Positions 1 through 61,435 of a stretch of DNA of 61,435 nucleotides are shown one piece after another. The DNA is from Desulfonatronovibrio magnus. GTDB taxonomy: Bacteria; Desulfobacterota; Desulfovibrionia; Desulfovibrionales; Desulfonatronovibrionaceae. Position 1 is the stretch's first letter. Each line of letters starts with the position of its first letter. The DNA is taken from positions 1 through 61,435 of the forward strand of contig NZ_KN882184.1 in NCBI RefSeq assembly GCF_000934755.1, in the 5' to 3' direction. Below the pieces are notes generated by a model, which saw only the letters and a list, made by a program, of their open reading frames with translations, was not told where the DNA came from and did not search any database. The position numbers and the translations under genes are program-made.

Positions 1-182
1 CAATCCTGGGGACGTTTTTCATGTTTAGCCATCGTGGTACTTCCTGGGTGCTGGATTGTTTTAAGCCAGTATCGCATGGTAGACGCAGGTACTCCCATAT
101 CTTTGGCGACCTGAGCTTGAGAATTAGAACCTGTAAGTACCATTTTGACTACATTTTCCTTAAAATGCAAAGAGTAAGACAT
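1..182 (-). CDS. Transposase OrfA-like fragment, runs off the window
   Basis: The reverse strand encodes a protein starting MSYSLHFKENVVKMVLTGS that continues beyond the left edge. About 60 residues are visible. The segment 'SQAQVAKDMGVPASTMRYWL' is a typical helix-turn-helix of IS3/IS911-type OrfA or related transposases, which bind the ends of their insertion sequence. The start ATG follows an AGGGGCAGGAG-like stretch on the minus strand, a reasonable ribosome binding site. The rest of the element, including any DDE domain, lies outside the window, so it is unknown whether the copy is intact. The assignment to an HTH transposase is firm at domain level; the exact IS family is not. Confidence 0.7.
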   Translation of the reverse strand, partial: MSYSLHFKENVVKMVLTGSNSQAQVAKDMGVPASTMRYWLKTIQHPGSTTMAKHEKRPQD

Positions 183-238
183 TGAAATAACTCCTGCCCC
201 TTGTGATATTAAAAATAGGATGAAAGAGATATTTGGCT

Positions 239-272
239 CCAAGAGGAGGCCCCCCGGGGGGCCTCCTCTTGG
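239..272. repeat. 34-bp perfect palindrome
   Basis: Two 17-bp arms beginning CCAAGAGGAGGC are perfect reverse complements with no loop. It lies about 57 bp upstream of the transposase start. There is no T-run on either side, so it is not a classical intrinsic terminator. It could be a structured target into which the insertion sequence went, or part of the element end. Confidence 0.8.
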
Positions 273-320
273 CCCTCCCTCAAAATTCATCCAAGGCGAC
301 ATCTATCCTGACACATGGGG

Positions 321-448
321 GGCGCAAAGCTCTCATCTTTGACGGAACTTTTCAGGCAAATGTGCATCAATCATAAGCAAAAATCGTAAAAATATGAGAA
401 TTGTAACCGTCTTATTTTGTTAGCAAAACGATTCCAGTTACTTGTAAG
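321..448 (-). repeat. 128-bp dispersed repeat, copy A (inverted relative to copy B)
   Basis: Read on the minus strand this matches 18561-18688 over nearly the whole length, sharing for example CTTACAAGTAACTGGAATCG and GCTTATGATTGATGCACATT. In copy B the repeat is directly upstream of the chaB ribosome binding site; here no chaB-like gene follows. The two copies enclose the chemoreceptor, selO and the trehalose operon in inverted orientation. Confidence 0.85.
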
Positions 449-888
449 CTTTAACCATTTGGCTGAAAAGATTAATTTAGTGCAATGGGGTTATCTTCTG
501 TTTCCCCTAACACTCAACCAGTTTTGCTGAAACCTCGATCTTATACTTGCTCATTGGTAGATCCATTCACGGGTTTGAAGTTTGTAACTGCCAAAACATG
601 GTATATATCATTGTTAATATTCAGCGATTCTCTCATGTCTTGTTGAATTTGAATAAGGTCTCTAAATAGAACCTCATGGAAGATTCAGGTCCGTCCGCAC
701 AAATCGTTAAATTTCAAGGGTTTACGTTAAAAAACGTAGCCCCTTTTTTTATGGTTTTCGAAAACTCGGTCTGTATTGCAAAATTTTGTGCATTTTTTGA
801 AAAGCTGTTCTCAGGAGCAGGACACCCTGCGCCCTGTTCAAAAAATTTGTAACTGACCATCAACTCTACATAGAACAAGGGGTTTATA
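449..888. other. Gene-free leader region upstream of the chemoreceptor
   Basis: No convincing coding sequence is seen here on either strand. The only structure recognised is an intrinsic terminator near 716-750, which has no gene in front of it. A short untranslated RNA or attenuated leader ending there is possible but unsupported by any known motif. An AGGGG-type ribosome binding site precedes the downstream gene. Confidence 0.5.
716..750 (+). terminator. Intrinsic terminator with no gene in front
   Basis: A stem of AAGGG plus TTACGTT pairs with AACGTAG plus CCCTT with one internal mismatch and an AAAA loop, followed by a T-run. It faces the plus strand about 140 bp before the chemoreceptor start. 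It could end a small RNA or act as an attenuator. Confidence 0.6.
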
Positions 889-2724
889 ATGAAAATAAGC
901 AGAGTATTTATTGCCATTGCTGGTGGAATCTGTTTTTTGGCCATGGCCATTCTAATCATCAGCATCAACAGGATAATGGAGAGAGAAATCACCACTCAAT
1001 ATGAAGAAAAAGCAGATATGCTTCTTTTCAGCATGAAAGCAGTTCGCAGTCATGTGGGATCAGTGATCAGGCCGGAGGCAACAAACCTGCTTGATCCTGA
1101 TGACTTTGTTGTCGAACTCCAGTCAACCTCATATGCTGCCAACCGGGTCTTTGATGCCATGCCACAAGATCGTAAATACGAAATAGTTTTCAGAACACCC
1201 TCCACAAAACCTATGAATCCCGATAACAAAGCCACAGCTGTAGAAGCTGATTTGATTCAACTTCTGGACCGAATGCACCTTGCAGGGGACCGCGATCTGG
1301 AATGGCGTGGAGTCAGGCAGGTAGATGGGGTTGATCATTATATCATAGCTCAGGGAGCAATAAATGCCCGCAGCTGTCTGCCTTGTCATTCCTATCCTGA
1401 AGATGCTCCCCTGTCCATGCAAAAGAGATACTCATTTGACTACCCACCAAGACTTGAAAACAGAGTGGAAACTGCTGAAATAGTATACATTCCCATGTCA
1501 TCAATCTATGCCACCATCAGAAACGCCAACCAAGTCCTTTTTGTTCTTGGCGCTTTGGGGCTGATATCCATAGTCGCAGCTGTTTATATTCTGTTTTCAA
1601 AAATGATCAGCTCACCTCTCAGCAGACTCAGGCAGTACACTCTCGCAGTAGAACAGGGTGATCTGGATACCGACATTAAAGGAACTTTCAGGGGCGAGCT
1701 GGCATCTCTTAAGTCAGCTGTTCAGGGTATGGTCCTCAAACTCAAGGAAAAAATCCTTGAAGCTGAAGACAAAACTCAGGAAGCAGAAAAAGAATCTCAA
1801 AAAGCTATGAATGCCGTACAGGAGGCAGAAGAAGCCCGGAAAAAAGCAGAGATGGCCAAAGCTGAAGGTATGCAGCATGCAGCCTCTAATGTTGAAATTA
1901 TTGTGGACCGTGTAACTGGCTCCATTCAGGATCTGTCCACACAGGTCAAGCACGCTTCAGACAGCGCACATTCCCAGAACGAAAGGGTTGCTGAAAGCTC
2001 AACTGCCATGGAAGAAATGAATGCAACAGTTCTCGAAGTCTCCAGAAACGCTTCCAGTGTGGCTGAGAGAGCCGATGAATCAAAAGAAAAAGCGCTATTA
2101 GGCTCTGAAATAGTACAAAAGGCAGTCGATGCCATTATGAAAGTTCAGAATCAGGCTGATTCTCTAAGGGACAACTTAGGAGGCCTGGGGAAAGAAGCTG
2201 AAGGAATCAGTAAGATCATGAATGTTATTGATGATATAGCTGACCAGACTAATCTGCTGGCTTTGAACGCGGCCATTGAGGCAGCAAGGGCAGGAGAAGC
2301 CGGCCGGGGTTTTGCTGTAGTTGCAGATGAGGTGCGTAAACTTGCGGAAAAAACAATGAATGCCACCAAGGAAGTCAGTCAGGCAATTTCATCCATTCAG
2401 GATGGTACAAAAACCAATATCCAGGCCATGGAAGATGCTGTTCTTGTAGTCCAGGAAGCAACAGAGCTGGCCAGAAAATCAGGAAAGGCCCTTGAGGAGA
2501 TAGTCAGTCTTGTAAGTGCGGCTGCTGATGATGTCAGGTCCATAGCAACAGCCACTGAAGAGCAGTCAGCATCCAGCGACCAGATCACCATCAGCCTTGA
2601 GGAAATAAGCAGGCTGTCATCTGATACAGCCAAAGTCATGGATAATTCTGATCAAGCCCTCAAAGAACTGCTCATGCAGGTTCAAAAGCTTCAAGATCTT
2701 GTTAAGGAAATGAAAGAGCAATAG
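889..2724 (+). CDS. Haem-binding methyl-accepting chemotaxis protein (DcrA-like)
   Basis: A 611-residue transmembrane chemoreceptor that would signal to CheA/CheW. It has an N-terminal membrane anchor at about 5-27, a periplasmic sensor at about 28-213, a second membrane helix at about 214-238, a HAMP domain directly after it, and a cytoplasmic coiled-coil signalling domain with the conserved hairpin around '[20 protein letters not shown]'. The sensor resembles DUF3365 (Tll0287-like) domains and carries C163-x-x-C166-H167, a c-type haem attachment motif, just before the second membrane helix. Known haem chemoreceptors such as DcrA of Desulfovibrio respond to oxygen or redox state, so an aerotaxis or redox role is inferred. 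The start is preceded by AAGGGG. It appears to be transcribed alone, ending in a hairpin terminator. Confidence 0.93.
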
Positions 2725-2756
2725 CATGCATAAATCAGCATGTTCTTATGCTGACA

Positions 2757-2798
2757 ACAGGCAGGCTGTGTCTTCTATGCACAGCCTGCCTGTTTCTG
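2757..2798 (+). terminator. Intrinsic terminator after the chemoreceptor
   Basis: A perfect 14-bp stem (ACAGGCAGGCTGTG paired with CACAGCCTGCCTGT) and a 9-nt loop, followed by a weak T-rich tail. It lies about 30 bp after the chemoreceptor stop codon. Confidence 0.75.
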
Positions 2799-3000
2799 GA
2801 CTTCGGCTTTCAGCAGTTCATTGCCCCCCAGTACTGGAACAACAAGATATCTCAACCGCCTGCCTCAAAACCCAATCAAATCTCACGGGTTCTGTCTAGG
2901 GCGCACCCGGCCCCAAACCTGCGAGCAACTATAAAGTGCAGCTACCAAAAGCTGGATCATAATACAGCGACTTTTCTGACAGGCTGTTTTTTTCCCAGGC

Positions 3001-4506
3001 TCAGGTACCGCAAAAAGTCTGATATGATGCAAACTCCGGCCCCGGAGGCATGCGGTAATGACTGGACTGCGAATTGTCTTCAAAAGGTTTGGCAAGAACA
3101 CTCATCAGCCTGTGCATAACCGAATAATCCCCTTTTGATTCAGCAGTTTCCAAGGCTTCCTCCACTCGATGATTTCTCGGAATAACTGCCGGATTGTTTT
3201 TGTCCATTATTGCGTGTGATTCGTTGATGCTTAGAGACTGGCTTTTCAGCCTGTTCATCCACTCACCGTGCCAGACTGCAAAAGCCTGGTCGTGAAATAA
3301 AGGATCATCAGGCAACTTCTTGAGATGAAGATTTCGAAAGGTATTGGTAAAATCAGCCCTGTGCTTTTGCATAAGACTCAGCAGCCCTTCAATCAATTCA
3401 GGATCTTCCTTTTCAACACCTGACATCCCCAATTTACGTTTCATCCCGTCCAGCCAGAAACTTTCAAAGATTTCAGGAAATGACTCAAGGACTCTTGTAG
3501 CCTTTTTAATAGCCTCGTTCTCGTTTTTGCTTATGAGTGGAAGCAGGGTCTCAGCAAAGCGCGTCAGGTTCCACTGACATATCCGGGGCTGGTTACCGTA
3601 AGAATAGCGTCCCTGTTGATCAATGGAGCTGAATACTGTTGCCGGATCATAGCTGTCCATAAACGCACAGGGTCCGTAATCAATGGTTTCTCCGCTGAGG
3701 GCCATGTTGTCGGTATTCATTACTCCGTGAATAAAGCCAACACATTGCCATTTTGCCACCAGTGAGGCCTGGCTGCTTACAGCTGCCTGTAAAAGGGCAA
3801 GGCAGGGATTAGCCTCTGACTTAAGATCAGGGAAGTGACGATTAATGGTGTATTCAGCAAGAACTTTAACATCTTCAACACCTCCCTGGCACGCTGCTGC
3901 TTCAAAAGTGCCAACCCGGATATGACTGGACGCAACTCTGGTCAAAATGGCACCTGGCAGAAGTGTCTGGCGCATAACATTTTCGCCTGTAGTGACAACT
4001 GCCAGAGCTCTGGTAGTGGGAATGCGAAGATAATACATTGCTTCACTGATTATATATTCCCGGAGCATGGGAACTAACGCTGCCCTTCCGTCTCCGCCTC
4101 GAGAAAAAGGGGTCCGCCCTGACCCCTTGAGCTGGATGTCAAAACGTTCTCCCTGGGGAGTTATCTGTTCGCCCAGAAGAATGGCCCGACCATCTCCCAG
4201 CACGGTAAAGTATCCGAACTGATGCCCGGAATAGGCCATAGCCAAGGGCTCGGCATTTTCAGGTAACTGGTTGCCGGAAAAGATAGCCGCGCCCTTGTCT
4301 GATTCAAGTTCATCCGGGTTAAGACCAAGAAACCGGGCCAGAGAGGAGTTAAAAACCACTATTTTGGAAGAACTTACCTGAACCGGATCAAGACAGGCAA
4401 AAAAAGAAGATGGAAGCTTTACATAACTGTTGTGAAAATTCCATCCCTGGGAATTAGTGCCGAAGTTGTCTGTTTTTTCTTTATGATACATAGGGTTACT
4501 TTGCAT
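3001..4506 (-). CDS. selO: Protein adenylyltransferase SelO (YdiU family)
   Basis: A 501-residue SelO pseudokinase, which in characterised members transfers AMP from ATP to protein hydroxyl groups and is linked to redox stress. The family blocks are visible: 'MAYSGHQFGYFTVLGDGRA' near residue 90, 'LKGSGRTPFSRGGDGRA' near 125, and 'GFIHGVMNTDNMALSGETID' near 245 carrying the kinase-like HGxxNxDN and D residues. Length matches bacterial SelO. The C-terminus ends FCGT, keeping a cysteine in the region where eukaryotic homologues carry selenocysteine. The next in-frame Met (residue 6) is an alternative start, since neither has a strong ribosome binding site. The gene stands alone between repeat-rich gaps. 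Confidence 0.93.
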   Translation of the reverse strand: MQSNPMYHKEKTDNFGTNSQGWNFHNSYVKLPSSFFACLDPVQVSSSKIVVFNSSLARFLGLNPDELESDKGAAIFSGNQLPENAEPLAMAYSGHQFGYFTVLGDGRAILLGEQITPQGERFDIQLKGSGRTPFSRGGDGRAALVPMLREYIISEAMYYLRIPTTRALAVVTTGENVMRQTLLPGAILTRVASSHIRVGTFEAAACQGGVEDVKVLAEYTINRHFPDLKSEANPCLALLQAAVSSQASLVAKWQCVGFIHGVMNTDNMALSGETIDYGPCAFMDSYDPATVFSSIDQQGRYSYGNQPRICQWNLTRFAETLLPLISKNENEAIKKATRVLESFPEIFESFWLDGMKRKLGMSGVEKEDPELIEGLLSLMQKHRADFTNTFRNLHLKKLPDDPLFHDQAFAVWHGEWMNRLKSQSLSINESHAIMDKNNPAVIPRNHRVEEALETAESKGDYSVMHRLMSVLAKPFEDNSQSSHYRMPPGPEFASYQTFCGT

Positions 4507-4538
4507 GCTGTTTCGTGGAAAACGAGGTTTATGTTGAT

Positions 4539-4563
4539 GGGAGCATTACCGGTTTCTGAAAAC
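4539..4563 (+). repeat. Solo end of the MITE-like family
   Basis: GGGAGCATTACCGGTTTCTG followed by AAAAC matches the left terminal repeat of the complete elements at 27.5, 37.1 and 41.3 kb, with a single change in the GCG core. No partner end was found within several kb, so this is a remnant. Confidence 0.65.
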
Positions 4564-4660
4564 TGTAAATTTGATTAGTAACTTACCGTTCCAACCCTGT
4601 AATAAATAGCAAGAAAATTTTAATCACTGACAAGACCAATAAGGTCCAAAATCCGAATTC

Positions 4661-4681
4661 TTCAGCCTTCAGCCTTCAGCC
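4661..4681 (-). repeat. Heptanucleotide tandem repeat (3 units of TTCAGCC)
   Basis: Three exact TTCAGCC units. It is the reverse-complement version of the repeats at 5231 and 10394 and belongs to the same family as the 14-unit array at the right edge of the window. Confidence 0.8.
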
Positions 4682-4727
4682 TGAACTGCCCTGCTGCTTG
4701 ACTGTTTATTTCTGCGGATTAGCTTCT

Positions 4728-4805
4728 AACTTGAGAGTTCAAAGTTCCTGGCTGAAAGAAACAAAATCAATAAATATCGTTAGATACCTGGTCCTGAAGA
4801 CATAT
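4728..4805 (-). repeat. Dispersed repeat, inverted copy of 31390-31490
   Basis: Shares ACTTGAGAGTTCAAAGTTCC, GATACCTGGTC and flanking sequence with the reverse complement of the DUF1156-DUF3780 intergenic region. A shorter related copy lies at 27854-27882. Confidence 0.7.
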
Positions 4806-5202
4806 TGAGCTGCTAAAACAGCTAATACAAATAAACAATTATATAAAAACTTTTGACTGTCCAGGGTAAATCCAAGCCTGGCGCTGTCAGTAACCCTGTC
4901 AGCAACCCAGAGTTAAATAATGAATGCGCAGCCATAGTTGGGACAGACACTCTCAGAACCACTTGTGCATCAGCCAGTGTTTTCAATGCGTCACTTTTGA
5001 GGCAAGCATCTTCCCGGAGAGCAGGCCCCCTTCCGGGCTGTATGCCTGTAAGCAGGAAGCCGTGCCCCATTCAAAGCTCTGCTGCGTTTTTTCAAATTGG
5101 CACAAGTATTGTTACAGCCATCATATCTCATGGATTGACTGTGTGGTTCCATGAAGTCTAAGGCGGGCTGTGCCTACAACCTGAATTATACAGGAATTGT
5201 TT

Positions 5203-5310
5203 AGTTGGGGCGATAACCGTACTTTTCAGACTGAAGGCTGAAGGCTGAAGAATAAGATTCCTGGACGTTATTGCTCTTTCAGGGTTAAAAAAACTTTCTT
5301 GTTATATGAT
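5203..5310 (+). repeat. Dispersed repeat shared with 10369-10470
   Basis: Common blocks are GGGGCGATAACC, TTTTCAGACTGAAG, three heptamer units of CTGAAGG, and TTATTGCTCTT followed by CAGGGTTAAAA. Both copies precede a gene of the trehalose operon and end near a CTACAGGATTGA block. Confidence 0.75.
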
Positions 5311-5475
5311 TCCCCTGCAAAAAGTCAGGAAATGAGGTGACTCGGCAAAAAGCATCTTCATAACTCTTTGTTTTTACTGACTCCCCTCCGGGGCGTAGGC
5401 CCCTATGGGCCGGAGGCTGATCCCTGTCTCCTGACTCCTGCGACTGCAAAAAAGGGTTTTTGCAGTCGAATCTTA
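5309..5475 (+). repeat. About 150-bp dispersed repeat with terminal hairpin, copy 1
   Basis: Matches 39808-39943 in the same orientation (shared AAAAAGTCAGGAAATGAG, CTTCATAACTCTTTG and CTCCTGACTCCTGCGACTGC). Both end in a stem-loop, GACTGCAAAAA ... TTTTTGCAGTC, followed by GAATCTT. Copy 1 carries an extra GC-rich hairpin in the middle. Confidence 0.8.
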
Positions 5476-5532
5476 TATTCTACAGGATTGAAAAGGTAAG
5501 TTACTAAACAGTTACAAATATAGGACTATGAA

Positions 5533-7635
5533 ATGAAAGTATGGCCGGGACACCCTTATCCATTAGGGTCAACTTATGACGGATCAGGAACAAATTTTTC
5601 CATTTTTTCCGGAATAGCCCAAAGAGTTGAGTTGTGCCTGTTTGATTCAGAAGACAGGGAAACCAGAATTGACCTTCCAGAGGTAACAGGTTTCTGCTGG
5701 CATGGCTACCTGCCTGAAGTCAAACCTGGTCAGCGTTACGGCTACCGGGTCCACGGACCATGGGAGCCTGAAAATGGACACCGCTGCAATCCGGCCAAAC
5801 TGCTCATTGATCCCTGCGCCAAAGCTGTTGAAGGACAGGTTGACTGGAATGAAGCTGTGTTTTCCTATAAATTCAATGAAGGTGAAGACAGTATCAACGA
5901 AGCTGACAGTGCTCCGTTTGTTCCTCGCTGCGTAGTTCACCAGCCAGTCTTTGACTGGAATGATGAGCGCCAAATTCGCCGACCATGGCATGAAACAGTG
6001 ATTTATGAAACACATGTCAAAGGCTTTACCGCGAGACATCCGGGAATCCCCCGGGAACTGCGCGGGACATATGCCGGACTGGCCCACCCCACCAGCGTTG
6101 AATACTTTAAGAAGCTGGGAATAACTGCTGTGGAACTGATGCCTGTTCACCAGTTCATTCATGACAAGCACCTCATTGACCAAGGTCTTTGCAATTACTG
6201 GGGATATAACTCCATTAATTTTTTTGCTCCGCATAACGAATACTCTTCAAACAAAGGTCCCGGAGCAACAACCCAGGAGTTCAAGCATATGGTCAAAACC
6301 CTGCACCGGTCTGGAATCGAAGTGATCCTGGACGTTGTCTACAATCATACCGCGGAAGGCAATCATCTGGGTCCCACCCTTTCTTTCAAAGGAATCGACA
6401 ACAGCTATTACTACCGGACCATGGCCGATGATCCGCGTTACTACATGGACTACACCGGCACAGGTAACAGCCTGAATATGCGCAACCCCTACGTCCTGCA
6501 GCTTCTGATGGATTCTCTGCGTTACTGGGTTTTAGATATGCATGTGGACGGGTTTCGCTTTGACCTGGCCTCAGCCCTGGCTCGCGAGCTGCACGATGTA
6601 GACAAGCTGTCTTCATTTTTTGATCTTATCCAGCAGGACCCGGTCATCAGCCAGGTGAAGCTCATTGCCGAACCCTGGGATGTGGGTGAAGGAGGATATC
6701 AGGTGGGTAACTTTCCGGCAGTATGGTCTGAATGGAACGGCAAATACCGCGATTGCGTCCGTGATTTCTGGGCTGGACGCGACCAGACTCTTGGAGAGTT
6801 TGCCTACCGCCTTACAGGCAGTTCTGATCTCTATGCCAATGATACTCGCCAGCCTTTTGCCGGCATCAATTTTATTACAGCCCATGACGGCTTCACTCTT
6901 AACGATCTGGTATCCTACAATGAAAAACACAATCAGGCCAATATGGAAGAAAACAAAGACGGCCACGATAACGAAGGTTCATGGAACTGCGGCGCGGAAG
7001 GACCCACTGATGATCCTGATATTCAGGACATGCGTCGCAGGCAGCAACGCAACTTTCTGACCACTCTGCTTATTTCTCAGGGAGTCCCCATGCTTCTCGG
7101 CGGCGATGAAATCAGCCGAACCCAGCAGGGTAATAACAATGCCTACTGTCAGGATAATGAAATATCCTGGTACGACTGGGAGAATGCTGATGAGCAACTC
7201 TTTGAGTTTGTCAGAGGGCTTATTGCCTATTACCATAATCACCCGGTATTCAGAAGAAGGCGCTGGTTTCAGGGCCGAAAGATTCATGGCCAGGACATTT
7301 CCGATATAGCATGGTTTACTCATGCCGGGGAACAGATGGCTGAAGAACAATGGGGGCAGGATTACGCCAAATCCATGGCAGTGTACCTTAACGGAGGCGC
7401 AATCCCCAATCCCAACCCCAAGGGTGAACCTGTTACAGACAATAGTTTTTACCTTATATTCAACGCCCATCATGAAGAACTGGAATTTATCCTGCCTCCT
7501 GAAACATGGGGAACGACCTGGAAAAAGGAACTGGATACCAGCACAGGGTGGGTGGACAATGAAGAAATACTTAAACCCGGGCAAAAGTTGACAGTAATTG
7601 CCCGATCTATAGTGGTGCTTCGTCATGCCTCATAA
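5533..7635 (+). CDS. glgX: Glycogen debranching enzyme GlgX / TreX (isoamylase type)
   Basis: A 700-residue GH13 debranching enzyme that hydrolyses alpha-1,6 branch points of glycogen, giving linear maltodextrins that the next two gene products convert to trehalose. An N-terminal CBM48-like domain (about 8-130) precedes the barrel. Conserved GH13 regions are visible: 'DVVYNHTAEGNHLGPTLSFK', 'VDGFRFDLA' with nucleophile D344, 'LIAEPWDVGEGGYQVGNFP' with acid/base E380, and 'TAHDGFTLNDLVSYNEKHN' with D452. It is the first gene of the operon and overlaps treY by 11 bp. The ribosome binding site is weak (AGGACT). In this setting TreX is an equally good name. Confidence 0.93.
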   Translation: MKVWPGHPYPLGSTYDGSGTNFSIFSGIAQRVELCLFDSEDRETRIDLPEVTGFCWHGYLPEVKPGQRYGYRVHGPWEPENGHRCNPAKLLIDPCAKAVEGQVDWNEAVFSYKFNEGEDSINEADSAPFVPRCVVHQPVFDWNDERQIRRPWHETVIYETHVKGFTARHPGIPRELRGTYAGLAHPTSVEYFKKLGITAVELMPVHQFIHDKHLIDQGLCNYWGYNSINFFAPHNEYSSNKGPGATTQEFKHMVKTLHRSGIEVILDVVYNHTAEGNHLGPTLSFKGIDNSYYYRTMADDPRYYMDYTGTGNSLNMRNPYVLQLLMDSLRYWVLDMHVDGFRFDLASALARELHDVDKLSSFFDLIQQDPVISQVKLIAEPWDVGEGGYQVGNFPAVWSEWNGKYRDCVRDFWAGRDQTLGEFAYRLTGSSDLYANDTRQPFAGINFITAHDGFTLNDLVSYNEKHNQANMEENKDGHDNEGSWNCGAEGPTDDPDIQDMRRRQQRNFLTTLLISQGVPMLLGGDEISRTQQGNNNAYCQDNEISWYDWENADEQLFEFVRGLIAYYHNHPVFRRRRWFQGRKIHGQDISDIAWFTHAGEQMAEEQWGQDYAKSMAVYLNGGAIPNPNPKGEPVTDNSFYLIFNAHHEELEFILPPETWGTTWKKELDTSTGWVDNEEILKPGQKLTVIARSIVVLRHAS

Positions 7636-10303
7636 ACCAGCTGCAACATACAGGCTGCAGATGCGTCCGGACTTCGGATTCAAGGCGGCAACTGAAATTC
7701 TGCCATACCTGGCGGATCTGGGAATAAGCCATGTCTATACATCCCCTTACCTTCAGGCTGCAAAGGGCAGCACCCACGGTTATGACGTTGTAGATCCTAC
7801 CAGAGTCAACCCGGAACTTGGCGGAAAAAAAGAACATAACGTTTTTTGCAGAACTTTGAAAAAACATAGCCTCGCCCATATTCTGGATCTGGTTCCCAAC
7901 CATATGGCAATTATGGGCAGCCAGAATCCATGGTGGTGGGATGTTCTGGAAAATGGGCCGTCCAGCCCTTATGCTTTTTTTTTCGACGTGGACTGGGAGT
8001 CCTCAGAAGACCGCTGGCCCAACAAAATACTTTTGCCCATACTGGGCGACCATTATGGCCGCATTCTGGAAAGAAATGAGTTGCGGCTCAATCACCAGGG
8101 CAGCACGTTCACCCTGCATTATTTTGAGCATATCTTTCCTGTGGATCCTTCCAGTCTTGGAGATTTACTTGCCAGCGCAGCCAGAACATCCGGCTCAGAT
8201 ATGCTGGCCTTTATTGCTGATTGCTGCAGGCGACTTCCAAGACCTACAGTCACCAGCCGTCCTGGAGTCAAACGCCGGCACCGGGACAAGGACATAATCC
8301 GGCAACTTCTGTCTGACCTTTGCGGCAAAAGCAGGCTGCTGAACGCCATAGCTGCTGAAGTAGAAAAAATTAATCAGGACGTAGATCTTCTGGACTTACT
8401 CATAGAACAGCAGAATTACCGCCTGGCCTTCTGGCGCACTGCCGGACGGGATCTTGGTTACCGCCGTTTTTTTGATATCAACGAACTGGCAGCCCTGCGG
8501 GTTGAAAACCAGGAAGTTTTTATGACTACCCATGCCTTGCCACTGAAGTGGGTTCAGGAAGATAAAGTTCAAGGTCTAAGGGTGGATCATCCTGATGGTT
8601 TGCGAGATCCTGCCGGATATTTCAAGCGCCTTCGAAAACATTGCCCGGATGCGTGGATTCTGGTTGAAAAAATCCTTGAGTCCCATGAAAGACTGCCCCA
8701 GGACTGGCCTGTTCAGGGAACAACAGGATATGATTTTCTAAACCTGGCCGGAGGAATTTTTATTGATCCTAAGGGCATGCAGGGCCTGGCCGCTCTGTAC
8801 TCTGAAATCACCAGCATAAAAGATGACTTCACGAGTCTGGTTCAAGCCTGCAAGCATCAGGTCATCAGCCACTCCCTGGGCAGCGAGCTAAACAGACTGA
8901 GCGCTCTTTTTGTGGCCATATGTGAAAGACATCGCAGGCATAGAGATTATACCCGTGAAGATTTGCATCAGGTTCTTATGCAGGTGGCCGCTGCTTTTCC
9001 GGTTTATAGAAGTTATGTCAGATCTGAGCAGGAAAGACAGTCCAAAGAAGACATGGTTCCGGCTGTCTCTGAATACGACAGGTATTATATCAGGCAGGCA
9101 GTAATGGATGCACAGGGGCAGGATCCGGGGATTGATCAGGAACTTCTGAATTTTCTGGAAAAAATCCTTGTTTTGGAAATACCGGGAAAACTTGAAGGAG
9201 AGCTTGCCATGCGCTTTCAGCAATTCACCAGTCCGGCCATGGCCAAGGGAGTCGAAGACACTGCTTTCTACCGTTACAATCCATTGATATGTCTCAATGA
9301 AGTGGGAGGTGATCCTGACAGATATGGGGTATCTGTGGATGAACTTCACAAATACGGTGAATATATTCAGGCCAGATACCCTTTGACCTTGCTTGCCGGA
9401 ACCACTCACGACACCAAGCGCAGCGAAGATGTCCGGGCCAGGCTGGCACTTCTTTCTGAAATTCCTGGACAGTGGGCCCAGGTGGTAAAAAGCTGGTTCA
9501 AAAAAAATGAAAAACTGCGGATTAGCAACTTGCCTGATGCAAATACAGAATACTTTATTTATCAGACTCTAATTGGAGCATGGCCTGTCAGCGCTGACCG
9601 GCTGCATACTTATCTGGAAAAAGCCATGCGCGAAGCCAAGCTTTACACATCCTGGACCAGACAGGATCAGGATTATGAACAGGCAGTTCAGGATTTTGCC
9701 CAAGCCCTGCTCAAAGACAAGGACTTCCACTCCAGCCTGGAGGACTTTCTGGTACCGCTGATTCCGGCAGGGCGGATAAACAGCCTTGCCCAGACTCTGC
9801 TGCGCCTTACTTTTCCGGGAGTACCTGACATCTATCAGGGCAGTGAACTATGGGAAATGAGCCTGGTTGACCCGGACAACAGAAGACCTGTTGACTTTAC
9901 ACAACGTCGCACCCTTCTAAAAGAACTGCCTGAACTGAATATACAAGAGATTATGGAACGAATGGAAGAAGGGCTTCCTAAAATGTGGCTCATGCGCCAG
10001 GCTCTTCATTTTCGCCGTAACCATCCTCACCTGTTCGGCTCAGACAGCACTTACATGCCATTGCACGCCAAAGGGGAAATGGCAGGTCATGTAATGTCCT
10101 TTTGTCGCGGCAACAAGGCCATAACCATCATCCCCAGACTGGTAATGAAACTTCAAGACAACTGGGGCGACACTACTCTGGAACTGCCCCCTGGAGAGTG
10201 GAACAATCTTCTTGCCGGAGAACACTTTTCCGGGGGTACACAGGAGCTGGCCAGGCTGCTGGGAAAATTTCCAGTGGCTCTTCTGGTAAAGGATGAACAT
10301 TAA
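7625..10303 (+). CDS. treY: Maltooligosyltrehalose synthase TreY
   Basis: An 892-residue GH13 intramolecular transglucosylase that turns the reducing-end alpha-1,4 bond of a maltodextrin into an alpha,alpha-1,1 bond. Diagnostic segments are 'AATYRLQMRPDFGF' at the N-terminus, 'LDLVPNHMAI', 'GLRVDHPDGLRDP' with nucleophile D321, 'WILVEKILESHERLP' with acid/base E348, 'TTGYDFLN', 'GVEDTAFYRYNPL' and 'TTHDTKRSEDVRARLA' with D596. Length is somewhat above the family's usual 700-850 because of the long helical insert. The start overlaps the end of glgX, implying translational coupling. It acts in the cytoplasm with TreZ. Confidence 0.95.
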   Translation: MPHKPAATYRLQMRPDFGFKAATEILPYLADLGISHVYTSPYLQAAKGSTHGYDVVDPTRVNPELGGKKEHNVFCRTLKKHSLAHILDLVPNHMAIMGSQNPWWWDVLENGPSSPYAFFFDVDWESSEDRWPNKILLPILGDHYGRILERNELRLNHQGSTFTLHYFEHIFPVDPSSLGDLLASAARTSGSDMLAFIADCCRRLPRPTVTSRPGVKRRHRDKDIIRQLLSDLCGKSRLLNAIAAEVEKINQDVDLLDLLIEQQNYRLAFWRTAGRDLGYRRFFDINELAALRVENQEVFMTTHALPLKWVQEDKVQGLRVDHPDGLRDPAGYFKRLRKHCPDAWILVEKILESHERLPQDWPVQGTTGYDFLNLAGGIFIDPKGMQGLAALYSEITSIKDDFTSLVQACKHQVISHSLGSELNRLSALFVAICERHRRHRDYTREDLHQVLMQVAAAFPVYRSYVRSEQERQSKEDMVPAVSEYDRYYIRQAVMDAQGQDPGIDQELLNFLEKILVLEIPGKLEGELAMRFQQFTSPAMAKGVEDTAFYRYNPLICLNEVGGDPDRYGVSVDELHKYGEYIQARYPLTLLAGTTHDTKRSEDVRARLALLSEIPGQWAQVVKSWFKKNEKLRISNLPDANTEYFIYQTLIGAWPVSADRLHTYLEKAMREAKLYTSWTRQDQDYEQAVQDFAQALLKDKDFHSSLEDFLVPLIPAGRINSLAQTLLRLTFPGVPDIYQGSELWEMSLVDPDNRRPVDFTQRRTLLKELPELNIQEIMERMEEGLPKMWLMRQALHFRRNHPHLFGSDSTYMPLHAKGEMAGHVMSFCRGNKAITIIPRLVMKLQDNWGDTTLELPPGEWNNLLAGEHFSGGTQELARLLGKFPVALLVKDEH

Positions 10304-10529
10304 TATAATATTTGTAACTATTCAGTATCTTGGATGCCTCTGCCCAATTTAAACAAGGATCGTTAAGCTGGGGCGATAACCATAATTTTCAGACTGAAGA
10401 CTGAAGGCTGAAGGCTGAAGAGTAAGGATCTTGGGTATTATTGCTCTTGTCAGGGTTAAAAGTTTTCTTGTTTTTTTCTACAGGATTGAGGCAGTAAGTT
10501 ACTAATATTTTGCAGAAGGACACATAAAC
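10304..10529. other. Repeat-containing gap inside the trehalose operon
   Basis: Contains a second copy of the repeat found at 5203-5310: GGCGATAACC, a four-unit heptamer run at 10394-10421 (CTGAAGA/CTGAAGG), TTATTGCTCTT and CTACAGGATTGAGGCAGTAA. An AGAAGGA ribosome binding site for treZ follows. A promoter here is possible but not recognised. Confidence 0.7.
10394..10421 (+). repeat. Heptanucleotide tandem repeat (4 units)
   Basis: CTGAAGA, CTGAAGG, CTGAAGG, CTGAAGA in succession, the complement-strand form of the TTCAGCC/TTCAACC family seen at the right edge of the window. Confidence 0.8.
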
Positions 10530-12296
10530 ATGTCTGACTTAACTACACGCAACAAAATAAACCAGCCCCCTGAATTGGGTGTCTGGGCACCTTTTGCTCA
10601 TAATGTGGAACTGAGCATTGACCGTAAAAGCCTTACCATGTCACCAGACAGCAATGGCTGGTGGAAAACGGAAAACATACCAGCCCATGGACAGGACTAT
10701 TCTTTCATGCTGGACGGCAAGGGACCGTTTCCTGATCCGCGCTCAGCGTGGCAGCCTCAAGGTGTGAACGGTCCCTCACGCAGGCTTGATCATCAACGCT
10801 TTAAATGGAGCGACAAAAGATGGCAGCCAGGTCCCATATCTTCTTCACTTATCTATGAGCTGCACATCGGTACTTTTACACATGAGGGAACCTTCAAGGC
10901 TGCTGCCAGCCGCCTGGATCATCTTCTTGAACTTGGAGTGACTCATGTTGAACTTATGCCGGTTGCTGAATTTTCCGGTGAATACGGCTGGGGATATGAC
11001 GGAGCAAGTCTGTTTGCGCCCCATCACGCATATGGCCATCCTGAAGAACTCAAGGAACTAATCGATACCTGCCACCAACGTGGACTGGCTGTACTTCTGG
11101 ATGTTGTCTACAACCATCTTGGCCCGGTGGGCAATTATCTGCCTCGTTTCGGACCTTACTTTACCGGACACTACAATACTCCATGGGGTGATGCGGTCAA
11201 TTTTGACGGCCCTCACAGTCATGAAGTCAGACGTTATTTCATAGACAACGCCCTGATGTGGCTGCGCGACTACCATTTTGACGGTCTGCGCATAGACGCT
11301 GTCCACGCAATCTTCGACACATCAGCCATTCATTTCCTGGAACAGCTGTCCACCGAGGTTAAAGAGCTGGAGTCCCAGCTGGGAAGACATCTAATTCTTA
11401 TCGCGGAAAGCGATCTCAATGACCCACGCATTATCCGTTCTCGGGAAACAGGAGGTTACGGTCTTGACGCTCAGTGGAACGAGGATTTTCATCACGCTCT
11501 TCACGCTTTGCTGACCGGTGAAAAGCAGGGATATTATGCTGATTTTGGCAGCATTGATCATTTGTCCAGAGTAGTGAGCCGAAATTTTTCCTGTGATGGC
11601 TGTTATTCGGTTTTTCGCAAAAAGATTCATGGCCGGCCGGCTGCTGATCTTTCAGGACACAAGTTTATTGGGTGCCTGCAGAATCATGATCAGGTGGGCA
11701 ACCGGGCCGCGGGTGAAAGAACCAGCCACCTGCTTACAACTGATCAACTAAAAATCGGAGCAGCCCTTGTGTTTACATCGCCTTTTATTCCCATGCTTTT
11801 CCAGGGTGAAGAATGGGGGGCATCAACACCTTTTCTGTATTTCACTTCACACAATGACCCGGAACTGGCTGAAGCGGTCCGGCAGGGAAGGCGCAGGGAG
11901 TTTTCCTCGTTTGACTGGCCACAGGAAGACATTCCCGACCCTCAGGATCCGGATACATTCAAAGCTTCCAAACTAAACTGGGATGAAAGAAATCTTGATC
12001 CCCACAGGCAAATCCTTGACTGGTATAAAAAAATCATTGGCCTGCGCAGACTGCTTCCTGATCTAAGCAACGGACGCAGTCACGAGGTCAAAGTGGAATT
12101 TGATGAAGAGCAAAGCCTGCTTATTGTTATAAGAGGCACAGTTATTATGGCTTATAATCTGGCATCCCGGGAACAGACTCTGCTGCTGCCTGAAATATCC
12201 CGGAAAGGAAAAATCCTTCTGGCATCCCATGAAAAACTGTTTCTTGAAGGCCGGAAAATTCAAATGCCCGCTCATTCTGTAGCTTTTTTAATCTGA
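10530..12296 (+). CDS. treZ: Maltooligosyltrehalose trehalohydrolase TreZ
   Basis: A 588-residue GH13 hydrolase that releases trehalose from maltooligosyltrehalose. An N-terminal carbohydrate-binding-like domain ('LGVWAPFAHNVELSI') precedes the catalytic barrel with 'YELHIGTFTHEGTF', 'ELMPVAEFSGEYGWGYDG', 'DVVYNHLGPVGNYLPRFGPY', 'DGLRIDAVHAI' with nucleophile D256, 'LIAESDLNDPRI' with E293, and 'CLQNHDQVGNRAAGER' with D387. These are signatures of TreZ rather than branching enzyme. It is preceded by a good AGAAGGA ribosome binding site, but separated from treY by a 226-bp repeat-bearing gap. Together with GlgX and TreY it completes the TreXYZ route. Confidence 0.95.
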   Translation: MSDLTTRNKINQPPELGVWAPFAHNVELSIDRKSLTMSPDSNGWWKTENIPAHGQDYSFMLDGKGPFPDPRSAWQPQGVNGPSRRLDHQRFKWSDKRWQPGPISSSLIYELHIGTFTHEGTFKAAASRLDHLLELGVTHVELMPVAEFSGEYGWGYDGASLFAPHHAYGHPEELKELIDTCHQRGLAVLLDVVYNHLGPVGNYLPRFGPYFTGHYNTPWGDAVNFDGPHSHEVRRYFIDNALMWLRDYHFDGLRIDAVHAIFDTSAIHFLEQLSTEVKELESQLGRHLILIAESDLNDPRIIRSRETGGYGLDAQWNEDFHHALHALLTGEKQGYYADFGSIDHLSRVVSRNFSCDGCYSVFRKKIHGRPAADLSGHKFIGCLQNHDQVGNRAAGERTSHLLTTDQLKIGAALVFTSPFIPMLFQGEEWGASTPFLYFTSHNDPELAEAVRQGRRREFSSFDWPQEDIPDPQDPDTFKASKLNWDERNLDPHRQILDWYKKIIGLRRLLPDLSNGRSHEVKVEFDEEQSLLIVIRGTVIMAYNLASREQTLLLPEISRKGKILLASHEKLFLEGRKIQMPAHSVAFLI

Positions 12297-12358
12297 AGTT
12301 CTGAGTTTATGTCGCATTGCGACAGGATTGAACAATAAACATGTCAGCGAGGTAAAAT

Positions 12359-13039
12359 ATGTCACCCAATAATTCCACTACTGATCAAACCTTTTCTCTT
12401 AAAGACTGCGCACTTATTGCCATAGCTACAGGCCGCAGAGCCTTCACCCTGACTGAACTTCGCAATCATATCCGCGATGTCGGCATTGACTGCATTTATC
12501 ACCATTTCTGGGGAGGACTGCTGGGGGTCAGCTTTGAGGAATCAGAATTCAACAATGATTTCGCCATCTGGTGCCGCAAGCACCTTCATGAACCTGCCCT
12601 GGGTGAGCAGCTATCCGTCATTGATCCTGTTGAGCATAAAAATCTTGAGGATCTGCGCCTTGAAGTCCTGGATGTCATTGATTCCAGGCTGGATGAAAGC
12701 GATGCTTCTCTTTTTTTAAGAGCTGCCAGACCTTTTGACTTTCTGCGTTCCCTGCTGGTTATTTTTGATACCGGAAAAAAATTAATTCGGCCGGAAGATC
12801 TGCCTTCGGTTCTGCCTGAGCTTACCACAGGCAGTATTTTTTATCATTTTATTGATGCCCGTTGCAGGCTTGATGGCGGATTAGACGATTTCCGGTTCTG
12901 GCTGTCAGGATTTGGAGAAGAATATTCTACATTGTGCAAAAAGCTAAGTGGCATTGATCCATTTTTCTCCAGTTTGAGTCAGGTTCAGGAGGAATTAACA
13001 TATGTGTGCAAGCAACACCTGAACAGGGAGGAAATATAA
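12359..13039 (+). CDS. DUF5752 family protein, trehalose-associated
   Basis: A 226-residue soluble protein of unknown function. The sequence features 'RAFTLTELRNHIRDVG' , 'YHHFWGGLLGVSFEESEFNNDFAIWC' (no run implied beyond the visible match) and 'GSIFYHFIDARCRLDGGLDDF', resembling DUF5752 proteins, which are often found beside TreT-like genes. It is histidine- and aromatic-rich in two similar YHHFW / FYHFID stretches, which may be an internal duplication. Its stop codon overlaps the next start by one base (TAATG), so it is almost certainly translated together with the glycosyltransferase; a partner or regulatory role is inference. The ribosome binding site is GAGGTA. Confidence 0.75.
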   Translation: MSPNNSTTDQTFSLKDCALIAIATGRRAFTLTELRNHIRDVGIDCIYHHFWGGLLGVSFEESEFNNDFAIWCRKHLHEPALGEQLSVIDPVEHKNLEDLRLEVLDVIDSRLDESDASLFLRAARPFDFLRSLLVIFDTGKKLIRPEDLPSVLPELTTGSIFYHFIDARCRLDGGLDDFRFWLSGFGEEYSTLCKKLSGIDPFFSSLSQVQEELTYVCKQHLNREEI

Positions 13040-14283
13040 TGAGCCAACTACTTGAAGCATACACCGAAGTAGCCGGAAGAGATGCCATTTCTCAGCTGCG
13101 GCAACTGGCGGATCACCTGAAAGATAAAAAGGTTGTACATGTAAATTCCACCCGTGTAGGAGGAGGAGTAGCGGAAATTTTAGAGAAACTGGTTCCCTTA
13201 AGCAATGAGCTTGGCCTTGACACCTGCTGGGAAGTAATCAGCGGAACTGAGGAATTCTATCAATGCACCAAGGCCATGCATAATGCTCTGCAGGGGTTTT
13301 CCGGGCCCATTGCAAAGCACCTGCTTGATGCTTATGAGCAAACCAACCGTGGTAATGCTGAAAAAATGAGAGATCAGCTGGAACAGGCTGATTTTGTCTT
13401 TATCCATGATCCACAGCCTGCTCCCCTTCTCAATTTATGCCCGGGACGCCGGGGAAGCTGGATCTGGCGATGTCATATAGATGCCAGCCGTCCTTACCGT
13501 CCGGTATGGAGATACCTGCGCAATCATGTAAATAATTTTGATGCAAGCATATTCTCTCTTCCGGATTTTTCACAGGACCTTCCTCATGCCCAGTATATAA
13601 TCCCTCCAAGCATTGATCCCCTGAGCGATAAAAATATTGACCTGCCTGAGGAAGAGATATTCTCAGTTCGGGAAAAGTTCGGCATTGATTCTCAAAGGCC
13701 CATGATTCTGCAGGTTTCAAGGTTTGACCGGTTTAAGGATCCTGTTGGAGTCATCGAGGCCTACCGTCTGGCCAGGAAATTCAATCCTGACCTTCAGCTG
13801 GTGCTGGCCGGGGGGTCAGCTACAGATGATCCCGAGGGTGAGGCAATGCTTCAGGAAGTAAGAGCTGCCGCAGGTGAGGACCCTGATTTAAAGGTTCTGC
13901 TTCTTCCTCCTGACGCTCACAGGACTATCAACGCCCTGCAGAGAGCTGCCGACATAATCATTCAAAAATCAACCAAAGAAGGTTTCGGTCTGACCGTTAC
14001 TGAAGGACTGTGGAAAGGCAAACCAGTCATTGGAGGTGATACAGGCGGAATTCGTCTGCAGGTGGTCAACTACCATACCGGATTTCTGGTCCATACTCCC
14101 CAGGGCGCGGCCCTGCGCATCAGGTACCTGCTGCAGCGCACGGACCGAAGAATGGAGATGGGCTACAAATCCCAACAGTTTGTGCGGGAAAAATTCCTTC
14201 TCACGCGGCAGTTGCGGGAATATCTTACTTTGATGGTGGGAATGCTGCACAAGGCCGACTATCGCATTGAACTCGCATCGTAA
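13039..14283 (+). CDS. treT: Trehalose synthase TreT-like glycosyltransferase (GT4)
   Basis: A 414-residue GT4 retaining glycosyltransferase of the trehalose glycosyltransferring synthase type, which joins NDP-glucose and glucose to give trehalose. The family signature 'HVNSTRVGGGVAEILEKLVP' is near residue 35, 'HDPQPAPLLNL' follows, and the C-terminal nucleotide-binding domain has 'QVSRFDRFKDPVGVIEAY' and the E-x7-E element in 'EGFGLTVTEGLWKGKPVIGG'. An upstream in-frame ATG lies inside the previous gene; the chosen start has an ideal GGGAGGA site. Related GT4 trehalose phosphorylases are similar enough that direction and donor are uncertain. Confidence 0.88.
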   Translation: MSQLLEAYTEVAGRDAISQLRQLADHLKDKKVVHVNSTRVGGGVAEILEKLVPLSNELGLDTCWEVISGTEEFYQCTKAMHNALQGFSGPIAKHLLDAYEQTNRGNAEKMRDQLEQADFVFIHDPQPAPLLNLCPGRRGSWIWRCHIDASRPYRPVWRYLRNHVNNFDASIFSLPDFSQDLPHAQYIIPPSIDPLSDKNIDLPEEEIFSVREKFGIDSQRPMILQVSRFDRFKDPVGVIEAYRLARKFNPDLQLVLAGGSATDDPEGEAMLQEVRAAAGEDPDLKVLLLPPDAHRTINALQRAADIIIQKSTKEGFGLTVTEGLWKGKPVIGGDTGGIRLQVVNYHTGFLVHTPQGAALRIRYLLQRTDRRMEMGYKSQQFVREKFLLTRQLREYLTLMVGMLHKADYRIELAS

Positions 14284-14291
14284 GGAACTTT

Positions 14292-15842
14292 ATGAGTAAA
14301 AATTATGTTATAATTTCCAGACCTGATTATGACGCGGTCATTTTTGATTTGGACGGAGTCATCACCAGAACGGCAAACGTTCATTTCAGGGCCTGGAAAA
14401 AAATGTTTGATGCATATCTGGAAAACAGCCACAAAAACCAGAAGACATTCAGTGATGAAGACTACCGCAGATATGTGGATGGAAAACCAAGACATGAAGG
14501 CATCCTAAGTTTTCTTAAGTCCAGAGGAATCAATCTTCCCATGGGAGATGAGCATGACGACCCGGAAGTGGAAACCGTACATGGGCTGGGAAAACGCAAA
14601 AACCGGTATTTCAACCATATTATTAGACACGAAGGAGTTAAAGTATACGAACCAGCTGTTAAGCTAATCAAAAAGTTGCGATCTTCAGGTTTTAAAACTT
14701 CAATTGTCACCTCAAGCAAAAACTGCTCTGCTGTTCTTGAGGCTGCTGGAATAGCCGGACTTTTCGACCACAAAACAGACGGAAATGATGCGCAAGAACT
14801 GGGGCTCAAAGGCAAACCAGCCCCGGATATATTTCTGGAATCTGCTGAAAAGATCGGGGTATCGCCCCAAAGGGCTGTTGTCCTGGAGGATGCCGTCTCC
14901 GGAGTTCAGGCAGGCCGAAATGGCGGATTTGGCCTGGTCATTGGTGTGGACCGCACCGGACACAGTAAAGACCTAAGAGAAAACGGCGCTCATGTGGCTG
15001 TTACGGATTTATCCTCCATCAAAGTGCAGAGTTCTTTATCAGGCACAAAAGAAATTCCCTCAGCACTGGAGAGATTCCAGGAGATAGCAGACAGCTTTAA
15101 AAATAAGCAGGTTGCGGTCTTTCTGGATTATGACGGCACCCTTACTCCTATTGTTGATGATCCGGATAAAGCCCTTCTGCCGGATGATACCCAAAGCATA
15201 CTGATTGAACTGGCTGACATTGTGCCTGTAGCGGTAATAAGCGGACGAGACCGCCCTGACGTACGCAGACTGGTGGGTCTAAACAACATATACTACGCCG
15301 GCAGCCACGGCTTTGACATTGCCGGTCCGGACCAGAAGGAAACGCACCCCGAAAGAGTAGAGGAATTTCTGCCTGAACTTGATAAGGCTGAAGAAAAAAT
15401 CAGGAGTAATATTGCAGACATTGACGGAGCCTGGGTGGAAAGGAAAAAATTTTCCATTGCCGTGCATTACCGGAAAGTGAAGGAAACAGATATTAAACAG
15501 GTCAAAAAAGCTGTTGAAAATGTGTCCGGGGATCACCACAAATTGTCAATTTCCGGAGGGAAAAAAATATTTGAATTTAAACCTGAAATCAACTGGCATA
15601 AAGGCAAAGCACTGCTCTGGCTGCTGGACAAACTGGACCTGGATAAACACCAGGTCATTGCCTTGTACATCGGAGATGACGTAACCGACGAAGACGCCTT
15701 TGATGTTCTCAAAGGCAAAGGCATTGGAGTGGTGGTCATGGAAAAGCCGCGGGACACAAAGGCTGATTACAGGCTGCAAAGTCCTGAAGAAGTCGGAATT
15801 TTTCTGGAAAAAATCATCCAAACTCAAAAAGGAAGCCAATGA
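14292..15842 (+). CDS. Fusion of beta-phosphoglucomutase-like HAD and trehalose-6-phosphate phosphatase
   Basis: A 516-residue protein joining two HAD-superfamily domains. The first (about 12-240) is beta-phosphoglucomutase-like: 'AVIFDLDGVITRT' with D19 and D21, 'TSSKNCSAVLEAAGI', 'KPAPDIFLESAEKIG' and 'VVLEDAVSGVQAGR'. The second (about 270-510) is OtsB-like: 'VAVFLDYDGTLTPIVDDP' with D279 and D281, 'VISGRDRPDVRRLVG', 'YAGSHGFDI', 'HKGKALLWLL' and 'YIGDDVTDEDAF'. Expected activities are interconversion of beta-glucose-1-phosphate and glucose-6-phosphate, and dephosphorylation of trehalose-6-phosphate. It overlaps the GH65 gene by 4 bp (ATGA), whose phosphorolysis product is beta-glucose-1-phosphate, so the pairing makes metabolic sense. 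No OtsA is seen in the window. Confidence 0.9.
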   Translation: MSKNYVIISRPDYDAVIFDLDGVITRTANVHFRAWKKMFDAYLENSHKNQKTFSDEDYRRYVDGKPRHEGILSFLKSRGINLPMGDEHDDPEVETVHGLGKRKNRYFNHIIRHEGVKVYEPAVKLIKKLRSSGFKTSIVTSSKNCSAVLEAAGIAGLFDHKTDGNDAQELGLKGKPAPDIFLESAEKIGVSPQRAVVLEDAVSGVQAGRNGGFGLVIGVDRTGHSKDLRENGAHVAVTDLSSIKVQSSLSGTKEIPSALERFQEIADSFKNKQVAVFLDYDGTLTPIVDDPDKALLPDDTQSILIELADIVPVAVISGRDRPDVRRLVGLNNIYYAGSHGFDIAGPDQKETHPERVEEFLPELDKAEEKIRSNIADIDGAWVERKKFSIAVHYRKVKETDIKQVKKAVENVSGDHHKLSISGGKKIFEFKPEINWHKGKALLWLLDKLDLDKHQVIALYIGDDVTDEDAFDVLKGKGIGVVVMEKPRDTKADYRLQSPEEVGIFLEKIIQTQKGSQ

Positions 15843-18274
15843 TGTCTGTGTGGTCACTTGTTTATACTGAATTCGATCCTGAAGAAGAAAAGCTCAGAGA
15901 AGCTCTGTGCACTCTGGGAAACGGCTACTTTGCCACCAGAGGAGCTGCATTTCATGCCCGGGCTAGAGAAACCCACTACCCGGGCACTTACCTCGCTGGA
16001 GGCTACAACCGACTGAAGACCAGAATCAAGGACAGGGATATTGAAAATGAAGACCTGGTTAATATGCCCAACTGGCTCTGTTTGAGCTTCAGGTATCCGG
16101 GCATGGACTGGTTTGATTTAAAAAATGTTGAAATTCTTGATTACCGTCAGGAATTGAACATGAAGGAAGGACTCTTGCTGCGCAGAATCCGTTTTCAGGA
16201 CGCCAAAGGCCAGAGAACAGTTGTCAATGAACGGCGCATGGTACACATGTCAGATTCTCACATGGCAGCTCTAAAGGTGACTTTTACTCCGGAAAACTGG
16301 TCGGGCGAGATAGAGTTTTGCACTGCCCTGGACGGGACCATTGTTAATGATGGTGTTGAACGTTACCAGGGGCTCAGCAATGTGCATCTGGAACCGCTGG
16401 AAACCATGGAAACGGATTCTGAGATCATCTATCTCAAGGTCAGAACCAATCAGTCAAAACTCACTATAGCCCAGGCTGCCAGGACAAGTATCCGATGCAA
16501 CGGAGATCAGCCTGAGGTAAAAAGAAAAGCCATCCAAAGGCCAGGATATATTGCCCAGCATTTTAAATTAAAAGCAAAAAAAGGCAGTGATATTTGTCTG
16601 GAAAAGATTGTGGCTCTTTATACTTCTAAGGATACGGCTTCAGCCGAATGCGGCCTGGAAGCCAGCAACAGGGTCAGGCAGGCAAACGGCTTTGATGAGC
16701 TGCTGAATAATCATATTCTGGCATGGAAACATTTATGGCGCCGCTTCAGCGTTGAATATGAAGAAAATGAGCCGCCGAGTGAAGACCGTACAGGCATGAT
16801 CCTTCATCTGCATACTTTTCATCTTATTCAGACTGCTTCCATAAGCACTCTTGACCTGGACGTGGGAGTTCCAGCCAGGGGGTGGCATGGCGAAGCCTAC
16901 AGGGGACATATCTTCTGGGACGAACTTTTTATCTTTCCTTCCTTTAATCTCAGAATCCCGGAAATTACCCGCACCCTTCTGATGTACAGGTACCGGCGCC
17001 TTAACAAGGCCAGAGATGCTGCAAGAGAAGCAGGCTTCAAGGGGGCCATGTATCCCTGGCAGAGCGGGAGCAACGGGCGCGAGGAAACCCAGAAAATGCA
17101 TCTCAATCCCGAGTCCGGAAGATGGATTCCTGACAATTCCAGAAATCAGCGCCATGTAAATGCGGCCATTGTATACAATATCTGCAAATACTATCAGGCT
17201 ACCAGGGATATGGAATTCCTTTCTTTTTACGGCGCAGAGATGGTCCTGGAAATTGCACGCTTCTGGGCCGACATTACCTCTTATAATTCTGAGCTGGACC
17301 GCTACGAAATCCATGGGGTCATGGGACCTGATGAATATCATGAAGCCTATCCTGATGCAGGTGAGCCGGGGCTCAGCAACAACGCATATACCAATGTAAT
17401 GGTGGCCTGGGTATTTATGGAAGCCCTGGAGATACTGGATATTCTGCCTGAAGACCGGAAAAATGAAATTTTCGAAATGCTGTCCCTTAGAGAGGAAGAA
17501 ATCAAGCATTGGAAAGATATCAGCCGCAAAATGCGTCTTTGCTTTCATGATGACGGAATCATCAGCCAGTTTGAAGGCTATGACCAGCTGGAAGAATTCG
17601 ACTGGGAAGGATACCGGGAAAAATACGGCGACATTCAGAGGCTGGACAGGATACTGGAAGCTGAGGATGATACACCAGACAGATACAAGGCCTCCAAGCA
17701 GGCCGATGTGCTCATGCTCTTTTATCTATTTTCAGCGGATGAACTGAGGAAAATATTCAAACACCTTGGCTACAGCTTTGAATATGAAACCATTCCCAAA
17801 AATATCGATTATTATATCAGGCGCACATCCCACGGTTCCACTTTAAGCTGGATTGTTCACTCATGGGTTCTGGCCAGAAGCGACCGTGCGCGTTCCTGGG
17901 AACTGTTCGAAAAATCTCTGGAAAGCGATATTTCAGATATTCAGGGAGGGACGACTGCTGAAGGAATCCACCTGGGAGCCATGGCCGGCTGCCTCAACAT
18001 TCTCCAGATCTGTTATACCGGCCTGGAAACAAGAGGAGACGTTCTCTGGTTCAGCCCCTGCCTTCCAGAAGAACTGGGCAGACTTAATATGCAGGTGCAT
18101 TACAGAGGACACAATCTGAGCACTGAAATTCTTCAGGACAAATTAAGGATCACTACCTGCAGGGCTGTAGAAAAGCCCATTAAAATCGGTTATAAGGAAG
18201 ATATCTATGAGCTTGAACAAGGGAAAACCCTGGAGATAAATCTTGTAAAGCAGAAGCATGCCTGTAAAGATTAA
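15839..18274 (+). CDS. GH65 disaccharide phosphorylase (trehalose/kojibiose/maltose type)
   Basis: An 811-residue GH65 enzyme. It has the N-terminal beta-sandwich ('GNGYFATRGAA'), a linker and the (alpha/alpha)6 barrel with 'ARGWHGEAYRGHIFWDELF', 'GAMYPWQSGSNGREET', 'HVNAAIVYNI' and 'MGPDEYHE' containing the general acid E499. 'TSHGSTLSW' with H665 matches the phosphate-binding loop of phosphorylases, favouring phosphorolysis over hydrolysis. Trehalose is the likely substrate from context: it would yield glucose and beta-glucose-1-phosphate, used by the HAD domain encoded immediately upstream. Kojibiose or trehalose-6-phosphate cannot be excluded. An ATGATG start leaves two possible initiators three bases apart, behind an AAGGAAG site. 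It is the last gene of the operon. Confidence 0.9.
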   Translation: MMSVWSLVYTEFDPEEEKLREALCTLGNGYFATRGAAFHARARETHYPGTYLAGGYNRLKTRIKDRDIENEDLVNMPNWLCLSFRYPGMDWFDLKNVEILDYRQELNMKEGLLLRRIRFQDAKGQRTVVNERRMVHMSDSHMAALKVTFTPENWSGEIEFCTALDGTIVNDGVERYQGLSNVHLEPLETMETDSEIIYLKVRTNQSKLTIAQAARTSIRCNGDQPEVKRKAIQRPGYIAQHFKLKAKKGSDICLEKIVALYTSKDTASAECGLEASNRVRQANGFDELLNNHILAWKHLWRRFSVEYEENEPPSEDRTGMILHLHTFHLIQTASISTLDLDVGVPARGWHGEAYRGHIFWDELFIFPSFNLRIPEITRTLLMYRYRRLNKARDAAREAGFKGAMYPWQSGSNGREETQKMHLNPESGRWIPDNSRNQRHVNAAIVYNICKYYQATRDMEFLSFYGAEMVLEIARFWADITSYNSELDRYEIHGVMGPDEYHEAYPDAGEPGLSNNAYTNVMVAWVFMEALEILDILPEDRKNEIFEMLSLREEEIKHWKDISRKMRLCFHDDGIISQFEGYDQLEEFDWEGYREKYGDIQRLDRILEAEDDTPDRYKASKQADVLMLFYLFSADELRKIFKHLGYSFEYETIPKNIDYYIRRTSHGSTLSWIVHSWVLARSDRARSWELFEKSLESDISDIQGGTTAEGIHLGAMAGCLNILQICYTGLETRGDVLWFSPCLPEELGRLNMQVHYRGHNLSTEILQDKLRITTCRAVEKPIKIGYKEDIYELEQGKTLEINLVKQKHACKD

Positions 18275-18302
18275 CTGTTGAGAAGCATCGGTGAAAGACT
18301 AC

Positions 18303-18536
18303 TCAGCTCTTCTTCGGCACCCATCTTCCCTGTTCATCCTTCTGATAAGATTTCTTAACAGCAGACCAGGCAACGCGGTGGGCGGTTTCTTCCCGGTCCG
18401 CATCACCTCTGCGTTTTGCAGGTGATTCGTATTGATCCCACGCCGCATTGAAGGCTTTGCGGTAAATAGTCTGGGCCTTTTGAGGCAGGTTATTTTTGAC
18501 TTGATCCGGCAATTTGCTATTTTTGTCGTATGGCAT
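18303..18536 (-). CDS. chaB: ChaB family protein
   Basis: A 77-residue basic protein starting MPYDKNSKLPDQVKNNLP, with 'QTIYRKAFNAAWDQY' and 'ETAHRVAWSAVKKSYQK', the complete ChaB fold. ChaB was named as a cation transport regulator in E. coli but its function is poorly established. An upstream ATG three codons earlier abuts the AGGAG site directly; the chosen start has proper spacing. It is convergent with the trehalose operon and its promoter region consists of the 128-bp inverted repeat. A role in osmotic stress next to trehalose genes is only a suggestion. Confidence 0.88.
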   Translation of the reverse strand: MPYDKNSKLPDQVKNNLPQKAQTIYRKAFNAAWDQYESPAKRRGDADREETAHRVAWSAVKKSYQKDEQGRWVPKKS

Positions 18537-18560
18537 ATTAATCATCTCCTGTTAATATTA

Positions 18561-18688
18561 CTTACAAGTAACTGGAATCGTTTTGCTAATAAAATCAGAC
18601 GTTTATATTTTTCACATTTTCACGATTTTTGCTTATGATTGATGCACATTTGCCAGAAAAGATCCGTCAAAGATGGGAGCTTTGCGCC
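18561..18688 (+). repeat. 128-bp dispersed repeat, copy B, upstream of chaB
   Basis: Reverse-complement partner of 321-448. It begins about 10 bp upstream of the chaB ribosome binding site, so it probably carries the chaB promoter and 5' leader. Confidence 0.85.
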
Positions 18689-19017
18689 TGGCACAGCTTC
18701 CTGCCCGGAGGCTTACAGCCCGGAGGGGGACTGTCCCTCGCTGTCTAAATTTTTCCATTAAAACAAATCTCTACCAGGAACCAATGCAGTATCAATCTTT
18801 TTTATAGTACCTCGCGGGGACTGTCCCAATTTCCAAATATGGGACTGTTCTTCAAGGTGGAGGCGGCTTCCAGCCGCCTGGAATTAAATAGCCTGCAGGA
18901 TGCAGGCTCCACTTTAAAGACAGTTACTCACACGTTCGGTCCCGGTCCGCCTGGATGAAGAGCTTACAATTACTGAGTAGTGTTGAACTTTAACCTTTAA
19001 TCATAATTTATAAAAAT
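18689..19017. other. Repeat mosaic upstream of the glycosidase-like operon
   Basis: Holds a 'GGCACAGCTTCCTGCCCGGA' module shared in inverted form with 41.4 kb, two GGGACTGTCCC palindromes (18727-18737 and 18817-18827), and a paired hairpin module at 18857-18928 made of GGCGGCTTCCAGCCGCC and GCCTGCAGGATGCAGGC between GTGGAG and CTCCAC ends. The same module sits flipped at 27650-27702. No ribosome binding site is obvious before the next gene. Confidence 0.7.
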
Positions 19018-21297
19018 ATGCTGTCACATTGGTTACCTTGGAAATTTCTGGTTAAGCGTGCGGCAAGGGCTTACGGAATTATCGATCCTATTAAGTTCCT
19101 TGCCCGTTTCAGGCAGTTTGCCCAGCCCTCTGAAGTGCAGGAACCCATTGAACTTTTACGGGCAGGCATTGTTTTTCATGCCCGTGGACTCATCAATAAG
19201 GCCATCCAGCATAACCTGGACTGGGTGTGGCCTTACTGGGTGGAAAAACAGTATGATCCTGCTGATATTTCTTTTGTCCCCAGAGCTTTTTCCATCAGTC
19301 ATATTAATCTGACTCATCGCAACTGGACAGCAGTGGGCCATCCGGATCTGCCCATCTACCCTATTGTTGACCCCAGAGGACTGGTTACCCCGCTTTATGA
19401 TGGATGGTCCATTGACCTCTGGCTCATGACCAGGGACAATGCCCTTCTTTACCCATCTAAGCATGAAAACACAGTCCAGAACTGGGTGCTGGACCCGAAT
19501 CCGGCGGTTCAAACTACCTGTTCCTGGAATGGAATCCTGCTTCAGTCAGTTGTTTCTCTGGAAATTGAAAACAGCTTGCCCTTTGCAGAAATAAAAGTTT
19601 CCGCAGCGGGTGCTGAAGGAGGGTGGCTGGTAGTTGGCCTGCGGCCTTACAATCCTGAAGGCATACAGTTTATTGATGATATCAGATATCAGGATAATCC
19701 CCCTTCGTGGCTGGTCAACTCAAATAATCAGATAAATTTCAGCAGGCGCCCCGGGAAGATACTGTTTTCCAATTACCAGGAAGGAGATGTCATTCATCAG
19801 CTGGGCAGACCAAAAGACAATCACCACAGTACTTGCAGGGCAGGCATGGCAACTTCTGCGGCTTTGTTCCCCCTGGGCTCCAGCAATGAGGAATCTGTTC
19901 ATATACAGATTCCATTAAATAATGACCTGTCTGGAAAATCAACACTGCCTCTCGAGAAAAAAATTCAACCGGCAGACCTGGCATGGAAAAATGCCTCCTC
20001 CCAGACTGCGTCTCTGAAAATTCCTGACAAGAAGATTCAGTTCCTTTACGATGCAGCCATAAAGACACTTATACTTCTCTCAGCCGACAGTGTAGTGCCG
20101 GGTCCTTACACATACCGCCGTTTCTGGTTCAGAGACGCATGCCTTATGCTCAACGCTGTCCTGTCAGCGGGCATGGTTGAACGTACATTCAGAATCCTGG
20201 ACACATTTCCGGGACTTCAGAAAATGACTGGTTACTTTCAGTCCCAGAAGGGTGAATGGGATTCCAATGGCCAGGTGCTGTGGATTATGGACAGATTTCA
20301 GCGCATCACCGGCGAACCTCTCAAAAGAGACTGGATGAAGGCTGTACACAAAGGTGCCAGATGGATAACCAGAAAAAGAGTCAGCAAGAAACATGGCAGC
20401 CCTCATGCCGGACTCCTTCCGGCTGGCTTCAGCGCTGAACATCTGGGACCAAATGATTTTTACTACTGGGATGATTTCTGGGGTCTGGCCGGACTTCACG
20501 CGGCGTCCAGGCTGGCCGGACTTTTCGATTCTCAGAAAAAAATGCAGACTTATAAGGCAGACGCACTGGACTTTGAACAGAGCATATACAAAAGCATTGA
20601 TTCCATACCCGGACACCGCTCAAAAGGAGGAATTCCAGCCTCGCCTTACAGACGCATGGATGCCGGCGCCATTGGATCCATGGTGGCAGACTATCCCCTG
20701 CAGCTGACAGCCCCGGACGATAAACGCATACTGAAAACAACGGAATTTCTGTTGAACAACTGCTTCCAGAAAGGCGCCTTTTTTCAGGACATGATTCATT
20801 CAGGCCTTAATGCCTACTTGACCCTTGATATTGCCCAGACACTGCTTAGGATGAATGACTCACGCTGTCGCAGCCTCATAACGACTGTGGCGGATATGGC
20901 CAGCCCCACTGGTCAATGGCCTGAAGCTGTTCACCCCCTGACAGGGGGAGGATGCATGGGAGACGGGCACCATGGGTGGGCATCTGCGGAATGGGTCATG
21001 ATGATTCGCAACCTCTTTGTCAGAGAAGAAGGAAACTCACTAATCCTGGGTTCAGGAATTTTTCCGCAGTGGATCAGCACCGGCTCAGAAATCAGCTTTG
21101 GGCCAACCAGAACTCCCTTTGGGCCGGTGAGCGTGCTTTTCCGACAAAAGAACGGCAAGTGGAATCTTAAACTGGAGGCTGACTTTTCTAAAGCGCCCGC
21201 ATCCCCGGATCGCATTGTCATTGCAGTCCCGGGCTATGAAAAACTGACCATAACAGACCCTTTGCAAAAAAGTTTCACCCTGGAGGAGTCACAGTAA
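19018..21297 (+). CDS. Unassigned (alpha/alpha)-barrel glycosidase-like protein
   Basis: A 759-residue protein not confidently assigned to a family. The N-terminal half (to about 330) looks beta-rich; the C-terminal half has features of six-hairpin glycosidases such as GH15, GH63 or GH133: 'YTYRRFWFRDACLMLNAVL' near residue 365, 'FYYWDDFWGLAGLHAA' near 480, 'GGIPASPYRRMDAGAIGSM' and 'MGDGHHGWASAEWVMMI' near 655. The WFRD and WDDFW elements contain acidic residues suited to catalysis. No signal peptide is evident, so it is probably cytoplasmic. It overlaps the next gene by one base (TAATG), a GT4 glycosyltransferase, implying a shared glucan or glycolipid pathway. The translation start is unsure because no ribosome binding site is seen. 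Confidence 0.7.
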   Translation: MLSHWLPWKFLVKRAARAYGIIDPIKFLARFRQFAQPSEVQEPIELLRAGIVFHARGLINKAIQHNLDWVWPYWVEKQYDPADISFVPRAFSISHINLTHRNWTAVGHPDLPIYPIVDPRGLVTPLYDGWSIDLWLMTRDNALLYPSKHENTVQNWVLDPNPAVQTTCSWNGILLQSVVSLEIENSLPFAEIKVSAAGAEGGWLVVGLRPYNPEGIQFIDDIRYQDNPPSWLVNSNNQINFSRRPGKILFSNYQEGDVIHQLGRPKDNHHSTCRAGMATSAALFPLGSSNEESVHIQIPLNNDLSGKSTLPLEKKIQPADLAWKNASSQTASLKIPDKKIQFLYDAAIKTLILLSADSVVPGPYTYRRFWFRDACLMLNAVLSAGMVERTFRILDTFPGLQKMTGYFQSQKGEWDSNGQVLWIMDRFQRITGEPLKRDWMKAVHKGARWITRKRVSKKHGSPHAGLLPAGFSAEHLGPNDFYYWDDFWGLAGLHAASRLAGLFDSQKKMQTYKADALDFEQSIYKSIDSIPGHRSKGGIPASPYRRMDAGAIGSMVADYPLQLTAPDDKRILKTTEFLLNNCFQKGAFFQDMIHSGLNAYLTLDIAQTLLRMNDSRCRSLITTVADMASPTGQWPEAVHPLTGGGCMGDGHHGWASAEWVMMIRNLFVREEGNSLILGSGIFPQWISTGSEISFGPTRTPFGPVSVLFRQKNGKWNLKLEADFSKAPASPDRIVIAVPGYEKLTITDPLQKSFTLEESQ

Positions 21298-22616
21298 TGA
21301 ACATCTGCATGTTCACCAATGCATATCTGCCTCACGTAGGAGGCGTGGCCAGGTCAGTGGCCTTCTTTGCCCAAGACATCAGAAAACGCGGTCACAAGGT
21401 TCTAATAGTATCCCCTACCTTTCCCGGCCATGAAGAATTGACCGAAGAAGACAATGATGTTCTGCGTGTGCCTGCCATCCAGAACTTCAAGGGAAGCGAT
21501 TTTTCAGTAATCATTCCCCTGCCTTTCATCATCAGCAAAAAAATCAATGAGTTCCAGCCTCAGATAATCCACAGCCACCATCCATACCTCCTGGGAGACG
21601 CGGCCCTCAGAGCAGCCTATCGCCGCAAACTCCCCCTGGTCTTCACTCATCATACTCTGTATGAAAAATACACCCATTATACTCCCATGGACTCAGATGT
21701 AATGAAAAGACTGGCAATCCTTCTCTCCACCAGGTACGCCAATCTCTGTTCCCAGGTAGTGGCGCCCAGTAAGAGCATTGCCCGGCTCATTAAGCAGAGG
21801 GGCGTAGACATTCCTGTAGAAGTAATTCCCACAGGAGTTGATATTGATTTCTTTCAATCAGGCAACGGTGATAAATTCAGAACTCTTCACGATATTCCCT
21901 CTCATGCCCCGGTAATTGGACATCTGGGAAGACTGGCCCCGGAAAAGAACCTGGAATATCTGGCCAGGGCAGTTATCCTGGCTTTGAAACAGCTGCCGGC
22001 AAAAGCGTTTTTCCTGGTTATTGGCGCCGGCCCGAGTGATGATACTGTCAGGAAGATATTCAGTGCTGAAGGCCTTGAAGACAGGCTGGTCATGGCGGGA
22101 AAGCAAAGTGGACCCGGCTTGTCAGGAGCGTATAAGGCCATGGATGTTTTTGTTTTTTCATCAACATCTGAAACTCAGGGAATGGTCCTGGTGGAAGCAA
22201 TGGCCGCTGGCAAACCCGTGATCGCCCTTGATGCTTCAGGAGTCAGGGAGGTGGTCACTGATCATCATAATGGAAGACTGCTGCCTGAAAATACGTCTTT
22301 TCAAGAGTTTTCAAAAGCTGTTATTGAGTTTTTTAACCGGCCGGAGCATGACCGGTCCTGGGAAAAAGCCGCTTTGAACACTGCCCGGGAATTCTCACGG
22401 GACAGATGCGCGGACAGACTTATCCGTTTGTACGAGTCACTGCTCAGCAGGCAGCCAGCCAGCAGGTACTCTGAAGAAGAAATGTCCGATACCTGGGACA
22501 AGCTTCTGACATCTCTGAAAACAGAATGGACAATGCTGTCGGAAAGAGCCAAAGTGATCAGGCACGCTGTACAGGGAACAGAAAATGGAAAGAAAGGAGA
22601 TGATCCCACTCAATAG
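21297..22616 (+). CDS. GT4 glycosyltransferase
   Basis: A 439-residue GT-B glycosyltransferase of family GT4. N-terminal 'TNAYLPHVGGVARSVAFFA' and 'IIHSHHPYLLGDAALRAAYR' form the acceptor side; 'VIPTGVDIDFF', 'GHLGRLAPEKNLEYLARAV' and 'SSTSETQGMVLVEAMAAGKP' with the E-x7-E motif form the nucleotide-sugar site. It resembles diacylglycerol glucosyltransferases and related cell-envelope enzymes, so transfer of glucose from a nucleotide sugar to a lipid or glycan is plausible. It is translationally coupled to the genes on both sides, being preceded by a TAATG overlap and followed by a membrane protein. Confidence 0.85.
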   Translation: MNICMFTNAYLPHVGGVARSVAFFAQDIRKRGHKVLIVSPTFPGHEELTEEDNDVLRVPAIQNFKGSDFSVIIPLPFIISKKINEFQPQIIHSHHPYLLGDAALRAAYRRKLPLVFTHHTLYEKYTHYTPMDSDVMKRLAILLSTRYANLCSQVVAPSKSIARLIKQRGVDIPVEVIPTGVDIDFFQSGNGDKFRTLHDIPSHAPVIGHLGRLAPEKNLEYLARAVILALKQLPAKAFFLVIGAGPSDDTVRKIFSAEGLEDRLVMAGKQSGPGLSGAYKAMDVFVFSSTSETQGMVLVEAMAAGKPVIALDASGVREVVTDHHNGRLLPENTSFQEFSKAVIEFFNRPEHDRSWEKAALNTAREFSRDRCADRLIRLYESLLSRQPASRYSEEEMSDTWDKLLTSLKTEWTMLSERAKVIRHAVQGTENGKKGDDPTQ

Positions 22617-23287
22617 TGGCTGCTTTCCAGAAAGATAATATGAACACCCCACGTCAAAAAATACTGAGCATTGCTTTATTACTTGTCAGCGCAGTCATAA
22701 TCGCCCTGCTGGCCTACCTGAGTATTGAACATAATTACTTCCAGAAGATCATATCATTTATCGACAAAGACATGCCTCCTGTTCTGTTTGTCGTTTCCAT
22801 GATAATTCTTCCTGTGACCGGTTTTCCAGTCACCGTATTCCTCATCATGGGGGGCATTAAGTTCGGAATTATCAATGGCCTGCTGCTCTGGTTTCTGACC
22901 CTGCCAATTCATGCCCTTATTGGCTTCTATCTGGCCCGCCTTTTACGAAAGCCTCTGCGCATGCTCAGCGAAATGATGGGTTATTCAGTGCCCCAACTGC
23001 CTGAAAAAAAAACAGCCTGGTTCAGTTTTCTGTTCCTGGCAATTCCAGGAATACCCTATGCTGGAAAGAATTATCTGCTGGCCCTGGCTGGAGCTCCCTT
23101 CAGATACTGCGTTTTTATGAACATAATTGTACAATTCCCTCAGGGAGCTCCCTTTGTCATACTCGGCAGATCAGCCATGGAACTGGATATGAGACTCTTT
23201 TATCTGGCCCTGGCCTTTATAATCATCATATATATCATACTCAGGTGGCTTAAGAAAAAATACGAGGACAAAGTAGATGTCTCCTGA
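22616..23287 (+). CDS. TVP38/TMEM64 (DedA-like) membrane protein
   Basis: A 223-residue integral membrane protein with about five hydrophobic segments and a central 'MIILPVTGFPVTVFLIMGGI' and 'LPIHALIGFYLARLLRK' block typical of the SNARE-associated/VTT domain. Members are implicated in lipid scrambling, membrane homeostasis or small-molecule transport. The GTG start overlaps the previous stop (TAGTG); an ATG eight codons later is the alternative. Being the last gene behind a GT4 enzyme, it may handle the lipid product of that enzyme, which is inference. Confidence 0.85.
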   Translation: MAAFQKDNMNTPRQKILSIALLLVSAVIIALLAYLSIEHNYFQKIISFIDKDMPPVLFVVSMIILPVTGFPVTVFLIMGGIKFGIINGLLLWFLTLPIHALIGFYLARLLRKPLRMLSEMMGYSVPQLPEKKTAWFSFLFLAIPGIPYAGKNYLLALAGAPFRYCVFMNIIVQFPQGAPFVILGRSAMELDMRLFYLALAFIIIIYIILRWLKKKYEDKVDVS

Positions 23288-23390
23288 ACCTTATGGCTTT
23301 TCAGACAGAAGTGAGGCTGCTTAATTGCATGTGCTGTGTGCGAGTCCACCCTTAGAACAGAGTGGCCTTTTGTGTGGTGTGGGATGGGAG

Positions 23391-23561
23391 TTAGCTGTCG
23401 GTAATCTTGCGGACCTGGTCAGTGAATTGATCCATGCTTTCAGCTCTCAATGAGAAGTCAAAGAGAGCATCCAGAACCTCTAAAGATTGTATTGTTTTTA
23501 TGCGGTTGACTATGTCAGGCTGCAGGATTCCAAACTTAGAGTTGACCAGTTTGAAGATTGG
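23391..23561 (-). pseudogene. 3' remnant of an Rpn nuclease/transposase gene
   Basis: Nearly identical over about 170 bp to the end of the complete Rpn gene at 35.9-36.9 kb, for example in TTGTATTGTTTTTATGCG and GGCTGCAGGATTCCAAACTT, including its stop codon. Only the last 55 or so codons remain. The 3' flank, with GTGGCCTTTTGTGTGGT, is shared as well. Its upstream end runs into the 3' end of the helicase gene. Confidence 0.85.
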
Positions 23562-26322
23562 ATGTCTTCCTCACCCACCAGCCCTGGCGCATGAAGTCTT
23601 CAATCCTTCGCCGGGATAACACCTGTGAGCAGTTTCGCCAGTCGTCTTCAGATACGTCCAGGCTGGAATTATAGCGGATGTCAAAACCATTGACCCTTCT
23701 GCTGGCTTCAATGAGTTCATCCATCTTTTTTCCCAGGAGTTCTTCATCCCTGATCCAGTCATCAGTGATGGTATCAGGCAGTGATCCCAGGATATCGAAT
23801 CTTTCCCTCATTCTTTCGGACAGACGCTCATAAATCTTTTCGTCCACTGTATCTTTATAAACCAGGTTGAGCATATCCACTATGGGACGGACCTGACCGA
23901 ACCTTTTTATTCTCCCGATGCGCTGCTCAAGCCTTGTTGGATTCCATGGCAGGTCAATGTTGATGAGCGTTCCAAGCCTCTGCAGGTTAAGACCTTCACA
24001 GGCAGCATCAGTGGCGACCATAATCATAATCTTTTTTTCCTGAACAAGATTTTTCAGGTCTTCACGCAAAGCCTCGTTCATATTGTCCGGCCCCCGGTAC
24101 AAGGCGCTTTTGCCTGCTCCGGCATAAAGCCCCACAAGCTCACCGGGAAACAGTGCAGCCAGACTCTGAGCTACCCAGGCGGCTGTATCGTAGTACTGGC
24201 TGAAAATAATGCATCCATGTCTGAACCAGTCTTCCTCCACAAGATAATGCCTGACAGCACCAAGCTTTGGGTCCTGGCCGCGCATGCTGTTTACAGCCTG
24301 GATCAGGGTGCTGAGGTGATTTTTTTCTTCTTCAGAGATATCTTCCATCAACAGGGCTTCTTCGTCTTCCTGATCAACCTCTTTGCCTTGAAGGATTCTC
24401 TCTGCTGTTTTCAGGCCTGCAATACAACTGGAACACAGTCTTTGAGTCATGAGGTTTTTCATAAAACCTGAACCGCCAACCCTGCGGCCATAAGCAGTGC
24501 CGAATGCCTCTGCTGCTTCATAGGCCAGATCGAACTTTTCATCTGTTTTCAGAGCCTGCTTGTGAAAGAGGGAGGTGAAAAGCTGATGGTGTCTGATCAG
24601 TTTGTAATCCGGATGAAGGTTAACCCCGACTTTCTGGAGCAGGCCGGCATCTTCCAGAACTTTTCTCTTACGCAGCACAACATGTCTGACCACAGGATTG
24701 TGGCGCTGAAAAAGGCTGGTTCCATCAACTGGAAAATCAAGAAGATCCTCAAATTCTTCCCGTACTTCCCGGGGCAGGGCAACCACAGCTTGAGAGGCAT
24801 CAAAGTCATTTTCTTTCATGTTCAGTTCAGCCCTGATGTTATGCAGCAGGCGTCTGAAATTGCCTTCACTGGAAGAATCAACAGGAGGCAGGGGGGAGCG
24901 CAGAAACTGCCATGCCTGTTCAGGCTCAGACGGATGGTCCTCACCGGTCAAAAGAGGCTTGACCCGTTCTGGTGTTTGCCACGGGCTGAAATCATGGCCA
25001 AGAACAAAACGGCCCTGCCCCTTGTGCAAAATTGACAGCTGATCCCAGAGGTCAGCAACTTCAGTCTGCATGGGAGTTGCGGTACCCAGGAGTACATGTC
25101 GGCTCCTTCCTGCTGCTTCCTGCATAAACTGAAGCAGAATATTAGGCTCTCCGTCATTTTTTCCCAGGATCTTTCTGGTTCTGGCCTTGTGGGACTCATC
25201 CAGTATCAGAACATCAAAGCAGAGTTGACTGAGCAGTTCTTTTTCTGTGGTGGGCTGAATTACAATTCCTGTGGAGATAATGCCCAGGCGCATGGGGCAG
25301 CGGATAATCTGCTCTGGTCCGGATGGGGAAATAAATCTCGCTTCAGTGTCTAACCAGACTTTCCTGTTGGAATCCCATCTGGCACAGGGAATTCCCAGCT
25401 TATCCATCATTTCAGTCTGCCATTGCTGCGTAAGGGACGCCGGAGCAAAAACAGCTGAAGGCCTGGATCTGTATTTTTCCTCATCAGCCGCGTCCCGGTC
25501 AAGCAGGGCCAGAGTCAGGGCGGCTGTCCCCAGAGAAAGGGTTTTGCCCAGTCCTACTTCATCGGCCAGCAAAAGTCTGACAACTCCAAACCAGCGCCTG
25601 TGGTTCACGCATTCCGTGACAAAGGCCCTCTGCCACGGCTGCAGGGATAGCCCTTCCCGGTACATGGGAGATTCAATCAGTGCAGAAGGTGCTAATGAAT
25701 CATCACTTTCATGCTCACCCAGGTTTATTTCAACCCGGTGCGCCCTTCGACTAATTTCCTGCACAACCGCTCTTGGCAGCGGTACGGCCTTTTTCCACAG
25801 ATACTGGAACTCTTCTTCAATCCAGTCGATACCTTCCGGGCTCTGATCCTCCCAGAGAATTTCATAGTTGTGCTGCCAGCCGGTCCTGGTCTCATTCACA
25901 GAGCCCATGAAGCCAATACGAGTACCGTCGTTTTTCCAGATAACCCCTGCCTTGCCATGCACAAATCCGCAAAAATCATCCGGGGCCACCCGGACCGCAT
26001 CAGGTCTTTGCTCCAAAAATGCCTGCAGCCACTGGTATCTTGGCTTGTTGAGCAGAGAATCAATCTCCGCAGCCTGGCTGTTGAGCCTGCCCAGCAGCTT
26101 TGCTTCCTGGATACGGGCAATTTTTATATCTTCAGCTGTGACCTGGGAATTGCAGACAATTTTGACATCTTCAACTTTGTCCAGATATTCTACTGCAATT
26201 TCAAAAAGGGATGAAGTAAAGTATCCGGCAATGCGGTGGTAGCGCTTGGCATCTTTTAGATGGCGGGCCAGCATGACCTGGTCGAGCTGGTGAGTTCTGG
26301 ATGAGTATCTGTTAATGGTCAT
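23536..26322 (-). CDS. PLD-like/SNF2 helicase of the helicase-methylase-ATPase defence locus
   Basis: About 928 residues. The N-terminus (to about 200) resembles a phospholipase-D-like domain: 'FVHGKAGVIWKNDG' followed by 'IGFMGSVNETRTGWQ', with an HxK but no canonical aspartate. The superfamily 2 motor has 'LADEVGLGKTL' (Walker A, about 253-262), 'LILDESHKAR' (about 373-382), 'LGTATPMQ', and the C-terminal lobe 'VATDAACEGLNLQ' and 'EQRIGRIKRFGQ'. It should translocate on or remodel DNA using ATP. A TTG start overlapping the upstream stop codon (TTGA) would add five residues; ATG is chosen. The last eight or so codons are read from the Rpn remnant in another frame, so the natural C-terminus has been replaced. 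It follows the XRE gene directly and is the last gene of the locus. Confidence 0.88.
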   Translation of the reverse strand: MTINRYSSRTHQLDQVMLARHLKDAKRYHRIAGYFTSSLFEIAVEYLDKVEDVKIVCNSQVTAEDIKIARIQEAKLLGRLNSQAAEIDSLLNKPRYQWLQAFLEQRPDAVRVAPDDFCGFVHGKAGVIWKNDGTRIGFMGSVNETRTGWQHNYEILWEDQSPEGIDWIEEEFQYLWKKAVPLPRAVVQEISRRAHRVEINLGEHESDDSLAPSALIESPMYREGLSLQPWQRAFVTECVNHRRWFGVVRLLLADEVGLGKTLSLGTAALTLALLDRDAADEEKYRSRPSAVFAPASLTQQWQTEMMDKLGIPCARWDSNRKVWLDTEARFISPSGPEQIIRCPMRLGIISTGIVIQPTTEKELLSQLCFDVLILDESHKARTRKILGKNDGEPNILLQFMQEAAGRSRHVLLGTATPMQTEVADLWDQLSILHKGQGRFVLGHDFSPWQTPERVKPLLTGEDHPSEPEQAWQFLRSPLPPVDSSSEGNFRRLLHNIRAELNMKENDFDASQAVVALPREVREEFEDLLDFPVDGTSLFQRHNPVVRHVVLRKRKVLEDAGLLQKVGVNLHPDYKLIRHHQLFTSLFHKQALKTDEKFDLAYEAAEAFGTAYGRRVGGSGFMKNLMTQRLCSSCIAGLKTAERILQGKEVDQEDEEALLMEDISEEEKNHLSTLIQAVNSMRGQDPKLGAVRHYLVEEDWFRHGCIIFSQYYDTAAWVAQSLAALFPGELVGLYAGAGKSALYRGPDNMNEALREDLKNLVQEKKIMIMVATDAACEGLNLQRLGTLINIDLPWNPTRLEQRIGRIKRFGQVRPIVDMLNLVYKDTVDEKIYERLSERMRERFDILGSLPDTITDDWIRDEELLGKKMDELIEASRRVNGFDIRYNSSLDVSEDDWRNCSQVLSRRRIEDFMRQGWWVRKTSNLQTGQL

Positions 26323-26333
26323 AGGGGGCTGAT

Positions 26334-26696
26334 TCAATATAGAAATTTCTCAACTGAGACATCAAAAATTTCTGCCAGCTTTTTTGCCACAACTTTACTG
26401 ACAGGTCGATGGCCGTTTTCAATATTGGAAATATTCTGACGACTGAAATTTCCGAGCTTTTTTCCTAATTCTGCCTGGGTTAGATTGTGGAGCTTTCGAT
26501 AAACTTTTAAGTTCTCACCTGGAGATATGGTTGCACGGGTATCATGATACCAGTCACTTTTTATGACTTCCACGAGTTCGTTGTCTTCATCCTCGATTAC
26601 TTCCAGATCATGAAACTCATTGTAAAGAAATTTGACCAGATTATCTGTGATCTCACCTTCAATCTTAATATGGGGCTTTTTCACGACTACCTGCAT
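26334..26696 (-). CDS. XRE-family HTH regulator/antitoxin-like
   Basis: A 120-residue protein with an N-terminal domain ('HIKIEGEITDNLVKFLYNEF') and a C-terminal Cro/C1-type helix-turn-helix, 'NLTQAELGKKLGNFSRQNIS' then 'IENGHRPVSK'. The chosen ATG has a GAGGTG site; a longer frame upstream lacks one. It could be the repressor of the defence locus or the antitoxin of a lost toxin. Its stop codon overlaps the possible TTG start of the helicase, implying co-expression with it. The upstream end runs into the toxin remnant, which suggests it inserted or was recombined there. Confidence 0.85.
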   Translation of the reverse strand: MQVVVKKPHIKIEGEITDNLVKFLYNEFHDLEVIEDEDNELVEVIKSDWYHDTRATISPGENLKVYRKLHNLTQAELGKKLGNFSRQNISNIENGHRPVSKVVAKKLAEIFDVSVEKFLY

Positions 26697-26853
26697 AATA
26701 CACCTCAATTTTGAGAGCATTACACGTTTTTCTACTTTCCGACGAAAGAACACTCGCCAATGTTTCTTTTCTTTGAACACAGTCATTTAATCCAGCCTGC
26801 AAATGATCGCCATTAACCCACCATATCCAGATATGTGTATCAAGTACTATCAT
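26665..26853 (-). pseudogene. Truncated PIN-domain (VapC-like) toxin
   Basis: The reading frame begins MIVLDTHIWIWWVNGD, a perfect PIN-domain N-terminus with the first catalytic aspartate, but after about 25 residues it departs from the family and stops at 62 residues, without the other acidic residues of the active site. The ATG overlaps the stop codon of the antitoxin upstream (ATGA), normal for a toxin-antitoxin pair. The toxin is therefore inactive; the XRE gene occupies the place of its missing part. Confidence 0.75.
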
Positions 26854-27077
26854 TCAGGCAAATTCCAATCATTCTCAGGCACGCTATGAATAATATTCCC
26901 CTTAACTTTGATCTTACCGATAATGTCAGGGTGTGGCTTGCGAACTATTTGTTTAATTTTATCATTTTTATCTTTAAACATCACATACATTTCTACTTGC
27001 TTGTTTGGAGGAAAGGGGGGGACTCCCTTGAGCTTGCCAGCCTGATCAGTTTCTAAAGTTAAATGTTGTGCCTTCAT
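26850..27077 (-). CDS. Antitoxin of the truncated PIN toxin
   Basis: A 75-residue protein, 'MKAQHLTLETDQAGKLKGVP' at the start and 'GNIIHSVPENDWNLPE' at the end, unlike the XRE or RHH families but with the size and position of an antitoxin: its stop overlaps the PIN-toxin start. A GAGAGGG site precedes the ATG. Family assignment comes from context, not from a recognised domain. As its toxin is broken it is an orphan. Confidence 0.65.
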   Translation of the reverse strand: MKAQHLTLETDQAGKLKGVPPFPPNKQVEMYVMFKDKNDKIKQIVRKPHPDIIGKIKVKGNIIHSVPENDWNLPE

Positions 27078-27179
27078 GATAACCCTCTCTTTGATTCTAA
27101 AACAGTCTCGGTTACGAAATTATTTATAGCTTCCATATAGAGCGTGGGAGCAATAACAGTTCCAGCCAGCCCTGGACCT
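27074..27179 (-). pseudogene. Possible 3' remnant of a second toxin gene
   Basis: An open frame of 34 codons following the RHH antitoxin without a start codon. It reads 'GTVIAPTLYMEAINNFVTE' and ends in TGA overlapping the next ATG. The 'IAP-LY-EA-N' pattern resembles the middle of some PIN toxins, which would be expected after a VapB-like gene. The call is tentative. Confidence 0.35.
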
Positions 27180-27372
27180 AATCTTTGCCATGCAGTCCCC
27201 AATGAACATCTTCCATTATCTGTTTTTCAATTATTTCAGGTTTATGTGTGTCAACAAACCTCCGTATGGCTTCAGAAATAATCTCATTTTCATCTCGAAA
27301 CCACCCTTCTTTGGCTATAAGTACGGCCTGCATATATAGCTTTTCAGGCACATCTACTGTGACTGTTTTCAT
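27178..27372 (-). CDS. RHH-type antitoxin (VapB-like)
   Basis: A 64-residue protein, 'MKTVTVDVPEKLYMQAVLIA' then 'GWFRDENEIISEAIRRFVDT', with the beta-strand and two helices of a ribbon-helix-helix DNA-binding protein. The start has an AAGGAGG site; a longer frame upstream overlaps repeat DNA and is unlikely. No intact toxin follows, so it is probably an orphan of a decayed module. Confidence 0.8.
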   Translation of the reverse strand: MKTVTVDVPEKLYMQAVLIAKEGWFRDENEIISEAIRRFVDTHKPEIIEKQIMEDVHWGLHGKD

Positions 27373-27401
27373 AGGTGATCCTCCTTTCTTGAGAGTTATA
27401 A

Positions 27402-27450
27402 GCGCTTCACCCGGGCAGACCGGGAGCAAACCTGCGAGTAACTTATCCCC
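27402..27450 (+). repeat. Dispersed repeat shared with 61246-61292
   Basis: Shares CACCCGGGC, CGGGA and CAAACCTGCGAGTAACTTA with the right end of the window. A degenerate third copy lies near 2895-2935. Confidence 0.65.
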
Positions 27451-27475
27451 CCCGGTCTCAGGCTTCAGGCGCTTG

Positions 27476-27626
27476 GGGAGCATTACGCGTTTTTGACAAC
27501 TGGAACCGAATTATAGTCTGCTGTAGCTACAGATGGATCAAACCCAGTAATGACGGATTAGCACGGGGACTGTCCCTGGCTTCGGGACTGTCCCCATCCT
27601 GGTTGTCAAAAACGCGTAATGCTCCC
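27476..27626. mobile_element. MITE-like element A with 8-bp target duplication
   Basis: A 151-bp element bounded by 25-bp perfect terminal inverted repeats (GGGAGCATTACGCGTTTTTG plus ACAAC at the left). GGCGCTTG is present directly outside both ends (27468-27475 and 27627-27634), an 8-bp target duplication. Inside are two GGGACTGTCCC palindromes. It has no coding capacity, so it must be moved by a transposase encoded elsewhere. It separates the decayed toxin-antitoxin genes from the methylase. Confidence 0.88.
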
Positions 27627-27649
27627 GGCGCTTGCACCTGCCTTGATAA

Positions 27650-27720
27650 GTGGAGCCTGCATCCTGCAGGCTATTAAAACAGGCGGCTGGAAGCCGCCTC
27701 CACATTGAAAGACAGTCACT
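27650..27720 (+). repeat. Paired-hairpin repeat, core flipped relative to 18857-18928
   Basis: GCCTGCATCCTGCAGGC and GGCGGCTGGAAGCCGCC hairpins between GTGGAG and CTCCAC ends. Compared with 18.86 kb the core is in opposite orientation while the flank AAAGACAGTCACT is in the same orientation. Next to it (27742-27770) lies a CCCAGGCTCCAGCCTGGG hairpin, and at 27854-27882 the CCAGGAACGAAGAACCAGG repeat. Confidence 0.75.
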
Positions 27721-27887
27721 ATTGAGTCTTATTTATACCCCTCGTTCCCAGGCTCCAGCCTGGGGGCGTTTTGCTCTTGCGGCTCCAGCCGCTTCTTCAA
27801 AATGTGGTTGTTGCCACAAATAAAGATGTACTTATTGACCTTATTGCCTGCAACCAGGAACGAAGAACCAGGAACTTTGAACCCTAT

Positions 27888-30800
27888 CTATATCCCCTCA
27901 TTGCGGATGCGGTTGGCGATGATTTCAGCCTTTTTTGCTTCTTCCTGGCGGCGACTGATAAGCATGTCATGAATATACTGAGCCATGGCCATAAGGTGCG
28001 GTCTGTGCTGGAAATATTTATCATCAAGGCTTGCCCGCATTTGAGCCATGACCGTTTTGGGCTCCTTGTCGTTCATAAGTTCCTGAACAGCCAGCAGAGC
28101 TTCCCCCAGCAGGGTATTGCCAATATCTCCGCCTGCAAGCTCCCTGGGGTTAAAGTCCATGGCTCCTTTGAGCTTTGATTTGTTGGGCTTTACCGAAGCC
28201 ATTAGGGGAGCATAATCCACATGAAAGGCCTTGGCAAAATTCTGGTAATTGTCCAGCTTGAACATGCCGGTCTGCTCAATGGCCAGCATGCGCAGATAAA
28301 ACCTTTCCAGGCCGGTTATCTTTTCCCATGTTTCCGGATTGATTTCCTTGAGCCGCTCCGGGATCAGCAGATTGTTGGCTATTTCTGATGAAAACTCAAC
28401 AATATCATCAATAACCGTACGCTTTCCTTTTTGTCTGGGCTGCATGGCCAGCCTGGTCACGTCCCGTCCATCAACTTCACTGTAATTGGTAAGCACCTTG
28501 AGAGCGGCAGCATAGCCGGCCATCTGCAGATCAGAATCATTGAATACTGCTTCGCCATGCCCCCTGGCTTCTTCATTGAGCCGCATCATGGAGTCAATCT
28601 GGTTTTGGACCTCTTTGCGTATTTTGGGCAGCAGGCGCTGTTTGAAACTGGATTTATCTTCCAGGCGCTTGCGAAGCACCAGGGTCACAGTGCCCTGGAC
28701 ATAAGCCCCGCTTTTCATAGCTGGACTCGTCTCAGTAGCAATATACCAGGCCCCTACCACTTTGAGTCCAACAGCCCAGAAAATGGAGACCATATCCGAC
28801 CATACCCCTGCATCCTGATGGGTAAACATAACGCATTGCAGGCCATTGTCAGGCATATGTTCGGTCATGGCCTGGTAAGCCTCCACCATGCTCTTGCGAA
28901 ATTCATCTCCGGTGCCCTTAATGGCCAGGGCCCGCCGCGAGTCCCAGGTCCACTCATCAAAAGGAGGAGGTGGATTCTTGCGCAGCCAGGCAATAAAGAA
29001 CTCTGTTATTTCGTGGTAGTTAATGGCATCGGCGTAAGGCGGGTCGGTAAGCCATATCTCGGAGTGTAAGGCGCATTGACTCGCTTCTTTTGAAGATATT
29101 ACTTTGGACAAATGTTCCATTGACTTCGTTCTATTATGGATATCCTTGGCCCCTACAAAGACTGGTGACCAGTAAAGCCAAGCCCGTACTCCATAGTTAT
29201 ATAACGGATTAAGTGTTTGATCAGAAAAGGTTTTGGAAATTTTTGGCAAACGTCCAGGTCCTGGGTATGTGTCTATTACACAAAGGCGGGTTCCATGTTG
29301 TAATCCATCTGATATAAAGCATAACACCTCTTTTTCATGGGAAGCGAATTGCTTATTGTGATTGATAAACTTTACTGATGCCAGAATTTGTCTGGCATTA
29401 AACAAATGATGCCAATACCGCCAACCACGCTCTCTGATGGGCTGTTCGTTGTTATAGCCTGGCTCAATGGCCATATCCGGAACCAGGCCCTGCTCCTGCC
29501 AGGTTGAGAGGTTTTGCTCAACAATCCTTTCCACCTGTCTTTCCCGGTCCAGGTCTTCTTCTGTCACTGACGCAAAATAGGTATCCTTACGATGCTGATC
29601 CAGAGTTTCTCTGGTGATCCACTGGATGCAATAAAGCCTTTCCTGGAAAATATCATCCGGCCGGGGCTTGAAATCATGCTTTCCCCATTGTCTAAGCTGA
29701 TTTTTGTTGTTGCCGTGTTCATCAGTGTAATCCCCACGAATGGTCCGGACAGGAGTGCGGTATGTTTTTCCATCCAGTTCGTATACCAGTTGGCTGTCCC
29801 GCACTGTTCCCTGCTCAGCCTTTGCCATTTCTTCATCTGTTGCCCCTGAGACTACTTTAATGTCAAAGCGCTTGTTCTCATAATCAGGTATCAGCTTCGC
29901 ATATACATTTTTGTTTTTGGAAATCACCCAGCTGGGAGCCATGGGCACCATCCACCCTGTTTCCGGGCGTCTGGTTTCTAAGCAGTACAGATAAGCCTTG
30001 GCCCGGTCGCCCCGGCTGTTGTGCTCTATTCCAAGTTCGGTAATTTCTCTGTCCACAGCCTGGGCAACTTCCTGCTGGGCCTTTTCAATTTCTGCCCTTT
30101 TTTCCGGCGAGGCCCCGATGATATTCAAAGCTCCCCAGGTGAGCATGCAGGCAACGGGGTTGAGGTCTGAAGCATAAACATCACAGCCCAGTCTGGCTGC
30201 CTCAAAAGGTATGCTCCCCCCACCACTAAAGACATCTCCTACTCTGGGTCTGTGTCCAAAACGCAGGATGCCCAGCTGCTCAACCAGTTCTTCATGGGAG
30301 AATGCTTCTATTCCCCAGTGGTCAAGATGATTGTTCACATTATCCCAGATGGGGCCATAAAGGATACCTGGATCGCATTCTTCGGGCCTTTTGCACAGCC
30401 TTACTTTTTCTTCATAAGGCAGACCTTTCAGAGCCATGGCCAGCAGCACATGCTTGCGCTCAGGGTCAATATTTCTTTTCCAGCGGATGGTCAGACCGGG
30501 ATGTTCCCCGGAATCAAAAGGGAAAACCATATTATCTACAGTTAGCTGGTACTGCTCATCATTCCGCTTGTTTGCGGGTATGGTATAGTCAAAATATTCC
30601 CAGGGTAAATCGGTCTCCACCTTGGAAGCAACCTCAACAGGTTTGATTTTTGGCTCCCTGCGGCCAAAAGAAGCGTCATCCATGGCCATGAGCTGCTCAA
30701 ATACGGATAGATCAGCCTGCGGATCATCTGTCACAGGAAGCAGGCAGCCCAGGATAATGGCCCTGGCCATAATCAACGGTTTGCGGCCTTTCCAGTAGGA

Positions 30801-30941
30801 GCCAAGCGCTGTCAAAGTCTGCCCGGCTCCGGCCTTTCTCTCTTTCTGGGCTTCAGCTGAAATCTTCTGGGCTGGAAAGACCTTTTCTATGAGGGTAGGG
30901 GCGTCTTGCAGGGCAAAAGGTGAGAGGTTGTTTTTTGTCAT
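27888..30941 (-). CDS. DUF1156 adenine-specific DNA methylase
   Basis: A 1017-residue protein of the DUF1156/COG1743 type, predicted to methylate adenine in DNA. The N-terminus carries DUF1156 ('IEKVFPAQKISAEAQKERKA'). The SAM-binding motif 'VFSGGGSIPFEAARLGCDVY' is near residue 238 and the catalytic motif 'LTDPPYADAINYHE' has D633-P-P-Y636, an order typical of amino-methyltransferases. In the helicase-methylase-ATPase locus it would mark self DNA or form part of an effector complex. A MITE and toxin-antitoxin debris separate it from the downstream XRE-helicase pair; a 583-bp repeat-rich gap separates it from DUF3780. Confidence 0.9.
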   Translation of the reverse strand: MTKNNLSPFALQDAPTLIEKVFPAQKISAEAQKERKAGAGQTLTALGSYWKGRKPLIMARAIILGCLLPVTDDPQADLSVFEQLMAMDDASFGRREPKIKPVEVASKVETDLPWEYFDYTIPANKRNDEQYQLTVDNMVFPFDSGEHPGLTIRWKRNIDPERKHVLLAMALKGLPYEEKVRLCKRPEECDPGILYGPIWDNVNNHLDHWGIEAFSHEELVEQLGILRFGHRPRVGDVFSGGGSIPFEAARLGCDVYASDLNPVACMLTWGALNIIGASPEKRAEIEKAQQEVAQAVDREITELGIEHNSRGDRAKAYLYCLETRRPETGWMVPMAPSWVISKNKNVYAKLIPDYENKRFDIKVVSGATDEEMAKAEQGTVRDSQLVYELDGKTYRTPVRTIRGDYTDEHGNNKNQLRQWGKHDFKPRPDDIFQERLYCIQWITRETLDQHRKDTYFASVTEEDLDRERQVERIVEQNLSTWQEQGLVPDMAIEPGYNNEQPIRERGWRYWHHLFNARQILASVKFINHNKQFASHEKEVLCFISDGLQHGTRLCVIDTYPGPGRLPKISKTFSDQTLNPLYNYGVRAWLYWSPVFVGAKDIHNRTKSMEHLSKVISSKEASQCALHSEIWLTDPPYADAINYHEITEFFIAWLRKNPPPPFDEWTWDSRRALAIKGTGDEFRKSMVEAYQAMTEHMPDNGLQCVMFTHQDAGVWSDMVSIFWAVGLKVVGAWYIATETSPAMKSGAYVQGTVTLVLRKRLEDKSSFKQRLLPKIRKEVQNQIDSMMRLNEEARGHGEAVFNDSDLQMAGYAAALKVLTNYSEVDGRDVTRLAMQPRQKGKRTVIDDIVEFSSEIANNLLIPERLKEINPETWEKITGLERFYLRMLAIEQTGMFKLDNYQNFAKAFHVDYAPLMASVKPNKSKLKGAMDFNPRELAGGDIGNTLLGEALLAVQELMNDKEPKTVMAQMRASLDDKYFQHRPHLMAMAQYIHDMLISRRQEEAKKAEIIANRIRNEGI

Positions 30942-31524
30942 GATGATGAAGATACCAGTTAAAAGTTATCAGTTAATTGTTATCAGTTGAAGAGTAAATG
31001 CACATGAATTGAGGCTGTCAGTGACTTACCCGTTAATTGCTGCAATAAAAAACAAGAAACCTTGAGACAAATGCGGGGATGGTCGCTTGGCATTGGGACT
31101 GTCCCTCGCAGGGAACTGATTCCAGATACATGCTTTGAGCCTGAGTAAGGACCAATTTCGGCACATCGAAATGTGAGTTGCGGGGACTGTCCCAGTTATG
31201 GTGCAGCTGTTTTTCTTAACACTTGGGTTGCGGGCAAGGCTCGGGCCAGGCCATAAATACGTCTGGATGTCTAAAGCTTAAAAAGCAAAATAAATTCGAG
31301 ATGTTGAGTAAAATTGTCTGGCCATCTAAGTAACTGGACAGTCAAAAGTTTTTTGTAACATTTTGTTTTTATTGTTTTTTTTTGGCACATCAAAATATAT
31401 TTTGGTCCAGACCAGGTATCTATCCAAATTTATTGACTTTATTTCTTACAACCAAGAACGAAGAACCAGGAACTTTGAACTCTCAAGTAAGTATGGGGCA
31501 AATATAAACTAATCTGCTACCAGT
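30942..31524. other. Repeat-rich gap between the methylase and DUF3780 genes
   Basis: No gene seen. It contains the block at 31023-31105 shared with 61151-61235 (CTTAC-CGTT-TTGCTGCAA, CAAGAAAC and GGCATTGGGACTGTCC), two GGGACTGTCCC palindromes near 31093 and 31183, and at 31390-31490 the repeat also found inverted at 4728-4805. The methylase may need its own promoter, but none is recognised. Confidence 0.65.
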
Positions 31525-32184
31525 TTACTTATTCTTGATTAAGTCCAAAAGCGACTGCTGTTTTTCCCTGGATTTAACCTGCGGCTTGTGCTCGCTTTTT
31601 ACCTGCCTGGGCTTGCGGATAATCTTATCCGGGCTGTATCCCAAAGCATGAACAAGGGCGGCTCTCCAGCCTTTGCCTTTATTCTCGGGTGCGCCGACAG
31701 ATTCAGCTGTCATGCCAAAAAGCCACCAGCGCTCTTCTGGTCTGAGTTCCAGCCAGTTTCTCAGGGCAATACCCACCTTCTCAATGGAAAGGTCTTCAAT
31801 AGCCCAGGCCAGTACGCAGAGTTCTTTGCCCAAAAGCCTGTCCACAGGGTTGTTTCCAACTTTCCAGTTGCTGATTGCCAGGTTGTTGGCTTTCAGACGC
31901 TGGTTGAACACTCTTTTGACCGGGTTGGCAATTTCTGTCCATAGCTGGCGGTTCATAATAACTCTGTCCAGCACCTGACTGTCTTCACCCAGGGCATGCA
32001 TGCCCAGGTCCTCAGTGATGTTCACTGCCTGGCGGCTGCCCCTGGGTATGGTGACAATGAAATGATGCGGCGAGGTGGTCACGGGAACGCCGAATCCAGT
32101 TGTCTTGTGTGCATACTTATCCGGCCTGCTGCGGTTTCCGGAATTGCCAGTCTTGCTGCTGTCAAGAGACTGCGCCGTGGACAT
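31525..32184 (-). CDS. DUF3780 protein of the defence locus
   Basis: A 219-residue soluble protein with 'TTGFGVPVTTSPHHFIVTIP' near the N-terminus, 'RVFNQRLKANNLAISNWKVG' and 'LRPEERWWLFGMTAESVGAP', features of DUF3780 proteins, which are found with DUF499 ATPases and DUF1156 methylases. The start codon follows the DUF499 stop immediately (TAAATG), so the pair is translationally coupled. The C-terminal 25 residues are lysine-rich. The molecular role is unknown; a nucleic-acid binding or adaptor role is a guess. Confidence 0.82.
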   Translation of the reverse strand: MSTAQSLDSSKTGNSGNRSRPDKYAHKTTGFGVPVTTSPHHFIVTIPRGSRQAVNITEDLGMHALGEDSQVLDRVIMNRQLWTEIANPVKRVFNQRLKANNLAISNWKVGNNPVDRLLGKELCVLAWAIEDLSIEKVGIALRNWLELRPEERWWLFGMTAESVGAPENKGKGWRAALVHALGYSPDKIIRKPRQVKSEHKPQVKSREKQQSLLDLIKNK

Positions 32185-35100
32185 TTATTGTTCAACCTTG
32201 TCTGGGGTAAGGTTTATGCCTGCAAGTTCGGCAAATTCCTTCAGGTCAAAACCGGTCCCAAAGCTTGCTCCATCCCGGATATTCATTTGCACAAGAGCGT
32301 CGGATTCACCCAGGCTGTCCCGCAGGCTGCTGATCACTTTGCCCAGCATCTGAGGGTTGACTGTGCGGTCATTAAAGCGGACCTGCACTGCTGATTCTCC
32401 TTCACCCACATAGAGAATAACGCCCTGAAAAGAAATATCCTGCCTGTCCCTGAAGCGGGTTATCAGATCAAAAACCTTGTCAGTGCTATCCAGACGTACT
32501 TTCTGACTGACAAGTCTGGCAGGCTTTTCATCTTTGATTTCAGGCCTTTCCTGCCCTCTGGAAGCTATGGTAAAAGTATGCTGAGCAGAGGCTTCTCCAG
32601 CAGTTGCCCGGACCTGTAGCAGTACTTTGTCATCAGGAATGGCGAACATGTCTTGATATACTATGCCTTCTCTGGGATTGGTGCCGTCTAAGGTGTAGCG
32701 GATTTCATCAGCCAGGGGGATTGTTTTAAGTTCCACCTGCCTGTGATCAGGGGTCTCCCGGACCTGGTGCTTAATCTTTATTTCCGCCACCCAGCGCACA
32801 GGCTCCCCGCTTTCATGTTCTCCTGTTGTGTCCACAACCTTGAAATACACGGTAGGATAATCTGTGCGAAAGGTTTCCAGGTCTTCCACAACATGATCTG
32901 ATTCAGACACCTGCGGTTTTGTGGAATAGTAGACCCTGGGAGAAGGGCCTGCGTCTTTGGGGTTCAGGGTAAGCTGAGCTTCACCAGTCTTTTCATCAAT
33001 GCTTTGCCTGACGATGTTCAAGCTGGTTTTGCTTTTGGGGAACGGCCCTTTTTCAATATATCCATCTGTACCCTCTCTCCATCTTCCCTGGGCAACTGCC
33101 TGGTCCTTGAGTTTTTCCAGCCCCTTCATGCCGGGCAGCCAGGGCCAGGCAGGGTTGCTTTTGGCCCGCATCAGGATATCCCGCCAGGGAGTTCTTCTGT
33201 CGCTGGTGGGCCACAAATCATTTTCAGCCATGGAAAAATAAGGAATGGGGTCTTCTAAGGCGTCCAGAGCCAGCTTGTTGTCGCAGCGCATGCTGGCCAG
33301 CATTTTTTCAATCTGCTTTTCAACATTATTTTCCACATCAGGCCGGAAGTTCAGACCGTTTTCAATGGTTGCCGCCTGCAGTCCGTCTTCTCCTGGATAG
33401 TAAAGTCTGTTGAATGCACCCTGCAGGGCCTGGATAAAAGACTCCTCGTTTTGTTCTTTCATTTCCCGGGCTTGCTCAAACAGGGGATCTCCAGGTCTGA
33501 TGGATTTCAGAATACGCTCCACTGCGTAAAGTTCCCTGAGGGTTTCTTCAACACGACCTGCCATGTGAGTGTCATTGCCTGAAAGAACCAGAAGATGATT
33601 TTTTTCTGCAAGTGAGCGGTAAAAGCGTTCAATATCTTCCGGCGGGATACGGTTGTCCGGGGGAACAACCACCAGGACCCGGCAGGAACTCAAGCTTATA
33701 TCACCAATCTCCGGCATCACCAAAACCTGCTGGTAAGCCAGACGTGAATCAGCATCAAGTTCAGCCTCAAGCCGGTTTTTCAGGGCTTTTTCCACTTTGC
33801 CCCTGGCCAGTGAGGCTGCTTCCTTCTGGACCCGTTTGATGAGGTTTTCAGTGTCTTTAAAGAAAAAGAGATCGCCTTCTGAATGCAGGTACCAGGCACT
33901 TTTGCGCACAAAATCAAAGGCTCTGGCAAATTCTTCCGGCTTTCTGTTGGGCGCAGCCAGGTACTCAATGACTTCTTCCCGGCGCAGACCCATGTGCCCT
34001 CTAACCGCCAGAGAAAGGGAAGCTGACAGAATCATTGCCGCCACCTGGCTGCCAGCGTCACTGTTCAGCTCAGCGTCAACAAGTTCGGCATGGGCATTGC
34101 CGTTGTCTGCAATATCTTTTGCAACAGCTGATGTAAGGGCTCGATTGATATTGGAAATTTCATTGGCCACCAGCTTGTCATTGAGGTTCAGGTGCTGTGT
34201 GCCAATGAGATAGACATCATTGCCGGGACGCAGCCATACAGATCTAATGGCCCGGGCTGCAAACTGAAGCAGGCCGCGGGTTTCTCGAAAATCCGGGTTG
34301 TCCCTGAAAAGGGCTACAAGATGTTTGAAAGAAGGGTGGAAAGGATAAGTACTTCGAACTTCCTCAGCCACCTGCTCTAAGCTCCTGGCGGTCAGGTAAC
34401 CGCTGTCTTCAGCAGCCTTGATCTGGTCGGCATAAGCTTCAGCTACCTCATCAATATCCTGTATAGACGGCAGATCTGCAAAAAGACGTTTCTTGAGGAT
34501 TTCGTAAATTTCGTTGCCTTCCATGGAAACCGGAGTAATGATGCGGGCCTGACGGCGTACTTCACGGTGCACATCAGCCACAAGCCTGCGGATTTCCTTG
34601 ACCTGGTCCCGGTATGTGTCAGTCAGATTGGCCAGGACAATGCAGCAGCGTGGAAGTTCCATGGCAGCCATAAACAGATTTGAAAGAGCTCTGGTCAGAA
34701 CATCGGCCAGTGTGCCCCTGCCCACTGAAACTGTCCGGGCCTCAAGAAAATAGGGAGGTAGTTCATCAAATAGAAGAAGTGCAGGCTGATCTCCAATGAT
34801 ACTTTTCCAATCCTCTTTGCCTGGGGCTTTGGGGCCGTGCTCCCAGAAGGGACGCATAGCATCCTCCTTGCCAAGCTGTTCAGCAAGTTCCCCCCAGAGA
34901 TAATGGTCAGGACTGTTGCGTCCGTCAAAAACAGCTACCCTGGCAGGCTGACCATCCAATCTTTCCAAGACATCCAGAGGCACAACTGATGAGCGCAGGT
35001 CAGGATATTTGGCCGTAAGCCCAAGTGCAGCCATAAGATGAGATTTACCACCTCCCATGGCCTGGGCAAGTTCATAAACAGCCTGACCTGACTGTCCCGC

Positions 35101-35283
35101 AAGCCTGAGCAGTCCCTGAGCCAGAAGATCTTCCATGCCGGCAGTCATATAGCTTCTGGCAAAAAAATCCCGACCTTTATCAGAAGAATGAATGATCTGG
35201 AGCAGGTTTTCAACTCCACCGGAAACCTGGTATTCAAGGGTTGACTCGTGAAGGGTACAGGCGTCTTTGACGGTTTTGAGCAT
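32185..35283 (-). CDS. DUF499 ATPase of the defence locus
   Basis: A 1032-residue protein, first gene of the locus. It has a Walker A motif in 'AQAMGGGKSHLMAALGL' (residues about 73-89) and a probable Walker B, 'ALLLFDELPPYFLEAR', near 170, placing it with DUF499 AAA-type ATPases. The remaining 650 residues contain a large helical region and several C-terminal beta-rich modules ('VVDTTGEHESGEPVRWVAEI', 'YVGEGESAVQVRFND'). It is expected to couple ATP hydrolysis to DNA sensing or remodelling with the methylase and helicase. It overlaps nothing upstream, and the intergenic region before it probably holds the promoter of the locus. Confidence 0.9.
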   Translation of the reverse strand: MLKTVKDACTLHESTLEYQVSGGVENLLQIIHSSDKGRDFFARSYMTAGMEDLLAQGLLRLAGQSGQAVYELAQAMGGGKSHLMAALGLTAKYPDLRSSVVPLDVLERLDGQPARVAVFDGRNSPDHYLWGELAEQLGKEDAMRPFWEHGPKAPGKEDWKSIIGDQPALLLFDELPPYFLEARTVSVGRGTLADVLTRALSNLFMAAMELPRCCIVLANLTDTYRDQVKEIRRLVADVHREVRRQARIITPVSMEGNEIYEILKKRLFADLPSIQDIDEVAEAYADQIKAAEDSGYLTARSLEQVAEEVRSTYPFHPSFKHLVALFRDNPDFRETRGLLQFAARAIRSVWLRPGNDVYLIGTQHLNLNDKLVANEISNINRALTSAVAKDIADNGNAHAELVDAELNSDAGSQVAAMILSASLSLAVRGHMGLRREEVIEYLAAPNRKPEEFARAFDFVRKSAWYLHSEGDLFFFKDTENLIKRVQKEAASLARGKVEKALKNRLEAELDADSRLAYQQVLVMPEIGDISLSSCRVLVVVPPDNRIPPEDIERFYRSLAEKNHLLVLSGNDTHMAGRVEETLRELYAVERILKSIRPGDPLFEQAREMKEQNEESFIQALQGAFNRLYYPGEDGLQAATIENGLNFRPDVENNVEKQIEKMLASMRCDNKLALDALEDPIPYFSMAENDLWPTSDRRTPWRDILMRAKSNPAWPWLPGMKGLEKLKDQAVAQGRWREGTDGYIEKGPFPKSKTSLNIVRQSIDEKTGEAQLTLNPKDAGPSPRVYYSTKPQVSESDHVVEDLETFRTDYPTVYFKVVDTTGEHESGEPVRWVAEIKIKHQVRETPDHRQVELKTIPLADEIRYTLDGTNPREGIVYQDMFAIPDDKVLLQVRATAGEASAQHTFTIASRGQERPEIKDEKPARLVSQKVRLDSTDKVFDLITRFRDRQDISFQGVILYVGEGESAVQVRFNDRTVNPQMLGKVISSLRDSLGESDALVQMNIRDGASFGTGFDLKEFAELAGINLTPDKVEQ

Positions 35284-35406
35284 TATGTCACCTCGAAGAA
35301 AGTAAAAAAAGGTAGAATATGGCAGTAGCCGGTTTTATGCCATCAAAAGTACATGCTTGCAACAGCAATGATTCAGAGCGGATATGATTTCACCTGTTAT
35401 GCAGGG

Positions 35407-35568
35407 CTACATAATCTTTCCGAGCAGATAATAAGTTAAGACGCCCGCTCCCAGCGAGCCGTATATGAACAGTCAGGGCAGGCAGTTTGTTCCCTTCTTC
35501 CAGAGCAGAAGGCCAAAGACCGAAGCACCGGCCAGGATGGAAAGAATCAATTGTAGTCCAAAGGTCAT
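35407..35568 (-). pseudogene. Small two-helix membrane protein frame interrupted by TGA
   Basis: The frame starts MTFGLQLILSILAGASVFGL, continues to 'KKGTNCLP', meets TGA after 31 codons, and then goes on in the same frame with a second hydrophobic helix 'LFIYGSLGAGVLTYYLLGKI' to TAG at codon 54. This looks like a nonsense mutation in a small hydrophobic protein. Selenocysteine insertion is conceivable but no clear SECIS hairpin is seen just after the TGA. Family unknown. Confidence 0.4.
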
Positions 35569-35793
35569 GTTCAGCTCTCAGCAAATATAATTTATTTAGA
35601 AAGGCAGGTATAAGATTGTTGAGAATTTTGCATACATCAGGAATGATTTTCAGACAAGAAGAAATTGTAGAGGACTATTGTGGGGCTTAGGGGATTGGGG
35701 CATGGATGAGGGAAAGATATGCCAAAACCGACCTGATCAGGACCAGCGACGAAGTTAAACCATTTTTAAGAGCAATGTAGAGCTGAAAAAGCG

Positions 35794-35823
35794 CTTGGAA
35801 TAATATGCTTGTTGTTTGCCATG
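35794..35823 (-). pseudogene. 5' fragment of a DUF4143 ATPase gene
   Basis: Reads 'MANNKHIIPS' and then loses similarity and soon stops. It matches the start of the ATPase gene at 42762-42791 with about two differences in 30 bp, so it is debris from a third copy or from recombination. Confidence 0.6.
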
Positions 35824-35865
35824 CTTTTCCCGTGCCCGGTTTATCAGGCATTTTACGATGTACGG

Positions 35866-35895
35866 AGGCCACCCTTTTTGAAGGGGTGGCCTTTT
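35866..35895 (+). terminator. Intrinsic terminator
   Basis: AGGCCACCC and GGGTGGCCT form a 9-bp perfect stem around a 9-nt loop, followed by TTTT on the plus strand. The following GTGGTATGGGA segment is conserved after three genes or gene remnants (23.36, 35.89 and 39.99 kb). Confidence 0.75.
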
Positions 35896-35914
35896 GTGTG
35901 GTATGGGAAGAGAA

Positions 35915-36931
35915 TTAGTTGTCGGTAATCTTTCGGACTTGATCAGTGAATTGTTCCATGGTTTCTGCTCTCAATGAGTAGTCAAAGAGGGCGTCCAGAA
36001 TCTCTAATGATTGTATTGTTTTTATGCGATTAACTATTTCAGGCTGCAGGATTCCAAACTTGGAGTTGACCAGTTTGAAGATTGAGTCTCTTGCTTTTTT
36101 GGTTTCACCTCTCTGTTCTCCAACCCCCTCCCAGTAAGGTCTCCTTGATTGCTCAACCCTTTTTTCAATTTCTTGCATTGCTACTCCTACCATATCCTTA
36201 CCTCCTGGAAATCGTCTGGTATGCTCAGTTACCTGCTCCTCACTCAAGGAGCCGGACGCCAGTACGTATTTCAAAATATTAAACAGATATTCTTTTCTTT
36301 TATCCTCATCAGGCAACTGTTCAAGTAAGTCAAATATTTCCTGCAGCTTTATGTCCAGTTCAGGGAAGTGAATGTACTTAAAGAGCAGGTGAAATATTTC
36401 CATAAGGATAGAGGTTTTGAAAGCCTCGTCTCCCATATGGGTTATGTCATGCAGTAAATGCCTGAACTTAGGAATAAAAACCCTGAATGACTCATGGGGG
36501 ATATCAAAATAATCTTCAAAGTTGTGGCTGAAGTTCCACTTACTTATACCATGATAGATAATCACGGGAATGACTATAGGCAAGTAACCTGCCAGCTTGT
36601 TACGTCTGTACAGGTTCATCCATTTCTGGACCGAATAGTGAAGAGCTTGAAGCAGTGCGTATCTATCCAAGTAGCTTTTATGTTCAAACAGAAAATAGAG
36701 CTCTACCATCTCGTCGCTGTTTTTTAGCCGAACCCTGACAACCACGTCAGTAAGAAATTCTTTGAACTCTTCAGCTACAAACCCGCTGATATCAATTTCT
36801 ATTACTGACAGATCTAAGTAGGCCTTGATTTCATCCGGTATGTAATATTTGATGAAATCTCGGACCAGCTCTTCATCCTGGAAAAAGGTCTTGAAGCCTA
36901 CATCGTGTGGGGATGGAATTTCAAATGACAT
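35915..36931 (-). CDS. Rpn family recombination-promoting nuclease / putative transposase
   Basis: A 338-residue protein of the Rpn/PDDEXK_2 family. The N-terminus 'IPSPHDVGFKTFFQDEELVR' and 'FKEFLTDVVVRVRLKNSD' followed by 'VELYFLFEHKSYLDRYALLQ' give the D and E-x-K residues of a PD-(D/E)xK nuclease. Family members (RpnA-E) cut DNA and raise recombination; they occur in many near-identical genomic copies. The start at MSFEIPSP is chosen because the longer upstream frame is hydrophobic and repeat-derived. A remnant of a second copy lies at the end of the helicase gene. The C-terminal third is helical and variable. Confidence 0.88.
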   Translation of the reverse strand: MSFEIPSPHDVGFKTFFQDEELVRDFIKYYIPDEIKAYLDLSVIEIDISGFVAEEFKEFLTDVVVRVRLKNSDEMVELYFLFEHKSYLDRYALLQALHYSVQKWMNLYRRNKLAGYLPIVIPVIIYHGISKWNFSHNFEDYFDIPHESFRVFIPKFRHLLHDITHMGDEAFKTSILMEIFHLLFKYIHFPELDIKLQEIFDLLEQLPDEDKRKEYLFNILKYVLASGSLSEEQVTEHTRRFPGGKDMVGVAMQEIEKRVEQSRRPYWEGVGEQRGETKKARDSIFKLVNSKFGILQPEIVNRIKTIQSLEILDALFDYSLRAETMEQFTDQVRKITDN

Positions 36932-37072
36932 AGTGGTCTTAAAACATTGTAAGAGGATTATATACGTGCATAGGTACAAATGTAGTATGGTTTTAAGGAG
37001 CAGGCAAGAGAAAAATGAAAGGCCCAGACTACGAACGAGCAAGTCTCTTCATGGAATTGAGAGGAATTTAGG

Positions 37073-37204
37073 GGAGCATTACGCGTTTCTGAAAACTTTA
37101 ATTTTGAGTTGAATGTCATAGCTATTTTTAATGTTAAAACCCGATTGTGTCGGCTTAGCACGGGGACTGTCCCTCATTGACTTTTCAGAAACGCGTAATG
37201 CTCC
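37073..37204. mobile_element. MITE-like element B
   Basis: 132 bp bounded by 23-bp inverted repeats (GGAGCATTACGCGTTTCTGA plus AAA on the left, the reverse complement on the right) with one GGGACTGTCCC palindrome inside (37163-37173). No target duplication is visible; the right side adjoins sequence that looks recombined, at the end of the BON gene. Confidence 0.8.
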
Positions 37205-37241
37205 TGAACCATCAGCCCCTGGAGGGCCCCGCAACCCAACC

Positions 37242-37649
37242 TTAAGAATAGCTTAGCAGGTCAGGCAATGCCGGCAGGGCCAGGGCAGTTGCCCTGCCCA
37301 CATGCTCAGGAGATTCCACACTCCCGGTAAGAGTTACCCTGCCTTCTGAAGTTGAAGCGGAAATATCAAACACTGACAACTCAGAATCGGAAGCCAGCCT
37401 GGCTTCAACAGTTGCAGTTATGCGCACATCGTCTGCGGTATCAAGGGCTTCATCACTTACCTCTCGGGCTTTGCGTCTCACTACTTCGCCCTGTTCAGCC
37501 AGTTCCTGCTGGATATCTTCAGCCCGCAGTTCCAGGGCTTCCATTTTTGCTTCCAGACCATCATCCTCAGGCTGCTCTGTGATCAGGAACAGAATCGCTC
37601 CAGCCCCGATAATAACGCCAATAAGCAAAAAAATAATACTTTTCATCAT
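37242..37649 (-). CDS. Membrane-anchored BON-domain protein with altered C-terminus
   Basis: A 135-residue protein: N-terminal membrane anchor ('IIFLLIGVIIGAGAILFLIT'), a charged coiled-coil linker (about 28-70) and a BON domain ('VRITATVEARLASDSELSVF', 'GRVTLTGSVESPEHVGRATA'). BON domains bind membranes or other envelope components. The domain stops short: the last residues, 'ALPALPDLLS', are encoded by 30 bp nearly identical to the 3' end of the ATPase gene at 40.05 kb, in the same frame. So the C-terminus appears truncated and replaced by recombination. GGAGG precedes an ATGATG start. Confidence 0.78.
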   Translation of the reverse strand: MMKSIIFLLIGVIIGAGAILFLITEQPEDDGLEAKMEALELRAEDIQQELAEQGEVVRRKAREVSDEALDTADDVRITATVEARLASDSELSVFDISASTSEGRVTLTGSVESPEHVGRATALALPALPDLLSYS

Positions 37650-37678
37650 ATTCCTCCATTATTTACAGATTATTGAAC

Positions 37679-39325
37679 TCAAAAAAACTTCACTGCAATC
37701 CAGACCAGGACCCCTGCAAAAAACGCATAGCCGGCTCCAATGAGCGCGTTATTTCTGATGACAAGGCCTTCCTTACCCAGAAGACCGACTGTAGTAAGCA
37801 CAGCCACCACATTATGCACGCAGATCATGTTGCCGGCAGCGCCTCCAACAGCCTGCAGGGCCAGAACAGGCTGTACCAGAAGTCCGCTTTGCACTGCTGT
37901 ATTGTGCTGCAGAACACCGAACATTATATTTGAGACTGTATTACTGCCTGAAATGAATGTCCCCAGAGCGCCCACCAGAGGAGCCAGAAAATACCAGTTT
38001 GCCCCTGCTATGTCCGAAGCTGCCCGGGCGACAACAAGAAGCATGCCTTCTCTGCCGTCAGTGCCCCCTGAATTCATCATAATATAGACCATAAGCAGGG
38101 CTGAAACCAGGGCAACTGTTGCTGAACCTACCATTGATCCTGTCTTTTTGACTGCGCCAAAAGCCTCCTGCCATTTCATTTTCTGCATCAGGGGAATACA
38201 AAGGGCCAAAAGCGCAAAAGGTATGATACCCGGATTATATAATGGTGAGATATCAACGCTTATTCCTGTTCCCAGAATGTTGTCCCAGCCTGGATTCCAC
38301 TGCTGCAGCCAGCTTGAAAGATTAATCTGCTCCAGCCTGGTTATGAGAAGCAGAAGGCCCACTAATATATAAGGCAGCCAGGCCATCCACCCGCTCATGT
38401 CCCTACGGTCATCAGGAGCTCCTGTACCGGCCTTGATTTTTCCTTCCCAGTAAGAAGGCCATGAGCTCTTTTCCGGAAAATTCCAGTCTTTTCGCGGCAG
38501 CAAAAAACCTTTAGAAAGCGCAAACAAAAATATGGGCAGACCTATGAGAGCCCCCAGAAGCGCGGGCAGCTCCGGCCCTGTTAAAACAGCGATTAAAAGT
38601 TGAGGGATCGTAAACACGGCGCCGGCAAACAATGCCAGAGGCCATATTTCACGTCCTTTTTTTATTGATCCTTCAGCAATTGCGGTCATGAGGCAGACAA
38701 CTATCAGGGGCATAAAAATGCCCAGCACAAGATGAAGCATGGCCACCTGGACGGAGATATCATGCAGAAATGCGCTGAAGCTTACTGACTCAGGAAGCGA
38801 AACCACATCCCTCAATGCTTCAAATCCCCCATGAATGGGCACCCCCACTGCTCCGAAAGATACTGCCACGCTGTTTGCAACAAGAGTAACAACAGCAGCT
38901 ATAAACGGCGGGAAACCCATACCCACCAGTAGTGGAGCGGCTACAGCGGCCGGCGTTCCAAAACCTGCGGCTCCTTCCAGGAAAGAGCCGAAAAGCCAGG
39001 CAATAATCAGTACCTGAACTCTGCGGTCTCTGGATACTGAAGCCATGGAAGAAGAAATCCCGCCCATTCCTCCGCTTTTTTTCATGAGCTGGAGAATTAG
39101 AATGGCACCAAATACGATGAGCAGAATATCCACTGCATTCACCAGCCCGGCCAGGCTTGCGGCAATAAGCTGAGCCAGGGGCACCTGCCACACGGCAACA
39201 GCTATAACCGCCGCCACAAGCAGGCCCACAGGCATGGCCCTGCTTGAAGGCCACATGAATCCCACCATCAAAATACCTACAACCACTATGGGCGCTATGG
39301 CCAGCAGCGGCATGATTATATCCAT
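37679..39325 (-). CDS. lctP: L-lactate permease
   Basis: A 548-residue integral membrane protein of the LctP family with about 12-14 helices, importing lactate (and possibly glycolate) with protons or sodium. Family blocks are 'FGSFLEGAAGFGTPAAVAAP' near residue 112, 'FGAVGVPIHGGFEAL' and the C-terminal 'LVGALGTFISGSNTVSNIMF' and 'AVGGAAGNMICVHNVVAVLT'. Lactate is a main electron donor of many sulfate reducers. The gene lies between the BON gene and a repeat-filled gap; lactate dehydrogenase and PEP synthase are encoded 15-20 kb away. No membrane topology break or frameshift is seen. Confidence 0.95.
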   Translation of the reverse strand: MDIIMPLLAIAPIVVVGILMVGFMWPSSRAMPVGLLVAAVIAVAVWQVPLAQLIAASLAGLVNAVDILLIVFGAILILQLMKKSGGMGGISSSMASVSRDRRVQVLIIAWLFGSFLEGAAGFGTPAAVAAPLLVGMGFPPFIAAVVTLVANSVAVSFGAVGVPIHGGFEALRDVVSLPESVSFSAFLHDISVQVAMLHLVLGIFMPLIVVCLMTAIAEGSIKKGREIWPLALFAGAVFTIPQLLIAVLTGPELPALLGALIGLPIFLFALSKGFLLPRKDWNFPEKSSWPSYWEGKIKAGTGAPDDRRDMSGWMAWLPYILVGLLLLITRLEQINLSSWLQQWNPGWDNILGTGISVDISPLYNPGIIPFALLALCIPLMQKMKWQEAFGAVKKTGSMVGSATVALVSALLMVYIMMNSGGTDGREGMLLVVARAASDIAGANWYFLAPLVGALGTFISGSNTVSNIMFGVLQHNTAVQSGLLVQPVLALQAVGGAAGNMICVHNVVAVLTTVGLLGKEGLVIRNNALIGAGYAFFAGVLVWIAVKFF

Positions 39326-39597
39326 GAACCTTTCCTTTCACAGCTGTTCATTAGTGGCTTACTCCTGAAACCCTGCCTGTCCCGTTAAACAACGCCCCGC
39401 GTTCCTGCTTTGCTGGGTTTAACTGGGGTCACAAAAAACAAGAAAGTTATGAACCACAAAGGCACGAATGACACAAAGTCTCTAAAAGCAAGGAGTCCTG
39501 TCTTGCTTGGCGATCTTTGCGCCTTTGCGTGAGAATGATCTCTTGGGTTGCAGGCAAAGCCAGATTAGTTGTAACAGTTTAGTTGTGCCATTTGCAT

Positions 39598-39657
39598 GTT
39601 GCACAAGGACTGTCCCCTGCTTCGGAACTGTCCCCGATTATTTCTAAAAAAATGCCC
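39598..39657. repeat. Decayed right half of a MITE-like element
   Basis: GGACTGTCCCCTGCTTCGG and AACTGTCCCC, then a degenerate terminal repeat ending ATGCTCCCC. The interior order is the same as in element A. No left end is seen. Confidence 0.6.
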
Positions 39658-39807
39658 TATGCTCCCCTTAATACTTACTTCATCTGGAAAAATGTATTGA
39701 TACTGCCCGGAAAACCCTGGCATGCTGATATTATCCAAAAATCCGGAGCCGCAGTTTAAAGTATGGTGTTCCCAAAAATCATGGCAATAAGTATAATCCT
39801 GTATTTA

Positions 39808-39943
39808 AAGATTTCCCTGCAAAAAGTCAGGAAATGAGCGACTCGGCAAAAAGTATCTTCATAACTCTTTGTTTTTACTGTCTCCTGTCTCCTGTCTCCT
39901 GACTCCTGCGACTGCAAAAAAGGATTTTTGCAGTCGAATCTTT
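39808..39943 (+). repeat. About 150-bp dispersed repeat with terminal hairpin, copy 2
   Basis: Same orientation as 5309-5475 but lacking its central GC-rich hairpin; it has CTGTCTC repeated three times instead. It ends with the same GACTGCAAAAA/TTTTTGCAGTC stem-loop. Confidence 0.8.
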
Positions 39944-40032
39944 AAAATAGTTTCCAGCCGGAAATTCCGGATGCTTTTCTCCTTTGGTGCGGGGTGGCCT
40001 TTTGTGTGGTATGGGAAGGGAGTTAAGAGATT

Positions 40033-41184
40033 CTATTCTGTCCTGCTCTGGCTTAGCAGGTCGGGCAATGCCGGCAGGGCCTGGTCAAGAGGGATAATTT
40101 CAATGCCCGGCAGGTGGCGGCGATGAGGTCCGCCATAGAACATATAGGCTCTGGCCATGGGATAGTCCCGAGCAAAAGCCCGCAGGCCTTTGATGTCATG
40201 GTTTCTGATGGCCCCTGCCCGTTTGACTTCAATGCCGATGAGGCCTTTTTCTCCGTAGAGTATCAAATCCACTTCCTGATTTTCAGGTGTTCTCCAGTAA
40301 TACAGGTCATATCCCAGCCCCAGATTGTCGTTGACCGCTCTGATCTCCTGGAAGACCAGGGTTTCCAGGGCAGCGCCGTCAATCTCCTCGGGCCGGTCAA
40401 GAGGCCCCTTGGGGCGCAGTGTCCGGAATACCCCGGCGTCAAAGAAGAAGAATTTGGGATGTGCGGACATACGCCGCCTGCTCTTCCGGGTGAACACCGG
40501 CAAACGCCAGGCCAGCAGAAGGTCTTCCAGGATATGGAAATAGCCTTCCACTACCTTGCGGTTGACCTCGCACTCCCTGGCCACCTGGGAAATATTCAGT
40601 ACCGAGGCCTGGGAAAGGCTGGCCGCTTCCAGGAACCGGGCAAAGGCCTGCAGGTTGCGGACCAGACCCTCCTGCTGGACTTCTTCGCGAATGTAGGTGT
40701 GTACGTAGGCGGACAGATAGTCGGCTGGATTCTGTTCGGTGCAGGCGGCCGGCAAATGACCGCGGGTAAGGGCCTGATCCAGGGAAAAATCCGGACCAAG
40801 CTCAACAGCCGTAAGAGGATGCATGGACCTGGTCACAGCCCGGCCGGCCAGGAGGTTGACCCCCCTGGAGCGCAGTTTCCTGGCGCTGGAACCGGTGAGG
40901 ATGAACTTAAGTCCCTGGTTTTCGATTAATTGGTGCACAGTGTTCAACAGTTCCGGTACGCGCTGCACCTCATCAATGACCACCCAGCCATCATAACCGG
41001 GGGGAATGAATTCAATCAGGCGATAGGGGCCTGCCAGCAGGGAGGTATAGTGTCTGGAATCCAGCAAATCGACATATACTGAGTCTGGATACTCGGCCCT
41101 GACCCAGGTGGATTTGCCAGTACCCCGGGGTCCGAACAGGAAAAAGCTTTTCTTGGCAGGTTGATTCAGTATTCTGGAGTACAT
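40033..41184 (-). CDS. AAA ATPase with DUF4143 domain (copy 1)
   Basis: A 383-residue protein: N-terminal AAA ATPase with Walker A 'FLFGPRGTGKSTW', Walker B 'WVVIDEVQRVPELL' and sensor 'FILTGSSARKLR', and a C-terminal DUF4143 domain with a restriction-nuclease-like core, 'QEVDLILYGEKGLIGIEVKR' (D, E-x-K). Such proteins are common, recombine often and are of unknown function, possibly DNA-handling. A TTG six codons upstream is an alternative start. The 3' end is duplicated at the end of the BON gene, and the downstream flank is shared with the Rpn genes. It is 37% or so similar by eye to its neighbour copy 2 in the motif regions, a rough impression only. Confidence 0.85.
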   Translation of the reverse strand: MYSRILNQPAKKSFFLFGPRGTGKSTWVRAEYPDSVYVDLLDSRHYTSLLAGPYRLIEFIPPGYDGWVVIDEVQRVPELLNTVHQLIENQGLKFILTGSSARKLRSRGVNLLAGRAVTRSMHPLTAVELGPDFSLDQALTRGHLPAACTEQNPADYLSAYVHTYIREEVQQEGLVRNLQAFARFLEAASLSQASVLNISQVARECEVNRKVVEGYFHILEDLLLAWRLPVFTRKSRRRMSAHPKFFFFDAGVFRTLRPKGPLDRPEEIDGAALETLVFQEIRAVNDNLGLGYDLYYWRTPENQEVDLILYGEKGLIGIEVKRAGAIRNHDIKGLRAFARDYPMARAYMFYGGPHRRHLPGIEIIPLDQALPALPDLLSQSRTE

Positions 41185-41335
41185 GATTCCATTTTTCAGC
41201 AAAAATTGGAGTTGTCAAGTTAATTTTTACAGCTCCAGCTGAGAATTTATGTCTGTTGAACCCGCTGCAATCCGTTTAAACGCTTCGGACAGGTCCGTAT
41301 GATCAATCAGTTTCACTCGGGCCGCCAATGGTCAT

Positions 41336-41519
41336 GGGAGCATTACGAGTTTTTTGAAAATGGATGGGGACAGTCCCGAAGCCAGGGACAGTCCCCCTCC
41401 GGACTGTAAGCCTCCGGGCAGGAAGCCGTGCCATGCCGTAGTTTATAGCTTTTCACACAAAAAGATAGCCTTAACACACCCTATTCATATTTTGTTTTCA
41501 AAAAACTCGTAATGCTCCC
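41336..41519. mobile_element. MITE-like element C with 9-bp target duplication
   Basis: 184 bp with 25-bp perfect inverted repeats (GGGAGCATTACGAGTTTTTT plus GAAAA at the left). AATGGTCAT flanks both ends exactly (41327-41335 and 41520-41528). The interior includes two copies of GGGACAGTCCC-type palindromes in the opposite orientation to element A and the GCAGGAAGCCGTGCC module also seen at 5.0 and 18.7 kb. It sits between the two ATPase genes. Confidence 0.92.
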
Positions 41520-41602
41520 AATGGTCATTCATGGCAAAAATGAACTCACAAGTTTAATCAGTCGGCTGCTAAATCTATTCAGTCAAATGAAAACTTACGG
41601 GA

Positions 41603-42790
41603 TTAAAAGATATCACCTTGATGCAGGGCGGTTATAAACTGCTCCACCGGCAAGACATGCAGACCGTCAAACCTGTAAACCCTCTGTCCTGTATATACGG
41701 CAATCATTTTTTCCACATCAATTTTATTCTGGCTCTTCAGAGAACGCATAGGAGCTTCCCATTCTCTGCGCCATGCATCAGAAAGCTTGACTTCCAGGGC
41801 CACAACCCGGCCAGGAGATCCTGACCTTTTTCTGGCGGTCTCCACAATAAAATCCACTTCAACTCCGGATGGTGTTCTGTAAAAATAAATGGGCCGGTGT
41901 TTTCGGCTCACCTGGTTAAAAACTCTGAGTTCATGAAAGATAATAGTTTCCAGAGCCGTGCCCTGCCAGGCTCTGTCTACAGGATCGCGCAACCACCCGG
42001 CTGCGGCTCTGGCAACACCTGGATCAAACCAGAAAAATTTCGGCCTGGCCGTTTCTCTGACTTTAAAGCCCGGGCGCCAGGCCTGGAGAAAATTTCCAAG
42101 CAATGTGTCCACAAGGATGGAAAAGTATCCATCAACCGTGCTTCTGGGTACCCCTGAGTCTCTGGCCAGCCCCTGAGTATTGATCATCTGGGCATTCATC
42201 TGACCGGCTATGCTCATAAAGCGCAAAAAAGGCGGTTCATGGCGAATCAGACCTTCAGCTCTTATTTCTTCCTGCAAGTAAGTATCAACATAGGCTGCAA
42301 GGATATCCGGGGCCAGTTGGGGATTGTTGAGAACCATGGGCAGCATTCCCCAGTTCAGAGCCATATTCAGGTTAAATCCGCTGCCAAGTTCGTGAGCTGA
42401 AAACCCTTCCATATTCAGAGTCAGTGCCCGTCCGGCCAGAAGGTTGGCTCCTCCTCTCTTCAGCTTGCGTGCTGACGATCCGCAAAGCGCGAATTTCAAC
42501 CCCCTGGATTCCATAATCCTGTGAACTTCGTCCAGGAGTACAGGATTTTTTTGAATTTCATCCAGAACCACCCATTCATCGCTTTTCAGGTGGGCGATCA
42601 TGGCTTCAAGACGATGCGGCTCCTTCATAAGTTCCAAGTGGAGAGATGAGTCCAGCAGATCAAGTCTCAATGAATTTCCAAGGACATCATTGAGCCATGT
42701 TGTTTTTCCAGTTCCTCGTGGACCAAAAAGAAAAAAAGAATAATCCGGGCACGTCAGGAGTCTTGGAATAATATGCTTGCTGTTTGCCAT
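41603..42790 (-). CDS. AAA ATPase with DUF4143 domain (copy 2)
   Basis: A 395-residue homologue of copy 1: Walker A 'FLFGPRGTGKTTW', Walker B 'WVVLDEIQKNPVLLDEV', sensor 'LCGSSARKLKRGGANLLAGR' and DUF4143 nuclease-like core 'GVEVDFIVET' ... 'ALEVKLS'. The ATG at MANSKHIIP has a GGAGA site and is preferred over a longer frame. A 30-bp copy of its 5' end lies at 35.8 kb. The ATPase pair brackets a young MITE insertion. Function unknown; genes of this type behave like mobile or defence-associated accessory genes. Confidence 0.87.
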   Translation of the reverse strand: MANSKHIIPRLLTCPDYSFFLFGPRGTGKTTWLNDVLGNSLRLDLLDSSLHLELMKEPHRLEAMIAHLKSDEWVVLDEIQKNPVLLDEVHRIMESRGLKFALCGSSARKLKRGGANLLAGRALTLNMEGFSAHELGSGFNLNMALNWGMLPMVLNNPQLAPDILAAYVDTYLQEEIRAEGLIRHEPPFLRFMSIAGQMNAQMINTQGLARDSGVPRSTVDGYFSILVDTLLGNFLQAWRPGFKVRETARPKFFWFDPGVARAAAGWLRDPVDRAWQGTALETIIFHELRVFNQVSRKHRPIYFYRTPSGVEVDFIVETARKRSGSPGRVVALEVKLSDAWRREWEAPMRSLKSQNKIDVEKMIAVYTGQRVYRFDGLHVLPVEQFITALHQGDIF

Positions 42791-42897
42791 GCGTTTCTCC
42801 AGTGGTTTCGTAGAAATCCAATGCAAAATTACATCTTTTCCGTAAATTTGCAAGTTCCTGCTGTTTAGGTTCTATACAGCCGATACGGACTTGACGT

Positions 42898-42918
42898 GGA
42901 GCATTACGCGTTTCTGAA
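42898..42918 (+). repeat. Solo MITE end
   Basis: GGAGCATTACGCGTTTCTGA matches the left end of element B. No right end is found before the transporter gene, but an 11-bp direct repeat ATACGGACTTG lies on either side at 42883-42893 and 43063-43073. Confidence 0.65.
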
Positions 42919-43060
42919 AGCTGCAAACATGAAATCGCATTGAGCGCGAAGCGTCCGGAAAAAAACTTTCCACTCCGCTCATAACTCGGTTTGTTATTTG
43001 ATCTCCAGGCTGAGTCATTATGAATCATTTCCTCTTGATCAGCCTTTTATTATCGGGCTT

Positions 43061-44407
43061 TTATACGGACTTGCCAGGATCATTCACTTGCTGAATATCT
43101 GAAGCCTCAGGGACTTTCAGCAGCACGGCAAAACCAGCAGCAAAAAAAAAAAGCGCCACGCTCATCCCGGCCCGTTGACTATCCGCCAGGTAGGTGACAG
43201 CTCCTACAAACAGTGGGCAGAAAAACGCTACCTTGCCTGACAGAGCATATAAGCCGAACATCTGGTTTCGCAGAGCTTCAGGGGCCACCCGGCCCATGTA
43301 AGTGCGGCTGGCAGCCTGGACCGGTCCGACAAAGATCCCCAGCACCAGGGCAGAGACCCAGAACAGGATTACAGACTCAGTCAGAACAATCACAGAACCA
43401 GTGATGATTAATCCGGACAGGGATAAGAGAATAGTTTTTTTACTGCCGAACCAGTCATCAATCCAGGCAAAGCAAGCAGCCCCAAATCCCGCTGTTATGT
43501 TGACCACAATGCCGAAAACAAGAACTTCCCGCGGGCTCATACCGAATGTTCCGGCGGCATAAACCCCTCCGAAAATAAATACAGTTGCCAGACCATCAAT
43601 ATACAGGAGACGGGCGATGAGAAAGCGCACAATGTACGAGTATTCCCGAGCTTGTCTTATTGACTGTCCCAGTTGCCTTATTCCATCTCTGACCGCCCGG
43701 CCCACAGCTTTTCCCGTGCCCGGCTGATCAGGCGTAAACAGAAACATGGGAAGCGAAAACAAGGCGAACCAGGCCGCAGCCAGGAAAAAAGTAGCCCTTA
43801 CAGGCTCGGCCGTCTGCTCATCGAGTCCAAACCACTGCTCCCCGTGGGTTATTACTGTCAACGCGGCCACCAGAGCCATAAGTCCACCCAGATAGCCCAT
43901 GCTCCATCCCCACCCCGACCAGCGGCCCATCCTCTCGGAGTTCGCCAGTCTGGGCAGCATGGCATTGTAGAAAACTCCGGCGTATTCCATCCCTATTTCA
44001 CCGATGGAAACAAGCAGCAAAGCGAGGATAACATACTCCACAGAAGGCTTTACCAGCCACAAAGATGCGGTTGCCAGGATACATACCAGGCTGAATCCGG
44101 CAATCCAGGGTTTGCGTCGTCCGGTCTGATCAACAATGGCGCCCAGCAGAGGCCCTCCGATACCCACCAGTATTCCGGTTATACCAAGGGTCGTCGCCCA
44201 CAATGCAGCGCCAGTCACCTCATCGCCTGCAACCATCTGTGAAAAGTAGGTTGCGAATACAAAGGTGAGCACTATGGTTGCGTAAGAATTGCTGCCCCAG
44301 TCAAAGAACGCCCATGACCACATTCCAGGAGATGTTGATTCTCCTGCCCGGTGTAAACTTCCTTTTTCAATCGTTGAGCAATCGGTTCCCCGAACGGCCT
44401 GTTTCAT
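43061..44407 (-). CDS. UMF1 family MFS transporter
   Basis: A 448-residue membrane protein with about 12 helices. The N-terminal signature 'WSWAFFDWGSNSYATIVLTF' and 'LLGAIVDQTGRRKPWIAG' are typical of UMF1 (Atg22-like) major facilitators. The substrate is unknown; the yeast homologue exports amino acids from the vacuole. The last codons and stop overlap a direct repeat that also occurs 170 bp downstream, at the solo MITE end. No operon partner is seen. Confidence 0.88.
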   Translation of the reverse strand: MKQAVRGTDCSTIEKGSLHRAGESTSPGMWSWAFFDWGSNSYATIVLTFVFATYFSQMVAGDEVTGAALWATTLGITGILVGIGGPLLGAIVDQTGRRKPWIAGFSLVCILATASLWLVKPSVEYVILALLLVSIGEIGMEYAGVFYNAMLPRLANSERMGRWSGWGWSMGYLGGLMALVAALTVITHGEQWFGLDEQTAEPVRATFFLAAAWFALFSLPMFLFTPDQPGTGKAVGRAVRDGIRQLGQSIRQAREYSYIVRFLIARLLYIDGLATVFIFGGVYAAGTFGMSPREVLVFGIVVNITAGFGAACFAWIDDWFGSKKTILLSLSGLIITGSVIVLTESVILFWVSALVLGIFVGPVQAASRTYMGRVAPEALRNQMFGLYALSGKVAFFCPLFVGAVTYLADSQRAGMSVALFFFAAGFAVLLKVPEASDIQQVNDPGKSV

Positions 44408-45615
44408 GCAGTACCTGGTTTATCCTTATTCTCTGAAATTATTTCATCTTTTTTGGCAATGTTTTTTGATCTGCCTCAGTTAAACTCCCCAAAGGCTTGC
44501 CGGGTCAACCTTACTTTTCATTGGGAAATCCCGGTTTATCAGGGTAGGCCCCAGTTAAACCCTGCTCCGCAGAAACGCTTTCATCTTTCTTAAAGGGTCA
44601 GACAGGGTTAAGAGATGGATTAAGAAAAAAGTTTTTTTATACCCCCTCCCAGCGTAATGCCCTTCAGGCCTGCTCTTTTAGCAACTATACGGGACAGGCT
44701 TAGGTCAGGCTAAAAGGTCTTCAATCCTGTTAATCCTGTCTAAATTTCTTTTTTTTGACAGCATTTCACGAGTAAGTCACTGAAAGTCAGTTCCATGTTC
44801 TCAATTTCAAAATCCAGACTGGGTTAATAGGAATTTTCATTCTCATCTTACAGACAGGTAGTTGATATAAACATAAGGACCAAAATCATTCATCTGCAAT
44901 AAGGGTTTTACAGTATTTTATATTCTCTTCATCCAGTTCAAATTAATATCACATCGACACTTTGTGTAAATTGCTGCTTCGGCCATCGGGGACAGGTATT
45001 CCAGCACATATTTTTCATTAAATTTTTTTTTATCAGCAGATAAAAATTAGTACTGGGAGAGCCTGTCTCCTTCCATCTCAAATTAAATGTCTCTTTAGTG
45101 TTAATCGTCATCAATAAATTCATACAGCCTTTCTGAAAGCTATTTACTGTTTCTCCCCTATTCACAGCAGCTTGATTCTGCATACCTTTTAAAAAGAGTC
45201 ACATGAATGCTTGTTTTGGAAGAACTTTCAAGTCGAAGTGCTGGTGTCACTATATCACGTCAGTGGTAACAGTTTAGTTTACAGCAGTATGTGGTTAGTT
45301 CTGTCCTTAAATTCAATGAACTAAAATATTATCACCAGTGATGGCCTTAAGACGGTTATTGTATTAAGTGTAACTGAATATTCCAGAAATCAGATTTTAT
45401 TAATAAGCATATAGATATTAGTTTCCTTGTAATAGTTTAGCTCCTTTCTAAGGAAAGCAAAGGACTGGCTCTCCCAGCCTTTGTATTTTGCTGATGTAAA
45501 ACACAGACGTAATTTAGCAAGGACTTGAAGAGCCTGTACCCGTGCCACATGCAAAAAGCTAAACTGTTACGTTGTCTTATATTCATTTAACCATTTAACA
45601 GGAGGTTTTTTTACC
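44408..45615. other. 1.2-kb gap upstream of the BON genes
   Basis: No gene is supported on either strand; the longest frames lack family features and good ribosome binding sites. Nothing structured was recognised apart from GTAACAGTTTAGTT-type repeats near 45268 and 45555 shared with 39.57 kb. An AGGAGG site at the right end belongs to the next gene, so the promoter of the BON gene is presumably here. Confidence 0.5.
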
Positions 45616-46290
45616 ATGGCCCTAATGGATGAAGAGATTAAAAACAGTATTGTCGATGCAATATATAGAGATCCTCGCATCAACGCATCAGATGTAAGTG
45701 TAGAAGTAGACAATGGTAAGGTCACCCTTTCAGGTCAAGTGCCTACATATTTTTCTTTTACAGCCACACACAGCAATGCTTTGCAGATACCAGGCGTAGT
45801 CAGTGTGGATAACAGGCTTATAGTCAGTTATCCTCCGGGAGTAACTATACCCGCTGCTTCTGAATTATTATCCTTTGTGGAAGACAAGCTTGACCGAAAC
45901 CCTGATATTGACATTCAGGATAAAGAAATCAAGGTCACAGGAGGAAATGTTACCTTACGCGGAACCGTGGATGCTTACTGGAAAAAGGATTACGCGGAAA
46001 CCCTGGTTGCATCTGAACCAGGAGTACTCACCATAACCAATAATCTGGCAATAGTCCCTGATAAGGACTATCTTGACCAGGATGTTGCCAATGGGGTGTC
46101 ATTATCACTGGAATCCAATCCATTGGTATCATCTGAAGACATAGACGTTAGAGTTCAAAACGGAAAAGTCACCTTGACTGGAACGGTACCAAGCTGGCCT
46201 GTCTGGGAAGCTGCACACAATTCAGCTGTACTTACTCCCGGAGTAAGAGGAGTTGAAAACTTGATTGTTGTTTCCTGGCCTCAGTTGTAA
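45616..46290 (+). CDS. Triple BON-domain protein, cytoplasmic
   Basis: A 224-residue protein of three BON domains (about 5-72, 80-147, 152-222), each with the pattern 'V.NGKVTLSG.V' and 'PGV..V.N.L'. There is no signal peptide: it starts MALMDEEIKNSIVDAIYRDP. It has a strong AGGAGG ribosome binding site. Similar BON proteins are induced by osmotic or other stress and may bind membranes or scaffold complexes. The next gene encodes a homologue that does carry a signal peptide, so the pair serve different compartments. The third domain is 'VRVQNGKVTLTGTVPSWPVW'. Confidence 0.88.
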   Translation: MALMDEEIKNSIVDAIYRDPRINASDVSVEVDNGKVTLSGQVPTYFSFTATHSNALQIPGVVSVDNRLIVSYPPGVTIPAASELLSFVEDKLDRNPDIDIQDKEIKVTGGNVTLRGTVDAYWKKDYAETLVASEPGVLTITNNLAIVPDKDYLDQDVANGVSLSLESNPLVSSEDIDVRVQNGKVTLTGTVPSWPVWEAAHNSAVLTPGVRGVENLIVVSWPQL

Positions 46291-46624
46291 AATAAAATTG
46301 CTCCGTAAGACCAGCACAATAACAATCTTAATTTATCATGCAAAAGTGGCTATGTAATAAAATGGTCCCTGGATCAGATGCGGGATGATTGTTAAAGTTG
46401 CTCGCATTCTTTACCGACATTCATGCAAAAAGCTATCCTTGATCAAGGCTGCATATGCTACTCGAAGATAAGAATGTCTCCGGCAATAACTAAACAAGTA
46501 TCATCTCGGCATAAGTATTTTTGGCATAAAATGACTGCCGGATCCAGCGCTCCATAGCGAGACGATTTTTAAACATCTGCAAAATTATTTTTCAGGTGAA
46601 ACATAAACTTTAAAGGAGTAAAAT

Positions 46625-47365
46625 ATGTTGCGTTTATTATCTTTTATGATTTGTTTCTCAATGCTGACTGCATTTTCATTTGCCTGGGCTGCAGTAATCC
46701 CTGACGAAGAAATCAAAAAAAATGTAATTGAAGAATTGTATGGAGACGACCGGGTGGATGCATCCGATATCCGGGTAGAGGTAAATTACGGTGAAGTAAT
46801 TCTTTCCGGTGAAGTGCCGACTTATCTGTCTTTTACCAGTGCACACAGCAATGCCCTTCAAGTACAAGGAGTTACCATGGTGGATAACCGCCTTACAGTA
46901 ACTTATCCAGCTGATGTACATACCCCCGCTGATAAAGCAATTGAAAACAGAATAGAGAACGTACTCGCCCTGAACCCTGATATTAATATTCAGGATATGG
47001 AAGTCCAGGTTAGAGGCGGGATTGTAGATTTGCGGGGAACTGTAGATGCTTTCTGGAAAAAAAATTATGCTCAAGAGCTGGTAGCTCCAGAACCAGGGGT
47101 GATCGCAATCAATAACCATCTGGCAATCGTTCCCACAAGAGATATTATAGACCAGGACATTGCCAAAGACATCGTAAGATCTCTTGAAGTCAGGGCTGCT
47201 GTATTAGCTGAAGACGTAACTGTAACAGTAGAAAACGGAGAGGTGGAACTAACAGGAACAGTTCCCAGCTGGATTGCCAAAGAATCGGCCTACCATGCTG
47301 CTGAATTCACCGCCGGTGTCATTGACGTGAAGAACTATCTAAACATAGCAAATATCGGCAGTTAG
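46625..47365 (+). CDS. Triple BON-domain protein, exported
   Basis: A 246-residue paralogue of the previous gene product with an N-terminal signal peptide (residues 1-23, 'LLSFMICFSMLTAFSFAWA'), so it is expected in the periplasm. After cleavage the mature protein aligns with the cytoplasmic paralogue along its whole length, e.g. 'VPTYLSFTSAHSNALQVQGV' against 'VPTYFSFTATHSNALQIPGV'. The ribosome binding site is AAAGGAG. A 334-bp gap separates the two; a strong terminator follows. Confidence 0.9.
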   Translation: MLRLLSFMICFSMLTAFSFAWAAVIPDEEIKKNVIEELYGDDRVDASDIRVEVNYGEVILSGEVPTYLSFTSAHSNALQVQGVTMVDNRLTVTYPADVHTPADKAIENRIENVLALNPDINIQDMEVQVRGGIVDLRGTVDAFWKKNYAQELVAPEPGVIAINNHLAIVPTRDIIDQDIAKDIVRSLEVRAAVLAEDVTVTVENGEVELTGTVPSWIAKESAYHAAEFTAGVIDVKNYLNIANIGS

Positions 47366-47400
47366 ACAAATCTGGATTACCAGGCGAATCCTTACATGAA

Positions 47401-47434
47401 AAAGCCCTGATCAGTTAAATGATCAGGGCTTTTC
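47401..47434 (+). terminator. Intrinsic terminator after the BON genes
   Basis: A 13-bp perfect stem (AAAGCCCTGATCA with TGATCAGGGCTTT), a GTTAAA loop and a T-run. It lies about 35 bp after the stop codon of the exported BON protein. Confidence 0.9.
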
Positions 47435-47521
47435 TGTGTCATCCTGACACCTCATTGCCAGTAGAACAATGGTCAGATATTTAGAAAAATAATGTTATTA
47501 TCGCCCTGCTGCTTTAAAAAG

Positions 47522-47542
47522 GGGCTGGGCTATAACCAGCCC
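47522..47542. terminator. Possible terminator hairpin for the convergent minus-strand operon
   Basis: GGGCTGG and CCAGCCC form a 7-bp stem, preceded on the plus strand by an A-run (TTTAAAAAG), which gives a T-rich tail on the minus strand. It would end transcription of the phosphoribosyltransferase operon. Confidence 0.5.
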
Positions 47543-47634
47543 ATGGCAGTGACTATGCATAGAAGCATCAACAGCGTCCCAGCAAAAAAGCCGCAAAGCC
47601 GCAAGACTTGATGAAGTTTTGATTCATAACTTTT

Positions 47635-48312
47635 TCAGGCCTCCAGCATTTCTGTTACTTCCTGTTCATCCAGGTCATGCCAGTGGCTGTATGCTTCAGC
47701 TACAGCAAAGAACGGCGCTGTACGGATATTGATGCAGTATATTTTGTCCACCTCCGTGGATATACGGTCAACTGTTTTCAGCGGGGCAGTGGGAACAGCT
47801 ACAGTTATCTGACTAACCCCAGCCTTTTTGACCATGTCAATCGCAGCCTGCATGGTGAGTCCGGAAGCCAGACCGTCATCAACCAAAATAACTATTTTAT
47901 CTGCAACGACTGGAAAAGGACGATCATGACGAAAAAAAGCGTTTCTTTTTTTTAACTCCCCGGCGACCCTTTTTTTCTCTTCCTCAATCTGGGCTTCGCT
48001 TAAATGCAGTCCGGCAAGAAGACGATCATTTAAAAATGTGGTACCGTCCTGGGCCATGGCCCCGAACCCGGCTTCAGGATTGTCAGGTATCTTTAGTTTT
48101 CTGGCGATCACCAGATCAAACGGCAAATTCAAGCTCCTGCTGACCATCAATCCCACCGGGACCCCTCCAGAGGGAATGGCCAGAACCATTAGTCCGTTGG
48201 GTAAAGGGTATTCCGGCTGAAGCATCATGGCCAGCATTTTGCCTGCATCCGCGCGGTCCCTGAAAACGTGACGATCATCGCGAAAATTCTTCATTTCATG
48301 TATTTCTGCCAT
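47635..48312 (-). CDS. Phosphoribosyltransferase-domain protein
   Basis: A 225-residue type I PRTase fold. The PRPP-binding loop is 'VILVDDGLASGLTM' (141-154) and the N-terminal 'VLAIPSGGVPVGL' forms another conserved loop; 'RKLKIPDNPEAGFGAMA' is typical of the stress-associated PRTases found fused or next to alpha/beta hydrolases in dormancy regulons such as Rv0571c. The real substrate of these proteins is unknown, and they are not the purine salvage enzymes. It is the last of a four-gene run, 24 bp from the SDR gene. Confidence 0.87.
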   Translation of the reverse strand: MAEIHEMKNFRDDRHVFRDRADAGKMLAMMLQPEYPLPNGLMVLAIPSGGVPVGLMVSRSLNLPFDLVIARKLKIPDNPEAGFGAMAQDGTTFLNDRLLAGLHLSEAQIEEEKKRVAGELKKRNAFFRHDRPFPVVADKIVILVDDGLASGLTMQAAIDMVKKAGVSQITVAVPTAPLKTVDRISTEVDKIYCINIRTAPFFAVAEAYSHWHDLDEQEVTEMLEA

Positions 48313-48336
48313 TATTACTCCCTGTTTTTCATATAT

Positions 48337-49092
48337 TTATCCACCAAGGTCACGCACGTCCCAGACTTTGCCATGAAGTCTCTTCAGGTCCGCTGACATA
48401 AGATCCACCAGAGCGGATGCTGATTCTTCAGCAGAGATAAGCATTCCCTTTTCTTTCCACGACTTGAACACTTCTTGAACTTTTTCGGCCGCACCCCCGC
48501 TGGATTCCCTGGCCTGCTTTTGCATTCTGGTTTCTACAATTCCCGGCCTGTACACAAAGGTGATTATTTTACTGGCTTCAGCTGCGAGTTGACGGGCCAG
48601 ATGCTCTTCAGCTGCTTTGGCAGCGCAATATGCGGCAATGCCGGGCTGGATTTTTTCCGCTGCCCCGGATCCAAAAAATACTGCAAGACCCTGTTCCTTT
48701 TTAAGAAATTTGGGAACGCACTGCTGAATCAAAAGAAATGCAGCATGCACGCTGGCTTGAAAAACAGTCAAAAAGTCATGTTCCTCTATTTCCCATATGT
48801 AAGGCCCTGGATTAAGCACTCCGGCAGCGTGAATAAAACCAGAAAAATTACCCATGGACTCGGCTTTTTCAGCCATAGCCTGGACTGTTCTGGTTTTGGA
48901 GGCATCTCCAACTGTGTACTCCACTGATATACCAAGTTCTAAACATTCATCCCGGGTTTCTATAAGCCGACCTTCACTGCGGGCGTTGATTACAAGATTA
49001 ACCTTGTGCCCGGCAAGTTTAAGGGCCAGGGCTTTACCTATACCCATGGAAGCTCCTGTCAAAATCAGCGTTTTTCCTTCTAATTGGTGCAT
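48337..49092 (-). CDS. Short-chain dehydrogenase/reductase
   Basis: A 251-residue classical SDR. The cofactor motif 'TGASMGIG' is at 12-19, 'HAAGV' follows at 88-92, and the catalytic residues are S142 ('FFGSGAAE'), Y155 and K159 ('YCAAKAA'). R38 after the second beta-strand ('NARSE') suggests preference for NADP(H). The substrate is unknown. It lies 31 bp after the ATP-grasp gene in the same operon. Confidence 0.88.
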   Translation of the reverse strand: MHQLEGKTLILTGASMGIGKALALKLAGHKVNLVINARSEGRLIETRDECLELGISVEYTVGDASKTRTVQAMAEKAESMGNFSGFIHAAGVLNPGPYIWEIEEHDFLTVFQASVHAAFLLIQQCVPKFLKKEQGLAVFFGSGAAEKIQPGIAAYCAAKAAEEHLARQLAAEASKIITFVYRPGIVETRMQKQARESSGGAAEKVQEVFKSWKEKGMLISAEESASALVDLMSADLKRLHGKVWDVRDLGG

Positions 49093-49123
49093 GTAATTTC
49101 TCCTGGTTAAAGTGCGATAATTT

Positions 49124-50413
49124 TTATTCCATCTTTTCTATTTTTAGAGGCAGCATTTCCAGAATAGAATGGTATTTTTCCAGCATGTCCCGCTCATCCC
49201 TTCCTCCAGCAAAAATGTTGGCCAATTCATAACTGTAGCTGTTCTGCACAGCTGCAAGCTCAGACAGCCTGTCGCCCTCTTTGAACAGAATTTTAATTTC
49301 AGTCTCAGGAAACTTGTCATGAACTGTTTTAATATCTTCCTGGCTGGGAACACTGGTCACAACTCCGTCTTCAAAGTGCCGGACCATAAAATGCGCGGCC
49401 ACGTTATAAGAGCCTTTTTTCTCCATGATGGGAGGTTTGCGGCCCAGACACAGGTCCACCATGATGGAAAAATGGGAATGACCGTGTACCTTGGAAAAAA
49501 TTTCGGTATGGGCCTGAGAAACCCTGGGGTTGATCTCCAGCAGATATATATGGTCAGCTGACTGATCATAGAAAAACTCAATATTAAACGGAGAATTGTC
49601 CAATCCTATGCCGGTTATGACTTTTCTGGCTATGTCCACCATCTTCTGCTGAATTTCCAGAGGCAGATTTGTTGGGTACTGGTACCTGCCGAATGACGTG
49701 CCGTCTTTCTCCCGGATGGAATCCACTATTCCATATGCCACAGCCTCGCCTTCAAAACAGTGACCTTCCAGAGTAACCTGAAATCCTCCCATGGGAGATT
49801 CAGCCAGGCACAGCTTTTTCAAGTCCGAAACCTCAGGCGGCAGATGAGCATACTTTTCAATAAAATACACAAAAGGTTCACAGATAAAGCCCACTCTTTC
49901 TCTGATTTCGGATATGGCTCTGCTGAAATCCTGCTCATTTTCTATTTTAAAACACATGAATGACTTAAAAGACTTGATGGGCTTAATCCAGTAAGGAAAC
50001 TTGACTTCAATTTTTTCCAATAAATGGTCTTCACAGGGATCAAAGACCTGAAAATCAGTTATATGTTCAGGAACAATTCTTTTCTGTTCCAGCCTGCTCC
50101 AGTATTTGTGCTCGCACTTGAGTACGCTTTCCAGACTTGGACCGGGAAGATTAAACCGCTTTGCCAGCACCGGGACCAGATCAGTACCCGGAAAATCATA
50201 GTATGAAGCTACTCCGTCAATGGAGCCTTCAAAGGATTCCATCCTCTTTATGGCCTTGTTTATCAGCTCTTTCATGTTGAAACATTCCACATCCCTGATC
50301 TCTGAATAATCCAGTGCTGAATAAAAATCGCACTCCTCTGCTTCGGGCAGTGCTTCTAGAAACCTTTTATTAAAGTCATCAAGCCCCACAATGAATATAT
50401 TCTTTTTTGACAT
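49124..50413 (-). CDS. ATP-grasp ligase
   Basis: A 429-residue ATP-grasp protein, which would couple ATP hydrolysis to formation of an amide or similar bond from a carboxylate. Visible are the ATP-binding lysine region 'FPYWIKPIKSFKSF', 'EGEAVAYGIVDSI', 'FNIEFFY' and the metal-binding 'LLEINPRVSQ' with E293 and N295. An N-terminal Rossmann-like pre-grasp domain begins 'MSKKNIFIVGLDDFNKRFLE'. The product is not predictable; neighbours are a CocE-type hydrolase and an SDR. The spacing of 77 bp to the hydrolase upstream and 31 bp to the SDR suggests one operon. Confidence 0.85.
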   Translation of the reverse strand: MSKKNIFIVGLDDFNKRFLEALPEAEECDFYSALDYSEIRDVECFNMKELINKAIKRMESFEGSIDGVASYYDFPGTDLVPVLAKRFNLPGPSLESVLKCEHKYWSRLEQKRIVPEHITDFQVFDPCEDHLLEKIEVKFPYWIKPIKSFKSFMCFKIENEQDFSRAISEIRERVGFICEPFVYFIEKYAHLPPEVSDLKKLCLAESPMGGFQVTLEGHCFEGEAVAYGIVDSIREKDGTSFGRYQYPTNLPLEIQQKMVDIARKVITGIGLDNSPFNIEFFYDQSADHIYLLEINPRVSQAHTEIFSKVHGHSHFSIMVDLCLGRKPPIMEKKGSYNVAAHFMVRHFEDGVVTSVPSQEDIKTVHDKFPETEIKILFKEGDRLSELAAVQNSYSYELANIFAGGRDERDMLEKYHSILEMLPLKIEKME

Positions 50414-50490
50414 GCAATAAACTCCTTTTGTAACACTGCAGCGACACTTTCAAAGGTCTAAACTATTACCTCCTTTTTTATGCCGGAGGG

Positions 50491-52500
50491 CTAAATCATG
50501 TCCCTGGGAATGGACTCATCCCAGCTTTTGCTGAAGATCCTTACCTCTCCATCATAGGCGTCAAGAGTTGCCAGAATTTTAAAATGTGAAGCCGTAGAGG
50601 TCATTATGGTTCTGGTTGTGGCGGACAGCTTTCGCTTATTCCTTTCAAAACTCCTTGTGGAGATAACCTCTCCACGGACTGAGTCATAGTTGTTTGAATA
50701 GTGAGAATAGATCTCCTGAACATCTCTTTGCATAGCTGTATCGTTATATTCAAGATATATTATGGGTTCATTGTTGATCACATTCACCTTGATCAGATTA
50801 TTGTGCAGATTATGCAGCACAGTCCATTCCTTTCTCTTTTCCCTGAGTTCCCGTGTTTCAATTCCTTCAAGAGGTGGAGGACAGTCAAATGGAAGTATGT
50901 CATGTTCAGCCTGGCTTGAATCACGCACAGGCAGAATCAGCTTTGAATTTTCCGGATGTACGGTCAATCGCGCTGCTTCCGGGGATGGCCAGGCCAGAGG
51001 CCAGTAGGATGTTGAAACGGACAGTCTGATTCTATGCCCGGCCGGAAAGCTCTGAGCCAGATAGTTCATTGGTACTTTTACTATGTATTTCTTATCAGGC
51101 TCGAGTTCTTCGGGAAATTCATGGCTGTCTCTGTGCGTCAGATTAAGCAGGCCAAAGGTTACCCTGGTGCCTCTTCCATCTTCAGCTATATCGGAAAGCC
51201 TCACCGCCACCATGGCCTGGGGCTTGCTGGAAGAAACTTCCAGTACAACTTCCGGCTTGCCCAGCACGTCTGTACGTCTTTCAAGAGGAGTTGTCTCAAA
51301 AGTCAATGCGCCTCCATCTTCCTGACGCTGATCCCAGGGAAGATCCATGGAATGATTGTAGGAACACCATTTTCCTCCAAAAAGCCCCACGCTCAGAGGG
51401 CTCTGGATTTTCATGGGTTTTTTTGCTGCTTCATCTACTTTGGTTTCCCTGTGCAGACCATATAAATCAAAATTATATTCTACATGTTCAATCCTGGGCG
51501 ACGGCCAGGTATCTTCCTGTATCCAGCGGCCAGGACTTTCTCGCAAAAGAGGAGACACTGAATCCTGCATCCAGGCCTGCAAGCGCGGTTCATCCATAAT
51601 TCCGGTTTCCTTGCCTTTGAGCCATTTATCCCACCATCTGAGACATTCCCCCAGAAAGTCCATACCATGTCCCAGTTCTCCCATGTGCGGATACTTATGC
51701 TCCCATGGGCCCACAAGACCTTTGACCGGTGACTCAAGGTTGTAGAGCAGCTTGAAAATGGTATTGGAGTATCCGTCAGCCCAGCCTCCCACGGCGTATA
51801 CAGGTATCTGAACGGCGCTGTAGTCTTCACAGACAGAAGCGTGTTTCCAGTAATGATTCCGTCTCTGGTGCTTGAGCCATTTTTTGATCCACAATCCGCT
51901 GCCTTCAAGTCTGTCCAGCCACATATCCTTCCATTTGTCTTTTACAACATCGGGATCAGGAGGAGAGGAGTTATAGGAAAACATGGTTGAGGCCCAGGAA
52001 AGCTTGTCTGTAAGCAGACATCCACCCATATAGTGGACATCATCGGCAAATCTGTCATCTGAAGAGCACACCGTGATAATGGCTTTAAGTTCCGGAGGCT
52101 GCAGAGCGGCTATCTGCAAGGCATTGAATCCCCCCCATGAGATGCCCATCATTCCCACCTTACCATTAGACCATTTCTGGGCCGCAATCCATCTCAGTAT
52201 CTCCAGCCCGTCGTCCAACTCATCCTGTAGGTATTCATCTCTTAGAATTCCTTCAGAATCTCCGCTTCCGCGCAGGTCAGCCCGGATACACGCATAACCG
52301 TTTCGGGCGAAAAAGCCGTGTATCTGAGAGTCTCGCTGGGCTGTGGAATCACTTTTTCTATAGGGAATATACTCCAGAATTGCAGGCACCGGCTTGTGGC
52401 CGGCAGATTCAGGCAGCCAGATCCTGGCAGCCAGTTTGCAGCCGTCTCGCATGGTTATCCATTGGTTCTCAATTACCTGAACATGTTCCGTCTTTTGCAT
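50491..52500 (-). CDS. CocE/NonD family hydrolase
   Basis: A 669-residue alpha/beta hydrolase of the X-Pro dipeptidyl-peptidase (S15)/CocE type. The nucleophile elbow is 'GISWGG' (S121); 'YIPYRKSD' and 'RADLRGSGDSEG' are family blocks, and 'GGWADGY' and 'GPWEHKYPHMGE' supply acid and histidine candidates. A C-terminal jelly-roll domain (X-Pro DAP C-term, 'YLAQSFPAGHRIRLSVSTSY') follows, plus an extra 130-residue tail not usual for the family. It hydrolyses an acyl or peptide bond of unknown kind. The chosen ATG has an AGGAGA site; an earlier ATG is less likely. It is first in a run with the ATP-grasp, SDR and PRTase genes. Confidence 0.87.
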   Translation of the reverse strand: MQKTEHVQVIENQWITMRDGCKLAARIWLPESAGHKPVPAILEYIPYRKSDSTAQRDSQIHGFFARNGYACIRADLRGSGDSEGILRDEYLQDELDDGLEILRWIAAQKWSNGKVGMMGISWGGFNALQIAALQPPELKAIITVCSSDDRFADDVHYMGGCLLTDKLSWASTMFSYNSSPPDPDVVKDKWKDMWLDRLEGSGLWIKKWLKHQRRNHYWKHASVCEDYSAVQIPVYAVGGWADGYSNTIFKLLYNLESPVKGLVGPWEHKYPHMGELGHGMDFLGECLRWWDKWLKGKETGIMDEPRLQAWMQDSVSPLLRESPGRWIQEDTWPSPRIEHVEYNFDLYGLHRETKVDEAAKKPMKIQSPLSVGLFGGKWCSYNHSMDLPWDQRQEDGGALTFETTPLERRTDVLGKPEVVLEVSSSKPQAMVAVRLSDIAEDGRGTRVTFGLLNLTHRDSHEFPEELEPDKKYIVKVPMNYLAQSFPAGHRIRLSVSTSYWPLAWPSPEAARLTVHPENSKLILPVRDSSQAEHDILPFDCPPPLEGIETRELREKRKEWTVLHNLHNNLIKVNVINNEPIIYLEYNDTAMQRDVQEIYSHYSNNYDSVRGEVISTRSFERNKRKLSATTRTIMTSTASHFKILATLDAYDGEVRIFSKSWDESIPRDMI

Positions 52501-52642
52501 TAATCTCTCCTGATCTTTTTTAAAGCAACTAAAGTCCGTCACCAGGTTTCTTTATCTGTATCTGTTCACCACATTTCTCTACTTCCAGATAAAGCCTGCA
52601 TCCTGATTTGTTTTCGCCATTGCTGCTTGTTTGACCAGCTTT

Positions 52643-52778
52643 GAGCCCGTTAGTCAAAATCATGGACAGGGACAGGCCTCTGGGCTGCTTGAATAAACAA
52701 ATGGTTTTGACTTACGGGCTCGTGCTGGGAGTTTGCAGCAACAGAAAACAAATCAGGATGCAGGCTGTACTCCCAGCA
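52643..52778. repeat. Nested inverted repeats upstream of the CocE gene
   Basis: GAGCCCGTTAGTCAAAATCA at 52643 pairs with 52701-52721 with two mismatches, and TGCTGGGAGT (52723-52732) pairs perfectly with ACTCCCAGCA (52769-52778). They lie in the 340-bp gap between the response-regulator and hydrolase genes, possibly as terminator-like or regulatory structures. Confidence 0.6.
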
Positions 52779-52843
52779 TGGTGAATAGTTACCTTTATCT
52801 TTACAATTAACTTTTAACTCCCGGATAATATACATATATCGGC

Positions 52844-53587
52844 TTAATTGGATGATATCAGTCTGTTCATGTATGCCGATTCCTCTTTGCTGTCCGGGAC
52901 TGCGACTCCGGGTATGAGATATGGATTGCCTGCCCCGTTCACCAGGCCGTGTTCCATGGCAAAGGTGGTCAATGCCGCCACATTGCGAAGTCCCAGTTTG
53001 TTCATGATGTTGGACCGATGCTTTTCCACGGTCTTGGCGCTGATATAAAGCATCTCCCCGATTTCTCTATTTTTGTAGCCTTCTGCAAGAAGCTTGAGCA
53101 CTTCACGTTCTCGCTGGGTAATTATCTCCCAGTCAGCATCTTCCTTGTTTTTTTTTCGTCCTTCCAGGTATCCTTCCACCACCTCTTCGGCAATGTCGGT
53201 ACAAACAAACTTCTGGCCTGCCACAATACTGCTCACGGCCATCATCATCTCATCCCTGCTGGTGTCTTTTATGCAATAACCGTTTGCCCCGGATTCAAAG
53301 GCATCCACAACGTGCTGATCAGACTTGTAGTCTGTAAGCACCATCACCTTCATATCCGGATATTCATTTTTCACCGAATTAAGCACGCTCACTCCACTGA
53401 GCCTGGGCAGAAAAAGATCCAGCAGCAGAAGGTCCGGTTCATGTTTTTTAATAGCTTCAACCGCTTCAATGCCGTCAAAAACTTCATCCACAACCTCAAG
53501 GTTATTTTCCTCCTCAAGCAAGGACCTTAAAAACTCTCTAAACATTTGAGGTCCTACCACAATCAGGACTTTTTTCTTTGATATCAT
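52844..53587 (-). CDS. NarL/LuxR-type response regulator with atypical receiver
   Basis: A 247-residue regulator with an N-terminal receiver (about 5-120) and a C-terminal LuxR HTH ('LTQREREVLKLLAEGYKNRE' style; 'TQREREVLKLLAEGYKNREI' is visible, then 'SAKTVEKHRSNIMNKLG'). The receiver keeps the phospho-acceptor aspartate (LLLLDLFLP), the conserved Thr (VLTDY) and Lys (CIKDT), but the acidic pair that binds magnesium, normally DD before the first helix, reads V11-G12 in 'LIVVGPQMFREFL'. So it may not be phosphorylated in the usual way. No histidine kinase lies nearby. The start has a GGAGGTGG site. It sits between the two stress/energy gene runs and could regulate both. Confidence 0.88.
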   Translation of the reverse strand: MISKKKVLIVVGPQMFREFLRSLLEEENNLEVVDEVFDGIEAVEAIKKHEPDLLLLDLFLPRLSGVSVLNSVKNEYPDMKVMVLTDYKSDQHVVDAFESGANGYCIKDTSRDEMMMAVSSIVAGQKFVCTDIAEEVVEGYLEGRKKNKEDADWEIITQREREVLKLLAEGYKNREIGEMLYISAKTVEKHRSNIMNKLGLRNVAALTTFAMEHGLVNGAGNPYLIPGVAVPDSKEESAYMNRLISSN

Positions 53588-53711
53588 AACCACCTCCGTC
53601 TGCTTTGATTTATTATTGAAATACAGCAACACAGCCTGAACCAGGGACACAGAATACTCAGCAGGCAAGCTGTTTCCTGCCGGATAACCTTATTTTTGGG
53701 TGACAACATTA

Positions 53712-54665
53712 TCAGTATCCCACAGAATCAAGGCCTTCTCTGAGAACTTTAGCTGAATCCTGCAAAGCCCTTTCTTCATCCTCTGCCAGGGGATTTGAAA
53801 ACACATAGCTGACTCCCTTGGATCCCAGAACGCAGGGCAGGGACAGGCAGACATCTTCAATGCCGTACTCCCCTTTCATCAAGGTGCCCACTGTAAGCAC
53901 GCTCTGCTGGTTCATGAATACAGCTTCAGTAATGCGGTTCATGGCCAGGGCTATGGCATAATACGTGGCACCCTTTTTTTCGATGATATGATAAGCTGCA
54001 TTGCGCACGTCTTCCTCGATCTCGGGCATTTTGGAATGAATGGATCTTGAACAGGCCTGGCACCAGTCCATAAGGGAAATGCCTGCAATATTGACCCGAC
54101 TCCAGACCAGGACCTCGCTGTCGCCGTGCTCGCCTATCACATAGCCGTGAACATTACGTGAATCTATGTTGTAAAATTCGGAAAGCAGGTACCTGAAGCG
54201 CATGGTGTCAAGCACAGTGCCTGAACTTATCACCCGCTCCGGCGGCAAACCCGAAACCTTGAGAGCCACATAGGTAAGAATGTCCACTGGATTGCTGACC
54301 ATAACCAGGATTGGGTCAGGATTGTGCTCCATAATCCTGGGCACAACATCTTCAACAATTTTGACATTACGCCTGGCCAGGTCCATTCTGGTCTCACCTT
54401 CTTTCTGATTGGCTCCGGCAGCAATGACCACCATCTGGGCGTCTTTGCACAGTTCATATCCGCCTGAGCGTATATCAACCGGCTTTGTAAACGGCAGTCC
54501 ATGACTCAGGTCCATTGCCTCGCCTTCAGCCTTTTCAGGTGTGCGGTTAATGAGGCTGATCTCTCTTACAAGTCCTTTGATGGTCATGGCGTAGGCATAC
54601 GACATGCCCACAAGGCCGGTGCCCACTATGGCCACCTTGCTGTGTCGTTTTGTTTTGTCATGCAT
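53712..54665 (-). CDS. ldh: L-lactate dehydrogenase
   Basis: A 317-residue NAD-dependent LDH of the LDH/MDH superfamily, interconverting pyruvate and L-lactate. It has the 'VGTGLVGMSYAYAM' NAD-binding loop, the substrate loop 'NQKEGETRMDLARRN' with the Gln that favours lactate over malate, and the catalytic H180 in 'IGEHGDSEVL'. Its ribosome binding site (AAGGAG) lies within the last bases of the P-type ATPase gene, 3 bp away, so the two are coupled. Sulfate reducers usually oxidise lactate with quinone-linked enzymes, so this enzyme may serve fermentation or the reverse flow from storage carbon. Confidence 0.92.
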   Translation of the reverse strand: MHDKTKRHSKVAIVGTGLVGMSYAYAMTIKGLVREISLINRTPEKAEGEAMDLSHGLPFTKPVDIRSGGYELCKDAQMVVIAAGANQKEGETRMDLARRNVKIVEDVVPRIMEHNPDPILVMVSNPVDILTYVALKVSGLPPERVISSGTVLDTMRFRYLLSEFYNIDSRNVHGYVIGEHGDSEVLVWSRVNIAGISLMDWCQACSRSIHSKMPEIEEDVRNAAYHIIEKKGATYYAIALAMNRITEAVFMNQQSVLTVGTLMKGEYGIEDVCLSLPCVLGSKGVSYVFSNPLAEDEERALQDSAKVLREGLDSVGY

Positions 54666-54668
54666 AAT

Positions 54669-57410
54669 TTACTCCTTATTGTCAGTGGTGTGCTGTTTAT
54701 TGCTTCTTTTTTCTGCGGCTTTTTTTCTACTCCAGCGGATGAACATCTTGTCTATCTCGGAGACCACAATAATTGTGGCACTTACCGCAACAATTACCGC
54801 CCATATTTCAAGGGATAAAGGTTCGGTGCTGAAAACCGCCTGCAGCCAGGACACATGAAGAATTCCCAGATGTGCCAGCAGAGCCAGCCCCACGCTGCCC
54901 AGCAAATACGGATTGCCCAGGGGATTCATCTGAAAAAGCGACCTGTGCATGGAACGGCAGTTAAAGACATGGAAAAACTGGAACATAACCATCTGGGTCA
55001 TGGCAACGCTTCGAGACATTTCCAGAGAAACATCCTGCTGCACAACCCACCAGAACACAGCCAGTGTTCCAATGGCCATGTAGATGCCGAAACCGATCAT
55101 ACGCATAAGCACAGGCTTATTGATTACACCCTCTTTTGGAGAACGGGGCGGCTCCCGAAGCAGACCGGGCTCACCTGGTTCAAATGCCAGGGATACGTCC
55201 TGCAGCCCCTTGGTCACAAGATTGATCCACAATACCTGGGCTGCCACATAAGGCAGATGCCATGGGCCGAAAAGAGCGGAGAGTATGGTGATTACAAGCC
55301 CCACACCAGTTGAAAGCAGAAAGTAGGTGACCTTTCTTATGTTTGCGAAAACAACCCGGCCTTCGCGCACGGCATTGGTTATGCTGGAAAAATTATCATC
55401 CGCCAGCACCATGTCCGAAGCCTCGCGGGCAACATCAGTTCCAGCCTTGCCCATGGCCACTCCCAGATGAGCTGCCTGAAGTGCAGGCGCGTCATTGACT
55501 CCGTCTCCTGTGACCGCCACTATATGACCATGCCCCTTGAGGGTTTCCACAAGCTTTAGTTTGTGCTCCGGTGAAACGCGTGCGTAGATATTGACTTCTT
55601 TTACAAGGTCATCAATATCATCATCAGACATGTCTTCGAGATTGCGGCCCTCTTCAGCACGACCGTCCTCGTCATCAAGGCCAAGCTGATGCCCGATGGC
55701 CCTGGCGGTTCTCGCGTGATCGCCTGTAAGCATAAGTACCCGGATGCCGGATTCATGGGCAGCTTTGACCGCATCCACAGCCTCTGGACGGACCGGATCT
55801 TCCAGACCCTGAAATCCGGCAAAAATAAGCCCATCTCCCGGATCATTGCCGTCAAAATTCTTCTGGTCCGTGGAGCCCAGAGCCAGACCAATAACCCTGT
55901 AGCCTTCATCAGCCAGCTCTTTAGCCGTTTCCCTGGCCTTATCCTTATCCAGATCTTCCTCCCCCCCGTCTGAGGTCAACTGTCTGCTGCACCGCTCCAG
56001 CACAGCTTCAGGTGCCCCTTTAAGGAAAACCCCAGTACCGTCCGGGGTTTCATTGAGAGTAGCCATAAACTTCTGTTCAGATTCAAAAGGAATAATATCC
56101 AGCTGGGAATACTCATTCCTGGTCTCTTTCAGGTCATATCCACCCTTTAAGGCACTGGCCAGAAGAGCCATTTCTGTTGGATCGCCACCTCCGCCTTCCT
56201 CCTTGTCCGGCAGACTGTCGGTTTCTGAGGCCAGAAGCCCGGCCAGCAGAATCTTTTTGACTGCCTCATCACCTTCTTCTTTATCTTCCTGGTCTGACTT
56301 TATTTCTCCGTCCGCGTTATATCCTGTTCCGGTTACCTGGTAACGGTTGCCCCCGGTCCAGATTGCCTTGACGGTCATCTGGTTTGCTGTGAGGGTCCCT
56401 GTTTTGTCAGAGCCGATCACAGTGGTTGAACCCAGGGTTTCCACAGCGGGCAGCTGCCGGATTATGGCGTTTCTTTTCGCCATGCGCTGGACGCCCACAG
56501 CCAGGGTCACAGTGAGTACTATGGGCAGGGCCTCTGGAACCGTACCCACAGCCAGGGCTACCGCGGTTCGAATAATCTCCCGCGGTTCCCAGCCCATGAG
56601 CAGACCCATGCCAATAACCACAAGGGATAATACAAACACGGCCACGCCAATGGCTTTACCCAGCCAGGCCATCTTTTCCTGGATGGGTGTTTCCACATCC
56701 CCCATTTCCTTTGTCTTCTCAGCAATGCGGCCCAGTTCGCTTACTTCTCCGGTGCGCACCGCAATACCCTTGCCCCGGCCTGAGGTGATATGGGTTCCGG
56801 CAAAAACCATGCTGTACTGATCTCCGGGAACGGCCTTATCATCATCCACAGCTTCGGTCTGCTTTCTTACAGGCTCAGATTCTCCGGTCAGAGCGGATTC
56901 ATCAGCTGCCAGATCTCTGGCTTCCAGCAGGCGGCAATCAGCCGGAACACTTCCCCCTGAGGCCATGACAACAATATCGCCGGGTACAACATCCTCACTG
57001 TTGATCTCCTCCTTTTGTCCGTCCCGAATGACTTTGGCCTTGGGAGCACTCATCTCGGCAAGAGATTGAATGGCCTTGCGGGCACGGGTTTCCTGAATAA
57101 AGCCGATGGCGCCGTTAAGTATGACCACTGCCATGATGACAGAGGCATCGATGATTTCCTGTATGAATAGAGATACAACAGCAGCTATGAGCAGAATATA
57201 GATGAGGGGATCTGTAAACTGGTGCAGCAGGATGACGTACCAGGATTTTTTTTCCCCTGTGCGAATTTTGTTGGGACCGTATTTATCCCTGCGTTTTTTA
57301 GACTCATCTCCGGACAGACCTTGCTGTTTATCGGTCTCAAATTCAGACAACAAGTCGCTGCTGTCCTTAGTATGCCATGCTGTTTCCTGTAGTTCCTGTT
57401 TATTTTTCAT
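54669..57410 (-). CDS. P-type cation-transporting ATPase (type II)
   Basis: A 913-residue P2-type ATPase with an N-terminal cation-ATPase domain, about ten helices, the TGES actuator motif ('ALTGESEPVRKQ'), 'VPEALPIVLTVTLAVG' in helix 4, phosphorylation site D335 in 'SDKTGTLTANQ', 'KGAPEAVLERC' in the nucleotide domain and 'VTGDGVNDAPAL' in the hinge. The PEALP helix 4 is close to PacL/CtpF-type calcium pumps; calcium, sodium or manganese are possible ions. CtpF of mycobacteria belongs to a dormancy regulon, a parallel with the PRTase encoded nearby. It lies 14 bp after ppsA and 3 bp before ldh, so these three form an operon. Confidence 0.93.
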   Translation of the reverse strand: MKNKQELQETAWHTKDSSDLLSEFETDKQQGLSGDESKKRRDKYGPNKIRTGEKKSWYVILLHQFTDPLIYILLIAAVVSLFIQEIIDASVIMAVVILNGAIGFIQETRARKAIQSLAEMSAPKAKVIRDGQKEEINSEDVVPGDIVVMASGGSVPADCRLLEARDLAADESALTGESEPVRKQTEAVDDDKAVPGDQYSMVFAGTHITSGRGKGIAVRTGEVSELGRIAEKTKEMGDVETPIQEKMAWLGKAIGVAVFVLSLVVIGMGLLMGWEPREIIRTAVALAVGTVPEALPIVLTVTLAVGVQRMAKRNAIIRQLPAVETLGSTTVIGSDKTGTLTANQMTVKAIWTGGNRYQVTGTGYNADGEIKSDQEDKEEGDEAVKKILLAGLLASETDSLPDKEEGGGGDPTEMALLASALKGGYDLKETRNEYSQLDIIPFESEQKFMATLNETPDGTGVFLKGAPEAVLERCSRQLTSDGGEEDLDKDKARETAKELADEGYRVIGLALGSTDQKNFDGNDPGDGLIFAGFQGLEDPVRPEAVDAVKAAHESGIRVLMLTGDHARTARAIGHQLGLDDEDGRAEEGRNLEDMSDDDIDDLVKEVNIYARVSPEHKLKLVETLKGHGHIVAVTGDGVNDAPALQAAHLGVAMGKAGTDVAREASDMVLADDNFSSITNAVREGRVVFANIRKVTYFLLSTGVGLVITILSALFGPWHLPYVAAQVLWINLVTKGLQDVSLAFEPGEPGLLREPPRSPKEGVINKPVLMRMIGFGIYMAIGTLAVFWWVVQQDVSLEMSRSVAMTQMVMFQFFHVFNCRSMHRSLFQMNPLGNPYLLGSVGLALLAHLGILHVSWLQAVFSTEPLSLEIWAVIVAVSATIIVVSEIDKMFIRWSRKKAAEKRSNKQHTTDNKE

Positions 57411-57424
57411 CTTTAACTCTCAAG

Positions 57425-59818
57425 TTATTCACTTCTCTCCAGCTCGGCCACCCGCTCAATAACCCTGATCACGCTGTCCGGCTGGAGAGAAATGGAATCA
57501 ATTCCCTCTTCAACCAGAAAGGCGGCAAATTCACTGTCATTACTGGGGGCTTCGCCGCAGATGCCCACTTTGCTCCCATGCTTGTGTGCGGTTTCAATGA
57601 GCATGCTGATCATACGTTTGACGGATTCTTCGCTTTCATCAAAGAGGTGAGCCAGTTTTTCTGAATCGCGGCTGATGCCCAGAACCAGCTGGGTAAGATC
57701 ATTGGAGCCGATGGAAAACCCGTCAAATCGACTGGCAAAGGCTTCCGCCTCAATGACATTACTGGGGATCTCCGCCATGACATAAACCTCAAGATTCTTT
57801 TTCCCGCGCAGCAGTCCGTTTTCAGCAAGAACTTCAAGGACCCTGTCAGCTTCCGCAGGTGTCCGGCAGAAAGGAATCATGATCACCACATTGGCAAAGC
57901 CCATCTTCTCGCGGACCCTGCGTATAGCCCGGCATTCCAGGGCGAATCCATCCCTGTACTCGTCACTGTAATAGCGGGACGCACCGCGCCAGCCCAGCAT
58001 GGGGTTTTCTTCATCAGGCTCAAACTGCCTGCCGCCGATGAGATCAGCATATTCATTGGTCTTGAAATCACTCATGCGCACGATTACCGGATGAGGATGT
58101 CTGGAAGCAGCTATTACACCAATACCCCGGGACAGAAGCTCCACAAAATATTCTTCCTTGTCTTCATAACCACGGGTCAGCTCCGTTATCCTGGACCTGG
58201 CTTTTTTGTCTTTCACCTTATCAAATCTGGTCAGGGCCAGAGGATGAATCTTGATTACATTGTTGATGAGATATTCCATCCTGGCCAGACCAACACCCCT
58301 GCAGGGCAGCTTCCACCAGCGCATGGCAGCTTCAGGGGCGCCTATGTTGAGCATGATATCGGTCTTTGTGTCCGGAACCTTTTCAAGATCCAGGTCCTGT
58401 TCCTCAAACTCAAGGTACCCCTGATATACGTAGCCTTTGTCCCCTTCAGCACAGGAAACTGTAATTTTTTGATCATTTTTCAAGGTTGTGGTGGCATCCG
58501 CTGCTCCGACAATGGCCGGGATGCCCATTTCCCTGCTGACTATGGCCGCGTGAGAGGTACGCCCCCCAAGCTCAGTAACAATGGCCGAAGCCTTTTTCAT
58601 GATGGGCACCCAGTCCGGATCTGTCATGGTGGTTACAAGTACGGAACCGTCCTTGAACTTGCCTATCTGATCCGCGCTTTTAATCACCGCGGCATTACCC
58701 GTGGCAATGCTCTGCCCGATGCTCAGGCCGGTCAAGAGACGCTTTCCCTCTTCCATGAGCCTGTAAGTCTTAAGGGTAGCTGCAGCTTTCTGGGAGTGCA
58801 CAGTTTCAGGCCGGGCCTGGACAATATAAATGTGGTCATGTTCACCTTCCCTGGCCCATTCAATGTCCATGGGCTTCTCGTAATGCTTTTCAATTGCAGC
58901 GCCCCAGCGGGCAAGCTGTACAATTTCATCATCTGTCAGGACAAAAGAATCACGCTCTTTTTGCGTGGTTTTAATATTTCTGGTGGGGGTTTTGCCCGCG
59001 TCCGCGTAAACCATCTTTTTTTCCTTGGACCCGTGCGTCTTCTCAATAATGGGATCAATTTCCTCTTTACCAAGAAATGGTTTGAAAACTGTATACTGGT
59101 CGGGATTGACCGTACCCTGAACAACGTTTTCACCAAGCCCCCACGCAGCATTGATGAGCACTACATCAGGAAACCCTGAATCAGTATCCAGAGTGAACAA
59201 TACTCCGGAACCAGCTAGATCTGACCGGACCATCTTCTGTATACCTACAGACAAAGCAACATCCATGTGCTTGAAGTTATTTTCTTCACGGTAGGCTATG
59301 GCCCGGTCAGTAAACAGGGAGGCAAAACATTTTTTACACACCTCCATTAGAGAGTCCTCACCGGTAATGTTTAGAAAAGACTCCTGCTGGCCGGCAAAGC
59401 TGGCTTCAGGCATGTCCTCTGCTGTAGCGCTGGAACGGACCGCTACATCCGCTGCGTCAGTACTGTACCTTTTGCTTAGTTCCGAGTAAGCTTCCCTTAC
59501 GGCCCTGGAAACATCTTCCGGCATATCACCTTCATTAAAGAGCTTGCGAATGGCTTTGCCTGTCTGTTTCAGGGACTTCCTGTCTTTCTGGTAGTCATCA
59601 AGCAAACTGGTGAGTTTTTCCTTCATCCTGTTTTCATCAATAAATTTCCAATATGCCTGTGTTGTTGTGGCAAACCCGTCTGGAACTGAAATATCCTGCT
59701 CTTTCAAAGCACTGATCATTTCTCCGAGAGAGGCGTTCTTGCCTCCAACTCTGGAAAGATCATCAGAACCAATATCTTCAAACCACAACACAAATTCTTC
59801 CTGTTTACTGCTGTTCAT
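57425..59818 (-). CDS. ppsA: Phosphoenolpyruvate synthase
   Basis: A 797-residue PEP synthase converting pyruvate, ATP and water to PEP, AMP and phosphate, the first step of gluconeogenesis from lactate. Domains in order: N-terminal ATP-binding domain ('VGGKNASLGEMI', 'VRSSATAEDMPEASFAGQQE'), the swivelling phosphohistidine domain with H423 in 'GGRTSHAAIVSREMG', and the C-terminal barrel ('IMIPFCRTPAEADRVLEVLA', 'GSNDLTQLVLGISRDS', 'VGICGEAPS'). Length matches the family. The ribosome binding site is an ideal AGGAGGTG. It leads an operon with the P-type ATPase and ldh. Confidence 0.95.
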   Translation of the reverse strand: MNSSKQEEFVLWFEDIGSDDLSRVGGKNASLGEMISALKEQDISVPDGFATTTQAYWKFIDENRMKEKLTSLLDDYQKDRKSLKQTGKAIRKLFNEGDMPEDVSRAVREAYSELSKRYSTDAADVAVRSSATAEDMPEASFAGQQESFLNITGEDSLMEVCKKCFASLFTDRAIAYREENNFKHMDVALSVGIQKMVRSDLAGSGVLFTLDTDSGFPDVVLINAAWGLGENVVQGTVNPDQYTVFKPFLGKEEIDPIIEKTHGSKEKKMVYADAGKTPTRNIKTTQKERDSFVLTDDEIVQLARWGAAIEKHYEKPMDIEWAREGEHDHIYIVQARPETVHSQKAAATLKTYRLMEEGKRLLTGLSIGQSIATGNAAVIKSADQIGKFKDGSVLVTTMTDPDWVPIMKKASAIVTELGGRTSHAAIVSREMGIPAIVGAADATTTLKNDQKITVSCAEGDKGYVYQGYLEFEEQDLDLEKVPDTKTDIMLNIGAPEAAMRWWKLPCRGVGLARMEYLINNVIKIHPLALTRFDKVKDKKARSRITELTRGYEDKEEYFVELLSRGIGVIAASRHPHPVIVRMSDFKTNEYADLIGGRQFEPDEENPMLGWRGASRYYSDEYRDGFALECRAIRRVREKMGFANVVIMIPFCRTPAEADRVLEVLAENGLLRGKKNLEVYVMAEIPSNVIEAEAFASRFDGFSIGSNDLTQLVLGISRDSEKLAHLFDESEESVKRMISMLIETAHKHGSKVGICGEAPSNDSEFAAFLVEEGIDSISLQPDSVIRVIERVAELERSE

Positions 59819-59990
59819 TGTATTTCCACCTCCTGTGATGAATTTCCTATATTTAATCCATTTTTTATTAAATAAGGCTTATATATCTGATGCCATGTAA
59901 CAATAATTGACTGGATTTGACTGCTGACTGATCCTTTCCTTCCAGCTGCTCTGGATAGGCCTCAACAGCCTCTGTCATCCACGCCACAAA

Positions 59991-60689
59991 TCAAGAATCA
60001 CCCAAATAGCAATGCTTAACAGGTCGCAAATCTTCATCCAGTTCATATGCCAGTGGTATTCCTGTAGGAATATTCAGCGAGACAATGTCATCATGCGATA
60101 CATTGTTTAGATATTTAACAAGTGCACGCAGACTATTGCCGTGAGCTGTCACTATACATTTTTTCCCTGCTTTGAGATCAGGAGCAATTGATCCGTGCCA
60201 ATAGGGCAAGAAGCGCTCGACCGTATCTTTCAAAGACTCAGTCAAGGGTAGCTCGCTATTTTTCACTTCCCGGTAACGCGGATCATAACCTGGATACCTT
60301 TTGTCAGTCTTATTCAAAGCCGGCGGCCGGATATCATAGCTTCTGCGCCAGAGGAAAACCTGTTCTTCTCCGAAATTTTTTGCAGTCTCCTCCTTATACA
60401 TACCTTGTAATGCCCCGTAATGTCTCTCATTTAGACGCCATGAACGTTCAACTGGAATCCACATCTGGTCTATTTCATCCAGAACAATCCAAAGAGTACG
60501 CACAGCGCGTTTGAGGACGGAAGTGTAAGCAATATCAAAAGAATAACCTTTGAATTTAAGAATCTTACCTGCTTCCTGAGCTTCAGCAATGCCTTGTTCT
60601 GAAAGATCGACATCCGTCCATCCGGAAAATCGGTTTTCTCTGTTCCATAAACTCTCACCATGTCGCAACAGTATTAATTTTTCTTCCAT
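59991..60689 (-). CDS. gpmA: 2,3-bisphosphoglycerate-dependent phosphoglycerate mutase
   Basis: A 232-residue histidine phosphatase-fold mutase interconverting 3- and 2-phosphoglycerate. The phosphohistidine motif is '[20 protein letters not shown]' with H10, followed by '[13 protein letters not shown]'-like '[19 protein letters not shown]' and '[17 protein letters not shown]' with the second histidine. An ATG six codons upstream is an alternative start, but the chosen one has GGAG nine bases in front. It lies 21 bp after the coiled-coil gene and in front of ppsA, fitting a gluconeogenic run; a 172-bp gap separates it from ppsA. Confidence 0.95.
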
Positions 60690-60710
60690 AACAGCAGGCT
60701 CCAACATGGA

Positions 60711-61055
60711 TTACTCATCTTCTAAGCGGCGCGGAAACTGGTTTAATACAGTATTTTCCCCAATTTCTTTTTCAAAGATTGACTGGGCGTTATCGTATTT
60801 TTTCAGCAAAGCTTCCCACATCAGATCAGCCTGAGTTTCTAATTCTTCCAGGGATGATTTGACTGTTTCCAATTCTGCAATTTTGTCCTTGAGTTCCTGA
60901 TGCTTGATAACCAGGCTTTCCATTAACTGCTTATATTCAATCTCATTACCGGAATTTGCTTGAATGGCCTTTCCAGCCAGCCTGCTGACTTCAGCATGCC
61001 TGTGCTCAATCCTGTCTTTAATTCTTTTTATGTCTTCTTTCCTGGTTTCAAACAT
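60711..61055 (-). CDS. Small coiled-coil protein of unknown function
   Basis: A 114-residue highly charged helical protein beginning MFETRKEDIKRIKDRIEHRH, with heptad patterning through most of its length ('KHQELKDKIAELETVKSSLE'). No family was recognised. It has an AGGAGGG ribosome binding site and is translated just before gpmA. A TTG two codons earlier is ignored. A structural or regulatory role in the operon is only a guess. Confidence 0.75.
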   Translation of the reverse strand: MFETRKEDIKRIKDRIEHRHAEVSRLAGKAIQANSGNEIEYKQLMESLVIKHQELKDKIAELETVKSSLEELETQADLMWEALLKKYDNAQSIFEKEIGENTVLNQFPRRLEDE

Positions 61056-61435
61056 GATCAAATCCCTCCTAACTCACTATGATCTGCATTAATAACTCAC
61101 AAAATCCAGCCCTTCTCTTAGAACACGGGCAAAGACAGACATCTTCTTTTAGTAGCTTACTCATTCGTTGCTGCAACAAAAAGCAAGAAACTTCAGGCAA
61201 AAGCTGAGACAGTCGCTGGGCATTGGGACTGTCCGACCTTTAGAAGCTCCTCACCCGGGCGGCCCGGGACCGAACCTGCGAGTAACTTACACCACTCGTT
61301 CCCAGGCTCCAGCCTGGGAACAAGGAATGCCTATCTTCAACCTTCAACCTTCAGCCTTCAGCCTTAAGCCTTCAACCTTTAGCCTTCAACCTTCAGCCTT
61401 CAGCCTTCAACCTTCAACCTTCAACCTTCAGCCTT
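61056..61435. other. Repeat-rich right end of the window
   Basis: Contains the promoter region of the coiled-coil/gpmA genes, then repeats shared with 31.0 kb (61151-61235) and 27.4 kb (61246-61292), a CCCAGGCTCCAGCCTGGG hairpin at about 61301-61318 also found near 27.75 kb, and the heptamer array. Confidence 0.65.
61335..61435 (+). repeat. Heptanucleotide tandem array, at least 14 units
   Basis: Fourteen consecutive 7-bp units, mostly CTTCAAC and CTTCAGC with two variants (CTTAAGC, CTTTAGC), in perfect register to the window edge, where a fifteenth unit begins. Short runs of the same units occur at 4661, 5231 and 10394. Confidence 0.92.

What the first reader, a model, noticed from the sequence alone, without database searches (positions are those of the whole stretch)
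27468..41528. MITE-like family with long terminal repeats and 8-9 bp target duplications
Elements at 27476-27626 and 41336-41519 have 25-bp perfect inverted ends starting GGGAGCATTACG and exact flanking duplications (GGCGCTTG and AATGGTCAT). A third copy (37073-37204) and remnants at 4539, 39598 and 42898 belong to the same family. They have no coding capacity and look recently active; I do not recognise the family.
Basis: seen in the sequence. Interest (0 to 1): 0.65.

Follow-up and report, generated by a model that had tools for sequence, protein, structure and literature searches.

The report
Orphan MITE family of ISKra4-type transposons
The repeats are small, gene-less mobile DNA pieces scattered through this bacterium's genome, and their ends match those of a larger jumping gene found in related bacteria, so they are a new family of a well-known kind of element.

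Summary
Elements at 27476-27626 (151 bp) and 41336-41519 (184 bp) have perfect 25-bp inverted ends and exact 8- and 9-bp target duplications. The genome holds 99 exact copies of GGGAGCATTACG against 1 for the reversed control. In the stretches read, 55 elements have both ends; 35 of 55 carry an 8-9 bp duplication (24 exact), against a mean of 0.7 with shuffled flanks. One MITE sits inside another with a 9-bp duplication, giving a base-exact empty site.

The likely parent is an ISKra4-family (Mutator superfamily) insertion sequence. A Desulfobacterota genome, found by transposase protein rather than by ends, has three copies of a 2.4-kb IS starting GGGAGCATTACGCGTTTCT. Two of three have 8-bp duplications, and the transposase stop codon lies inside the right end. 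That IS also carries a DruA/DUF4338 gene. No ISKra4 transposase was found in the window's own genome, so its MITEs look orphaned.

A new MITE family of a known kind. More interesting in passing: DruA domains recur beside or fused to transposases of five families.

The parts
27468..27475 (.). left target-site duplication GGCGCTTG
27476..27626 (.). full MITE copy, 151 bp, 25-bp perfect terminal inverted repeats (TIR type GCGTTTTTGACAA)
   Evidence: 99% identical copy at G000:C42:4006-4156; RNA fold z -9.5
27565..27595 (.). internal hairpin GGGGACTGTCCCTGGCTTCGGGACTGTCCCC, motif shared with a second repeat family
27627..27634 (.). right target-site duplication GGCGCTTG
37072..37205 (.). third MITE copy, 134 bp, slightly decayed ends, no duplication found
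   Evidence: 93% identical to L060 7007-7139
41327..41335 (.). left target-site duplication AATGGTCAT
41336..41519 (.). full MITE copy, 184 bp, 25-bp perfect TIRs (type GAGTTTTTTGAAAA)
   Evidence: 97% identical copy at G000:C128:34265-34446; RNA fold z -9.6
41366..41396 (.). internal hairpin with two GGGACAGTCCC motifs
41520..41528 (.). right target-site duplication AATGGTCAT
4539..4580 (.). remnant: one MITE end, 90% to L060 4062-4228
39594..39666 (.). remnant: one end plus internal hairpin, 77% to L071 3902-4052
42898..42933 (.). remnant: one MITE end, 89% to L060 4062-4228

Best explanation
These are non-autonomous MITEs that were mobilised in trans by a DDE transposase of the ISKra4 family (prokaryotic Mutator-like, p-MULT 4). 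The transposase recognises the shared ends GGGAGCATTACG(C/A)GTTT(C/T)T and joins both ends to the two strands of a target 8-9 bp apart, so repair leaves an 8-9 bp duplication. Shown here: ends, duplications, an exact nested empty site, and an ISKra4-type IS in other Desulfobacterota with the same ends and 8-bp duplications. Inferred: that this transposase or a close relative moved the MITEs in this genome, and that the enzyme has since been lost, lies in unassembled sequence, or arrives from outside. The interior is unrelated to the IS genes; much of it is a hairpin module shared with a second, larger repeat family. Whether transposition goes through a circular intermediate, as reported or suggested for relatives (PMC3942029, section 11), was not tested.
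For: 99 exact 12-mer copies versus control 1. 35 of 55 elements with 8-9 bp duplications (24 exact, 11 with one mismatch, 20 none) versus shuffled mean 0.7, maximum 5 in 200. Nested insertion with 9-bp duplication GTCCCGAAG, whose joined empty site aligns 56/62 to the 41336 copy. ISKra4 IS in G468, found by protein similarity and not by its ends: 3 copies, left end GGGAGCATTACGCGTTTCT, right end GGGTGCATTACGCGTTTCTA, 8-bp duplications in 2 of 3. Over those 19 left-end bases the MITE ends match 19/19 (37072 type), 18/19 (27476) and 17/19 (41336). Its transposase scores 246.7 bits against a cut-off of 205 for NF033572; D224, D300 and E414 are invariant in 9 of 9 aligned transposases. L235 has both ends around a DruA gene plus an ISKra4 gene. 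L218 and L157 have the same end at the 3' end of the transposase gene, and L249 has it about 270 bp upstream of the matched start. A sister IS in G385, ends GGGAGCATTCGC, has an 8-bp duplication ACCATAGA. A variant end GGGAGCGTTACATC closes an ISKra4-type gene fragment in G035, same order. A transposase relic (74-76% over ~42 aa) lies in G006, a MITE-bearing genome of the same family.
Against: No ISKra4 transposase was found in the window's own genome in four searches (one search had no positive control). Intact ISKra4 elements with these ends were found only outside the order; intact ISKra4 genes inside it (G022) lack them. IS and MITE share only the ends; the interiors are unrelated. The third G468 copy shows no duplication, nor does L235. 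20 of 55 MITEs have no detectable duplication. The 16-base end pattern is expected about 120 times by chance in the 257-Gb collection and 116 stretches were found, so single scattered hits mean nothing; only paired ends or ends at a transposase gene count. The single-end stretches were searched for ISKra4 and DruA proteins only, not for transposases of other families.
Confidence: 0.88

Rival explanations
1. The MITEs belong to another IS family with 8-9 bp duplications (IS66, ISAs1, IS1595, IS256, IS903-like).
For: Several such families duplicate 8-9 bp (recalled). The own genome does carry an IS66 transposase with a DruA gene.
Against: No end with up to 2 mismatches to GGGAGCATTACG lies in the 2.4 kb held around the own IS66/DruA locus. 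The ends occur at ISKra4 genes in G468 (3 copies), L235, L218, L157 and L249. Of the end pairs 500-4500 bp apart, those in L235 and L157 span ISKra4 sequence; the ORFs between the pairs in L209 and L248 showed no transposase to my eye. Other single-end stretches were not scanned for other families.
Confidence: 0.07
2. REP/BIME-type extragenic palindromes mobilised by a Y1 (RAYT) transposase, not DDE MITEs.
For: Strong hairpins (z about -9.5). 48 of 55 carry at least one GGGACTGTCCC, a motif with 594 genome copies.
Against: Target duplications in 35 of 55 and an exact nested insertion need staggered integration. Y1 transposition leaves no duplication (recalled knowledge).
Confidence: 0.02
3. 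Dead relics: the family amplified long ago and no longer moves.
For: No transposase found in this genome. Many single or decayed ends; 20 of 55 lack a duplication.
Against: Nearest pairs are 98-99% identical, 25-bp ends are perfect in many copies, and nested insertions exist. This rival concerns timing, not identity.
Confidence: 0.4

Closest known systems
ISKra4 family (p-MULT 4, Mutator superfamily; Guerillot et al. 2014, PMC3942029: abstract, passages and sections 11-12 read)
   Same: IRs of 18-39 bp and 8 or 9 bp duplications; the partner IS encodes a transposase over the NF033572 cut-off.
   Different: MITEs carry no transposase. The paper says four ISKra4 elements carry extra genes of unknown function; its main text does not contain DUF4338. 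Promoter targeting reported for 13 ISs was not seen here.
Nezha MITE of cyanobacteria (seen only as a citation in PMC10969869 and a mention in PMC3733652; not read)
   Same: A bacterial MITE.
   Different: Its parent and ends were not compared here; a link to this family is not claimed.
REP/RAYT palindromes (recalled)
   Same: Short, mostly intergenic, strong stem.
   Different: Here there are 8-9 bp duplications and TIRs.

Membership tests
MITE | short (<600 bp) with terminal inverted repeats | tested here: met
   sizes 113-222 bp (search limited to 100-260 bp), peaks 151-153 (23 of 55) and 180-184 (22 of 55); 25-bp ends
MITE | no coding capacity | tested here: met
   longest ATG ORF 52 aa, median 29, n = 55
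MITE | target-site duplication | tested here: met
   35 of 55 with 8-9 bp, 24 exact; nested empty site
MITE | multi-copy | tested here: met
   99 exact 12-mers; 55 paired elements in the stretches read
MITE with a resident autonomous partner (not required of a MITE) | autonomous partner with the same ends in the same genome | tested here: not met
   no ISKra4 in G000; partner found only in other genomes; assembly 97.5% complete
ISKra4-mobilised element | ends like those of an ISKra4-family IS | tested here: met
   17-19 of the 19 outer bases match the G468 IS left end, by MITE type
ISKra4-mobilised element | 8 or 9 bp duplications as in p-MULT elements | tested here: met
ISKra4-mobilised element | transposase shown to act on the MITE ends | not testable with these tools
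   needs a bench assay
ISKra4 (the partner IS) | transposase over family cut-off with DDE residues | tested here: met
   246.7 bits against cut-off 205; D224, D300, E414 invariant in 9 of 9
promoter-targeting subgroup of ISKra4 | -35 box about 16 bp outside the end | tested here: not met
   no enrichment at offsets 10-25 in 108 flanks; simple consensus scan only

The most novel reading that the evidence does not exclude
The DruA/DUF4338 protein carried by the parent IS is a general transposition accessory of bacterial transposons rather than primarily an anti-phage protein. It recurs beside ISKra4 and IS66 transposases and fused to ISAs1, IS701 and IS4/Tn5-type ones. It may act on transposon DNA as a Mom/GNAT-like modifier, with Druantia's DruA recruited from transposons.
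Probability: 0.25. Interest if true: 0.75.

Novelty: new member of a known kind. Interest (0 to 1): 0.38.

Why it matters
It assigns an unrecognised bacterial MITE family to a transposase family and gives a clean trans-mobilisation test: a defined IS in other genomes, orphan MITEs in this one. In passing it shows DruA domains as recurrent partners or fusions of unrelated DDE transposases, which could bear on where the Druantia defence protein came from.

Tried and rejected
Own-genome search for a transposase with ISKra4 queries: nothing in four searches. The ISKra4 loci of the relatives found (L274-L303) were checked for the MITE end: no paired ends. G006 C355 (L277) and G009 (L276) have no match within 2 mismatches; G022 has one unpaired 2-mismatch match (L298); G035 has GGGAGCGTTACATC at the end of its transposase fragment. 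Promoter targeting: no enrichment. Empty sites in relatives: G005 and G012 align beside the 41336 element but not across the intergenic DNA, so no base-exact empty site; the nested insertion served instead. In the nested case L109 the direct repeat lies 7 bases off the junction and is not counted. Rfam: no match in the window. Viral contigs: 8 end-pattern stretches, none of which matched the L235 transposase or DruA; a separate scan with the G468 transposase confirmed no relative. Plasmids: weak ISKra4/ISLre2-like relatives only, none covering 80% of the query; DruA in 2 records. Structure of the DruA protein: two models of mean pLDDT 52 and 49, too poor, so no fold search was made. PDB sequence search with the DruA profile: one hit at E 0.17, not meaningful. 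In alignment A1 one row (L363:981-1898) was a wrong ORF, an AAA protein; it was dropped in A2.

Literature searches: ISKra4; DUF4338 + transposase (38); Nezha + miniature inverted-repeat (51); DruA + Druantia + transposon (52); MITE + ISKra4 (61); Desulfonatronospira + transposase (62); DUF4338 (66); the end sequence (85, one unrelated paper); MITE/Mutator/sulfate-reducing (86); DruA/Mom/GNAT/transposase (93). None of the titles and abstract starts listed showed this MITE family or a DruA-transposase link; lists were capped at 10-20 rows and the papers behind them were not opened, with four exceptions: PMC3942029 (abstract, passages, sections 11 and 12) and PMC10853773, PMC10969869, PMC3733652 (passages only).

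Full report
OBSERVATION. Both principal elements are exactly as described: 25-base perfect inverted ends and exact duplications of 8 bases (27476-27626) and 9 bases (41336-41519). The third copy is 37072-37205 with slightly decayed ends. The three remnants match other copies over 36-73 bases.

GENOME-WIDE. The window is the first part of contig C123 of a 4.81-Mb, 134-contig genome, 97.5% complete. GGGAGCATTACG occurs there 99 times, against 1 for the reversed pattern. I took stretches around the hits and, with the window, examined 61 sources for paired ends 100-260 bp apart with at most 3 mismatches in all. This gave 57 pairs, 55 after removing overlapping pairs. Sizes cluster at 151-153 (23) and 180-184 bp (22). 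17 have an exact 8-base duplication, 7 an exact 9-base one, 11 an 8-9 base one with one mismatch, and 20 none. Shuffling right flanks among elements gives on average 0.7 and at most 5 in 200 shuffles. At 80% identity 44 of 55 join one cluster, and the closest pairs reach 98-99%. The duplications show only a weak preference (T at position 2, A at the next-to-last). 3 of 51 insertions with enough flank fall inside a gene-like ORF of the rejoined site, against 370 of 492 random positions; this uses a simple codon-usage score, not a gene caller.

PROOF OF INSERTION. In L066 (G000:C42) a 151-bp copy sits inside another MITE and is flanked by GTCCCGAAG on both sides. Leaving out the copy and one duplication gives a sequence aligning 56 of 62 bases across the junction to the window's 41336 copy. 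A second copy at L066 13820-13971 lies within what looks like an older member, with TCTCCGGG duplicated.

STRUCTURE. Both window copies fold into a ~29-pair stem carrying a GC-rich inner hairpin, z = -9.5 and -9.6. The inner GGGACTGTCCC motif is present in 48 of 55 copies. It is not specific to the MITEs: 594 copies lie in the genome (reversed control 7), and the 24 pairs I read stand 88-91 bp apart in direct orientation inside a second repeat family. The MITEs appear to have captured a piece of it (inference).

FINDING THE PARENT. The pattern GGGAGCATTACGNGTTT occurs in 8 of 150 related genomes, the own genome included. In the collection of 84,980 species genomes it hits 116 stretches, about what chance gives for 16 fixed bases (about 120 with equal base frequencies). 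So I counted only hits with paired ends or at a transposase. In one search, 23 of the 116 have paired ends within 500 bp (at most 5 mismatches in all); 22 of these 23 are in records labelled Desulfovibrionales, Desulfonatronum, Desulfonatronospira, Desulfonatronovibrio, Desulfobacteraceae or Desulfobulbaceae, and the exception (L153, labelled Actinomycetota) is probably a misbinned contig. tblastn of the L235 proteins against the loci then held (L001-L273 and the window) found ISKra4 transposase sequence in four: L235, L218, L157 and L249. In each the end lies at the border of the gene. L235 has both ends 2307 bp apart around a DruA-domain gene and a frameshifted ISKra4 gene, without a duplication. 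In L218 and L235 the end closes 7 bases after the ORF, in L157 it is at the C-terminal end, and in L249 it is about 270 bp upstream of the matched start. The other single-end stretches were not scanned for transposases of other families.

INDEPENDENT CHECK. A protein search with the L218 transposase in 395 genomes of the phylum hit 20. The best, G468, is a single-contig genome with three copies whose frames are open over 486-489 aa. Each is bounded by GGGAGCATTACGCGTTTCTAAAAAAA and GGGTGCATTACGCGTTTCTAGAAAGA, 2406-2415 bp long, with 8-base duplications ATATAATC and TATTCGTG in two copies and none in the third. The transposase stop codon is inside the right end (GCG-TAA-TGCACCC). The left end matches the MITE ends at 19/19 outer bases for the 37072 type, 18/19 for 27476 and 17/19 for 41336. 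The transposase scores 246.7 bits on NF033572 (cut-off 205) and also matches the ISLre2 and ISH6 models below their cut-offs. The second gene is a DruA protein (105.6 bits, cut-off 27) with no PADLOC match, whereas the DruA of the G009 ISKra4 element matches PADLOC DruA weakly. A more distant IS in G385 has ends GGGAGCATTCGC and duplication ACCATAGA. An alternative extension GTTTGTCC is shared by IS ends in L218, L157 and L249 and MITE-like ends in L167 and L254.

OWN GENOME. Four searches find no ISKra4 transposase there. In three of the four the same query found it in other genomes; one search looked only at the own genome. A relic 74-76% identical over about 42 residues lies near a contig end of G006, a genome of the same family with 15 pattern hits. 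In the same order, G035 has a transposase fragment ending in GGGAGCGTTACATC. By matching positions and contig lengths I take G006 to be the record labelled Desulfonatronospira sp. CSSed11_143 and the genus-mate G003 the one labelled Desulfonatronovibrio sp. CSSed10_311R1 (inference).

COMPARISON. Guerillot et al. 2014 report 18-39 bp ends and 8 or 9 bp duplications for the prokaryotic Mutator-like families, and four ISKra4 elements with extra genes of unknown function (PMC3942029, section 11). Both fit. They also report insertion upstream of promoters for some ISKra4 members with near-perfect ends (section 12); in 108 flanks I see no enrichment.

SIDE LEAD. DruA homologues lie next to IS66 transposases (own genome L367, L364, L365, L377, also L256 and L418) and fused to ISAs1 (L369, L371), IS701 (L368) and IS4/Tn5-type (L370; three places in G009) transposases. 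L365 and L377 pass Pfam's IS66 cut-off but not NCBIfam's. Of the 9 DruA proteins scanned, 7 have Mom as second Pfam match (E from 0.0003 to 0.13, all below cut-off); the L368 fusion reaches E 4.1e-6, 27.0 against cut-off 27.1. PMC10853773 calls DUF4338 a GNAT domain (passage). This is a lead, not a result: no structure could be modelled.

VERDICT. A real MITE family, not found in the literature searches listed, of a known kind, with its transposase family identified at about 0.88.

Noticed in passing
L367 (G000:C48), L235, L335, L276, L364, L365, L368-L371, L377, L256, L418: DruA/DUF4338 proteins sit beside ISKra4 and IS66 transposases and are fused in frame to ISAs1, IS701 and IS4/Tn5-type transposases; several are multi-copy in G009.
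   Followed up: partly
window 18727-18827 and 31095-31193; G000 genome-wide: A second repeat family: GGGACTGTCCC occurs 594 times (control 7); 24 pairs read stand about 90 bp apart in direct orientation, many with a coding-like left part and an AGGCGGCTTCCAGCCGCCT palindrome nearby.
   Followed up: partly
window 27178-27483: The mechanical ORF's ATG lies inside the left end of the 27476 MITE, so the element may have altered the 5' end of this small gene; a later start is also possible.
   Followed up: no
L153 (record labelled Actinomycetota): A MITE copy with 25 of 26 matching end bases and a 9-bp duplication in a contig of an unrelated phylum; probably misbinned, otherwise horizontal transfer.
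   Followed up: no
L102 3907-4058 (G000:C1:98406): One MITE lies inside a long gene-like ORF that reads through once the element is left out; the gene was not identified.
   Followed up: no
own-genome elements: Left and right ends often agree with each other within a copy even where copies differ from each other (GCGTTTTTGACAA, GAGTTTTTTGAAAA, GCGTTTCTGACAA), whereas the G468 IS ends are imperfect; this may mean selection for the stem or a hairpin-copying step.
   Followed up: no
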